From: Schleiferiaceae bacterium
Lineage (GTDB): Bacteria; Bacteroidota; Bacteroidia; Flavobacteriales; Schleiferiaceae
Direction: 5' to 3'
DNA length: 46,239 nucleotides
Assembly: GCA_022565875.1 (NCBI GenBank)
Contig: JAIULY010000001.1
Location: 1-46,239, forward strand
The translations under genes and the position numbers were made by a program. This document shows, in pieces, positions 1 through 46,239 of the stretch. How positions within the stretch are numbered: position 1 is the stretch's first letter; each line of letters begins with the position of its first letter. The notes under the pieces are model-generated. The model searched no databases and was not told the DNA's origin. It worked only from the letters and a program-made list of their open reading frames with translations.

Positions 1-1
1 C

Positions 2-904
2 TTTGCTACAGCTCAAAATCCATTGGAGCGCGCCCGACAGCGGGCCGAGAATCGCACGCAGGAAAATGTCAACCAAAAGGTAGACCGAACGGTGGATGAC
101 GCCATCGATAATCTCTTTGGACGGAAAAAGAAAAAGCCCTCCAATAAAAAGCAAGAAGCTCCAGATGAATTAAATCCTTATGACGAAGCACATGAGTCAT
201 CTGGTTTTTCTAGCATGTTGGAGAGTATGCTCGGTGGCGGAGAGTGGACACCTTATGAAAATCCAAAGTCATTTAGCTATGCTATGGAAGTTACCACAAC
301 CAAGAAGAACGGAAAATCAGAATCTTTAACGGTGGAAGTTGCGGTGCTGTCATCCCAAGTTGGTATTGTCACCAAGCAGGAAGGTAGTAAGGAACAATCG
401 CGTTTGATTTTGAATACACAAGATGGCAAAACGACCATTATTAGTACGGACAATAAAGGAAAATCAGAAGGGTATCGTATAAGGATGCCTAATATTTCCG
501 GATTAGGAGCTCCAGAAGCCGAAAATGAGTCCGACAATCCCAGTATAACTGTAAAAAGGACAGGTGAGAAAAAATCTATTGATGGTTATCAATGCGAAAA
601 GATTATTGTGACCAACCCAGAGGATGATATCAACATGGTCGCGTGGGTAACAAATGATATTCAGCTCAGCATGATGGATATCATGCAACCGTTGTTAGGT
701 ATCGTTGGAGGCGGCCAGATGGTCAGTCTCCCAAAAGCAACCACGCAACCACAGGATATCGATGGCTTCATTATCCTGGCTACCCAAACCGATAAAAAAG
801 GTGTAGAAACGGAAATCCATTATCGCCAAATTCGCTTGGGCGCCCAAACCGACGCCTCTCTTTTGGATGTAAGCGATGTTGAGGTCCAAGATTTAGGTAG
901 GTAA
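2..904 (+). CDS. DUF4412-type secreted protein, 5' end outside window
   Basis: The reading frame is open from base 2, so the true start lies before the window. The first residues (FATAQNP) look like the end of a signal peptide cleaved near ATA/QN, which suggests an exported, probably periplasmic protein. A TTG at 23 would be a poor start because it would discard that signal. A Lys/Arg/Gln-rich stretch follows, then a beta-rich domain at about residues 90-230 (numbered from 23) containing GYQCEKI and MVAWVTNDI. This resembles the Bacteroidota DUF4412 family, whose function is unknown. It is convergent with the nadR-like operon, separated by about 80 bp with no clear terminator. The family call is recognised by eye; no function is claimed. 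Confidence 0.7.
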   Translation, partial: FATAQNPLERARQRAENRTQENVNQKVDRTVDDAIDNLFGRKKKKPSNKKQEAPDELNPYDEAHESSGFSSMLESMLGGGEWTPYENPKSFSYAMEVTTTKKNGKSESLTVEVAVLSSQVGIVTKQEGSKEQSRLILNTQDGKTTIISTDNKGKSEGYRIRMPNISGLGAPEAENESDNPSITVKRTGEKKSIDGYQCEKIIVTNPEDDINMVAWVTNDIQLSMMDIMQPLLGIVGGGQMVSLPKATTQPQDIDGFIILATQTDKKGVETEIHYRQIRLGAQTDASLLDVSDVEVQDLGR

Positions 905-983
905 AGCAACACATCACCGCATTCATAAAATAAATCATTATGTTAAACAGAGAATTTTGTGATTAACGTCAAAAGGGGGTTTT

Positions 984-1496
984 TCAAAGGATTTTATGGA
1001 TCAGGGCTAAAGCCTTGTTTTTGCGCGTTTCAAAATCTCCAGAAATCAAATGAAAAGGAACTTGAGCAGCTCGTATTTCTTTGATATACAATTTTTTTAA
1101 AATTTGACGGTCATTAGGGTTTTCTCGCAAGGGGTCGGGCTCCCATGGGATGTCGGTATCGCAGAGTAAATAATAGTCTGGAAGATTTTCTTGGAGGAGT
1201 TTTGCGATTCTTGGGTCTAAATAATTGAATTTAAATTCACTCCATATTTTTATAGTCAAAAGATCCGTATCGCAAAGCACTACGGGAAACCCTGCTGAGA
1301 ATGCGTTATTTTGCAGCTGACCGAGAGCTATCTCATATAGGTCCTCTTTTTTGTAGTTGCCAGCTCGCGCTTCGAGGTAGGCTCTTGCATATTCTTTGGA
1401 AAAAGGGCAATCCAAACTCTCGGCCAAAGACTTTATGAGCCTAGATTTACCAGTAGATTCTGGACCTGTAATCACTATTTTTTTTGGGTGTCGCAT
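984..1496 (-). CDS. NadR-like P-loop kinase (nicotinamide riboside kinase type)
   Basis: This protein of about 170 aa carries an N-terminal Walker A loop (GPESTGKS, about residues 11-18), followed by the EYAR segment typical of the C-terminal kinase domain of NadR. In NadR that domain phosphorylates nicotinamide riboside to NMN. The adenylyltransferase and DNA-binding domains of classic NadR are absent, so this is a stand-alone kinase. I chose the ATG at 1496; an in-frame ATG at 1511 adds five residues and overlaps the upstream gene more. It is the last gene of an overlapping operon with a PnuC-type transporter, a common pairing in which phosphorylation traps the imported vitamin. The thiamine-binding-type gene in the operon leaves the substrate (nicotinamide riboside or thiamine) open. 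Confidence 0.8.
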   Translation of the reverse strand: MRHPKKIVITGPESTGKSRLIKSLAESLDCPFSKEYARAYLEARAGNYKKEDLYEIALGQLQNNAFSAGFPVVLCDTDLLTIKIWSEFKFNYLDPRIAKLLQENLPDYYLLCDTDIPWEPDPLRENPNDRQILKKLYIKEIRAAQVPFHLISGDFETRKNKALALIHKIL

Positions 1497-2062
1497 TAGG
1501 CGTTTGTCCATTCTAAGTAACCAGCAATGGCAATTCCGACATAAACCAGCATGAGACCGGCGGTTAAATAAAGTTTTCTACTCGCGTAAAGCCATATGGC
1601 AAATGCATTGATCACGATAAAATATATCCAATTTGCAGGAATTAAGTTGATCATTAACAATGTTGCTCCCATGCTAAAGATTGTAGTAAAACTGTCGAGA
1701 TACGGTCGGACTTGAGAGGTTAGCTTTTTCAGGCTAAACCCCAATGCCATTGAAAGCACGGATAAAATACAAATAAAAATAATGTGCTCTATGGTAGTTA
1801 TTTCCATGGTTGAGTTTTGATTTTCATTGAAAAACACCCAACCATAAATTGCCGTGCCCAAATAAAACAGGTGCAATCCCGCTTCTGCAAATATTCGTTT
1901 TTGAATACAAAGTCCAGTGAAAACTAGGGAGGAAACAATGGCAAAACTCCAGCTAAACCACAGCTTATTGACCAAGCTCATAGAGTAACTCAGACCCATT
2001 AGAACAGCAAGAGCCTCCCAAAGAACCGTTTTTTGCCGCAAATATGACAAAAGGTTAGGCAA
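1496..2062 (-). CDS. pnuC: PnuC-family vitamin precursor transporter
   Basis: A 188-aa, very hydrophobic protein with about seven membrane segments and the Trp-rich pattern (for example YGWVFFNE and NLIPANWIYF) of the PnuC family. These are facilitators for nicotinamide riboside or, in the PnuT branch, thiamine. The start is a TTG at 2062; the sequence TTGCCTAA overlaps the stop of the upstream YkoF-like gene, which favours translational coupling. The 3' end meets the kinase start at 1496. PnuC proteins give directionality to uptake by working with a cytoplasmic kinase, which is the next gene. Family membership is confident; the substrate is not. Two neighbours argue in opposite directions: the NadR-like kinase favours nicotinamide riboside and the YkoF-like protein favours thiamine. 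Confidence 0.82.
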   Translation of the reverse strand: MPNLLSYLRQKTVLWEALAVLMGLSYSMSLVNKLWFSWSFAIVSSLVFTGLCIQKRIFAEAGLHLFYLGTAIYGWVFFNENQNSTMEITTIEHIIFICILSVLSMALGFSLKKLTSQVRPYLDSFTTIFSMGATLLMINLIPANWIYFIVINAFAIWLYASRKLYLTAGLMLVYVGIAIAGYLEWTNA

Positions 2063-2300
2063 GGTTGCCTTTTAGTATTTTCAAAACAAAAGTAGCTTTA
2101 CCTTCATTTTGATAGGAAACGGCGATTTCAGACTTGAGTACATCCATCAAATCATCTAACGAGCCGAATAGTTGCGTAGATAGTGTGTTGGTACGGACTT
2201 CAATTGTAGGGTGCTCATGGAGGCGATCTATAAAATTTTGAATAGGGTCTAGGTATTCGCTATTCAATGGGTACATGCTGATTTCTATGCTAGCTTCCAT
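2055..2300 (-). CDS. YkoF/MTH1187-like thiamine-binding domain protein
   Basis: A small protein of 81 aa starting at the ATG at 2300 (MEASIEISMYPL). It has the beta-alpha-beta pattern of the Thiamine_BP (DUF77) family: an opening strand EISMYPL, a helix with DPIQNFIDRL, and VRTNTLSTQLFG followed by a second helix. Family members bind thiamine or hydroxymethylpyrimidine-like ligands and form multimers. A longer in-frame reading to 2405 is less likely because it runs through the end of the GGGP-synthase gene. Here the gene begins 13 bp after that synthase and overlaps pnuC by 8 bp, so it is clearly part of the operon. Confidence 0.72.
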   Translation of the reverse strand: MEASIEISMYPLNSEYLDPIQNFIDRLHEHPTIEVRTNTLSTQLFGSLDDLMDVLKSEIAVSYQNEGKATFVLKILKGNLA

Positions 2301-2313
2301 GATTTTTGTTATT

Positions 2314-3057
2314 TTAGAAGTTGTTAATTGCTGCTGCAATGGTACCAAGTAATTCAGGATTTTGTTCAAAAGCATTGCCAACGACAATGATATCTGCTCC
2401 GGCAAGGGCTACATTATGGGCTTCTTCAGGCGTTTTAATGCCGCCACCCACAATTAGCGGTAGTGTTGTTTCCTTTTTAATGGCAGTTATGGTTTCAACT
2501 GGAGGATGATTTAGTGCTCCGGAGCCAGCGTCTAAGTATAAATATTTCATACCCAGCATTTCCGCAGCTAATGCGGTACAAGCAGCAATGGCTGGTTTGT
2601 TTGCGGGTAGTGGTTGGCTGCCACTCATGTAAATGGCAGTTGTGGTATTGCCGCCATCAATCAACATGTATGCTGTGGGCAATACTTCAAGTCCAGCACG
2701 CTTTACCATTGGGGCCGCCAAAATTTGCTGCCCGATAAGCAGTTCGGGGTTGCGACTAGACACCAAAGATAAAAACAAAATGCCATCAGCGGCCGCAGAA
2801 ACCTGTTGCACGCTACCGGGGAAAAGAATAATGGGGATTGTGGTGAGGCTCTTTAAAAGGCCAATTTGACGATCCAGTTCAAAACTTGTGAGTAAACTTC
2901 CGCCAAAAAAGATCAAGCCCACTTGATGCTGTTGCATTTGAGCTACAAAAGAAGGGAGCGCCAGCTCATCGATTTTATCGGGGTCAAGCAATACGGCAAG
3001 CTGCTTTTTGTTGCTGCTAACCCTTTGATTGATGCCGTTTTGGATACTGCTTTTCAT
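2314..3057 (-). CDS. Geranylgeranylglyceryl/heptaprenylglyceryl phosphate synthase (GGGPS/PcrB family)
   Basis: A TIM-barrel prenyltransferase of 247 aa. It would join sn-glycerol-1-phosphate to a polyprenyl diphosphate, the first step to archaeal-type ether lipids. Visible family motifs, counted from the ATG at 3057, are LLDPDK (about 23-28), YLDAGSGA (about 174-181), GGGI (about 204-207) and GNAFE (about 227-231). An upstream TTG at 3078 would add seven residues, but it lies before the predicted transcription start, so I prefer the ATG. It is the first gene of the operon with ykoF-like, pnuC and the kinase. Bacteroidota are known to carry group II GGGPS enzymes; the chain length of the prenyl donor cannot be told here. 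Confidence 0.88.
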   Translation of the reverse strand: MKSSIQNGINQRVSSNKKQLAVLLDPDKIDELALPSFVAQMQQHQVGLIFFGGSLLTSFELDRQIGLLKSLTTIPIILFPGSVQQVSAAADGILFLSLVSSRNPELLIGQQILAAPMVKRAGLEVLPTAYMLIDGGNTTTAIYMSGSQPLPANKPAIAACTALAAEMLGMKYLYLDAGSGALNHPPVETITAIKKETTLPLIVGGGIKTPEEAHNVALAGADIIVVGNAFEQNPELLGTIAAAINNF

Positions 3058-3075
3058 GGTGCTTGTTACAGTTTG

Positions 3076-3106
3076 CAAACCTAGTTAAATCTATGCGTAT
3101 GAGCAA
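3076..3106 (-). promoter_or_regulatory. Bacteroidota-type promoter for the GGGPS-pnuC operon
   Basis: On the minus strand a TTG at 3106-3104 is followed after 20 nt by TAGGTTTG (3083-3076), an exact TAnnTTTG box. Transcription would start near 3070, about 13 nt before the ATG at 3057. The short leader leaves no room for a riboswitch. Confidence 0.6.
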
Positions 3107-3131
3107 TAGTAAACCAGAAGCCTTCATAAAG

Positions 3132-3752
3132 TTATTGCCCAACGGCAACAACTAATGTTTGATTTTGCCACTCTTGATAGAATAGCTTTACATTTATTGC
3201 GGCAATTTCAGCTATGGCTCCTGTAAAATAGCCTGTGTTTTTGGAGAAGTCAGGTTCGAAGATGCGCAAGTGATTTTTAAAATCGATACCGCCATGACCG
3301 TAAAATTTGTACAGCGCCTCCTTTGCCCCCCAAATGATTTGCAAATCGCGATTTGTTTTTGCAAACTTTTCTTCTTCGGGATGCAAGAATTTGTGTTTTA
3401 CTTTTTGTAAAAGTTCGGGCCGCGATGCTTCTAAATCGATACCAATGGGTTTGTATACCGACCGTCCACAAGCTGCAAACTGCGAGTTATGGCTAAAAGA
3501 GAGGAAAGACCCATCGGTAAGTAAGGGTTTTTTGCCTTCATAGTAGACCGTGCTTTCGGGGTAAATAATGTCTAACGCAGCTCTTGAAGCCAAGTGTTCT
3601 ATGCGCTTTTGCGGATGGGTTATTTCAGCTAACCGCTTTTTAAACGCATCACCTGTCTGAAAAAATTGAAACACCGCTTCGTCTGTTTCAGTGATTTCCC
3701 AAACGACAACAGCGACATTTTCAAAAGGTTTTAGATGTTTTATTGCTGGCAC
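3132..3752 (-). CDS. 4'-phosphopantetheinyl transferase (Sfp type)
   Basis: A 206-aa protein that would transfer phosphopantetheine from CoA to the serine of carrier proteins. The magnesium-binding and catalytic motifs are present: GIDLE at residues 104-108 and WGAKEALYK at about 141-149, plus SFSHN at about 85-89. Length fits the Sfp/Gsp superfamily. The start is a GTG at 3752, because no ATG lies near the N-terminus. It is divergent from ahcY (77 bp) and upstream of the GGGPS operon, which has its own promoter, so it is probably a separate transcript. No NRPS, PKS or aryl-polyene genes are visible in the window, so its carrier-protein partner (fatty-acid ACP or a specialised pathway) is unknown. 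Confidence 0.85.
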   Translation of the reverse strand: MPAIKHLKPFENVAVVVWEITETDEAVFQFFQTGDAFKKRLAEITHPQKRIEHLASRAALDIIYPESTVYYEGKKPLLTDGSFLSFSHNSQFAACGRSVYKPIGIDLEASRPELLQKVKHKFLHPEEEKFAKTNRDLQIIWGAKEALYKFYGHGGIDFKNHLRIFEPDFSKNTGYFTGAIAEIAAINVKLFYQEWQNQTLVVAVGQ

Positions 3753-3785
3753 GAAAACAGTTTTAGGATGAAAAGGTTAAGTTCT

Positions 3786-3793
3786 TATATTTG
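3786..3793 (+). promoter_or_regulatory. -7 box (TATATTTG) before ahcY
   Basis: An exact TAnnTTTG match 37 nt before the ahcY ATG. The -33 element is weak (TTTTAG at about 3761-3766, roughly 19 nt upstream). Distance and orientation fit a sigma-A promoter. Confidence 0.5.
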
Positions 3794-3829
3794 CAAACGA
3801 TTATTTATAACCTTAAAAATCATTAGTTA

Positions 3830-5146
3830 ATGAATACGGATGTAGCAAATTACATTCCCTACAAAGTAAAGGATATTTCCTTAGCCGAATGGGGTCGTAG
3901 AGAAATTGAATTGGCGGAAGCGGAAATGCCTGGTCTAATGGCAATCCGCGAGGAGTACGGTCCCTCACAACCATTGAAAGGTGCTCGCATTGCTGGGTGC
4001 TTACACATGACGATTCAAACAGCTGTTTTAATTGAAACACTGACTGCACTAGGAGCAGATGTTACATGGTCTTCTTGTAATATCTTTTCAACTCAAGACC
4101 ACGCCGCAGCCGCTATCGCTGCCGCTGGAGTTCCAGTATATGCTTGGAAGGGCATGACAGAGGAGGAGTTTGATTGGTGTATTGAGCAGACCTTGTTTTT
4201 TGGAGAAGAGCGCGCACCATTGAACTTGATTCTAGATGATGGTGGCGATTTGACAAACATGGTTTTAGATCGTTACCCACAACTCGTGTCAGAAATCCGT
4301 GGATTGTCTGAAGAAACGACTACGGGTGTACATCGTTTGTACGAGCGTATGGCAAAAGGCACTTTACCGATGCCAGCCATCAACGTAAATGATTCTGTTA
4401 CCAAGTCTAAGTTTGACAACAAATACGGCTGTAAAGAGTCTGCTGTAGATGCTATTCGCAGAGCAACGGATGTCATGATTGCTGGTAAAGTAGCGGTTGT
4501 TGCTGGATATGGTGACGTCGGAAAAGGGACTGCGGCATCTTTAAGCGGTGCTGGTGCTCGCGTAATTGTTACAGAAATAGACCCGATATGTGCGCTTCAA
4601 GCGGCTATGGATGGCTATGAAGTAAAGCGCATGACCAATGCTATTCCAAGAGCAGATATTATTGTAACGGCTACGGGAAACAAAGACATCATCACGGCTG
4701 AGCACTTTGAATTGATGAAAGACAAGACCATAGTTTGTAACATTGGCCACTTTGACAATGAGATAGACGTTGCTTGGTTGAAGAAAAATCACGGGCAAAC
4801 GCGTGTTGAAATCAAGCCACAAGTGGATAAATACACCATCAATGGCAACGACATTTTACTACTAGCCGAGGGCCGACTGGTAAATTTGGGTTGTGCTACA
4901 GGGCATCCTTCTTTTGTAATGTCTAATTCATTCTCGAACCAAGTGCTTGCGCAATTGGAATTGTGGAACAATGGTGACAATTATAAGAATGAGGTATACA
5001 CATTGCCAAAACATCTCGACGAGAAAGTTGCGGCATTCCATTTAGCCAAAATTGGAGTAGAGCTTGAAGTATTGCGCAAAGATCAAGCGGACTACATCGG
5101 GGTGAAAGTAGAAGGGCCATTCAAGCCAGAATACTATCGCTATTAA
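3830..5146 (+). CDS. ahcY: Adenosylhomocysteinase (S-adenosyl-L-homocysteine hydrolase)
   Basis: A cytoplasmic NAD-dependent enzyme of 438 aa that splits S-adenosylhomocysteine to adenosine and homocysteine, relieving inhibition of methyltransferases. Clear signatures are [14 protein letters not shown] (about 58-71), the substrate-pocket segment [10 protein letters not shown] (about 191-200), the NAD-binding GYGDVGKG (226-233) and the conserved C-terminal PEYYRY. Length matches the shorter form of the family. The start at 3830 follows a TATATTTG promoter box. It is monocistronic, ending at a hairpin terminator shared with the convergent lipoprotein gene. Confidence 0.97.
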
Positions 5147-5171
5147 TAAATTCGGTAGTTTTAAAACGAAG

Positions 5172-5205
5172 AAAGGCGGCATTTCGGAAACGGAATGCCG
5201 CTTTT
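5172..5205. terminator. Bidirectional hairpin terminator between ahcY and the Rieske-like gene
   Basis: An 11-bp stem (GCGGCATTTCG at 5176-5186 with CGGAATGCCGC at 5191-5201, one T-G pair) closed by a GAAA tetraloop. A-rich DNA lies on the left flank and a T tract on the right, so it can serve both convergent genes. Confidence 0.85.
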
Positions 5206-5211
5206 GTTTTG

Positions 5212-5673
5212 TTAATTTCGGATGTGAATTACACCATTTACAAACGAAGTGCGATAAAAAAACAGCGGGGGAGTTTCCGTATTGTCGATGGGGCCGCCGT
5301 CAAAAACGTTATATTGATGCTGATCACAGCCACATGTTACCGTAAAATCATCGTTTTCCACATCCAAAAATCCGCAGTCATCGTCGAAGTGAATGGGGCA
5401 CCCGCGGTCGTACGCAATGAAATCATTGACGTCTTGGTTGAAGAATCTGCGGTATAAAATGATGCCTCGGAAGCCTGCATCGAGGTAAACCCAGCCTCCA
5501 ATGGTGGTTAAATTGAAGTATGCAGGGTTATTAATTATGATATATTCATCCACGAAAACGTTGGGATACAGGCCATAATCAGGTCGTCGGCACCCATCCA
5601 TCACAACAATGGCAAAAACAAGTGCAAAAAAAATTGGATTTATTTTCAAAATGTTATTGTTTTGTGGCTTCAA
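5212..5673 (-). CDS. Rieske-like lipoprotein with altered cluster motif
   Basis: A 153-aa protein with an N-terminal hydrophobic segment ending in MDGC (Cys28), probably a relaxed lipobox, so it is likely a membrane-anchored lipoprotein. The C-terminal half (about 60-153) looks like a small Rieske fold: AYDRGCPIH at 88-95 and CGCDQHQYNVFDGG at 114-127. The second motif (C116-x-x-H119) is normal. The first is C92-P-I-H95, with one residue more than the canonical C-x-H. The cluster may therefore be absent or unusual. Bacteroidota genomes often carry such small Rieske-like lipoproteins of unknown role. It stands alone, convergent with ahcY. Confidence 0.6.
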   Translation of the reverse strand: MKPQNNNILKINPIFFALVFAIVVMDGCRRPDYGLYPNVFVDEYIIINNPAYFNLTTIGGWVYLDAGFRGIILYRRFFNQDVNDFIAYDRGCPIHFDDDCGFLDVENDDFTVTCGCDQHQYNVFDGGPIDNTETPPLFFYRTSFVNGVIHIRN

Positions 5674-5799
5674 AGTTAATTACAAAAAAAGACATCTGTA
5701 GTTAAAAGCAAAACTTAAAACACATGTTTTTTAGGTGCGTTAAAAAAATAACGCATTTTATTGAAAATAATTTGTGTCGTATTTGATTTTTTAATTACA

Positions 5800-5833
5800 T
5801 TTAACCCCTTGTTAAAATTTGTTAAGATTTAAC
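5800..5833 (+). promoter_or_regulatory. Nested inverted repeats before the TonB receptor start
   Basis: TTTAAC (5800-5805), GTTAAA (5811-5816), GTTAAG (5821-5826) and TTTAAC (5828-5833) form two overlapping dyads, ending 11 nt before the ATG at 5845. The first pair is a perfect 6-bp dyad around CCCTT. The rest of the 170-bp gap upstream is AT-rich and I see nothing else in it. A role as an operator or leader hairpin is inferred only. Confidence 0.35.
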
Positions 5834-5844
5834 AGAAACGCTTT

Positions 5845-8800
5845 ATGGTTAAACATTTATTCACGCTGTTATTGGTCGGTTTCACAGCCTTTGCGTTTGC
5901 GCAGCAGCGGCCCGGTTCTATTCGGGGTAAGGTCACTGATAAAAAATCCGGTGAGTCTATCCCATTCGCTAGTGTAATTGTTAAGTTCGGTGAAAGTGTC
6001 GTTACGGCAAGAGACTCTGACTTTGACGGCGATTATAACGTCAACCCCGTCGAGCCCGGAAAATACACTGTTGAGGCAGTGCTTATGGGTTATCAGACGG
6101 TTACTTTCGTTGATGTTGTGGTCCGTCCAGGAGCTCCAACAACATTGAATTTTCAAATGTCAGATGAAAATACGACCCTTGAGGAGGTAATCATTTGGTC
6201 TGTTCCTTTAATCGATGGTAGCAAAACATCTACCATCAAAACTCAGGAAGACATCGTGAACATGCCGGTGCGTGATATCAACTCTATTGCTTCTCAAGCA
6301 GCTGGGGTGTATTCTGCGGATGAAGGGCAAGCTACATTTGTGAGAGGGGGTAGAAGCAATACTACCACTTATTTCGTTGATGGGGTAAAAGTTCGTGGTC
6401 CTTTAAATATTCCACGGGCAGCCATTGCACAAACAGAAATCATTACAGGTGGTCTGCCCGCTATATATGGCGACGCAACAGGTGGTGTTATTAATACCAC
6501 TACTAGAGGTCCATCCTCTACATTTTTTGCTTCTGGAGAATACTTAACATCATCTCCATTTGACCAATATCACTACAACTTAGGAGCCCTTACTATGGGT
6601 GGTCCTTTATATAAGAATAAAAAGAAAGAAACCATTGTGGGCTTCCTTTTGGCTTCTGAGTTTCAGTATGAGAACGATCCATTTCCTTCTGCGATTCCTG
6701 TAATGCGTGTTAAAGAATCTTCATTGCAGCAATTGCAACAAAACCCGATTCGCCCAGTGGCGGTGGGTAATGCGGCATTGCGTGCAGCTGAATTTTTAAC
6801 AAACGATGATTTAGAGGAAGTTCCCGCTCGATTGAATGTGGCGCGTCGTCAAGTTCGTTTGACGGGTAATGTGAATATCAAAACAGGCGAACGTTCTAAC
6901 ATGGTTGTAGGTGGTCGCTTCAACTTTAGTGATGGCAACAACGGAAGTTTCACAAACTCTTTGATGAATTGGGAAAACAACGCAGCCACTAGAAGAACAG
7001 ACTGGGCTGTTTTTGCGAGATACCAACAATCTTTTGGGCCAAAATCTAATTCGGAAACAACAACTAGCTCGTTGATTTCAAACGCTTTCCTTACCTTCAT
7101 GGTCGATTACACTCGCAACACTGGAAACCAATGGGATGGCAGACATAGAGATGATATTTTCGCTTACGGTCACGTCGGTCGCTTTGCTACCCAACAACAG
7201 CGTTTTTATGGCTTCGGCCAAGACAGTGCAACCGGCACTACTGCATGGAGACAATTACTATGGCAAGATGTAGGTGTTGATTTTACACCAGGCCCAAACA
7301 ATCCTGTTTTAGCCAACTATACGACCACCTTCTTCAATTTGGTCGAAGACGGTCGTTTGAACAGTCAAACAAGAAACTGGGAGGACATCATTCAAGGTGG
7401 AGGACTTGTCAATGGATTTGGCCCACCTAGTGCTTACGGTTTGTGGGGGAATGTCGGTGCCATTCAAACGGGTTTCCAAGACTTTAGAAATAGTCAGTTC
7501 CGCGTTACAGGTTCTGTTACATTTGATATCAAGAGTCACTCTTTGATTGCGGGCTTTGAATATGAAAGACGTGTAGATAGATTTTTTAGTCTAAATGCTA
7601 GTCCATTGTGGACACACATGCGTCAGCTTCAAAACGATCACATCCGTGAGATCGACTTTAGCCAGCCTCAGTTTGTATTTGTCGATGGTGTTTTCCAAGA
7701 TACTATTAACTATCCTAGATTATTTGATGGTGAGCGCCCAAGAACATTTGATAGAAACACGCGCATCAAATTAGGTTTAGATCCGGATGGATTAGATTGG
7801 TTGGACATCGACCGATTGGATCCTTCATTCTTCTCTCTAGATATGTTCTCTGCAAATGAATTGTTGAATATCGGTGGTACCCAATTTGTAAATTACTATG
7901 GATACGACTATGCCGGAAACATTTCATCGCGTCGCCCTTCTTTGGAAGATTTCTTTTCTAGACGAGATGCCAATGGCAACTTGACAAGAGAAGTGAGTCC
8001 TTTTGAGCCTATTTACGTAGCGGGATATATTCAAGATCAATTCGCATTTGAAGATTTGTTCTTCAATGTAGGTGTGCGTTTGGATTATTTCGACGCCAAC
8101 CAACCGGTCTTGCGCGATCCATTTGTGTTATTCCCCACACGTACTGCGGGAGACTTAGCGGGCACGCCACTCGCAGGAATTGAAGTTCCTGAGAATATCG
8201 GCGATGACTATGTGGTATATGTTAATGACATTGAAAACCCAACAAGTATTGTTGGTTATAGAAGTGGTATCAATTGGTATAACAGTGAAGGTGCATTGGA
8301 GCCAAATCCAAGAAACATCGCTAATGCTTCCAATGGTATCAAGCCTTATCTTGTAGATCCTAACGCGGAGTTGAGTGCGGCCTCTTTTAGAGAATACGAT
8401 CCACAGGTGACATTGAGTCCAAGGGTGTCATTCCAGTTCCCCATTAGTGATAATGCGATGTTCTTTGCACATTATGACCTTTTATTTCAGCGTCCTGATG
8501 CTGGGTTGAACTTATTCAACCCCGTCAACTACTTGCAGTTAGCAAACAGAAATGCGTCTCCTATTTATCCAAATCCAGATTTGTTGCCACAGAAGACAAC
8601 CGATTATGAATTGGGTTTCCAACAAGTTTTGACGACAAACTCTGCATTGAAAATAAGCGCTTTTTATCGTGAAATGCGTGATATGATGCAGGTACAAGCG
8701 ATGATTGAAGCTTACCCAATTACTTATCTTACCTATGGTAACTTAGACTATGGTACCGTAAAAGGTTTCACGTTGGAGTATGATTTGCGTCGTACGAAGA

Positions 8801-9468
8801 ACATTCGAATCAACGCCAACTACACCTTGCAATTTGCTGATGGTACAGGTTCTGGTCCGAACACAGGAGCAAACCTTGCGCGTTCTGGACAACCGAACTT
8901 GCGTTATATATTGCCTTTGACTTTCGACACCCGTCACCAGTTGACAGCTACTGTAGACTATCGTTTTGGTGGTGGATTAAAATACCAAGGTCCCGAAGGT
9001 AAAATTAGAAAAGTGTTGGAAAATGCAGGAGTTTGGATTCAAGCAAACGCCAATTCTGGAACACCTTTCTCACGTCGTCAGTTTGCATATGAATTAACGC
9101 GTGATGCGGGTTCTGTGCCTTTGGATGGACAAATCAACGGATCGCGTTTGCCTTGGCAGTTTAGATTAGATGCTTCTGCAAACAAAATTTGGGACTTCAA
9201 GTACGGTGGTAATAAGGACAAAAATGGAAACTTTGAGTTATTCTTTACAGTTACGAACGTATTGAATACCTTGAACATATTGGGAGCATTCCCATTCACA
9301 GGATCTGCCTTTGATGATGGCTACTTGACCTCACCCCAAGGTCGTAACCAAGTCAGTTTTCAAACTGACGCACAGGCCTACGCCGATTTGTATAACATCG
9401 CGATGTTGAACCCTGGTCGTTTTACATTACCGAGAAGAATGCGTATCGGAGTACGAGTAAATCTATAA
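5845..9468 (+). CDS. TonB-dependent outer-membrane receptor with carboxypeptidase-like N-terminal domain
   Basis: A 1207-aa outer-membrane protein. The signal peptide ends near FAFA/QQ (residues 19-20). A CarboxypepD_reg-like domain covers about 24-110 (SIRGKVTDKKSGE, PFASVIV, PGKYTVEA). The plug domain follows at about 130-235 (QAAGVYSADEG, FVRGGRSN, YFVDGVKVRG, ATGGVINTTTRG). The remaining residues form the beta-barrel and end in RMRIGVRVNL, whose pattern fits an outer-membrane insertion signal. No SusD partner is encoded nearby. Instead, a giant secreted protein begins 39 bp downstream and a PorV-like barrel comes next. The ligand is unknown; the arrangement points to a surface-protein or secretion-associated role rather than a classic SusCD glycan importer, but this is inference. 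Confidence 0.88.
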   Translation: MVKHLFTLLLVGFTAFAFAQQRPGSIRGKVTDKKSGESIPFASVIVKFGESVVTARDSDFDGDYNVNPVEPGKYTVEAVLMGYQTVTFVDVVVRPGAPTTLNFQMSDENTTLEEVIIWSVPLIDGSKTSTIKTQEDIVNMPVRDINSIASQAAGVYSADEGQATFVRGGRSNTTTYFVDGVKVRGPLNIPRAAIAQTEIITGGLPAIYGDATGGVINTTTRGPSSTFFASGEYLTSSPFDQYHYNLGALTMGGPLYKNKKKETIVGFLLASEFQYENDPFPSAIPVMRVKESSLQQLQQNPIRPVAVGNAALRAAEFLTNDDLEEVPARLNVARRQVRLTGNVNIKTGERSNMVVGGRFNFSDGNNGSFTNSLMNWENNAATRRTDWAVFARYQQSFGPKSNSETTTSSLISNAFLTFMVDYTRNTGNQWDGRHRDDIFAYGHVGRFATQQQRFYGFGQDSATGTTAWRQLLWQDVGVDFTPGPNNPVLANYTTTFFNLVEDGRLNSQTRNWEDIIQGGGLVNGFGPPSAYGLWGNVGAIQTGFQDFRNSQFRVTGSVTFDIKSHSLIAGFEYERRVDRFFSLNASPLWTHMRQLQNDHIREIDFSQPQFVFVDGVFQDTINYPRLFDGERPRTFDRNTRIKLGLDPDGLDWLDIDRLDPSFFSLDMFSANELLNIGGTQFVNYYGYDYAGNISSRRPSLEDFFSRRDANGNLTREVSPFEPIYVAGYIQDQFAFEDLFFNVGVRLDYFDANQPVLRDPFVLFPTRTAGDLAGTPLAGIEVPENIGDDYVVYVNDIENPTSIVGYRSGINWYNSEGALEPNPRNIANASNGIKPYLVDPNAELSAASFREYDPQVTLSPRVSFQFPISDNAMFFAHYDLLFQRPDAGLNLFNPVNYLQLANRNASPIYPNPDLLPQKTTDYELGFQQVLTTNSALKISAFYREMRDMMQVQAMIEAYPITYLTYGNLDYGTVKGFTLEYDLRRTKNIRINANYTLQFADGTGSGPNTGANLARSGQPNLRYILPLTFDTRHQLTATVDYRFGGGLKYQGPEGKIRKVLENAGVWIQANANSGTPFSRRQFAYELTRDAGSVPLDGQINGSRLPWQFRLDASANKIWDFKYGGNKDKNGNFELFFTVTNVLNTLNILGAFPFTGSAFDDGYLTSPQGRNQVSFQTDAQAYADLYNIAMLNPGRFTLPRRMRIGVRVNL

Positions 9469-9507
9469 TCACATAGACTAAAACAAAACGTTTAAAAAAG
9501 CACAGTT

Positions 9508-12500
9508 ATGAAAGAAGCAATTCGTTTCTTTATTTTCTTGACCTTGTTGGGCTCTCTTCCCCTCCAAGCTCGGGAGACTGAAGGGCTGGATGTAAACCAG
9601 TCAAACAAAAAATCAAAAGCTCACAAGACACTGAACGAGTTATGTCAACCGTCACGTGCCTCTGCTGAGTTGGATATTAACAACATACGCACTACCATTC
9701 ACGGTGGCGGTGATATGTGGTGGGACTTAGTAAGTGTACCTCGTTATGAGGTTCCCAAAGGTTCAGGACGTCATTCCATGTTTGCCGGAGCACTCTGGCT
9801 TGGCGGCGTTGATGAGGGTAACCAGCTTAAGTTGGCCGCTCAAACGTATCGTCAACGCGGTAATGATTTCTGGACTGGTCCACTAACCACAGATGGTACA
9901 GCTAGTGTCACGCTGGAAGTTTGTGAGCGCTATGACCAACATTGGTTGATTTTGCGCCAAGAGGTAGAATTACACCGCGCTTGGTTAATCTGTAAAGATG
10001 ACCCAGATTGTGATGAATCTGTGGAATACGAGGGTTATGTTATCCCTAGAAGTATTCTTACTTGGCCGGGTAATGGCGCAGACGCCGAATTGGATTATAT
10101 GCTTGCTCCCTTTATCGATCAAAATGGTGATGGTATTTATGACCCAGAATTCGATTACCCTGCCTATGATTTGGATAATGTTTTCGACTGTCGGTTGAAA
10201 GAAACCGATTTAATTTACGGCGACCAAACATTGTGGTGGGTGTACAACGATAGAGGTAATATCCACACTCAAACAACAGGTGGTGCGCTAGGTTTTGAGA
10301 TTCGTGCACAGGCATTCTCATTTGCTACAAACGATGAGTTGAATAACATGACCTTCAACAACTTCCGTATCCTTAACAAATCTACTTTCCGGTTAACAGA
10401 CACCTACTTTGGAAGTTGGTTTGATTCAGATTTAGGTGATCCAAGAGATGACCTTACTGGTTGTGATATCCCTAGAGGTTTGGGGTATGTTTACAATGCA
10501 AACCCCTTCGATGCAGGCCCTTTTGGCTACGGTAATTTTCCACCAGCTATTGGTGTCGACTTTTTTCAAGGACCTTTTGCAGATTACTTTGACGGTAGAG
10601 ATAACGATAGAGACGGATGTATAGATGCTGTTCGTGATTTGAACACTGGTATTTGTATACCAGAAGATCCAGCGACAGGTGTAAACGAACGAATCATTAT
10701 GAGTGGTTACATGTACTACATGAATGGAGCTGGCAATATCTTAGGAGACCCCGTTAACGCTGTTGAATATTACAACTTTTTGCGTTCAAAATGGAGAAAC
10801 GGCAGCGACTTAATTATTGATAACCCATCAGGCCCTGGTAATAATGCAAACGGAAATGGTTTCGTGGCGAGTGGTATTGGTGAGGTAACATTATTCGCAT
10901 TTCCTGGAGTTTCTTTTGACACAACCGGTGTTACAGCACCAACTGAGCCTGCTGGACTAGGATGGTACGAATCACCCGAAAACATGGCGGATAAACGAGG
11001 TTTGCACTGTGCTGGTCCATTTTCTTTGGCACCTGGAGCACTTAACTTTATTACTACAGGAACAGTTTGGGCTAGGAATTTGCAAAATGATGAGTTGTTT
11101 GCATCTGTGGAGCGTTTGATTTTCGCCGATGATAAAGCACAGTCTTTGTTCGATAACTGTTTCCAAGTTCTCAATGGTCCAGATGCACCAGATATGGAAA
11201 TTGTAGAGTTGAATCGTGAGTTGATAATCAATTTATCCTACGGCCCTACATCCAACAATATCGGTTTGAGCTACAGAGAGGAGGACATCACCATTCCCAC
11301 ACCTGATGGAAAGACCAGACAGCAGATGCGTGATTCCATACCTGATTATTTTGATTATGTGTTTGAAGGATTTCAAGTTTTCCAATTGCGCAACGCCAAT
11401 GTTTCTATTGGGGATTTGTACGATCCATCTCAGGCCCGCTTAATAGCTCAATGTGATATCCGCAACAACATCACACAGTTGATTAACTGGGATATTGATC
11501 CTAATTTGAATCAATTGGTTCCAAAGGATATGACTATACAGGCAAATAACAATGGTATTAGAACCTCCTTCAGAGTTTTGGAAGATCAGTTTAGCACAGG
11601 GTTGAATCGTAACTTGATTAATCAGAAAGATTACTTCTTTACCGTTGTTGCTTATGCTCAAAATCAATTTATTCCTTTTGATCCTGCCCAAGCTCCTGAT
11701 GGTCAGCGTGTGCCATTTTTAGCAGGCAGAAGAAATATTAGAACTTACACAGGATTACCTCACATTAGTGACCCAAAGAATGGAGGAACTATTGTGAATG
11801 CTAACCACGGTGATAGGCCACAAATCACTTTATTAGATGGTATTGGAAATGGGGCTAATTTTACCGATTTCACACAAGAAACGGAAGATTCCATTGTTAC
11901 TTCCTTCAAGGCTAACAATCCCGTTTATCAAATTAACAGAGGGCCTATTGATTTGAAAGTTGTAGATCCCTTAGGAGTACCCCCAGGTGATTTCCTTTTC
12001 CGTTTCACAGGAGTTAGTGGAAATGATGGTTGGGAAATTAAAGATTTAGATGGTAACACTATTGCTGAATCTGGAACAACGCTGAATGTGTTTAATGAAG
12101 AATTGATTCCAGCTTTAGGTATGTCGGTTTCGTTGAACCAAACCACCCCTCCTGGAAGTGATGTAGAAGGCGCTCGGAACAATGGTTTTGTTGGCGCAGA
12201 ACTTATCTTCCTTGATGAAAGTGAACGTTGGTTAGATTTTATCCGAGATAGAGACGACTATACGCCCTACAACTGGGTACTTGCGGGTTCAAATTCGAAC
12301 AATGCGGCTGGAACAGCTGCTCGCATTTACACAGACTACGCTGGAGACGGACAAGGTGTGTTTGGTAATATCCTCGGTGGTGCTTGGGCTCCATTTGGCT
12401 ATACAAGTCAAATTAGAAGATCCAACGAAGTATTGAACACCGGAGAAACCCCGATTTGGGGTATGGGACCCTCACCGTCGGGTGCTAATCGTGCTTTCCA

Positions 12501-13560
12501 AGCTCAGGTTTATGCCAGTCGCATGCATAGTGTTGATGTCGTATTTACCCCAGATCACACCAAATGGACACGTGTGCCTGTGTTAGAAATGCAAGACAAT
12601 CCGACGCTTGCTGAGGGTGGTGCTCCAATATTTACTTTACGTAGACATCACGGTTGGTCTAAAGATGCTAATGGCACGTTGATTCCAGATCCAGACAACC
12701 CCGGTTGGTCTTATTTCCCTGGCTATGCCATTGATTTGGAAACAGGTGAACGTTTGAATATGGCCTTTGGTGAAAACTCTTGGATGGCAAGAGATCGCGG
12801 TAACGACTGCTTGTGGAATCCAACGGCTCGTGAGCAGTATTTCCCAGCGGATGCCGTACAAGGAGGATTTAGTTTCGCAGGACAGCATTACATATATGTT
12901 TTCCATCCAGATGTAAATCGTTTCCCCGGACAACCGATGCCTTACCAAGGGGACCGCCCAGAGGACAATCCTTTTTACGATCAAATCAAAGCATTAGAGC
13001 AACAACAAAATAGCCGTTTGTTTTGGGCTAGTGCTATGTGGGTTTCCATTCCTAAAATGGCGCCAAAATTCACTAACATGAATCCCTACACCGAAATGCC
13101 TACCGAGGCTCGTGTCAAGCTTAGAGTAGCACGACCCTATGCTAATAGTGTTAGAGACAGCAGTAACTTTGGCAATCCATACTATCAATTTAGTTTGAAT
13201 GAATTGGCTCCAAAGACTCGTCGTTCTGATGTTGGAAAAGAGGCTTTGAGTTTAATTAAGGCAGTTCCGAATCCTTACTACGGCATTAGTGCTTATGAAG
13301 CATCACAGTTGGACAACAATGTTAAGATAACCAACTTGCCACAGCGCTGTGATATATCTATCTTTAGTACGAACGGCACATTGATTCGTCGAATCCGCAA
13401 GGACAACAGCATGAGCTTTGCCATGTGGGATTTGAGAAATGATTATAACGTGCCCATTGCTAGTGGTATCTATATCATTCATGTCGATGCATTTGATTTA
13501 GGTGAACATGTCATCAAATGGATGGGAGCTATGCGTCCTGTTGACTTGAATGCATTCTAA
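9508..13560 (+). CDS. Large secreted protein with T9SS-like C-terminal region
   Basis: A 1350-aa exported protein with a signal peptide (MKEAIRFFIFLTLLGSLP, cleaved near LQA/RE). It has no recognised catalytic domain. The middle is rich in Asn, Asp, Gly and aromatic residues with calcium-binding-like stretches (DQNGDGIYDPEFD, FDGRDNDRDGCID). The C-terminus (about 1245-1350) has the pattern of a T9SS sorting domain: VPNPYYG, VKITNLP, ISIFSTNG, WDLRNDYN, IASGIYIIHV. It differs from the usual type A domain by an extra tail after the last strands (IKWMGAMRPVDLNAF). It follows the TonB receptor by 39 bp, so the two are likely cotranscribed, and a strong terminator follows it. Similar large proteins beside a receptor and a PorV-like gene are, to my recollection, common in Bacteroidota; the function is unknown. 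Confidence 0.78.
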   Translation: MKEAIRFFIFLTLLGSLPLQARETEGLDVNQSNKKSKAHKTLNELCQPSRASAELDINNIRTTIHGGGDMWWDLVSVPRYEVPKGSGRHSMFAGALWLGGVDEGNQLKLAAQTYRQRGNDFWTGPLTTDGTASVTLEVCERYDQHWLILRQEVELHRAWLICKDDPDCDESVEYEGYVIPRSILTWPGNGADAELDYMLAPFIDQNGDGIYDPEFDYPAYDLDNVFDCRLKETDLIYGDQTLWWVYNDRGNIHTQTTGGALGFEIRAQAFSFATNDELNNMTFNNFRILNKSTFRLTDTYFGSWFDSDLGDPRDDLTGCDIPRGLGYVYNANPFDAGPFGYGNFPPAIGVDFFQGPFADYFDGRDNDRDGCIDAVRDLNTGICIPEDPATGVNERIIMSGYMYYMNGAGNILGDPVNAVEYYNFLRSKWRNGSDLIIDNPSGPGNNANGNGFVASGIGEVTLFAFPGVSFDTTGVTAPTEPAGLGWYESPENMADKRGLHCAGPFSLAPGALNFITTGTVWARNLQNDELFASVERLIFADDKAQSLFDNCFQVLNGPDAPDMEIVELNRELIINLSYGPTSNNIGLSYREEDITIPTPDGKTRQQMRDSIPDYFDYVFEGFQVFQLRNANVSIGDLYDPSQARLIAQCDIRNNITQLINWDIDPNLNQLVPKDMTIQANNNGIRTSFRVLEDQFSTGLNRNLINQKDYFFTVVAYAQNQFIPFDPAQAPDGQRVPFLAGRRNIRTYTGLPHISDPKNGGTIVNANHGDRPQITLLDGIGNGANFTDFTQETEDSIVTSFKANNPVYQINRGPIDLKVVDPLGVPPGDFLFRFTGVSGNDGWEIKDLDGNTIAESGTTLNVFNEELIPALGMSVSLNQTTPPGSDVEGARNNGFVGAELIFLDESERWLDFIRDRDDYTPYNWVLAGSNSNNAAGTAARIYTDYAGDGQGVFGNILGGAWAPFGYTSQIRRSNEVLNTGETPIWGMGPSPSGANRAFQAQVYASRMHSVDVVFTPDHTKWTRVPVLEMQDNPTLAEGGAPIFTLRRHHGWSKDANGTLIPDPDNPGWSYFPGYAIDLETGERLNMAFGENSWMARDRGNDCLWNPTAREQYFPADAVQGGFSFAGQHYIYVFHPDVNRFPGQPMPYQGDRPEDNPFYDQIKALEQQQNSRLFWASAMWVSIPKMAPKFTNMNPYTEMPTEARVKLRVARPYANSVRDSSNFGNPYYQFSLNELAPKTRRSDVGKEALSLIKAVPNPYYGISAYEASQLDNNVKITNLPQRCDISIFSTNGTLIRRIRKDNSMSFAMWDLRNDYNVPIASGIYIIHVDAFDLGEHVIKWMGAMRPVDLNAF

Positions 13561-13578
13561 TTAGACAAACAACAAGAT

Positions 13579-13617
13579 AAACCACTGACAAGCGATTTGT
13601 TTGTCAGTGGTTTTTAA
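13579..13617 (+). terminator. Strong intrinsic terminator after the 1350-aa gene
   Basis: A perfect 13-bp stem (AAACCACTGACAA at 13579-13591 with TTGTCAGTGGTTT at 13601-13613), a 9-nt loop and a following T tract. It lies between the giant secreted protein and the PorV-like gene, so the latter probably has its own promoter. Confidence 0.88.
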
Positions 13618-13622
13618 AACAC

Positions 13623-13638
13623 AAAGTCAATTGACTTT
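13623..13638. promoter_or_regulatory. Perfect 16-bp palindrome before the PorV-like gene
   Basis: AAAGTCAATTGACTTT is self-complementary over all 16 bases. It lies 19 bp before the PorV-like ATG at 13658 and just after the terminator. It has the form of a homodimer operator; the binding protein is unknown and no TAnnTTTG box is visible nearby. Confidence 0.45.
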
Positions 13639-13657
13639 AAACTTTAATTACTTACAG

Positions 13658-14713
13658 ATGAAGAGAAGTCTAAAAACTGTCTTGTTAACCGCTTTAGCGT
13701 TTGGAACCACCGTTTCCTCCTTTGCGGGAAATCCTCAAAGAGCGGGATCTGCGGGAGCTACAGAGTTGTTGATCAATCCGTGGGCAAGAAGTTCTGGGAT
13801 GGCCAACTCCAACATCGCTGGTATTACTGGCGTTGAGTCTAGCTTCTTGAATATAGCAGGTATTGCTCATGTTGAGAAAACCGAGGTTAATTTCACGAAT
13901 ACTCAGTGGTTAGTTGGTACGGGAATCTCCATAAATGCTTTTGGACTCAATCAAAGCGTTGGTAACAATGGCGTTTTAGGTCTTACCGTTCAGGCATTTG
14001 ATTATGGAGACATACCTGTTACCACAGAAAGTTCACCTGAAGGAACAGGAGCTACAGTAAGTCCATCAACCATTGTATTAGGTTTTGCTTACGCACAACG
14101 CTTTACACAAAGTATTTTTGGTGGGGTAAACATTAAGGTTCTCAATAGTAATATCACCAATATTAGTGCAACCGGCTTGTGTTTTGATGCAGGGGTTCAG
14201 TATCATACTGGTGCCCAAAAAGAGTGGAAGTTCGGTATTTCGTTGCGCAATGTTGGTCCAGCGATATCGTATGGTGGAGACGGAATGGATCTCTTGTTGC
14301 CAGTGCCTCAAGAGGGTTATGTTCAAACTTTTTCTAGTCGTTCTGCCGCTTTTGAAATTCCCGCTGCTTTGAGTTTGGGTGGTAGTTATGACTGGTACAT
14401 GATTCCCGGTTCAAAAGACCGTTTGACCTTTGCCGCTTCGTTTACGTCAAATTCATTTGAAAAAGATTTATTTCACTTCGGACTAGAATATGCTGCGTTG
14501 AATGAGCAGTTTGCCGTAAGAGCAGGTTACACAGCAACAGATGATCGTTTTGATAACATGGCTACAAGCGCCATTGACGGCTTCGCTGCTGGTTTTAGTG
14601 TAGCAGCACCTTTAGGCAAAGAATCAGCATCTAAAGTTGCTTTAGATTTCTCCTATCGCAACACACGCGTTTTCAATGGGATTTACACTGTTGGCGCAAG
14701 GATTACACTTTAA
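13658..14713 (+). CDS. PorV/PorQ-family outer-membrane beta-barrel protein
   Basis: A 351-aa protein with a signal peptide (MKRSLKTVLLTALAFGTTVSS, cleaved near FAG/NP). The mature N-terminus has the family pattern AGSAGATELLINPWARSSGMANSN, followed by VESSFLNIAG, which matches the opening of the PorV/PorQ (UPF0164-like) barrels. The rest alternates like a 14-strand barrel and ends in YTVGARITL. PorV shuttles T9SS substrates from the SprA translocon to the surface attachment complex. This copy sits with a T9SS-like cargo gene rather than a core T9SS locus, so it may be a dedicated paralogue. The ATG at 13658 is preferred over an upstream in-frame start because it begins the signal peptide. Confidence 0.8.
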   Translation: MKRSLKTVLLTALAFGTTVSSFAGNPQRAGSAGATELLINPWARSSGMANSNIAGITGVESSFLNIAGIAHVEKTEVNFTNTQWLVGTGISINAFGLNQSVGNNGVLGLTVQAFDYGDIPVTTESSPEGTGATVSPSTIVLGFAYAQRFTQSIFGGVNIKVLNSNITNISATGLCFDAGVQYHTGAQKEWKFGISLRNVGPAISYGGDGMDLLLPVPQEGYVQTFSSRSAAFEIPAALSLGGSYDWYMIPGSKDRLTFAASFTSNSFEKDLFHFGLEYAALNEQFAVRAGYTATDDRFDNMATSAIDGFAAGFSVAAPLGKESASKVALDFSYRNTRVFNGIYTVGARITL

Positions 14714-14766
14714 GCGCATGGTCGTTTATACTTTTTGCTGCCTGAGCTGAGTAAATTTTTTTTGAG

Positions 14767-14774
14767 TACTTTTG
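14767..14774 (+). promoter_or_regulatory. -7 box (TACTTTTG) for greA
   Basis: An exact TAnnTTTG box 56 nt before the greA ATG. Transcription would begin near 14780, just before the leader hairpin. No clear -33 TTG is seen at the usual distance. Confidence 0.45.
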
Positions 14775-14782
14775 CATTACAA

Positions 14783-14811
14783 GGGACCACATACGTGGTC
14801 TCCTTTTTTTT
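14783..14811 (+). terminator. Hairpin plus T tract in the greA leader
   Basis: GGGACCAC (14783-14790), loop ATAC and GTGGTCTC (14795-14802) form an 8-bp stem with one G-T pair. Eight T residues (14804-14811) follow, 19 nt before the greA ATG. It could end the PorV-like transcript, whose stop is 70 bp upstream, but it also lies just downstream of a promoter box, as a leader attenuator would. Confidence 0.65.
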
Positions 14812-14830
14812 ATTCAAAAACCCACGAACT

Positions 14831-15304
14831 ATGTCAAACGTTTCATATTATACCCCAGAAGGTTTCGAAAACCTAAAGCGCGAATTAGAACATATGAAGG
14901 CTATAGAAAGGCCCAGCATTTCTAAGCAAATAGCCGAGGCGCGCGACAAGGGCGATCTTTCCGAGAATGCCGAATATGATGCCGCAAAAGAGGCGCAAGG
15001 ACTTTTAGAATTAAAAATTTCTAAATTGGAAGAGCTGCTTTCTAATGCGCGAATTATTGATGAATCCAAGTTAGACACTTCTAAAGTTTTGGTTCTTTCA
15101 AAAGTCAAGATTGCAAATATAAGCAACGGAGCTGTAATGAATTACACCTTGGTTAGCGAGAAAGAAGCCGATTTGAAGTCAGGAAAGATTAGTGTTAATT
15201 CGCCTATAGGAAAGGGGCTTCTTGGAAAAAAAGTTGGTGACACGGTTGACGTTGTCATTCCAAGTGGCACTATTCAATTCGAAATTCTTGAAATATCAAG
15301 ATAA
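14831..15304 (+). CDS. greA: Transcription elongation factor GreA
   Basis: A 157-aa factor that enters the RNA polymerase secondary channel and stimulates cleavage of backtracked RNA. The N-terminal coiled-coil hairpin has the acidic tip motif GDLSENAEYDAAKEAQ (about 40-55), and the C-terminal FKBP-like domain includes SPIGKGLLGKKVGD. The ATG at 14831 gives the normal length; an in-frame upstream extension would run through the leader hairpin and is rejected. It is coupled to the HIT gene by a TAATG stop-start overlap. Confidence 0.95.
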   Translation: MSNVSYYTPEGFENLKRELEHMKAIERPSISKQIAEARDKGDLSENAEYDAAKEAQGLLELKISKLEELLSNARIIDESKLDTSKVLVLSKVKIANISNGAVMNYTLVSEKEADLKSGKISVNSPIGKGLLGKKVGDTVDVVIPSGTIQFEILEISR

Positions 15305-15699
15305 TGGCGTCTATCTTTACCAAAATCAGCCATAGAGAGTTGCCCGGGTATATTGTAGCTGAGGATGCAGTAGCTATAGCGTTTTTAGATGTATTTCCAT
15401 TGGCAAAGGGTCATGTGCTTGTAGTTCCAAAACAGGAAGTCGACAATCTTTTTGATTTGGATGACGTCACGTATGCTCATCTCATGGGTTTTGCCAAAAA
15501 AGTGGCTAACGGCATGCGTGCTGTCTTGCCCTGTGAGCGCGTTGGTGTGGCCGTTATTGGCCTAGAAGTGCCGCACGCCCACATACACCTTATCCCGATA
15601 AATAATGTATCAGATATCGATTTCTCGAGACCAAAACTAAAGTTTTCGGTTGGTGAAATGGAGGAGGTGGCTAATTGTATCCGGCAAAGTTTTGCTTAA
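15304..15699 (+). CDS. HIT-family nucleotide-binding protein
   Basis: A 131-aa histidine-triad protein. The catalytic motif HAHIHLIP has His at 91, 93 and 95, and the N-terminal region IFTKISHRELP with GHVLVVPK (36-43) matches the HINT/PKCI branch. These enzymes hydrolyse nucleoside phosphoramidates or related AMP-linked compounds. The ATG shares one base with the greA stop codon, so the pair is cotranscribed and translationally coupled. A greA-HIT pairing is, to my recollection, frequent in Bacteroidota. Confidence 0.93.
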   Translation: MASIFTKISHRELPGYIVAEDAVAIAFLDVFPLAKGHVLVVPKQEVDNLFDLDDVTYAHLMGFAKKVANGMRAVLPCERVGVAVIGLEVPHAHIHLIPINNVSDIDFSRPKLKFSVGEMEEVANCIRQSFA

Positions 15700-15786
15700 C
15701 AGCAGGTTTGGTTTATCTACCTGTTTCTAATATTTATTATTGCTTGTTTAATATAAATTTAACGTGGCCACATTTGAAAATGAACT

Positions 15787-16731
15787 ATGGATTATTTTGT
15801 TGTAGGCGCTCAGAAATCAGCTACAACTTGGTTGTATGTGGCCCTCGGTAAGCAATATTCTTTTCAACAACTGCCCATAAAAGAATTGCATTTTTGGGAT
15901 GCTTTGCAGGTAAATTTCTCTAGAGAAAGGCGACTGCCTCACAAGCGACTTTACAACCGATTTCAAAGTATTTTTTTTTGGGAGACTATTTGGGAAGCGG
16001 TAAAGTCGCGGAAATACAATTGGTTTTCTCTTAAATTTTATAGTCACTATTTATTTAGAACGTACGATGTAAATTGGTACTTAGGTTTTCAAGAACTTAC
16101 AAAGCAAAAGCTCGTTGGAGACTTTACCCCTGCCTATGCGTTTTTAAAACGTGATACTATTTCTTTAATGCAATCAAAATTTCCCAAGGCAAAAGTTTTT
16201 TTTATAGTTCGAGACCCAATTGAACGGCTTTGGAGCCAATGGCGGATGTATGTTCGCGTTCGTGGGAATGGTGACGTAAAGGAATATACCAAAACTGTTC
16301 AAGACTTTTCCGCATTCCAACAATTTTTTCAGAAGGAAGGTTTGGATAAACGTTGTGATTACCATTCCACAATAATCAATTATAGTAAGTGCTATGGCAA
16401 TCAATTTTACATGGGCTTTTATGACGATATTTTAACTGACCCTCACGGTTTCCTTAACGAAATCTGTGGAATATTAACTGCGCAAGCAAATATTGAAACT
16501 GTTCAGGCACTTCCTCTTAAAGTCAATGATTCTTTTTATGTCCCAATTCCGGATGAAACGAATACTTACTTAAAAGAGCAATTAGAAAAACAGTATCTTT
16601 GGCTGAGCGAAACTTTTGACGGTCATCCAGCCTTGTGGTACCAAAGACGGTATGGTGTACAGTACGACCTTAAGCCTATTAGGGATTACTCGTATTTCAT
16701 AAAGCCATCAGAATATCTTCTTAATATTTGA
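15787..16731 (+). CDS. Sulfotransferase (PAPS-dependent, glycan type)
   Basis: A 314-aa protein with both PAPS-binding signatures: the 5'-phosphosulfate loop VGAQKSATTWLY (6-17) and the 3'-phosphate motif VRDPIERLWSQW (141-152). KELHFWD (32-38) and GDFTPAYA (111-118) are typical of the heparan N-sulfotransferase-like group. It would transfer sulfate from PAPS to a sugar hydroxyl or amine, probably in the cytoplasm on a lipid-linked glycan. It opens the polysaccharide locus, 66 bp before a GT4 gene on the same strand. No PAPS synthesis genes are in the window. It belongs to a different sulfotransferase group from the two minus-strand copies further along. Confidence 0.87.
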   Translation: MDYFVVGAQKSATTWLYVALGKQYSFQQLPIKELHFWDALQVNFSRERRLPHKRLYNRFQSIFFWETIWEAVKSRKYNWFSLKFYSHYLFRTYDVNWYLGFQELTKQKLVGDFTPAYAFLKRDTISLMQSKFPKAKVFFIVRDPIERLWSQWRMYVRVRGNGDVKEYTKTVQDFSAFQQFFQKEGLDKRCDYHSTIINYSKCYGNQFYMGFYDDILTDPHGFLNEICGILTAQANIETVQALPLKVNDSFYVPIPDETNTYLKEQLEKQYLWLSETFDGHPALWYQRRYGVQYDLKPIRDYSYFIKPSEYLLNI

Positions 16732-16797
16732 GGGTAGACTACAAATGGCAAGGTTTATTTTTCCATTAAAGAAGCGACTAAAACCAATCATATAGTT

Positions 16798-18009
16798 GTG
16801 AGACGAAAGAAGGTATTGATTATAACGACGAATATTGTTAGATGGGGTGGCAGTGAAGAGTTGTGGGCGGATGTAGCAAATGAACTTCTCGAGCAAGGCC
16901 AGGAGGTGATGATTTCAGTGTTCATGCACGCCGATTTGCATCCAAAAATTTTGAAACTCCTTGAAAAAGGAGCCCAACTTCACAAACGACCTTTTCCTTC
17001 ATACTTCAAAGAGCAGCGGTTTACAGGGCGTGCACTTGCAGAACTTAAACGGCGCACCGGTTTAGATAATACAGGTGTTGATTGGCTCAAGGTTTTAAAG
17101 TTTAAGCCCCAATCTGTTTTGATTTCCAGTGGTGAGACATTTGACTATGCGATTTCTGACCAATCATTTCTTGTCAAGTATTGTGTTGACAAGGGGATTC
17201 CATTCTACCTCATTTCTCAGTTCAATTGGGAGCACGACATGGATATTTCAGAATCTTTTAGAACATCACGCAGGAAATTAGTAAACTTATCCTCAGGTAA
17301 CTTTTTTGTATCTGTTCGTAACTTCACAACAGCGCGGCGCCAGATTGCTGCCCAAATTCCCAATGCTCGAATTATTTCCAACCCGATACATATAAACCTT
17401 GACAAGGGTTTACCTTACCCAAAATCAGATATTCCGAAAATTGCCGTTGTCGCGCGATATCAGTCTTTTATCAAAGGGCAAGACCTACTTCTGGAGGCCT
17501 TGTCTTCAAGTGTTTTCTCGGATCAACCTTTTGAAGTGTCATTGTTTGGGTCCGGCAATGACGAAAATTATTTTAAAGAGTTGATAAAATTTTATAACCT
17601 TGAGGCCAACGTTAGTGTTGCTGGTTCAGTGGAGGATGTCTCAAATGTTTGGCGAACGCATCAATTTTTTGTTCTTCCAAGTCGAGCTGAAGGCACTTCT
17701 TTAGCCATGCTTGAAGCAATGGCTTGTGGTAGAACAGGCCTTGTAACGCAAGCTGGAGATAGTGCATTATGGATGATGAAAAATGGATTCTTTGCTGAAA
17801 ACAACACGAAAGAAGCACTCCAAAAAACATTATTGAAAGCGTTTTCAGCATTTTCTGCTTGGGAGAAAATGGGTATGGGATGTCGCGAAGTTATACTTAA
17901 AAATCATCTTCCAAATCAAGCAAAACAGCTAGCCGATCTTTTGGTTGGAACGTTGGCAATCAAAAGCGTTGGATATGATCCTAAGGAATTTTTGGAATTG
18001 TTTGAGTAA
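16798..18009 (+). CDS. Glycosyltransferase family 4 (GT-B)
   Basis: A 403-aa GT-B enzyme starting at a GTG (16798). The N-terminal domain opens with VLIITTNIVRWGGSEELWADVA, with the GG loop near the acceptor side. The C-terminal donor domain has VVARYQSFIKGQDLLLEAL, FGSGNDENY and the E-x7-E motif EGTSLAMLEAMACG. It would add a sugar from an NDP-sugar with retention. It lies between a sulfotransferase and a convergent ABC exporter, with only 16 bp and no terminator before the latter's stop. The sugar and linkage cannot be told. Confidence 0.88.
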   Translation: MRRKKVLIITTNIVRWGGSEELWADVANELLEQGQEVMISVFMHADLHPKILKLLEKGAQLHKRPFPSYFKEQRFTGRALAELKRRTGLDNTGVDWLKVLKFKPQSVLISSGETFDYAISDQSFLVKYCVDKGIPFYLISQFNWEHDMDISESFRTSRRKLVNLSSGNFFVSVRNFTTARRQIAAQIPNARIISNPIHINLDKGLPYPKSDIPKIAVVARYQSFIKGQDLLLEALSSSVFSDQPFEVSLFGSGNDENYFKELIKFYNLEANVSVAGSVEDVSNVWRTHQFFVLPSRAEGTSLAMLEAMACGRTGLVTQAGDSALWMMKNGFFAENNTKEALQKTLLKAFSAFSAWEKMGMGCREVILKNHLPNQAKQLADLLVGTLAIKSVGYDPKEFLELFE

Positions 18010-18025
18010 CGAGTTTACACCAAAT

Positions 18026-19678
18026 TCAGTCTTTTTTTTGGAAATGGATTGCGTGATCGGCAATGGAAGCAAATACTTTATCGTGACTGATGATAATTAT
18101 GGTCGGCTTATTGGGAAGACTTCTTAACGCATTCACGAGATTCTTTACAGTTTCAGTATCTAGATGATTTATAGGTTCATCCAATATCAAAAATTCGGGG
18201 TTTCCTAGCAATGCCCTTGCAATAGCCAATCGTTGGCGTTCTCCACCGGAGAGTTGCACTTCATTTTCTCCGAGATGAAAGTCATATCCTCCTGGAAGAT
18301 TTTCAATAAACTCGTGTGCCTGTACCCTTCTACAAACAGCCTTAATAGCGTTTTTAGAAATTTTCCCCAAACCATAAGTGAGGTTGTTATAAATGGAGTC
18401 GGGGAAAAAAATTGGGTGTTGCGATACGACTCCTATTTTTGGCCTGAGTTGCTCGAAACTCACTTGTTCATGGGGGGTACTGCCATAGTATAAGTTGCCT
18501 GAAGAAGGGTTGTAGTATCCCATTAGTAAGCGCATCAGAGTAGATTTGCCTGATCCATTCGGTCCATAAATAAGAGTCACCTTGCTTGGTGGAATTTCGA
18601 AATCTAAACTTGAAAACACTTGGTTTTCATCATAAGAAAAGCTCAGATTTACAGCTTTAACACCTTCTTTTAATGAAGCTGTTATCGTGTTTGAGTTAAC
18701 ATGTGGTCTTTGGATGAACAAAGGTTCTAGGTTATTTAATGAATTATTTATTTCCAATAATTGAATCGTGTCACTCGCTGTATTATTCAACTTAGTACTT
18801 AATATGTTGGTTAGGAAAATAAATCCCACAAGGTTTCCAATAGTTAGTTTACCATTGATAATTAAAATGGCCCCGACAATTAAAACGACAGTGAAAAGCA
18901 ATCGCGAGAGAAGATTTTGGGTAAAATTTATTTGCAAATGGGATCTCTTTTTTTCGTCACTACTAGACTTTAGAATGCTTTGATAATGGTTGTGATTTTT
19001 TTTTTCGAGTTGGTAAGTGTTCTTTAAAAAAATCAATTCTAAAGCATCAAAGGCAATGGCTAAATATTTCGCGTAGCGTTCTAGCGATTTTCTAAAAATA
19101 TCAATCCTGTTTTCTAAAGTAAATGCTTGAATTCGATTGACACCAATAGCTATTGGTAAGAAAACCGACACAATAAGAAATAGTTGCCAGCTTATAAGAA
19201 GCATCACTAAAAATATACCAAATGCTCCTACTATGCTAGGAATTAACCGGGTTGAAAAGAGACTTAGTTGCTCTTGGAATCGTTGATTTTCTAAGGGAAT
19301 TCTCGCCTGAAGTGTTTTCAGGTCTAAGTCCTGTAATTCATTAAATGACAGGGTTAAAATACTTGAATACAAAGCATTGAAATACTTTTGAAGTCCGGCG
19401 GTGGTGATTTTGTGCAGGTGCAGCTTTAGGAAATTGGACAATAGATTGGAAAATAGTGTTATGGAAAGGATAATTGCTCCATTTAGAATTACCAAGTTTA
19501 TATTGGCTTGGGGTATACCCATGTCAAGAATACCTCTCAGCAAAAATAAAATAGGAACAAATGTAAATCCCAATATACTAAGAACAAAAATAGAGAATAA
19601 AACCTTTTTGATTTGACCTTGGAGTATAAATCGAAAGAGCCTCTTCCAGGAAAACAGATTAATAGTTGGTTTTTGCAC
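18026..19678 (-). CDS. ABC exporter, fused permease and ATPase half-transporter
   Basis: A 550-aa half-transporter. Residues 1-310 form a type IV exporter transmembrane domain with about six segments. The ATPase domain carries Walker A GPNGSGKST (372-380), the signature LSGGERQ (476-482), Walker B FLILDE (496-501) and the switch His532. All catalytic motifs are intact, so a homodimer should be active. The start is a GTG at 19678. In this locus it is the only visible glycan exporter; no Wzx flippase or Wzm/Wzt pair is encoded. It may flip a lipid-linked oligosaccharide like PglK or MsbA, or export another substrate. It stands alone on the minus strand, between plus-strand glycosyltransferases. 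Confidence 0.85.
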   Translation of the reverse strand: MQKPTINLFSWKRLFRFILQGQIKKVLFSIFVLSILGFTFVPILFLLRGILDMGIPQANINLVILNGAIILSITLFSNLLSNFLKLHLHKITTAGLQKYFNALYSSILTLSFNELQDLDLKTLQARIPLENQRFQEQLSLFSTRLIPSIVGAFGIFLVMLLISWQLFLIVSVFLPIAIGVNRIQAFTLENRIDIFRKSLERYAKYLAIAFDALELIFLKNTYQLEKKNHNHYQSILKSSSDEKKRSHLQINFTQNLLSRLLFTVVLIVGAILIINGKLTIGNLVGFIFLTNILSTKLNNTASDTIQLLEINNSLNNLEPLFIQRPHVNSNTITASLKEGVKAVNLSFSYDENQVFSSLDFEIPPSKVTLIYGPNGSGKSTLMRLLMGYYNPSSGNLYYGSTPHEQVSFEQLRPKIGVVSQHPIFFPDSIYNNLTYGLGKISKNAIKAVCRRVQAHEFIENLPGGYDFHLGENEVQLSGGERQRLAIARALLGNPEFLILDEPINHLDTETVKNLVNALRSLPNKPTIIIISHDKVFASIADHAIHFQKKD

Positions 19679-19810
19679 AGGCTTGTTTGTGATTTTTTAT
19701 GATTTAAAAAATTAATAGTTATTAAATCTCCCGTAACATGAAAGTTAGCTGTGATTTTTGCACTATTTATTTTGGCTGTGAAAGTAAATATTATTTATTT
19801 GATTTGCACA

Positions 19811-20776
19811 ATGGAATATAGGGAAGGGCTAAGCATAATTATGCCTGTAAAGCAAAATGATGAGACCTATCTTAGATGTTTGAGTGCCTTGCGCACCATA
19901 CCCAATCTAGAATACGAGGTAGTTGTTGTTTTTGATCGGTGGTTTGATGCGCGACATTCATTTCCTCAAGAGCGCTATCGTTTTTTTGAATACAGCAATG
20001 GATCAGGGCCTGCTGCTGCAAGAAATTTTGGCGTAGATCAATCGCGCTTTGCGCATCTTTGTTTTTTGGACTCTGATGTATTGGCAACGCCTGAAACTAT
20101 TCAAGCCGCTTATAGGTACCTTAAGGGTCAAAATTGGTCAGGATTGGTTGGTGCTTACGACGCCGAACCCGCTGAAAAGTCTCCTATTTCAATGTTCAGA
20201 AATTTGCTGCACCATTATCACCACACGCAAAACGCAGGCGTTACTGGTGTTTTTTGGGGTGCGTTTAGTATTGTTGAAAAAAGGGCTATTGTAGAAGTTG
20301 AAGGGTTTGACGAGACTTATCAAACAGCATCTATTGAGGATGTTTCTTTAGGTGCAAAACTTTCCAAAAAGGGCTTTAAAGTAGTTTTGTGTCCCCAGTT
20401 TCAGGTGAAGCACCTAAAGAAGTGGACCCTGAAAACCATGGTTTATACCGATATTTTTTTGAGGGCAAAGCCATGGATTATTTTTTCTTTTGGAAAGAAG
20501 GCCATTAAAAATGAATTGAACACTTCAACAAGAGAATTGGCCTGTGCTTTACTGGGGCAATTTGCACTACTTGCGCTTTTTTATTCGTGGTATTTGACAT
20601 TTTTTTTCTTTTTAATGCAAATTATTCTTCAAATTCGGTGGTATAAGCTGCTCATACAGAAAATCTCCGGGGTCCATATAATTTTATATTTCGTTTATCA
20701 TCAGGTGTACTACATTAGCGCTGCCACAGGAGCTTTCTTAGGGTTGATAAAAGTGGGAAAGAGAACTATATTATGA
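19811..20776 (+). CDS. Glycosyltransferase family 2 with C-terminal membrane segments
   Basis: A 321-aa GT-A protein from the ATG at 19811 ([20 protein letters not shown]). The nucleotide-sugar and metal site is LDSDV (86-90). The later acidic motif is in [12 protein letters not shown]. Two hydrophobic segments near the C-terminus should anchor it in the inner membrane. An upstream in-frame ATG (19751) would add a hydrophobic tail before the normal beta-1 strand and is less likely. It overlaps the following FAD-oxidoreductase gene by ATGA, so the pair is translationally coupled. Confidence 0.86.
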
Positions 20777-22323
20777 AAAAACAAACTATTGCCATTATAG
20801 GAGCTGGGCCAGCAGGCCTTACTGCGGCATATGAGTTGTCAAAAAACGAGAATTACCGTGTAGTGGTCTTAGAAAGTTCTGCGCAAGTTGGAGGGATTTC
20901 TAGAACGATTAATTTCAAAGGGAATTTAATTGATATAGGGGGGCATCGTTTTTTTTCTAAAAGTGAAAAAGTATTGAGTTGGTGGGCGAGTATTTTACCC
21001 ATAGTAGATACTACCAACGAGAAGAAAATTAATTATCACAACCAACAAGCATCGCTTCAGGGATTTGTGATACAAAGTGCTGCAAACTCTTTTCTAATCA
21101 GAAACCGCAAATCCCGAATCTTTTTCGAAAAGAAAATGTTTGATTATCCTTTGCGAATGACACCTCAACTCATTATTAATCTTGGGCTCCTTCGTTCATT
21201 GCGGATATTCAGGGATATCCTTTGGGCGAGAGTTTTCCCGATAAAAAATGAGAAGACCTTAGAAGACTTTTATATCAATCGGTTTGGGAAAACGCTATAC
21301 AACACATTTTTCAAAGAGTATTCTGTAAAAGTGTGGGGCAAGCCATGTTCCGAAATAAGTAATGCTTGGGGAAAACAGCGTGTGAAGGGTTTAAAAATAC
21401 GAGAGCTTTTTTGGCACAGTATTAAGAAAGTTCTTCTTCCAGAGCGTTTGCGCAATTTAAAATCTCGAACCCTTACAGAGACATTTCTGTACCCTGCTAA
21501 AGGCCCTGGTATGCTTTGGGAGGTTGTAGCAAAGTTGGCTGTTGAACGACAGGTTGAAATATTGTTTAACACAGAAGTTACTAGTGTATACACACATAAT
21601 AATGTGGCACATTCCGTCGAATATCTGAGCAATGGCGCCAAAAAGTCTATTGAAGTCGATGCCGTGTTTTCTACCATGCCAATTAGTACTCTAACAACTT
21701 GCTTAAGCGGGGATAACACACCTCCCAAAGCAGTTTTTGAAATTGCAAAAGGCCTAGAATACAGAGATTTCTTGATTGTCGGCCTTTTGGTAAGCCGGTT
21801 GAAGTTTAAAAAAGAGAACGGTAAAATGATCACGGATAATTGGTTGTATATTCAAGATAGTGGGGTTCAGGTTGGTCGTCTTCAGTTGTTTAACAATTGG
21901 AGTCCATTTATGACAAGTAAAGATTTTTGCTGGATTGGTGCGGAGTATTTTTGTGCAAAAGGTGACGCTATTTGGGAGAAAACCGAAAGTGAGATGATTG
22001 CTCTTGCTGTTCAAGAATTGGCAACAATTGGTATTCTAGATCCCAATGCATTTATTGACGGGACGGTTGTAAAGGTGCCAAAGGCTTATCCATCCTATAC
22101 TGGTACCTATCATCAGCTTGCTGCAATTGAATCCTATTTGGACGGCATAACAAACATTTATCCCATCGGACGCAATGGAATGCACAAATACAACAATCAA
22201 GACCATTCTATGCTCACGGCTTTTCGAGCGGTAGAATTATTTGCAAATCCAGAAAGTGGCCATAAGTCAGAACTTTGGAAAATAAATGCGGATGATGAAT
22301 ACCAAGAGGAGATTAAAAAATGA
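20773..22323 (+). CDS. FAD-dependent oxidoreductase, UDP-galactopyranose-mutase/amine-oxidase-like
   Basis: A 516-aa flavoprotein. The N-terminal dinucleotide fold [15 protein letters not shown] (8-22) is followed by [15 protein letters not shown] and the GGHRFFSKS segment seen in UDP-galactopyranose-mutase-like proteins. The C-terminal FAD motif is [18 protein letters not shown]. Homologues in polysaccharide loci are usually annotated as FAD-dependent oxidoreductases, and some relatives interconvert sugar ring forms; the reaction here is unproved. It is coupled to the upstream GT2 by a 4-base overlap and ends 4 bp from the stop of a convergent sulfotransferase gene, with no terminator. Confidence 0.82.
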
Positions 22324-22327
22324 AAAA

Positions 22328-23305
22328 TTAAGGCAGTATTCCTAATTTTTCTTTCCGTGCGGTCTCTTCATAAACTTTATAATCTATGGCGTAAATCTCC
22401 CTCACCATTTCTTCGAGATGAGGCGCATAATAGGAGGCTCCAGCTGGTTTGTTTGGCATGGCTTGGATTTCTCTAGTGGATAATCGATAAGCTTCCTTTA
22501 TGTGCAAATTTGATTCGCGCCTACTTTTGTTTTCATGAAATTTCTCAGGTGCACTATCAGGTTGTAAGGCATGAAAAAGCATTCCAATATTTTCTAAAGT
22601 GTAAACTTTGGTTTCTTTTAGTGCGATTATTTCAAAATCTTTTGAAACTTGTAGGCTTAAATGTTCGTCCCAGAGTTTTTTGTGGTTCTTAAATGCTTCG
22701 TAAAGTTTTGTGATAAAGTATTCGAATGAATATTGAAGCGGGTCGAGCAGAAAATCATCTGTAATATTAATTACTGTGATCATTAATTCTCTACCTAACT
22801 TCACGCGATCATCTTTGATGCTGAATTCTTTGTTGATGAATTTATTTTTGAAAAAAGAAACAAGTCTTTCATAAGGGTCTCTAATAATAAAATATTTCGC
22901 AAATGAATTGTAGTCATTCCAATACAGGGTGGTTGCTTTGGAGTCATTTTTGTTCTTGTTTAGCAGAAATGGTAGTGACACGTGGTGATAATTCCCTTTA
23001 AAGTGAGCCATTTTTTCCCCCAATTGTAGTTCTTCGTGAAGAAACTTAATAATGGATGTGCTCGCAACTTTTGGTGTTAAAAAAACAATACATTTATTCT
23101 CTTCATCGACAACCCCCCTGCCTAATCTAGAAAAGGGACTCGGGGCGATTATCTTTTTTCCAAAAGTTCCATATCGAATAGTGCAACTATAATGCGACTG
23201 ACTATTCGGGTTTTTAAAAAAAGGGAAATCTTGAAGATCTAATACGCTAGTTTTATAATTTATGAATCGCTTAAATCCATCGTAAAGAAAAAATAGTTGT
23301 CTCAA
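22328..23305 (-). CDS. Sulfotransferase family 2-type (carbohydrate sulfotransferase-like), copy 1
   Basis: A 325-aa protein with the motifs of the HNK-1/chondroitin sulfotransferase family: TPKVASTSIIKFL (77-89) for the 5'-phosphosulfate and IRDPYERLVSFFKNKF (141-156) for the 3'-phosphate. There is no clear signal peptide, so it is probably cytoplasmic or peripheral. The start is a TTG at 23305 that overlaps the stop of the upstream paralogue (TTGA). It is last in a five-gene minus-strand operon. Eukaryotic members act on GalNAc or GlcA residues; the bacterial substrate is unknown. Confidence 0.8.
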   Translation of the reverse strand: MRQLFFLYDGFKRFINYKTSVLDLQDFPFFKNPNSQSHYSCTIRYGTFGKKIIAPSPFSRLGRGVVDEENKCIVFLTPKVASTSIIKFLHEELQLGEKMAHFKGNYHHVSLPFLLNKNKNDSKATTLYWNDYNSFAKYFIIRDPYERLVSFFKNKFINKEFSIKDDRVKLGRELMITVINITDDFLLDPLQYSFEYFITKLYEAFKNHKKLWDEHLSLQVSKDFEIIALKETKVYTLENIGMLFHALQPDSAPEKFHENKSRRESNLHIKEAYRLSTREIQAMPNKPAGASYYAPHLEEMVREIYAIDYKVYEETARKEKLGILP

Positions 23306-24237
23306 AATAGAATGGGTTTTGTGCCTTTGAAGCGGTTATAGATTTGATAATCGTCTTGATATATAGAATATAACTTATTTGAAAGCTCGTCCTGAAAAAA
23401 ACTATCCCTAGATGGTTTAGTGGATAGGCCGCACAATTCGGCTAGTGGTAGATCACTTGCATTAGCTACAAAAGAAGATTCGGGATTTCCTCGATTTAAG
23501 TGGATGTTGTATGCGCTCAAGTTGTACATGCTTAGCCAATTGCGTATAAAATCTGATAAGTAAATGCTGTCAAAAAACTGAACTTGATTCATTGCAATGT
23601 ATTTAAAATCAGCAGTTAATTGTTTTATTAAATGGACGTCCCAAAGTATCCGACTTTGATTAAAACAGATTTTATACAATTGATCAATGGTACTTCTAAA
23701 ACTTAATTCACCAAGGGAGCTTTGATGTTTATTATCTTTAAGATATGCAAGGTTTAATAGAAACTTAACCATTATGGAGTCTATTCCTGATACAATTTGT
23801 TTTTGGTATGGAGAAACAATTTTGTTCTCAAAAAAGGAAAGATATCTATCAAAAGGATCGCGAATAGGCATAATTTTTTTATAGCCCTTAAAGTCTCGCC
23901 AGTTTAACTTGCCTTGCTTTTGTATCCACTCAAATGAGCTAATTATTGGAGTCCCCGAAATTTGTTCATTTATTGTCGCAACAACATGTTTTAGTGAAGT
24001 TGTCCCAACTTTTGGGGATGTAAATATGATTAACTTATGGTTGTGATCTATCCAGCCCACTAAAAAACGGGAACCACTAGCAAGTTTATTAACTTTTGGA
24101 TAAAATCGGCTACCATGTATAATAGGGTAGCCGCTTGAAAATTGTTCTGCACGAAAAAAGATGTTTTGCTCAAAGTCTTTGATGCCAATGAGCGACGCTG
24201 CTTTAACTCTTGTTTTTAGGTAAAAAGTTTCTAACAA
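23302..24237 (-). CDS. Sulfotransferase family 2-type, copy 2
   Basis: A 311-aa paralogue of the next gene with the same layout: TSPKVGTTSLKHV (73-85) and IRDPFDRYLSFFENKI (125-140). The two proteins look well diverged outside these motifs, so they probably modify different positions or sugars. The start is a TTG at 24237, three bases after the stop of the SGNH-like gene. Tight spacing on both sides shows it belongs to the MBOAT/SGNH/sulfotransferase operon. Confidence 0.78.
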   Translation of the reverse strand: MLETFYLKTRVKAASLIGIKDFEQNIFFRAEQFSSGYPIIHGSRFYPKVNKLASGSRFLVGWIDHNHKLIIFTSPKVGTTSLKHVVATINEQISGTPIISSFEWIQKQGKLNWRDFKGYKKIMPIRDPFDRYLSFFENKIVSPYQKQIVSGIDSIMVKFLLNLAYLKDNKHQSSLGELSFRSTIDQLYKICFNQSRILWDVHLIKQLTADFKYIAMNQVQFFDSIYLSDFIRNWLSMYNLSAYNIHLNRGNPESSFVANASDLPLAELCGLSTKPSRDSFFQDELSNKLYSIYQDDYQIYNRFKGTKPILF

Positions 24238-24240
24238 TGT

Positions 24241-25296
24241 TTATTTCTTTAAAAGTTTGTTAATTTCCACTGCCATTGCCATAGAAAAAGCGTAGGCTCC
24301 TTTTTGGTTGAGATGACCAGGGTCAAAATAGTAATCGAAATCATAAAGGAAAGGATATTTTGTTGGGTTTTCAAAATTTACACATGAAATTCCCTCTTTG
24401 CCTAAAGAATTTATAACGGCTCGTTCTTCAATGATTCTGCCACCCATTGGATGAGAAAAAACTATTAATCGTATGTTATGTTTTTGTAAAAAGGTATTCA
24501 ATTCTAAATAGCGGCCTAAATAGATATCTCCATTTTTATCTGTTTGTGCACTGCGTTGCGCATTTAGTTCCATTTCAACACTTACAGATTCAAATTTCTT
24601 TTCAATAGCATTTTTTAATTCCAATGTTTCTGGGACTACTTTTGGAGAGGTGTAAGGTAAGTATCCATTCTCATTAAATTCTTTTTTGCTTCTTTTTCCC
24701 TTGGTTAAGACTTCTTTTATTTCCAACAGCGACATTTTCTTTGGGTTTCTAGTGCGGTAAACAAATTTATTTCTTGAATTTACATAAGCCTTAGAACTTG
24801 TCCAAAAGTTTGAAATCTTTGTAGGAAAGTCTAATTGCTTTGTATTAATTATTTGAATGACATCTTGAATAAAGTATTTTGTCGTGTAAAAGTAGAGAAA
24901 TCGAGGTAAGGTTACAAATGATTTTTGAGAAGCAGGACTTTCTAACGTATTGTACAATCCACTTTCTAGAAGCACGGTTGAATTGGGTTTTATCTTTCCT
25001 GTTATTACCAGTTCTTTTATTAAGGCCAACTTCATATGCCCCCTCATTCCTGGAATTCCTAAATTAAAACTGTTTGTTTGGTTTATAGAATCAAGTGTAT
25101 TACAATTAAGGGAGGCCACAGAAATGCTAGATCCAAAAATAATAAGATCCACATCCTTTTGTTTTGAAAATAGTTGAACCTTTGCTGTAATTTGTTCATC
25201 ATCAACTTTTTCGATATCAATGAAAAAATCCATAGTTAAAAAAATCAGGATTAAGATAAAAAAACAGCTAAATGTTTTTTTGATAAATTTTTCCAC
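24241..25296 (-). CDS. SGNH-hydrolase-like membrane-anchored protein (MBOAT partner)
   Basis: A 351-aa protein with one N-terminal membrane anchor (about 8-26) and an extracytoplasmic domain. Block I reads IIFGSSISVAS (about 53-62), with GSS in place of GDS, and the C-terminal block has FDPGHLNQKGA, giving the Asp-x-x-His pair. This is the pattern of the DltD/AlgX/AlgJ-like proteins that work with MBOAT acyltransferases to move an acyl group onto an exported glycan. The start is a GTG (25296), 47 bp after the MBOAT stop. The pairing makes a role in glycan O-acylation likely. Confidence 0.75.
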   Translation of the reverse strand: MEKFIKKTFSCFFILILIFLTMDFFIDIEKVDDEQITAKVQLFSKQKDVDLIIFGSSISVASLNCNTLDSINQTNSFNLGIPGMRGHMKLALIKELVITGKIKPNSTVLLESGLYNTLESPASQKSFVTLPRFLYFYTTKYFIQDVIQIINTKQLDFPTKISNFWTSSKAYVNSRNKFVYRTRNPKKMSLLEIKEVLTKGKRSKKEFNENGYLPYTSPKVVPETLELKNAIEKKFESVSVEMELNAQRSAQTDKNGDIYLGRYLELNTFLQKHNIRLIVFSHPMGGRIIEERAVINSLGKEGISCVNFENPTKYPFLYDFDYYFDPGHLNQKGAYAFSMAMAVEINKLLKK

Positions 25297-25343
25297 AGTC
25301 TTGTTTTTACAAATTTGTTTGTGTCAAAGAATCATTTTTTGCA

Positions 25344-26744
25344 TCAAAAAGCAAAGTAAATGAATTCAGTACTACTTTCCATATACCCCGAGATTATAAG
25401 AAGGGCAATCGAGATAATGATATAGTTTACAATTTTATAGGAAGTTAACTTTTCCATTTGAAATGTTTTTCCGCATTTGTCAGCCCAAATTTCTGAGGTT
25501 AAAAACATACAATAAGTTCCTAAAGGAAAAGACAGAAGGCTCCAATCGACGGAAGGGCTGTTAAGAGTAAAGCTTTTAAAGTAGGCCATCGCATTGCTGA
25601 GGTTTTCAGACCGAAACAAGACGAGATGGGTTGCAAGGCTTATGTTCCACAAAATAATTTGAAGAATTCGCTTTCGACCGCTTAAACGCAACCTATTCAA
25701 TCCTAAAAAGCCATAAAGCACAATAGAGCAAAAAGCTAAAATATAGGTCCAATTTGCACCATGCCACAAGCCAATAAGAAAAAGGACAAAAAACGGAATG
25801 GTTACGTGTTTTTTTGGAATATGGGTGGCGTTTCTCAAAGGATTACCAACGTAATCGCGAAACCAAGTCGTGAGGGTTATGTGCCATCTTCGAAAAAAAA
25901 CCAATGAGTTTGTAAAGTGTATTAATGGGTATTTAAAGTTTTCACTGAGTGAAAATCCAAATAGCAACCCAAGCCCGATGGCAATGTGACTGTAGCCCGA
26001 AAAATCGCAATACAACTGTACCACAAAAAACAGCATTCCAAAAAACAGGTGAATAGGAGAATGTTCCGTTGGAGCAGCATGTACCATGTTTACAAATTCA
26101 CCCAAGACACCTGCAACAAAAACTTTAATAAAGAGTCCCCATATTATCCGTTTGATGCCAAGGCTCGCAGCGCTGTAGTCAAAGATTCTATTTCGGGCAA
26201 ATTGGGGCAACATGTTAGCCGCTCGCTCTATTGGGCCCGCTACTAATTGCGGAAAAAAAGACACGAAACAAAGAAAGTTTAATAAGTTGGTTTCAGGGGC
26301 AATCTTTCTTCGATAGACATCTACCGTATAGGAAAGCGTCTGAAATGTGTAAAAAGAGATGCCAACAGGCAATACAACATTCAAATCTATAGTAGATAAT
26401 TGAACTCCAATTTGCTGCAATACAAAGTTTAAATTTTCAATAAAAAAATTCATATACTTAAAATACATCAGCACGCCTAGGTTTCCAATGATGCTGAGAT
26501 AGAGCAGGTATTTTCGGTGCGCTGGCTTTTGCGTATCACCAATGGCCCTTCCCAAGAAAAAATCTAAAAGCGAGCTGAAGATAATTAAAAGCAAAAAGGT
26601 GTAACTCCAAAAGCCATAAAAAATATAACTGAACACAACAATCAATATGTTCTGCGCCAGCCGATTATAGCGAAATGCAATCCAATACAAAAGGAAAAAT
26701 ATTGGAAGGAAAACCAAAAGAAAAGCCCAAGAGTTGAATAACAC
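25344..26744 (-). CDS. MBOAT-family O-acyltransferase (AlgI/DltB-like)
   Basis: A 466-aa polytopic membrane protein. The opening FNSWAFLLVFLPIFFLLYW matches the AlgI group, and the family core is present: LPVGISFYTFQTLSY, FFPQLVAGPIERA, YCDFSGYSHIAIGLG, RRWHITLTTWFRDYV and GLWHGANWTY with the catalytic His328. It would transfer an acyl (usually acetyl) group across the membrane for modification of a polysaccharide. The start is a GTG at 26744, six bases after the stop of the GT2 gene. The SGNH-like partner follows directly, as in alginate and D-alanylation systems. Confidence 0.9.
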   Translation of the reverse strand: MLFNSWAFLLVFLPIFFLLYWIAFRYNRLAQNILIVVFSYIFYGFWSYTFLLLIIFSSLLDFFLGRAIGDTQKPAHRKYLLYLSIIGNLGVLMYFKYMNFFIENLNFVLQQIGVQLSTIDLNVVLPVGISFYTFQTLSYTVDVYRRKIAPETNLLNFLCFVSFFPQLVAGPIERAANMLPQFARNRIFDYSAASLGIKRIIWGLFIKVFVAGVLGEFVNMVHAAPTEHSPIHLFFGMLFFVVQLYCDFSGYSHIAIGLGLLFGFSLSENFKYPLIHFTNSLVFFRRWHITLTTWFRDYVGNPLRNATHIPKKHVTIPFFVLFLIGLWHGANWTYILAFCSIVLYGFLGLNRLRLSGRKRILQIILWNISLATHLVLFRSENLSNAMAYFKSFTLNSPSVDWSLLSFPLGTYCMFLTSEIWADKCGKTFQMEKLTSYKIVNYIIISIALLIISGYMESSTEFIYFAF

Positions 26745-26750
26745 GTTGTA

Positions 26751-27632
26751 CTATTTATTAAAGTTGATGATTTTTTCGGAAACATATCCCATTCCCACAG
26801 CAATTTGGCTAACAACAAGCAATAGCGCAATTATATATGGTTTCCCACATCTATGTATGTTTTTATGTTTAAATGGGAAAAGAATCATTTTAAAATAGAA
26901 TCGTGCCTGAGGAAGCGACGCCGTTGTATTTGTGTGTTTTGCATTGATTTTCCGAAACGTCAGCGCTGCTTTTCCATACTTTTTGTGCAACCGATAAAAC
27001 TGTATAAACGACTGTTTGTGGAAATGATTGACTAGTATTTTATCACAAAACCTGTGGGTGAGCCCAGACCTATTTGCGCGCACGCCAAACTCTCGATCTT
27101 CGCCGGCGGCACTAGTAAATGTCTCATCAAACCCACCTAGCGCCCTAAAATCAGTTGCGTAAAGAGCTAAGTTATTGGATGTAAAAAAGGCATTTGAACT
27201 ACCTTCATTATAGGTATACAGAAAGTTGATCAATTGTTGGCTTGCCTCAGCACACAAATTGTTAATTAATGCATTTTGAACAGCTCCACCTAAAATATAC
27301 CCCTTTTTACTTTCGTTTAGTATGGTTTTCAACCAATTCTGATCTGGTTGGCAATCGTCATCTGTAAAAGCCAGCACCCTTCCTTGTGCAGCAAATGCGC
27401 CTTTGTTTCTTGCTCGACCGGGTCCACCATTTTTTGAAAGGTTGATAATTTGGATGGTAATGGGTAATTGGAAATCGTTTATTTGGAGAGTTGTTCCACC
27501 ATCATTGACAACAATCACTTCAAAATCCTTGGCTGAAATTGTTTGACATGCCAATGCAGACAGGCATTTTTTTAAAAGAGCTTGCCTATTATAAGTGGCA
27601 ATTACTACCGATACGTTATATTTGTCCCTCAT
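26751..27632 (-). CDS. Glycosyltransferase family 2
   Basis: A 293-aa GT-A protein. VSVVIATYNR opens the nucleotide-binding strand, VNDGG (42-46) and FTDDDCQPD (89-97, holding the DxD) bind the NDP-sugar and metal, and AAGEDREFG carries the catalytic-base region. A hydrophobic stretch near the C-terminus (YIIALLLVVSQIAVGMGYV) suggests membrane association. The ATG at 27632 is first in the five-gene operon with MBOAT, SGNH and two sulfotransferases. The gene is head-to-head with a GT-C-like gene only 17 bp away. Confidence 0.88.
   Translation of the reverse strand: MRDKYNVSVVIATYNRQALLKKCLSALACQTISAKDFEVIVVNDGGTTLQINDFQLPITIQIINLSKNGGPGRARNKGAFAAQGRVLAFTDDDCQPDQNWLKTILNESKKGYILGGAVQNALINNLCAEASQQLINFLYTYNEGSSNAFFTSNNLALYATDFRALGGFDETFTSAAGEDREFGVRANRSGLTHRFCDKILVNHFHKQSFIQFYRLHKKYGKAALTFRKINAKHTNTTASLPQARFYFKMILFPFKHKNIHRCGKPYIIALLLVVSQIAVGMGYVSEKIINFNK
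27617..27624 (+). promoter_or_regulatory. -7 box (TATATTTG) for the GT-C-like gene
   Basis: An exact TAnnTTTG box 25 nt before the ATG at 27650, predicting a start near 27631. It lies inside the first codons of the divergent GT2 gene. No convincing -33 element is visible. Confidence 0.45.
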
Positions 27633-27649
27633 TTGTTGCTTCTGGAGCT

Positions 27650-29377
27650 ATGCCCCTATTTTCAAACTTAGTTGGTTTTCTTTCCGCTCTTTTTTGTCTG
27701 CTAGGCGCTTTTTCACTTGGCTCGCAGATTACTAAAATTGTATGGGACAAACATACATCGTTTCACTTTTCTTTTGTGGTGGGTCTAGGAATTGTTTATT
27801 GTAGCGTCTTTTTTTTATTTCCAGTGCCCTTCATCTATATAGGTTGGTTGCTTGTCGCAGTGTTTTTTTTGTCGATTGTTACATCAGCACCCAAAATTAT
27901 TAAATTTGGAGAGAAGGCCTTCGCTACGAATAGGTGGCTGTGGTTGCTTGTTCTTCTTTTACTTGGCCCACTTGTATTTAGGGTTTTATCACCGCCAACG
28001 AGTTTTGATGGGATGAGTTTCTATATCCCAAATGTTATTTGGATTAGTCAGAATGGGTTGAGCTTCAATGATCACCTACCGCAGTACTCAACCATGCCAT
28101 TGTTGACGGAGTTTTATTTTGCAATTAATTATAAACTCGGCGGAATTCAAGCTATTCGGTTTTCGGATGTGCTTTTTTCTTTGTTGCTGTTGGATGTTCT
28201 TTTTAAAATCGGCAAAAGCTTCAACAATAAATTCTTTTCGACACTTTTTATAGCTGTTAACTTGATTGCGCCGGGTTGCATCATATATGTTTTTGGGACG
28301 GGTAAAGTTGATACGCTGGGTTTTTATTTGGCGGCATTGGGTAGCTACAATCTGTTTTGTAAATGGCACCCTATGCGAGCCTTCTTTTATTTTTCTGTAG
28401 CACTTGGTGTAAAGTACACCTTGTGGGTTGTTTTATTAGGGCCATTGGCAGGTTTAGCCATAGTAGTGCTCCTCAAAACTTTTTTCCCTTGGCAAAGGAA
28501 GGTGTGGGTGTTGTGTTTGCCACTACTTTTTGCAGGGCCAGTTTTAGTTAAGAATTATTTTCAGGTAAACAATCCCTTGGCTCCGTTATTACTTAATGGT
28601 AAAGAAACTCGTTATGTAGGTTCGCATGGCGAGTTACCTAAGTCGAAAGTAACGGAGATTTCTAGTAAAGCTCTTGGAGGCTTGAGCATTGGAAAAGATT
28701 TGAAATTGCCAATTCCAAACTTAAATACTTTGGGTATCTTCTTTTTTGTTTTCTTTTTGTGTTTATTTATCTTTTTAAAAAAGGATAGGGCATTTTTAAG
28801 AGACATCCTTTTTTTAAGTCTTTTCGTAGTGTTTTGGTTGTGTCTTTTTGGGAAAACTGCCCAACCACTTCGGTTTTATTGGCCGATTTTCTTAGTGTCA
28901 ATTATGTTAGGCTTTAAATGGATATCTGTAATGTTAAGCCGAAAGACCTTTAGTTCAAGAGGCTGGTTTTATGAGCTTTGTGTTGTGCTTGTTTGGATTG
29001 TGTTAGGTGGTTTTTTCTGGGCAAAACATGGTAATTGGTTGCCAATATACATTGCTTCACAAAGCTTGTCCATGCCAGAATGGTATCACAAATACAACAG
29101 AAATCATTATGCTATTAGTGCTGCAATAGCAAAAGACAACATACCTATTCACACCATCTGTTTTGAAGAAAGGGTGGCTCTTGGTTTTTTTTCTTTAGAG
29201 GATTGGAAGTACATACCCGATCCACAAGCGTTTGTCGAGCGTAAATCTTGTTCACCAGAGAAACAATGTAAACTAATATCCAAAGGGCGCGAATCAAAGC
29301 TAGATTCTTCAAAAGAAAAAGTAATTTATCAATATGGTGAATTTGTGCTTCTTCAGAAACATACCGCAAGGTATTAA
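27650..29377 (+). CDS. Polytopic membrane protein, GT-C glycosyltransferase-like
   Basis: A 575-aa protein with roughly 11-13 hydrophobic segments. The first loop after the early helices reads LSPPTSFDGMSFYIPNV, an acidic residue followed by an aromatic-rich stretch as in the catalytic loop of ArnT/PMT-type GT-C enzymes. Such proteins use polyprenyl-phosphate sugars on the outer face of the inner membrane. The C-terminal 120 residues form a soluble, Lys/Cys-containing domain. The ATG at 27650 follows a TGGAG sequence; an in-frame earlier start would lie within the divergent gene. It could instead be a polymerase (Wzy-like), which the locus otherwise lacks. The assignment is by architecture only. 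Confidence 0.65.
   Translation: MPLFSNLVGFLSALFCLLGAFSLGSQITKIVWDKHTSFHFSFVVGLGIVYCSVFFLFPVPFIYIGWLLVAVFFLSIVTSAPKIIKFGEKAFATNRWLWLLVLLLLGPLVFRVLSPPTSFDGMSFYIPNVIWISQNGLSFNDHLPQYSTMPLLTEFYFAINYKLGGIQAIRFSDVLFSLLLLDVLFKIGKSFNNKFFSTLFIAVNLIAPGCIIYVFGTGKVDTLGFYLAALGSYNLFCKWHPMRAFFYFSVALGVKYTLWVVLLGPLAGLAIVVLLKTFFPWQRKVWVLCLPLLFAGPVLVKNYFQVNNPLAPLLLNGKETRYVGSHGELPKSKVTEISSKALGGLSIGKDLKLPIPNLNTLGIFFFVFFLCLFIFLKKDRAFLRDILFLSLFVVFWLCLFGKTAQPLRFYWPIFLVSIMLGFKWISVMLSRKTFSSRGWFYELCVVLVWIVLGGFFWAKHGNWLPIYIASQSLSMPEWYHKYNRNHYAISAAIAKDNIPIHTICFEERVALGFFSLEDWKYIPDPQAFVERKSCSPEKQCKLISKGRESKLDSSKEKVIYQYGEFVLLQKHTARY
27663..27670 (-). promoter_or_regulatory. -7 box (TAAGTTTG) for the GT2-MBOAT-sulfotransferase operon
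   Basis: An exact TAnnTTTG box on the minus strand, 30 nt before the GT2 ATG at 27632, predicting a start near 27657. It lies inside the first codons of the divergent GT-C-like gene. The -33 element is weak. Confidence 0.42.
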
Positions 29378-29730
29378 TCGTTGAGTTGGTTAATTTCCTT
29401 CCTGATGTGAGATTCTATATTTTCTACATGTGTGCCTTTAGGGAATTGAAGATCAAAAAGCCCATTGTATTCGGATAAAACCTCTTTTCGATACTTCTGC
29501 TTCAGGGTTTTAATGTTGTGTTCATTGCCAGTTTTATTCTTTAATTCGGAAACGAGTTTTTCCTCCAGACGGATGTATGCATATAAAAATTTTCGTTGAT
29601 TAATTAAGAGTGCTTTTAGTTTGTTGCGCTTTATGTTGTGCAGAATTACTGTCAAAATCAGCAAAACTACTAATGCTAAAATTACTGTTAAAAACGCTTT
29701 TAGCAGAAATCCACCCTTTAGAATTATCAT
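29374..29730 (-). CDS. Small single-pass membrane protein with charged coiled-coil-like tail
   Basis: A 118-aa protein I do not recognise. It has one N-terminal membrane segment (about 9-30, Val/Leu/Ile-rich) followed by a Lys/Glu-rich, mostly helical tail that may form a coiled coil (about 36-85), facing the cytoplasm by the positive-inside rule. Its stop codon overlaps that of the convergent GT-C-like gene by four bases. A consensus promoter lies directly upstream, which supports it as a real gene. No function is proposed. Confidence 0.6.
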   Translation of the reverse strand: MIILKGGFLLKAFLTVILALVVLLILTVILHNIKRNKLKALLINQRKFLYAYIRLEEKLVSELKNKTGNEHNIKTLKQKYRKEVLSEYNGLFDLQFPKGTHVENIESHIRKEINQLND

Positions 29731-29754
29731 TTTTGTGTGTTTTTATATTTATGC

Positions 29755-29786
29755 CAAAAATAGACCAATCAATTGTTCCACTCAAA
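29755..29786 (-). promoter_or_regulatory. Consensus promoter for the 118-aa membrane protein
   Basis: On the minus strand TTTG (29786-29783) is followed after 20 nt by TATTTTTG (29762-29755), an exact -33/-7 Bacteroidota pair. The predicted start near 29749 gives a leader of about 19 nt. Confidence 0.62.
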
Positions 29787-30066
29787 TGCATGTCAAAGAA
29801 ATTTTTTCGCCAACACCTGAAAGTATGGTTATTCGGTTGTCTTTTCAGGATTAATTTCTCTAAAAGTGTACATCCCATCTGGCTGCTAGATCTTTGATTT
29901 TGTGTTTATGGACTTGTATCTTGTTTCGTATGTTTATATCTTTGGTGTTGTGAATTTAGTTCTCGGTTTTGTTAAAGGATATTCTACTTCAGATGCTCAA
30001 ACACTTTGTTTATCCAATATTTTGGTCGCTTTATACAAATTAAGCAGCATGTGATTTTCAAGCTAT
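29787..30066. other. Gene-free stretch between divergent transcripts
   Basis: About 280 bp between the promoters of the 118-aa and 1001-aa genes. Short open frames here have no start-site support and no recognisable sequence. I see no RNA gene or clear repeat. Confidence 0.5.
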
Positions 30067-30088
30067 TATCTTTGAAAAAAATTCAAAG
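30067..30088 (+). promoter_or_regulatory. -7 box overlapped by an inverted repeat, before the 1001-aa gene
   Basis: TATCTTTG (30067-30074) fits TAnnTTTG and lies 17 nt before the ATG at 30092. CTTTGAA (30070-30076) and TTCAAAG (30082-30088) form a perfect 7-bp dyad around AAAAA, covering the box and predicted start, as an operator or leader hairpin might. Confidence 0.45.
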
Positions 30089-30091
30089 ATT

Positions 30092-33000
30092 ATGAAACAC
30101 TATTTTATTCTATTTTGGATGTTAGTCATAGGAACTAGCATACATGCAACTGGGCCATGTCCTGTAGCCGTGGAGCCCTATCAATTGATTAGTCGTGACG
30201 GTACAACAACTTACGAAATATCTGAATTAAGTCATCTTATTTGGGTTTCGGAAAACTCTTCAGCCTGGACGGAGTTGTCCATTATTTTTATAAAAAATAA
30301 TATAAACATGTTTCCCACGCGAGAGTGTAATAATGGTGAGGGGTTTCAACCTATAGGGAATATATCCGAACCTTTTAAAGGGAGAATTTTGTCTGATGGC
30401 GGAACCTTTGAGCTTTCCAATTTGGTAATCAATCGCCCTTCCGAAGACAATATTGGCCTCATTGGTGTTTGCGAAGATTGTCAAGTAAATAACTTAGTTA
30501 TTTCAGACGCCAGTATTACCGGGGGCAATCATGTAAGCGCTTTAATTGGGTCTGCTATTTTTAATCATGACCGTATCTTTTTAGATCTTGCTTTGAGTAA
30601 ATTTAGTATAGTTACAGGAAAGAACAATGTAGGTGGTTTTTTTGGGAGTATTTCTGGTTCTCCTAGCGCTATATCTTTTGATTTAATTATCAATTCTGGT
30701 ATTGTGCGTGTCGTGGGTGATAATTCATCTGAAGATTTCTATGTGGGCGGTATTTCTGGTAGACATAACACGGAGGCACCCGTTGTCGTTCCTGATGGCT
30801 ATGGAAGCGCATCTGGAAACTTGTTTTTTGAACGCGTTATAAATAACGGAACTGTTGTGGTGGATGTTAAATCTGCAAGTTCAATTTATGCGGGTGGGCT
30901 TTTTTCTATTGTTACACCTCTTACAGAAGTTAATATTGCTTATTCGTTTACAGATCTGCTGATTGTGCGAAGCGGTAAGAATCCAAATCTTTTTGCTGGT
31001 GGATTTACCGGACTTTTAGAAGGTAGTGTATCCAATTCTTACTCTGCTGGAATAATTGCCCATGGCGGGTTAGTGTCGGAAAATGTAGGGACGTTTTTTG
31101 GCGCGGCTTCGGTTGGTGCTACTAAGGATCTTAATAATTTTTGGGATGTAAATGTCAATGATTTAGGTACAGATACAATTGCAGATTTTAAAGGTGTATC
31201 GACGAGCGATTTTAAATCAGATGACATTTTACTGGGAACAGGGTTTTTTGTTTATGATCTCAACTTTGACTATCCAATAATTTCATCTTTTGCCATTTTT
31301 GAACAACTTGATAAAGCTTTGCCAAACTACTGGACAGGTGCTACAGGCAATAATATTTTAGATCCAAACAATTGGACATTTGATCCTCCTGGGGTTTTAG
31401 GTTCTCCGTCTTTATCTTCTGCAAATCTCTTTGTTATTCCAAAAGGGATTTCAAACTACCCTATATATGAAAGATTTACAGATATTAACATGAATAACTT
31501 GTATGTAGAGGAAGGAGCTAACATTCATACTCACCCTATTAGTTTGACCGAAATAAATTCATACTTAATGGTTGCAGGTGACTTCGTCCTTGCTTCAGAT
31601 ACTGTAATACTTACGGGCTCTGGTGGTCCTGGTGACGGACCCCCATTGGGAGACGGTCCTCCTTTAGGTGGAGATGGCCCCCCTCTAGGAGGTGAAGGTC
31701 CTGGAGAAGGTGATTTAACGCCCATTCGACCAGATATTGAAACCTCAGCGACAGCACAGTTAGAAGTATTTGAGGGTGTGGCAGGTGAAATTACTGTTGA
31801 ATCTTACCTCAATGTTCCTACTTCTTTTCATCCGCGTTTTGGAACAAGAAGACGCTTTATGCTTTCGTCTACGGTACTCAATGCAAAATTTACGGACTTT
31901 GCAGTTGACGCTCCTATAAACCGTTTTGACGTTCAAAACTTTGATGTAACAAACCCAGAACTGGGCGATTGGATTCCTGATGTTAATGCAACACTCAATA
32001 GAGGTGAAGGATATGTGTTTTTTGTTGGAAACAATGTAAATATTCCAAAAGAAAGTATTTTAACTGGTCCTGGAAAAATATCCCTTAAGGGAGAGATATG
32101 TTTTGAAGATTTTGAATTCCCTCTAGTTAATCTAACCTCTGTCAACCCAGCGATTCCAAATGGATTTAATCTTTTGGGCAACCCCTACACGTTAAATTAT
32201 GATTGGTCGAGTCAGTATTTTAATGAATCAGATCCTGATTATACCCCTACAGTATATATCTGGAAACAGCCCGGTTTTGCCACTTATAACGCAAATTTAG
32301 AATCTGGAACAGATGATTTCGATGGGAATATTGCTGTTGGTCAGGCATTTGGTGTAATTGCGAATACACCGAACCCCAAAAATTTCAGGTTTAATAGATT
32401 AAACACCAATGCGTTCGTAATAGCTCCCATTCGTAAAACAACTGCAGATGGATTACGATTAAGCGTGACTCAAGAAAGTGTTAGCTTTTCAGATGAACTA
32501 TACTTAGGATTTGATTCGAGAGCCACAGAGTATTTTGATATCGAGTTGGATGCGCTGAAATTATTCAATGAGGAAGATTTTGTGAGTTTTTACTCTTTTT
32601 CTGGAGAAGATCGTTTGGCGCTTAACAGTTACGGAAGCCAAGGAGTTAGTTCTGTACGGTTGGGGCTAGCAGGTATGGCTGATGGCGAAGTGGGCAATAT
32701 CACGGCGAAAATGGACGACCTTGTTTCTTTTGAAACAGCTATTTTAGAAGATAAGTTGGTCAACCGATTTATTGATTTGAAGAAAGAAAACTATGAATTT
32801 GTTTTTAAAGCATCTGTTGCGGATGATAGATTTGTAGTGCATTTTGCTAAAAATCAAGATGAGGCAGCGGCATTTATTTCAAAAGACTGGTATATTTACA
32901 CGAATGCGAATGGTGTATATGTTAACTTCGATTCTCGTTTTGTTGGCCAAAGCGTTCAAATTAGCAATAGTTTAGGACAAGTTGTTAGCTATTTTAAAGT

Positions 33001-33097
33001 TGAACAGGAGGTGACTCAAATTTTGCAAGATGCTGGTTCTGGTTTTTACCTTGTTCGTTTAGTAGATTCAGGTGAAACATTAAAAGTAATTAAATAA
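30092..33097 (+). CDS. Large T9SS-type secreted surface protein with GLUG-like region and Gly/Pro linker
   Basis: A 1001-aa exported protein with a signal peptide (MKHYFILFWMLVIGTSIHA). The N-terminal 400 residues contain repeated Ile/Gly-rich segments (NIGLIGVCEDC, NNVGGFFGSISG, VGGISGRHN, AGGFTGLLEG) like the GLUG repeats of adhesins. YWTGATGNN and DPNNW follow. A low-complexity linker at about 509-540 repeats DGPPLG. The last 80 residues form a T9SS type A sorting domain: KDWYIYTNANGVYVNF, VQISNSLGQVV, SGFYLVRLVDSGETLKVIK. The protein is probably exported by the Por system and anchored at the surface as an adhesin. It is a single-gene transcript ended by a strong terminator. Confidence 0.82.
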   Translation: MKHYFILFWMLVIGTSIHATGPCPVAVEPYQLISRDGTTTYEISELSHLIWVSENSSAWTELSIIFIKNNINMFPTRECNNGEGFQPIGNISEPFKGRILSDGGTFELSNLVINRPSEDNIGLIGVCEDCQVNNLVISDASITGGNHVSALIGSAIFNHDRIFLDLALSKFSIVTGKNNVGGFFGSISGSPSAISFDLIINSGIVRVVGDNSSEDFYVGGISGRHNTEAPVVVPDGYGSASGNLFFERVINNGTVVVDVKSASSIYAGGLFSIVTPLTEVNIAYSFTDLLIVRSGKNPNLFAGGFTGLLEGSVSNSYSAGIIAHGGLVSENVGTFFGAASVGATKDLNNFWDVNVNDLGTDTIADFKGVSTSDFKSDDILLGTGFFVYDLNFDYPIISSFAIFEQLDKALPNYWTGATGNNILDPNNWTFDPPGVLGSPSLSSANLFVIPKGISNYPIYERFTDINMNNLYVEEGANIHTHPISLTEINSYLMVAGDFVLASDTVILTGSGGPGDGPPLGDGPPLGGDGPPLGGEGPGEGDLTPIRPDIETSATAQLEVFEGVAGEITVESYLNVPTSFHPRFGTRRRFMLSSTVLNAKFTDFAVDAPINRFDVQNFDVTNPELGDWIPDVNATLNRGEGYVFFVGNNVNIPKESILTGPGKISLKGEICFEDFEFPLVNLTSVNPAIPNGFNLLGNPYTLNYDWSSQYFNESDPDYTPTVYIWKQPGFATYNANLESGTDDFDGNIAVGQAFGVIANTPNPKNFRFNRLNTNAFVIAPIRKTTADGLRLSVTQESVSFSDELYLGFDSRATEYFDIELDALKLFNEEDFVSFYSFSGEDRLALNSYGSQGVSSVRLGLAGMADGEVGNITAKMDDLVSFETAILEDKLVNRFIDLKKENYEFVFKASVADDRFVVHFAKNQDEAAAFISKDWYIYTNANGVYVNFDSRFVGQSVQISNSLGQVVSYFKVEQEVTQILQDAGSGFYLVRLVDSGETLKVIK

Positions 33098-33117
33098 TAT
33101 CTAAATAGAATTGCTAG

Positions 33118-33150
33118 AAAAAGCCGCTCCTCCTAGGAGCGGCTTTTTTT
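33118..33150 (+). terminator. Strong intrinsic terminator after the 1001-aa gene
   Basis: A 14-bp perfect stem (33118-33131 with 33135-33148; core GCCGCTCCT/AGGAGCGGC), a 3-nt loop and a run of T residues to 33150. The A-rich left arm makes it potentially bidirectional. Confidence 0.93.
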
Positions 33151-33489
33151 CTGCCAAACCTCAATTCTTGGCCTAAGACCAACGTTATTGTCATGTTTTT
33201 AGGGTGTTGTAAATCGTTGTTTTGCATTTTTTTAGTAGTATTAAGATTCATCATGTCTCTACCCCGTTTATGCATTCTTTTACCACAAGCTTTGTATTTG
33301 GCATGTTGCTGATTATATGACGAGTCTGTTTCAATAATATGTTTTAACCAAGTGATGAAGTATTGTCAACTATTTTTTACAAGTTCTTAGCTTCCAATTT
33401 TTGGTAGGGATTAAAATTACTTAGAAATGATAATACCCCCGAATACCTTTAAAAGCCAGAACAATAAGCTAAATATATCTCTATGACTA
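33151..33489. other. Gene-free stretch before the repeat array
   Basis: About 340 bp with no credible gene on either strand. A possible very degenerate unit of the downstream 60-bp array is seen near 33435-33480 (AATAAGC followed by AAATATA). Nothing else is recognised. Confidence 0.5.
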
Positions 33490-33820
33490 CAATGGCGCAA
33501 CCAAAATATAAAGCATTTGCAATAATCGTACATGCCGATTTACTTTTACGGCTATTTCCATAAATGTAAGGCATTTGGAAATAAGCGTATAAAATATTCA
33601 GAACACAACAACTACCTAGTAAATGTATGCGTCAGGACTTAAATTGCTGAAAGTGTGCGCGCTAAATTATACGGTTGTCTCCAAAATGTAATATCTTTGG
33701 AGATAAGTGTATATATCGTTGGGGTTATACGGATGTTTCCAAAAATATAAGGCTTTTGGAAGTAAGCACGTGTCAAATTACCGTTGCTCTGACAGCTAGT
33801 TCATGTAAGAACAACAGCAC
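33490..33820. repeat. Degenerate tandem array, about 60-bp period, with hairpin core
   Basis: Units resemble TTAYACGG, then TTTCCA, AAATGTAAGGC, TTTGGAAATAAG and GTATA. Dyad centres fall near 33508, 33568, 33690 and 33749, with a decayed unit near 33629, so spacing is 58-61 bp. The arms are TATTTCC/GGAAATA (33553-33583), TCTCCAAA/TTTGGAGA (33678-33703) and TTCCAAAA/TTTTGGAA (33737-33761). The T-to-C change in one arm is matched by A-to-G in the other, so pairing is kept. A further decayed unit may follow to about 33820. The region contains no gene. Confidence 0.7.
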
Positions 33821-33941
33821 CTGAATGTGTTTGCACCTCCTAAAATAAGTGATGCCAAACGAAAACAAAAAAATTTAACACCGTTAATATAGTCTCCTCT
33901 TTTTATCGTTTTTTCGCAGTAAATACTTGCGTCCGTCATTC

Positions 33942-35057
33942 ATGATGATTTCAATACTTTTTTTATCGATTGCAGCCCTATATTCGATAGGAATTACGGC
34001 CTTAATCGGCGCGTGGACAAAAAATGAACGTTCCACAAAGCCTGTTACCTTGCTACCCTTTTCGGTTGTCATCCCGTTTAGAAACGAAGCTGAACAACTA
34101 GAGAATACTATTGCCGGGCTAACACAGCTAAACTATCCTCCAAATATGTTTGAAATCGTTTTTATTGATGACCACTCGACAGACCAAAGCATTGAAATAC
34201 TTACCCGTCACATACCTAGTTTAAGAAAATTATGCGCTAATGTGCTTGTCATATCAAATGCTGGGGTGGGCAAAAAAATAGCCTTACACACAGGAATATA
34301 TGCTGCAAATTATGATAGAATCATAACGCTAGACGCAGACATTATTGCTCCATCTGAACTCTTGAACTCTTACAATGCTTGCTTTCAGCAAAAAGGGGTG
34401 CAATTTGTTGCGGGTGCTGTAGTAACACGTGGGTCTTCAAGCTTCTTAAATAATTTTCAACAACTTGATTTCTTGAGTTTGGTCGGTTCAGGTGGTAGTC
34501 TTATCCACTTGGGCTTGCCAGTTATGTGCAATGGTGCGAATCTTGCGTTCACGAAATCAGGCTATTTAGCTGTTGGAGGCCATCAATCTCATGCAACTAT
34601 CGCCTCTGGTGACGATGTGTTTCTTTTACACGCTTTCGCTAAAAAGTTTTCCCCCGATTGTATCACCTTTATGGCTACTCCCCCTGTTTTAGCAGAAGCC
34701 CCAACAACCTGGCGTGCTTTTTTTAACCAACGGTTGCGGTGGGCAGGGAAAGCCGTGCACTACTCATCTTTTCCAGCAATTACCACTAGCGTCCTCATCT
34801 TTGTAGCGGCTATATTACTTGTTTTAAGTCCAATTGCTCTATTTTTTGGAGCCATTACTGGGGCCACCTTTTCAACCCTATGGCTGCTTAAATGCATTCC
34901 TGATTACTTTTTCTTAAAGAAGATAGCTACAACTTATAGCTTGCAAATTAATAACTATTGGGCGTCAGCGATTCTCCATCCTTTCTATATCGTTTTCACA
35001 GCCTTAGCTAGCTGGTTGATTCAAGTAAATTGGAAGGGCCGAAAAGCTCAAACCTAA
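33942..35057 (+). CDS. Membrane glycosyltransferase family 2 (processive type)
   Basis: A 371-aa protein from the ATG at 33942. A membrane helix (about 3-25) precedes a GT-A domain with FIDDHSTDQS (74-83), LDADI (130-134), SGDDVFL (222-228) and QRLRW (263-267), the D, DxD, D and QxxRW set of processive or inner-membrane GT2 enzymes. Two more membrane segments lie at the C-terminus (about 280-320). It resembles hyaluronan/PNAG synthase-like or Bacteroidota GT2 proteins of unknown product. A TTG five codons upstream is a less likely start. The gene ends 83 bp before the YfhO-like gene, which has its own promoter box. Confidence 0.85.
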   Translation: MMISILFLSIAALYSIGITALIGAWTKNERSTKPVTLLPFSVVIPFRNEAEQLENTIAGLTQLNYPPNMFEIVFIDDHSTDQSIEILTRHIPSLRKLCANVLVISNAGVGKKIALHTGIYAANYDRIITLDADIIAPSELLNSYNACFQQKGVQFVAGAVVTRGSSSFLNNFQQLDFLSLVGSGGSLIHLGLPVMCNGANLAFTKSGYLAVGGHQSHATIASGDDVFLLHAFAKKFSPDCITFMATPPVLAEAPTTWRAFFNQRLRWAGKAVHYSSFPAITTSVLIFVAAILLVLSPIALFFGAITGATFSTLWLLKCIPDYFFLKKIATTYSLQINNYWASAILHPFYIVFTALASWLIQVNWKGRKAQT

Positions 35058-35092
35058 AAAAAATTAGCTTTCTAAATCCCCGTTTGTTTCCC

Positions 35093-35100
35093 TACTTTTG
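35093..35100 (+). promoter_or_regulatory. -7 box (TACTTTTG) before the YfhO-like gene
   Basis: An exact TAnnTTTG box 40 nt before the ATG at 35141, with TTTC about 20 nt upstream as a weak -33 element. It has the same 8-mer as the box before greA. Confidence 0.48.
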
Positions 35101-35140
35101 CTTTTTAAAGAACGTCCTGGAACGCACACAAAACTTTTTT

Positions 35141-37615
35141 ATGATTAAAGCAGCTATTTTCAAGTACGGTTTGCCAATCTTGGCTATGATTATTTTGAAC
35201 TTTATATACTTCTGGCCTGCATTTACTGGAAAGTACGTGCAACAAGATGATATCATTAATGGTATCGGTATGCAGCAAGAGACTTTTGAGCATCGCGAAA
35301 AAACGGGAGAGGTTGCGCTATGGACAAATAGCATGTTTAGCGGAATGCCTAGCTTTCAAACGGGTGCTGCTTATCCCAATAATGTGCTTATGTACATAAA
35401 GGATGGGTTAGCCTTTGTTTTGGGGCAACGCAGTTATTTTCATGTGATGGCATTGCTTATGCTGGGTTTCTTTGTCTTATTGACTTTCTATAAAGTTGAC
35501 CCTTGGCTTGCCTTTGCTGGTAGTGTTGCCTTTGCTTTTTCAGCTTTTTTCTTAATCTCTTTTGCCGCAGGTCACACAAATAAAATTCGTGTTGCTGCCT
35601 ACATCGCACCCATGCTGGCTGGCGTAGTTTATGCTTATCGCGGAAAGCTATGGTTGGGAATGTCTGTAACAGCTATAGCGGCGGGACTTTCTATCCAATC
35701 CAATCACATTCAAGTTACCTATTACGGTACGCTCTTCATCGGCTTGTTTGTTTTGGTGGAGCTGATCTATGCCATAATGGACAAAAAACTGGCGCAATGG
35801 CTCAAAGCTACCGGTCTTTTAGCAGTCGCAGGCATTATAGCTGTTTTGCCAAACATCTCTGCTTTATGGTCCAATTACGATTACCAAAAGGAGACTATGC
35901 GGGGAGGGATTTCTGAATTATCCTCAAACCAAGAATTCAAAGGGGGATTGGACTTTGACTACGCCATGATGTGGAGCTATGGAAAGCTTGAAACACTCAA
36001 TTTAATCTACCCGGATATCATGGGTGGCGGCATGACTCAAAATTATGAAGGTACTCAAACGCATGACAAGTATTTTAACATGCTAAAAAGTAACTTTATT
36101 CAAAGTGGGATGCCCCGAAAACAAGCCGAAAGCCAGGCGAATAAAACCATCGCTTCTTTTTTCTATTGGGGTGACCAATCTTTAGTTAACGGTGGGTTTT
36201 ACATCGGAGCTTTGGTTTTTTTCCTCTTTGTTTTGGCCTTTTTCTTATTGGATACTAAATATAGAATCTGGATCGGACTATCTGTAATCCTATCTATTTT
36301 TATGGCTTGGGGTAAAAACCTCGAAGGCTTTAATCGCTTTCTGTTTGATTATTTGCCGTTGTATAAAAAGTTTCGTGTGCCTTCAATGGGATTGACCATC
36401 TTGTTTGTGGCGGCGCCTTTTGCTGCTTTCCTAGCAGCTAGTGCGGTGTATAAAAAAGAAAAATCTGTGGCCGAGTTAAAAAAAGCTTTGCTGTATACAC
36501 TGTATATCACAGGGGGAATCAGCGCATTTCTTCTGCTTTTTGGCGGTGGATTATTGTCTTTCGAAGGTCTGCGAGACGCTAATTTGAAAGAACAAGGATT
36601 AGACATTAACGCATTGATGGATGATCGCGCTAGCCTTATGCGCGCTAGTGCTTTTCGGGTCTTACTCGTGTGCGGAGCAGCTTTTGGCCTCTTTTGGTTA
36701 TATTTAAACCAGATTCTTAAACCCACCTACCTTACACTAGGTATTATTCTAATCATTGCTGTTGATCAGTTTTCTTTTTTGAGGCAACACCTTACTTCAG
36801 ATGATTATGTAACTGAAAAAGAATATTTCAGCATTTTTCAACCCACTACAGCTGATTTACAAATTCTTCAAGACCCAGACCCTCATTTCAGGGTTTACAA
36901 CACCACTCGATCGCTTACTAGCGACGCCATTACTGCATATAATCACAAATCCATTGGCGGGTATCACGGGGCCAAACTTGGAAGATACCAAGACTTAATT
37001 GACAGACAACTGTCCCGAGGCAACCAAGAAGTAGTGAATATGCTAAATACCAAGTATTTTATTTTTGACAACAACGGCCAACTTATGCCGCAACGCAACC
37101 CCAATGCTGCTGGAAACGCCTGGATTCCTGAAAATCGAATTGTAGTGGCTGGTGCTGATGCTGAAATGGAAGCTCTGGATTCTATTCAAGTGAAACGGGA
37201 TGTGGCTATTGATGTAGTTTATGATGACTATATTAGTGATGTGAATTTTGGCTCCTCTAACAGTGTTGTTTCATTAACAGAGTACACTCCAAATCGGTTG
37301 ACCTACACCGCTGAAATTGATCAAGGGAATCGCTTGGTTGTCTTCTCTGAAATATTTTATGAAGGGCGCGGCAAGGATTGGAGAGTCTTTATCGATGGTG
37401 AAGAAACCACACATATCCGGGTTAACTACTTACTGCGAGGTCTTAAAGTTCCTCAAGGAAGTCAAGAAATTGTCTTTAGCTACGAACCTGTTTCTTATAT
37501 TGTAGGCGAAAAGTTGGCTATGGGAGGCTCCATCATCTTCATTCTTTTTGTTGGAATGGGGCTGTTTTTTGGCTGCAGGGGATTAAACCTTCAAGCAGAG
37601 ACGGATGATGTATAG
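35141..37615 (+). CDS. YfhO-family polytopic membrane protein
   Basis: An 824-aa protein with about 12-14 membrane segments and a C-terminal extracytoplasmic beta-rich domain, ending in another helix (GGSIIFILFVGMGLFFGC). The opening loop FWPAFTGKYVQQDDIINGIGM has the acidic pair characteristic of the YfhO/GT-C superfamily, followed by WTNSMFSGMPSFQTG. In Firmicutes YfhO glycosylates lipoteichoic acid; the acceptor in Bacteroidota is not known. I chose the ATG at 35141 because it begins the first helix and follows a promoter box. The stop lies 11 bases inside the start of the dipeptidase gene, so the two are coupled. Confidence 0.85.
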   Translation: MIKAAIFKYGLPILAMIILNFIYFWPAFTGKYVQQDDIINGIGMQQETFEHREKTGEVALWTNSMFSGMPSFQTGAAYPNNVLMYIKDGLAFVLGQRSYFHVMALLMLGFFVLLTFYKVDPWLAFAGSVAFAFSAFFLISFAAGHTNKIRVAAYIAPMLAGVVYAYRGKLWLGMSVTAIAAGLSIQSNHIQVTYYGTLFIGLFVLVELIYAIMDKKLAQWLKATGLLAVAGIIAVLPNISALWSNYDYQKETMRGGISELSSNQEFKGGLDFDYAMMWSYGKLETLNLIYPDIMGGGMTQNYEGTQTHDKYFNMLKSNFIQSGMPRKQAESQANKTIASFFYWGDQSLVNGGFYIGALVFFLFVLAFFLLDTKYRIWIGLSVILSIFMAWGKNLEGFNRFLFDYLPLYKKFRVPSMGLTILFVAAPFAAFLAASAVYKKEKSVAELKKALLYTLYITGGISAFLLLFGGGLLSFEGLRDANLKEQGLDINALMDDRASLMRASAFRVLLVCGAAFGLFWLYLNQILKPTYLTLGIILIIAVDQFSFLRQHLTSDDYVTEKEYFSIFQPTTADLQILQDPDPHFRVYNTTRSLTSDAITAYNHKSIGGYHGAKLGRYQDLIDRQLSRGNQEVVNMLNTKYFIFDNNGQLMPQRNPNAAGNAWIPENRIVVAGADAEMEALDSIQVKRDVAIDVVYDDYISDVNFGSSNSVVSLTEYTPNRLTYTAEIDQGNRLVVFSEIFYEGRGKDWRVFIDGEETTHIRVNYLLRGLKVPQGSQEIVFSYEPVSYIVGEKLAMGGSIIFILFVGMGLFFGCRGLNLQAETDDV

Positions 37616-38303
37616 AGCGATAGGCATTGCTTTGGCAATGACCCTCTCTTTGGGAATGGTCAGGGCACAGTCAGATTCTATTGCAAAATATTTTGGACTT
37701 GAAGTTGTTTTTTCTGTAACTACCTATTGGGATCAAGTAGCCCAAAACCCTGATCTGAAGTTGGTTGATTTGGAAAAAGAAATTCCCTCTTTAGTTCTGG
37801 ATGTGCGCTATGCAACTAGCAATAATTTTGTTGGTGTTCCAATTTATAACGAGAGTAAAGCTTTTGTCAGAAAACCTGTTGCCGAGGCCTTACACAACGT
37901 GCAAACTGAATTAGCTAAAGAGGGTTTGGGATTGGTTATTTACGATGCTTACCGCCCTTATTCAGCTACTATCCAATTTTTCGACACCTATGCGGACAGC
38001 ACCTTTGTTGCTCATCCCTCGAAAGGGTCGCGGCACAACCGCGGGTGCGCTGTAGACGTGACGTTGATTGACTTAGAAACGAGAAACTATTTGGAAATGC
38101 CCACTCCTTTTGACGACTTCTCCGAACGTGCACATCCTGATTTTCCAAATCTAACTACAGAGGTTTTAGTCAACAGAAACCTTTTGCGACAAGTGATGGA
38201 AAAGAATGGTTTCACCGTGTACCCTGCTGAATGGTGGCACTTCGACTTTGTTGGCTGGGAAGATTTCCCCCTAATGGACATTCCATTCGAAGCCTTGCAT
38301 TAA
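37605..38303 (+). CDS. Secreted D-alanyl-D-alanine dipeptidase (VanX/DdpX, M15D)
   Basis: A 232-aa zinc peptidase with a signal peptide (about 1-21, cleaved near VRA/QS). The family residues are all present: DAYRPY with Arg117, SRHNRGCAVD with zinc ligands His144 and Asp151, and PAEWWH with catalytic Glu209 and zinc ligand His212. It would cleave D-Ala-D-Ala released in the periplasm, in cell-wall recycling, rather than confer vancomycin resistance, since no vanH/vanA genes are nearby. An ATG pair (37605, 37608) overlaps the YfhO-like stop, so the gene is coupled to it. Confidence 0.92.
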   Translation: MMYRAIGIALAMTLSLGMVRAQSDSIAKYFGLEVVFSVTTYWDQVAQNPDLKLVDLEKEIPSLVLDVRYATSNNFVGVPIYNESKAFVRKPVAEALHNVQTELAKEGLGLVIYDAYRPYSATIQFFDTYADSTFVAHPSKGSRHNRGCAVDVTLIDLETRNYLEMPTPFDDFSERAHPDFPNLTTEVLVNRNLLRQVMEKNGFTVYPAEWWHFDFVGWEDFPLMDIPFEALH

Positions 38304-38304
38304 G

Positions 38305-39384
38305 ATGGCCAACGCTACTACACCTACTCAAAAACGCATTTTATATGGTGTGCTCAATTGGGGATTAGGTCATGCATCGCGAAGTGTTCCTGTCATTCAG
38401 AAACTACTTGATGCTGGATTTGAGGTGATTATAGCATCTGATGGTTTGGCGCTCGCCTACTTGAAAAAAGCATTTCCGCAAGTAACACACAAAAAGTTAC
38501 CCAGTTATAATATCCAATACAGCACATCAAAGCACCAACTGCCCAAGTTGTTGGTGCAGTTGCCTAAAATATTCTTGGCCATACAGAGAGAACGACGTCT
38601 TTGTCAAAAATGGGCAAAAGAGTTACATATTTGCGGGGTAATTTCAGACAATCGTTTGGGGTTCCGAGCTGACGCTTTGCCGAGTGTCTACCTTACTCAT
38701 CAACTTTTTATGCAGCTGAAATATGGCAGATGGCTTGCCAATGTGCTTCATCAAAACTATTATCGCAAGTTTTCTACATTTTGGATTCCTGATTACGAAA
38801 GCAGTCCACGACTGGCCGGTGACTTATCAAAATCTCTCTGGCCTACAAAAAGTAATTTCCTAGGAGCGTTGAGCCACTTTTCTGATATTTCAGCCGCGAC
38901 AACCAAAACGTATCGCTGGGCAATGCTGCTTTCTGGGCCGGAGCCTTTGCGCTCTCGATTGGAGCAAACCATTTTTGATCAACACTCAAAACTTCATGAC
39001 GCCAACATCCTTTTGGTTCGTGGGACGCAAAAAAAGCTAGCTACAGCCAATTGGCAAAGCGCCAATGAAAATTGGGAAGTGTATGATCTTTTAACGCATT
39101 TAGAGTTAAAAGAAAAGCTTGTCAAGAGCGAAAATTTGTTGTCTCGTTTGGGTTATTCAACCTTAATGGACTTGGTTTATCTTCAAATCCCCGCCGTTTT
39201 AATCCCTACGCCTGGTCAACCGGAGCAAGAGTACTTAGCTGTGTATCACAAGAATACTGTGGGTATCTCAATACTTCAAGAACATGAGTTGAATTTAGGT
39301 GACTTACCTCAAACCGAAAAAGGCATTAATTTCTCAAAGGAATTTACCCCAAATTGGGACCAGCTATTCAGCATTTTCACGTAA
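38305..39384 (+). CDS. MurG-like glycosyltransferase (GT-B)
   Basis: A 359-aa cytoplasmic protein. It opens with ILYGVLNWGLGHASRSVPVIQKLLDAGF, the glycine-rich loop of GT28-type enzymes. The C-terminal donor region has SRLGYSTLMDLVYLQIPAVLIPTPGQPEQEYLA, like the UDP-GlcNAc-binding part of MurG and relatives. It is shorter in the middle than canonical MurG and is probably not the essential lipid II synthase. The ATG lies one base after the dipeptidase stop, so it shares an operon with YfhO-like and VanX-like genes. The acceptor is unknown. Confidence 0.8.
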   Translation: MANATTPTQKRILYGVLNWGLGHASRSVPVIQKLLDAGFEVIIASDGLALAYLKKAFPQVTHKKLPSYNIQYSTSKHQLPKLLVQLPKIFLAIQRERRLCQKWAKELHICGVISDNRLGFRADALPSVYLTHQLFMQLKYGRWLANVLHQNYYRKFSTFWIPDYESSPRLAGDLSKSLWPTKSNFLGALSHFSDISAATTKTYRWAMLLSGPEPLRSRLEQTIFDQHSKLHDANILLVRGTQKKLATANWQSANENWEVYDLLTHLELKEKLVKSENLLSRLGYSTLMDLVYLQIPAVLIPTPGQPEQEYLAVYHKNTVGISILQEHELNLGDLPQTEKGINFSKEFTPNWDQLFSIFT

Positions 39385-39426
39385 ATTGCAGCAATTTGAA
39401 TTCGGTTTTAAAATTCTTTTACCAAT

Positions 39427-40050
39427 ATGAATGTTTTGCGTTTATTACCTGTTTTCACGCTATTTGCCATGACGATTTCTTGCACCAGTTTTAAAGATGT
39501 TCCTCAATCGAATCCTCCTGTGGTACTCATGGATGTAGGACGTGGAGACGTCACCTTCCAGGTGCAGACAAATGCGGCGCTACAACAAGACTTGGCAGAG
39601 CGCCTGGCCTATAGTATCGTCCCAAAAGCAGAACAATCACCGGTTCGTTTTTTCTTCCTTCAATTTGAACAGCCAAGAACAACATTTGACCAACAATTAG
39701 CGCTTGGTCTAGACTTGAAGCCTGCTGCTCTCATCAGTATTATTATTGAGGCAAAAGAAGATACGCTTCCTTCTGGAATTGTTGTGTATTGGAATGCTAA
39801 AAATCCATACAGCAGGGACAGTAAAAACATGGCCAAGCGTATTGCTAATGAATTACAAACGTATGATGCTAGTGTGGGAAAACCACAAAAGAGTCCTTCA
39901 CCCATTTTGGCCGACACCCCTTTGCCATCTATAACCATTTCTGTGGGCAATCTCTCAAATCCATCAGAAATGGAGAAGCTTCTTAGCACTTCGTATCGGG
40001 AAGAATTGGCCGCAGCTATACGTTCAGCCATCATGACACATTTGCTGTAG
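39427..40050 (+). CDS. Lipoprotein with a degenerate Amidase_3 (pseudo-amidase) domain
   Basis: A 207-aa protein with a lipobox (AMTISC, Cys19). The C-terminal stretch LPSITISVGNLSNPSEMEKLL (166-186), followed by REELAAAIRSAI, matches the end of N-acetylmuramoyl-L-alanine amidases (there V-L-V-E-T-x-F-x-S-N-P-E-E). The N-terminal VVLMDVGRGD (32-41) matches their LDPGHGG. Expected catalytic residues are changed: zinc His to Arg39, His of SIHAN to Ile106, catalytic Glu to Ser172, and probably the second zinc ligand Glu to Gln53. It is likely a non-catalytic peptidoglycan-binding or regulatory lipoprotein. It follows the MurG-like gene by 42 bp and ends at a terminator. Confidence 0.68.
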   Translation: MNVLRLLPVFTLFAMTISCTSFKDVPQSNPPVVLMDVGRGDVTFQVQTNAALQQDLAERLAYSIVPKAEQSPVRFFFLQFEQPRTTFDQQLALGLDLKPAALISIIIEAKEDTLPSGIVVYWNAKNPYSRDSKNMAKRIANELQTYDASVGKPQKSPSPILADTPLPSITISVGNLSNPSEMEKLLSTSYREELAAAIRSAIMTHLL

Positions 40051-40053
40051 AAT

Positions 40054-40078
40054 AAGGGTTGCGGGCAACTCTTTTTTT
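40054..40078 (+). terminator. Intrinsic terminator after the pseudo-amidase gene
   Basis: AAGGGTTG (40054-40061), loop CGGG and CAACTCTT (40066-40073) form an 8-bp stem with one G-T pair, followed by a T run to 40078. Confidence 0.75.
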
Positions 40079-40113
40079 GTGTGGCAAATAAGTAACTGGC
40101 GTCGGTTGGAGCC

Positions 40114-40998
40114 TTAAATGAATTTTTTTACGGTGTCTTTGAGTTTTGCAATGTAAGAACCGCCAAAAAGCACCACGTGAACAAGAAGTGGGTATACGCT
40201 AAATACAGGAACACGTTCTTGCCAACCTTTTTCTAGTGGGAAATATTGATTGTAGTAATGGAATACGTCATGCGAAAAGCCACCAAATAGACGCATCATA
40301 GCTAGGTCACTTTCACGGTGTCCAAAAGATACGGCAGGATCTATTACACAAGGTAATCCTTCTGCATTTACAATATAATTTCCACCCCATAAATCTCCAT
40401 GAAGTAATGCGGGAACCTCTTGAGGAACGTAAGTAGCAAACTTATCACAAAACAATTGATAGGTAGATAGGTCAGCTGCTGGAATCCTCCCTTTGTCCAC
40501 GGCTAACTTTAGCATTGGCTCTAATCGGTTGGTTACGTAAAAGGCGTCAAAATCCTTAATCCACGTATTGTTTTGACGCAGTGAACCGATATAATTGTCT
40601 TCTTCCCAACCGTATTTTTCGCTAGAAGTTTGGTGAATGGCCGCCAACCCTTTCCCAAATGCTTCCCAAAAGTTAGGCTTTTTGCGTTGTGTCTGAATGT
40701 ATTCTAAAATCAAAAAATCACGCTTTGCATCTGTGCCGATACCAATAACGTTGGGCACTTGAAGTGAGCCAACCTGCTGCAATGCGCGAAGGCCATTTGC
40801 CTCAGCATTAAAAATACCGGGATATTTGTCTTTTTTATTCCACTTGACAAAAAATTCACCAACTTGGGTACGCACCAAAAATGCTTCGTTGATATCTCCA
40901 CCTGTTAAGAGGCGGGCTTGTAAAATTTTAACGTCTGTTGCAGAAACGCTTGCGGCAATTGTGTTTTCTATTGCTTTACTAATGTCTGGGCCTATCAA
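40114..40998 (-). CDS. Fructosamine-3-kinase-like protein
   Basis: A 294-aa protein of the fructosamine/ribulosamine kinase family, which phosphorylates sugar-modified lysines so that the adduct falls off the protein. It shows the aminoglycoside-kinase-like fold motifs: LTGGDINEAFLV (ATP loop, about 31-42), FFVKWN with the ATP-binding Lys, LLHGDLWGGN (Brenner motif, about 198-207) and VIDPAVSFGHRESDLAMMRLFGG. The start is a TTG at 40998; no ATG is available near the N-terminus. The gene is alone on its strand, convergent with the pseudo-amidase operon. Confidence 0.9.
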   Translation of the reverse strand: MIGPDISKAIENTIAASVSATDVKILQARLLTGGDINEAFLVRTQVGEFFVKWNKKDKYPGIFNAEANGLRALQQVGSLQVPNVIGIGTDAKRDFLILEYIQTQRKKPNFWEAFGKGLAAIHQTSSEKYGWEEDNYIGSLRQNNTWIKDFDAFYVTNRLEPMLKLAVDKGRIPAADLSTYQLFCDKFATYVPQEVPALLHGDLWGGNYIVNAEGLPCVIDPAVSFGHRESDLAMMRLFGGFSHDVFHYYNQYFPLEKGWQERVPVFSVYPLLVHVVLFGGSYIAKLKDTVKKFI

Positions 40999-41161
40999 TG
41001 TTGTCGTGTTTTAGTTTCGTTGCAAATTTGAGGAAAAATTATAGTTTATCCATCAATATTACTGAAGTTTTTAGTCGAAATAATTATGTTTTTCAGAAAA
41101 ACTAAAAAAAACCTTTACGATAGCAGCACACAGGTGTTGTATACACGATCAAAAATGAAAA

Positions 41162-42583
41162 CTAGGACGCTGCGGAGACTTCAAATACAATTGGAACCAT
41201 CCAAAACACATATACAGAAACTATAATAATGGCAATTAGGTTAAACCAAAAGCCATACCTCACCATTTCTGACATTCTTAAAAGTCCAGAACTAAAAACG
41301 AGTGCATTGGGTGGAGTGGCAACTGGCAGCATAAAGGCACATGAGGCGGCCGTAGTAGCGGCCATTAGCAGTATATAAGGATGAACACCCAACGATGCAG
41401 TAAGCGAAACCAATACGGGTAATAACATGGCTGTCGTAGCTAAGTTTGAAGTAACTTCAGTGAGGAAGTTAACTGATGCAACGACAATTAAAAGCAAAAG
41501 CCAAAAGGGAACGCTATCCAATGCTGCTAGTTGCTCGCCTATCCAAAGGGCTAACCCACTACTTTCAAAACCAGCGGCCAAAGCCATACCCCCTCCAAAA
41601 AGCAACAAGATGCCCCAAGGAAGATCTCGAGTATCACTCCAAGTAAGCAATTTGCCTGATGAGCCAGCTGGTATGAGAAACAAGGCTAGCCCACCGCCTA
41701 TTGCAATGTGTGTGTCGTTTAGGTGTTCAAAAAATGGAGTGAGAATCGATGACCGAAATGTCCACAGGAAAGCCATTGATAAAAATACTATCGAAACCTT
41801 TTTCTCCTCCGCAGACCAATGCCCCAAAGCAGCCAAGGCCTCCCTCACGCTGTTGGGTGTTTCTGTAATTGTTGGGGCTTCTCCTGCAATTTGCACCAGA
41901 TAACGCCAGGCTATAAAGAGTAACAACAAGCACATAGGCCCCGCAAAGAAAAACCATTGGGCAAAGCTAAGGTCAACGCCATAGCTGTTTTGTATAATGC
42001 CAGCTAAAACCAAATTAGGAGGCGTGCCAATCAATGTGGCCATGCCTCCAATAGACGCGGCATAGGCGATCGACAACACCAAAGCCTTTCCAAAACGGGG
42101 TGATAAAAGAGCACCTTGCTGTTTGATGACTGCTACGCAAATGGGCAACAGCATAACGGTAGCAGCAGTATTTGAAATCCACATAGATAAAAATGCGGTA
42201 GCTAGCATAAATCCTAAAATAATACGTTTAGGCTCTGAACCAACAAGAAAAATTATATGTAAGGCCAAGCGCTTGTGAAGCTCCCATTTTTCTATAGCTA
42301 TGGCCAAAAGAAATCCTCCCAGAAACAAAAAAACAAATGGGTGCCCATAAGCATTGCTTGTTGCTGTCATGCTTAAACTTTGTGTTAACGGCAGCGCTAA
42401 CAAAGGAATAAGAGCTGTTGCAGCAATTGGAATCACCTCTGTTACCCACCAAATACCCACCCATATTGCCACGCCGAGTACCGCATGACCTTCTAATGAT
42501 AAACCTTGAAAGTTGCAGGCGTAAGCAAAAAACCAAAAGCTTGCTGGCCCTGCTACTGCACCTGTTTTTTGTGCATTAGTCAT
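41162..42583 (-). CDS. SLC13/DASS-family sodium:dicarboxylate or sulfate symporter
   Basis: A 473-aa polytopic inner-membrane protein with about 11-12 helices. The two sodium-binding repeats are visible: MWISNTAATVMLLPI in the N-terminal half and TEVTSNLATTAMLLPV in the C-terminal half, with the family segments WWVTEVIPIAATAL and GTPPNLVLAG. DASS carriers import succinate, citrate or sulfate; which one cannot be told by eye. It starts 10 bp after the stop of a hydrolase lipoprotein gene, so the two form an operon. In a locus-rich sulfated-glycan genome a sulfate role would be notable but is unsupported. Confidence 0.9.
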   Translation of the reverse strand: MTNAQKTGAVAGPASFWFFAYACNFQGLSLEGHAVLGVAIWVGIWWVTEVIPIAATALIPLLALPLTQSLSMTATSNAYGHPFVFLFLGGFLLAIAIEKWELHKRLALHIIFLVGSEPKRIILGFMLATAFLSMWISNTAATVMLLPICVAVIKQQGALLSPRFGKALVLSIAYAASIGGMATLIGTPPNLVLAGIIQNSYGVDLSFAQWFFFAGPMCLLLLFIAWRYLVQIAGEAPTITETPNSVREALAALGHWSAEEKKVSIVFLSMAFLWTFRSSILTPFFEHLNDTHIAIGGGLALFLIPAGSSGKLLTWSDTRDLPWGILLLFGGGMALAAGFESSGLALWIGEQLAALDSVPFWLLLLIVVASVNFLTEVTSNLATTAMLLPVLVSLTASLGVHPYILLMAATTAASCAFMLPVATPPNALVFSSGLLRMSEMVRYGFWFNLIAIIIVSVYVFWMVPIVFEVSAAS

Positions 42584-42593
42584 AATGGATTCG

Positions 42594-43493
42594 TTAAGGA
42601 ATTAGTAGATCAACACTAGCGTTCACAGCATTTATTGCATTGTGATTTAACCCCGGTATAATGTGAAATGACCACGAAAAAGGTGTTTGTAATTGATGGG
42701 CTTTGCTTTGACTTTGATTGAAGAAATAAGTCGCACGTTCCACTCGGGTTAGTCCTTGGGCGTCAGCCAAAGTGTTGCGCCTCAGATTGGATGCATTTGG
42801 GTCATTGTCGTTACTCCCTACTTGAATTTTTATGGGTTTCGAAAAAATACTTGGTAAATCAATGGCTTGTTGTGGTAAACCTCCAAGCCCGTAAGGAAAA
42901 GAAACAGCGTCATCAGGAAGCGTATACCAACCTGCAGCAGAAATCACTGCTCCCGCAAGTGGTAGTTCGGGTTGCACGTAGATTAAGCGGTGGAGAAATT
43001 GAGCGCCAGCTGAATGGCCTATGTAGTAAAAAGCTTCAGGTTGAGCGGGAATTCTATTTTTGACAAACTGAATAAGGTTGGGGATGCAGGAAAAAGTCCA
43101 TTCGGGTTGGGGTAATACTTCCGTTGCAGTTTCCCCATCATTAAAAAGGTTACCCAATTGATAGGCATTGACACTAGGAAACTGCTCCTCGGAAAACTCA
43201 GGTGCGATAATGATAACTTCTTTGCTTTTGGCTTTTGTGATTAATGCATTTCTGTAATTAACCGCATCTCGATTTACACCATGAAACACCATTACCACAG
43301 GGGTTGTGGACGTGGCATTTTCAGGTACAAAATAATAAATACGCATTTGACGCGACGAATTGCCCTGTTCAAAGAGGAAATGTGCAACCCCGCTTCCTTC
43401 CCATAATGGCCCCGAAATGGGTGCTGTTTCTTTACAAGACTCTAAAAAAGAAACCGTTAGAAGCGCAATAAGTATTTTACATCCAAGTCGCAT
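42594..43493 (-). CDS. Alpha/beta-hydrolase lipoprotein
   Basis: A 299-aa protein with a lipobox FLESC (Cys20), so it is probably a membrane-anchored lipoprotein outside the cytoplasm. The hydrolase core has the oxyanion segment VVMVFHGVNRDAVNY, the nucleophile elbow YIGHSAGAQF with the catalytic Ser, and a late His in PGLNHNAINA. It resembles PHB-depolymerase/esterase-like proteins. The ester substrate is unknown. It is the first gene of an operon with the SLC13 transporter, suggesting that the released acid is imported, and it is divergent from a MocR-type regulator that may control it. Confidence 0.78.
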   Translation of the reverse strand: MRLGCKILIALLTVSFLESCKETAPISGPLWEGSGVAHFLFEQGNSSRQMRIYYFVPENATSTTPVVMVFHGVNRDAVNYRNALITKAKSKEVIIIAPEFSEEQFPSVNAYQLGNLFNDGETATEVLPQPEWTFSCIPNLIQFVKNRIPAQPEAFYYIGHSAGAQFLHRLIYVQPELPLAGAVISAAGWYTLPDDAVSFPYGLGGLPQQAIDLPSIFSKPIKIQVGSNDNDPNASNLRRNTLADAQGLTRVERATYFFNQSQSKAHQLQTPFSWSFHIIPGLNHNAINAVNASVDLLIP

Positions 43494-43522
43494 TTTGTTA
43501 AAATTTTAGACCTCTAAAAACC

Positions 43523-43530
43523 AAACGTTT
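43523..43530. promoter_or_regulatory. Short palindrome between the hydrolase and MocR genes
   Basis: AAACGTTT is self-complementary and lies near the middle of the 70-bp divergent intergenic region, where a MocR-type protein would be expected to bind. At eight bases it could be chance. Confidence 0.25.
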
Positions 43531-43563
43531 CCTTTACATTCGCAATACCACTTTCTATAAATA

Positions 43564-45078
43564 ATGAATACCAGTTTATCGTATTCCGTAGCGCTAATTA
43601 AGGACGCTTTTGAGCAGGAGTTCCAGCCAGGGACTTCAAAATACACAGCGTTATATAGAGCTATTAAAAAGAGCATTCTAAACAAGGATCTACCAGTGGA
43701 TTGGGTAATCCCAAGCACACGCAAATTAGCAACTTTATTGGGTTTCTCCCGCGCTACAGTCATAACCGCCTATGAATTACTGCAACTAGAGAAATTAATT
43801 GTTTCCAAAACGGGCTCAGGCTACCGTGTTGCAGGAACATTTGAGTTCATTGAACAAACCGTTAGCAACGATAACCATACAATTGTTGACAAAAAGTATC
43901 CCGAACTTAGTGTAAAGGGGCGAGCATTCTTAAATAATGTCTCCATTTTAAACCGAACAGAAAACAACACCATTCTCTTCAAACCAGGTTTACCTCCAAT
44001 AGATATTTTCCCTATTAATCGGTGGAAAAACTTATTAAACAACTACTGGCGATACATCAAATCAAGTGAGCTGTCCTACGGGCAATCTTCAGGAAGCTAT
44101 GAACTTAAGCAACAAATTTCAAACTACTTGAAAGTCAACCGGGCGGTGCACGTTTCTCCAGATCAAGTTGTTGTGGTTTCGGGTTCGTTGCAATCTATTT
44201 ACCTTACAGCTAGCGCATTAATTAATCATGGCGATGCCGTAGCCTTAGAGAATCCCACTTTTCCAAACGTTCACTCAATATTCAAAAGCTTCTCAGCAAC
44301 CTTATTGCCCGTTTCTTGTGATAGTGAAGGTTTGGATGTGCGAGACCTCCAAAAGTCTGCTTTAACACATCCGTTAAAACTAATTCATGTAACCCCAACC
44401 AATCACTACCCTCTCGGTATTCGTATGTCATTAAATCGAAGAAAAGAACTCTTAGAGTTTTGCTCAGAAACAGGAGCTTATATCTTAGAAAATGATTACG
44501 AACATGAAATTGGAAATCAGGACAACGCACTACCAACGCTATATGCATTGGACAACGATGCTCGGGTAATTTATTTGGGGACGTTTAATCGATTGTTGTA
44601 TCCTTCGATTCGGTTGGGTTTTATGGTTGTGCCAAAACAACTTGCGCCAGCAATAGGCGCTCTACAGGAACACTCACACCGATTTGTTTCGCCAGCAACA
44701 CAAATGGTAATGGGACAATTTATCGACAAAGGCTATTTGTATCAACATGTAAGCACTCTAAAAGAGGTAGGCCAGCAGCGTTTTGAATTATTTTTACATC
44801 TGCTCAGTGCCTATAATTTACCCATTACCATACTGCAAAAAGAGTTCCTCAGTTTGCATGTCGTTCTCCAATTTGAAAAAAGTGTCTCACAAAAAAAAGA
44901 ACAACAGATTGTTGCCGTATTGAAACAGGCTGGCATTGTTGTTTTTTCTCTTTCAAAATGCTTTGTGGCTACTCCAGTAAAGACAGGTTTGATTGTTGGT
45001 TTTGCGACCGTAAACACGACATTAATTAGAAAGAATGTCAAAACTTTGGCGCAGCTTCTCGCACAGTATTTGGCGTAA
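43564..45078 (+). CDS. MocR/GabR-type regulator lacking the PLP lysine
   Basis: A 504-aa protein with an N-terminal GntR-type winged helix (about 20-90: YRAIKKSIL, IPSTRKLATLLGFSRATVITAYELL, GSGYRV), a linker, and a class I aminotransferase-like domain (about 135-504). In MocR proteins this domain binds PLP through a Lys in the motif GTFSK. Here the motif is GTFNR (339-343), with Arg343 (codon CGA, 44590-44592) in place of the Schiff-base Lys. Other landmarks remain: VTPTNHYPLG, ENDYEHE with the Asp that contacts the pyridine nitrogen, and SIRLGF. It may bind a ligand or PLP non-covalently. It is divergent from the hydrolase-SLC13 operon, its likely target. Confidence 0.86.
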   Translation: MNTSLSYSVALIKDAFEQEFQPGTSKYTALYRAIKKSILNKDLPVDWVIPSTRKLATLLGFSRATVITAYELLQLEKLIVSKTGSGYRVAGTFEFIEQTVSNDNHTIVDKKYPELSVKGRAFLNNVSILNRTENNTILFKPGLPPIDIFPINRWKNLLNNYWRYIKSSELSYGQSSGSYELKQQISNYLKVNRAVHVSPDQVVVVSGSLQSIYLTASALINHGDAVALENPTFPNVHSIFKSFSATLLPVSCDSEGLDVRDLQKSALTHPLKLIHVTPTNHYPLGIRMSLNRRKELLEFCSETGAYILENDYEHEIGNQDNALPTLYALDNDARVIYLGTFNRLLYPSIRLGFMVVPKQLAPAIGALQEHSHRFVSPATQMVMGQFIDKGYLYQHVSTLKEVGQQRFELFLHLLSAYNLPITILQKEFLSLHVVLQFEKSVSQKKEQQIVAVLKQAGIVVFSLSKCFVATPVKTGLIVGFATVNTTLIRKNVKTLAQLLAQYLA

Positions 45079-45151
45079 CTGGTATGTTAAGTTTTTTTGG
45101 ATTGGTATTTTCCATCCTTAAACAAATCAGGAAGTTTGTAGGTATATTTTC

Positions 45152-45194
45152 TAGATAATGAAACTGTTATCTAAATTCTCTGACTCTCGGAGTC
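45152..45194 (+). promoter_or_regulatory. Two hairpins in the region before the last gene
   Basis: TAGATAA/TTATCTA (45152-45158 and 45167-45173) and GACTC/GAGTC (45182-45186 and 45190-45194, loop TCG) lie 27-69 bp before the ATG at 45221. They may form a leader structure or end the MocR transcript weakly. No TAnnTTTG box is clear. Confidence 0.35.
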
Positions 45195-45220
45195 TTTATG
45201 AAAATTTAAAACCCTCCAAA

Positions 45221-46239
45221 ATGAAAAGATTTACACTTTTACTTACCGCTTTGTTCCTTTCTTGGGGCATGATTTCCCAGAATGTATTTATGGTAGAACA
45301 CTTTGACTACCCGGCGAACACCCCGCTACAATCTAATGGCTGGACTGCTCACAGTGCGGGAACAACTAACCCCATTCAAGTGGAAGCCCCTGGGTTAGCT
45401 TGGTCACAAACGCCTTATTTAGGTAGCGGCATTGGCAATGCAGCCGCGGTAAATAATACAGGTAGTGATGAGAATTTGGCGCTTTCTGATTTGCAATTAG
45501 ATTCAGGTGCTGTTTACACCTCTTTCTTGGCACGTATGAATGGGGCTGTAACGACCACAGGTGTATTTTTTCATCTCGGTCAGTATAGCAACACATCAAC
45601 ACCTGACCCCTCGAATATTAGTAGTGCCTTTAGGGCTCGTTTGCACATGCTACCTGGAACCACAGCAGACAAGTATAAATTAGGGCTGACCTTTAATCAA
45701 GCCTCAGCCAGTGGCTCCGACATTACCACAGCAGAGTTTGACACTGGCACCACTTATTTGTACGTTATCAAATATGAATTTTTTCCCGGACCAAACAATG
45801 ACTCTGTTAGTTTATATGTTTTTGAGGATGGCGACATTATTGACCTGGAGCCTAGCACTCCCGTACTCGGGCCTTTTGGAGGAACGCAAAATGATTTAGC
45901 TTTCTTGCAGTTGGTGGCTCTACGTCAATTTAACGCGAACCAAAACACTACAATAGACGGCATCATTGTGCAAGACACATGGGATATGGTTCCAAATTTT
46001 ATTGCTGCCGAACCTCTAATTCCTGCCAACAACACTATGCTCCAGGTTACAGGCCCTATAGCCACTCCAGTAACAATTTCTTGGACTGCAGCGCAAAACA
46101 TTGGCACACCCATTACCTACGAGTGGCAACTTGCAGCACGTGCCGCCGGCAATTTTTCTACACCTTTGCTTGCGTTACCGGGTGACAACAGTGGCATAGA
46201 CACAACGCTTTCATTGACCATTGGCGCGATAGACGCGGC
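45221..46239 (+). CDS. Secreted surface protein, 3' end outside window
   Basis: The frame stays open from the ATG at 45221 to the window end, giving 339 residues of a longer protein. The signal peptide is MKRFTLLLTALFLSWGMIS, cleaved before QN. The following EHFDYPANTPLQSNGWTAHS, SGIGNAAAVNNTGSDENLAL and a jelly-roll-like region (to about 260) are typical of large Bacteroidota T9SS-exported proteins. An Ig-like segment starts near 265 (TISWTAAQNIG, YEWQLAA). A T9SS sorting domain is expected beyond the window but cannot be seen. An in-frame ATG at 45158 would add 21 residues before the signal peptide and is rejected. Confidence 0.75.
   Translation, partial: MKRFTLLLTALFLSWGMISQNVFMVEHFDYPANTPLQSNGWTAHSAGTTNPIQVEAPGLAWSQTPYLGSGIGNAAAVNNTGSDENLALSDLQLDSGAVYTSFLARMNGAVTTTGVFFHLGQYSNTSTPDPSNISSAFRARLHMLPGTTADKYKLGLTFNQASASGSDITTAEFDTGTTYLYVIKYEFFPGPNNDSVSLYVFEDGDIIDLEPSTPVLGPFGGTQNDLAFLQLVALRQFNANQNTTIDGIIVQDTWDMVPNFIAAEPLIPANNTMLQVTGPIATPVTISWTAAQNIGTPITYEWQLAARAAGNFSTPLLALPGDNSGIDTTLSLTIGAIDA

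Follow-up and report, generated by a model that had tools for sequence, protein, structure and literature searches.

A MocR-like regulator clade of Bacteroidota with arginine at the PLP-lysine position, encoded beside a putative beta-aspartyl gene set

Introduction

In the literature, MocR regulators count as PLP proteins, in which the inducer is sensed through the exchange of an internal aldimine for an external aldimine. All MocR-like regulators have been stated to carry a conserved lysine where PLP is attached (PMC2018728), and the factors typically recognise direct repeats that are two to three helical turns apart (PMC5320631). For GabR of Bacillus subtilis, a member of the MocR subfamily (PDB 4N0B, 4MGR and 5T4J), ATACCA direct repeats were reported as the binding site (PMC4494728), and the roles of the GabR residues used for comparison in this work were taken from PMC6917764. 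PdxR is represented by the NCBIfam equivalog NF052282 and by the Bacillus clausii structures 7PQ9 and 7ZLA. BioL of Elizabethkingia is a further example, in which the K340A exchange abolishes repression (PMC12915131).

Two further systems are also relevant here. Cyanophycin utilisation loci contain a cyanophycinase, an isoaspartyl dipeptidase and transporters (PMC10206079), and the poly(aspartic acid) hydrolase PahZ1 of Pedobacter has been reported to cleave the beta-amide bonds of poly(Asp) (PMC4456602).

The regulator described here has the MocR architecture and comes from the same phylum as BioL, whereas BioL keeps its lysine, K340, and regulates biotin synthesis (PMC12915131). In the literature searched, no report of a MocR clade without the lysine was found, and an earlier mention is possible as the main MocR reviews were outside that search. 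No paper on isoaspartyl compounds and MocR regulators together was found in the same literature.

Results and discussion

The regulator gene and its fold

The window, i.e. the whole stretch of 46,239 nucleotides that was analysed, belongs to a 3.15 Mb draft genome (about 93% complete). The regulator gene and its two domains were located as follows.

43564..45078, + strand: regulator gene, 504 amino acids, MocR architecture with Arg343 and Asn310 (open reading frame, domain matches and alignment to GabR)
43642..43830, + strand: GntR-type winged helix-turn-helix domain, residues 27-89 (PF00392, 38.1 bits against a cut-off of 27)
44053..44967, + strand: aminotransferase-like domain Aminotran_1_2, residues 164-468 (PF00155, 73.2 bits, above the cut-off; GabR fold)

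The regulator shares the winged helix and the fold-type-I domain with GabR at 22-24% identity, and its best sequence match in the PDB was PdxR (E 2e-43). An AlphaFold2 monomer model was built from 64 clade sequences, giving a mean pLDDT of 85 with low-confidence stretches at residues 93-108 and 160-172. GabR was the top rank for this model in Foldseek, and VIA-align gave a Z of 36.5 against 4n0b and of about 36 against structures of the GabR C-terminal domain, with a fit of 2.6-2.9 Å to the GabR structures over approximately 330 residues. According to the model, the GabR fold is kept in the regulator. The regulator is a MocR relative in its architecture, fold, descent and type of operator, and its DNA binding probably resembles that of other MocR relatives. 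By the criterion of the PLP lysine, its residues place it outside the PLP-dependent MocR factors.

Residues of the active site

The codons that correspond to residues of known role in GabR are listed below.

44590..44592, + strand: Arg343 codon CGA, position of GabR Lys312 (Schiff base), from the alignment to GabR
44491..44493, + strand: Asn310 codon, position of GabR Asp279 (PLP ring nitrogen), from the alignment; invariant in 87 clade sequences
44611..44613, + strand: Arg350 codon, position of GabR Arg319 (PLP phosphate), retained, from the alignment and clade conservation
44956..44958, + strand: Lys465 codon, position of GabR Arg430 (substrate carboxylate), common and not invariant, from the alignment

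Positions 44578-44592 of the window read GGGACGTTTAATCGA, which translates to GTFNR. In the phmmer alignment with GabR 4n0b, GTFNR falls on GTFSK and R343 is opposite K312; the other pairs (regulator/GabR) are R350/R319, Y312/Y281, F233/Y205, N235/R207 and K465/R430, and N310 is opposite D279. A preliminary description of this DNA had proposed that GTFNR replaces GTFSK, with Arg343 encoded by CGA, in a protein whose DNA-binding domain and aminotransferase-like fold are intact; the window sequence, the GabR alignment, the domain matches and the GabR-like model agree with it on each of these points. The replacement of Asp279 by Asn310 goes beyond that description, as do the neighbouring genes and the operators treated below, and as the positions of Lys312 and Asp279 are both replaced, two cofactor contacts have been lost rather than one. 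GabR also differs in Arg207, its contact to GABA, which is Asn in the regulator. As a matter of chemistry, an internal aldimine should not be able to form with Arg343.

A lysine from a nearby position that clearly takes over in the PLP site, which would have spoken against the preliminary description, was not found, and Lys465 is the sole conserved lysine of the pocket. A Schiff base from this residue could be considered, since it occupies a substrate-contact position and is present in 76 out of 87 clade members. However, the residue is E, N, M, H, R, A, S or D in ten members, and the Lys-bearing sister group described below has lysine at both the 343 and 465 positions, showing that Lys465 did not arise as a replacement; we therefore consider this explanation very improbable. 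A heterodimer with a Lys-bearing paralogue was also considered and rejected, with only one GntR-domain protein found in the assembly, which is about 93% complete.

Conservation across the clade

In motif-unbiased searches with the whole protein, Asn310 and Arg343 were present together in 24 out of 24 genomes (14 of the 88 in the same family, 3 more in a phylum sample and 7 more in a class sample). A further 80 loci came from a motif-seeded contig scan with the patterns [GS]TFNR and IENDYEH, their records bearing labels such as Flavobacteriales, Cytophagaceae and Bacteroidales; as the scan patterns include GTFNR and IENDYEH, these loci are not independent evidence of invariance. Altogether, both residues were found in 87/87 distinct clade sequences examined. 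A large share of the genomes used are draft assemblies.

All six arginine codons were used at position 343 (AGA 20, CGC 18, CGT 14, CGA 12, AGG 12 and CGG 11), in a tally that takes in a single Asp+Arg protein (L121) and excludes a sequence with undetermined residues. Lysine was never found at this position in the clade, even though a single substitution separates AGA from AAA and AGG from AAG. The comparison indicates that Arg343 and Asn310 are held by selection.

A sequencing error or a decaying gene is almost inconceivable as the source of Arg343. Nothing was found in its favour except the draft state of the source assembly (312 contigs), and it is contradicted by the arginine in all of the independently searched genomes, by the codon diversity across the 87 sequences, by the open frame with zero internal stops and by the GC content of the gene (40.1% compared to 40.2% for the window). 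At the level of the clade, codon diversity and conservation rule it out. The check suggested in the preliminary description, whether the arginine is clade-conserved, is answered in favour of a conserved residue, and its argument against a decaying gene is supported. The clade members also form one group in the tree.

Median pairwise identity in the clade is 47%, and 43 positions are invariant, with many of these located in the pocket. This bears on the possibility that the aminotransferase-like domain serves only as a scaffold for dimerisation, making the protein a constitutive repressor or activator that needs no small ligand. The loss of both aldimine-defining residues is consistent with such a role, as is EnuR K302H, which is a constitutive repressor (PMC8739950). 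However, the invariant pocket positions argue against it and strictly held Arg343 and Asn310 are not expected of a pure scaffold, making this explanation improbable.

Tyr312, an aromatic residue at 233, Thr340, the Gly207-Ser208 turn and Arg350 are also conserved in the clade. The main rival explanation is based on these residues: PLP, PMP or a preformed adduct of PLP and an amino acid could be bound non-covalently in the retained phosphate cup, so that B6 or the adduct is sensed. The ColD-type dehydratases provide a precedent, being fold-type-I proteins in which the lysine is replaced and PMP is used. Against this, the ring-nitrogen Asp is Asn in every clade member, Tyr205 and Arg207 of GabR are Phe and Asn, respectively, the recurring neighbours include no pdx genes, and the Lys302His exchange in EnuR abolished PLP incorporation (PMC8739950). 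Non-covalent PLP or PMP binding is therefore rather unlikely in our view, while being the strongest of the rivals.

Origin of the clade

When 82 proteins were placed in a tree, all rows with Asn and Arg fell on one side of a branch with a support of 99 (quick search with SH-aLRT support; some branches were long). A sister group of three proteins (L114-L116) from another family of the phylum carries GTFNK and EDDYDHEF. These regulators are 39-41% identical to the regulator, share the GTFN motif and have a ATACCAATT half-site upstream; they differ in having kept Lys and Asp and in lacking an exact ATACCA-N17-ATACCA repeat. With Lys and Asp in the sister group, the clade most likely goes back to a regulator with both residues, and the lysine and the ring-nitrogen aspartate were apparently exchanged for Arg343 and Asn310 once.

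The sister regulators have different neighbours, namely a DapB-like dehydrogenase, an aminotransferase-like protein and an amidohydrolase (names read from sequence only), and neither PahZ1 nor IadA was found in these neighbourhoods. The conserved cluster of the sister regulators (L165-L167) looks like an amino-acid catabolic system.

Neighbouring genes

Three genes flank the regulator in the window.

42594..43493, - strand: homologue of poly(aspartic acid) hydrolase-1 (PahZ1), divergent, predicted lipoprotein (PDB 6ve6 E 2.5e-49, 9o7u E 5e-43; cluster C5 in 55/81 loci)
41162..42583, - strand: DASS-family sodium/anion symporter (TIGR00785 above the cut-off; cluster C7 in 34 loci)
45158..46237, + strand: gene for a secreted protein, truncated by the end of the contig (open reading frame open at the 3' end; cluster C9 in 9 loci)

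The PahZ1 homologue shows full-length similarity to 6ve6, over residues 34-284. As LpqC (3d0k) matches it too (E 1e-38), poly(aspartic acid) is a candidate substrate only.

Proteins encoded within 8 kb of the regulator at 81 clade loci were clustered. The recurring families were IadA (61 loci), DcuC (61), a porin (60), an M14 peptidase (58), the PahZ1-like hydrolase (55) and the DASS symporter (34), together with lamin-tail-domain (LTD) secreted proteins. Families were named by models (TIGR01975 above the cut-off for IadA, DcuC models, Peptidase_M14 and LTD), with PDB matches also used for the isoaspartyl dipeptidase and PahZ1, while "porin" was read from sequence and had no Pfam match. For example, the IadA copy of locus L063 scored 381.7 bits against the TIGR01975 cut-off of 331.25, and the copy in the source genome is 60% identical to it. 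In the source genome the rest of the set lies on another contig (C31, locus L156), in the order secreted protein, LTD, DcuC, IadA, porin, M14, porin. Across the loci, the operon repeatedly opens with one or two LTD secreted proteins (e.g. L156 7614-8615).

The theme common to these genes, as far as their family names indicate, is the beta-aspartyl bond. The gene set differs from the gabTD genes of GabR in its predicted beta-aspartyl catabolism, and it resembles the cyanophycin utilisation loci in being a scavenging-type cluster that combines transporters and an isoaspartyl dipeptidase, whereas among the recurring families a PahZ1-like hydrolase stands in the place of cyanophycinase. A cyanophycinase as the partner of IadA was rejected, as the only S51 peptidase found in the source genome appears to be a dipeptidase E-like protein of 234 amino acids on a different contig.

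No vitamin B6 (pdx) gene families were found among the recurring neighbours at the clade loci. The regulator scores 353.1 bits with the PdxR model NF052282 (cut-off 320); as a protein that lacks the PLP lysine still scores above the threshold of this model, the names given to clade members in databases are likely to be wrong. The name PdxR is not supported for this regulator, being at odds with the residues (neither the Lys nor the Asp is present) and with the neighbourhood, and the clade can serve to flag this likely misannotation.

Among the 88 genomes of the family, 13 had both the regulator and IadA, 1 only the regulator, 4 only IadA and 70 neither (Fisher p 2.6e-11, uncorrected for relatedness). 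A strict one-to-one link is broken in G043, G057, G058 and G059, which have IadA and no regulator. Two loci of small-genome relatives, L163 (G057:C19) and L164 (G043:C32), have the porin-M14-porin-IadA-DcuC-LTD set without the regulator or exact operators, and G057 contains a PahZ1 gene as well.

Predicted operators

A repeat shared among the clade loci was found on both sides of the regulator gene.

43545..43573, + strand: predicted operator 1, ATACCA-N17-ATACCA, with box 2 overlapping regulator codons 2-4 (shared repeat)
45080..45108, - strand: predicted operator 2, ATACCA-N17-ATACCA, between the regulator and the next gene (shared repeat)
43535..43542, + strand: TACATTCG, putative promoter element similar to TAnnTTTG, the -7 element of Bacteroidota, immediately ahead of box 1 of operator 1 (profile of the aligned upstream regions)

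By 6-mer count, ATACCA was present in 55 out of 78 upstream regions, compared to 4.4 expected, and the direct repeats had a 23-bp period, i.e. about two helical turns, in 45 of 46 successive pairs. The exact ATACCA-N17-ATACCA form was found at 85 sites in 81 related loci (0.2 expected in shuffles), with 52 of the exact sites on the 5' side of the regulator and 22 on the 3' side. Half-sites of this sequence are shared with GabR, and the spacing agrees with the direct repeats of MocR factors at two to three turns. The window has exactly two exact sites, and no others were found in the 3.15 Mb genome.

An extended form starting with ATACCAATT was present in 8/14 regulator-bearing genomes and 0/74 other genomes of the family (p 4.7e-8). 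The bare ATACCA-N17-ATACCA was rejected as a genome-wide detector, with chance matches in many regulator-less genomes, and one-mismatch sites elsewhere in the source genome numbered 21, compared to 13 for the reversed control. Only the extended form or a position adjoining the gene is a discriminating signal. In G034, where the IadA operon and the regulator are on different contigs, the IadA contig has its own exact site. The C31 operon of the source genome gives weaker evidence, with ATACCAATT and a degenerate partner 23 bp away (L156 6283-6311).

As box 1 is directly behind the -7-like element, binding is expected to block transcription from the regulator's own promoter. The frame begins with ATG AAT ACC AGT, which box 2 overlaps (window 43564-43575; loci L034, L043, L086 and others). 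Due to this overlap, the predicted operator partly dictates the conserved MNTN/MNTS start of many orthologues.

Possible mode of action

With lysine exchanged for arginine and genes for the digestion of unusual aspartate-linked peptides adjoining, what the clade regulator senses is probably not covalently bound B6. The observation of arginine at the PLP-lysine position is confirmed, and the interpretation given in the preliminary description, that the protein senses PLP non-covalently, senses another ligand or acts without one, is supported as a whole. We propose, with about equal confidence for and against, that the regulator is a selected, aldimine-incapable MocR derivative which controls the use of beta-aspartyl peptides or polymers and whose pocket would sense a metabolite of the pathway.

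Under this proposal, the winged helix would most likely bind the ATACCA-N17-ATACCA repeats, as suggested by the conservation of the sites. The repeats adjoin the genes of the regulator and the PahZ1-like hydrolase and, in related genomes, precede the beta-aspartyl catabolic operon, and their occupation would repress the regulator's own promoter. The metabolite, for which aspartate or a beta-aspartyl dipeptide is the likeliest candidate, may be sensed by the pseudo-aminotransferase domain in a non-covalent manner. Its carboxylates would be bound by the cations Arg343, Arg350 (which is retained) and, in most cases, Lys465. The ligand would then change DNA binding in such a way that the PahZ1-like hydrolase, the DASS and DcuC transporters, the porins, the M14 peptidase and the isoaspartyl dipeptidase could be made when substrate is present.

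The conservation of Arg343 and Asn310, the single tree group, the GabR fold, the kept Arg350, the operators, the neighbours and the co-occurrence with IadA all fit this proposal. Against it, the phosphate-site arginine, Tyr312, the aromatic residue at 233 and Thr340 equally fit non-covalent PLP or PMP, the second box at the C31 IadA operon is degenerate, and four genomes have the IadA cluster without the regulator. A more far-reaching form of the proposal is tentative, and we place it a little short of an even chance: the clade may have given up PLP altogether, with the active site becoming a direct receptor for Asp or beta-aspartyl peptides and the lysine reused as a ligand-binding arginine, in order to control a Bacteroidota system, not described so far, for using beta-aspartyl polymers or damaged (isoaspartyl) proteins.

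In this clade the loss of the lysine was fixed in evolution and goes together with operators of its own and a coherent set of genes. This suggests that the signalling fold can work without aldimine chemistry, and the Lys-bearing sister group offers a matched comparison for how it does so. The clade also offers a concrete starting point for learning how PahZ1-type hydrolases are regulated and, perhaps, what their natural substrate is.

An independent change from Lys to Arg was seen in L121 (G446:C9:36363-37547), a protein of another MocR subfamily, which has GSFGR and keeps the Asp.
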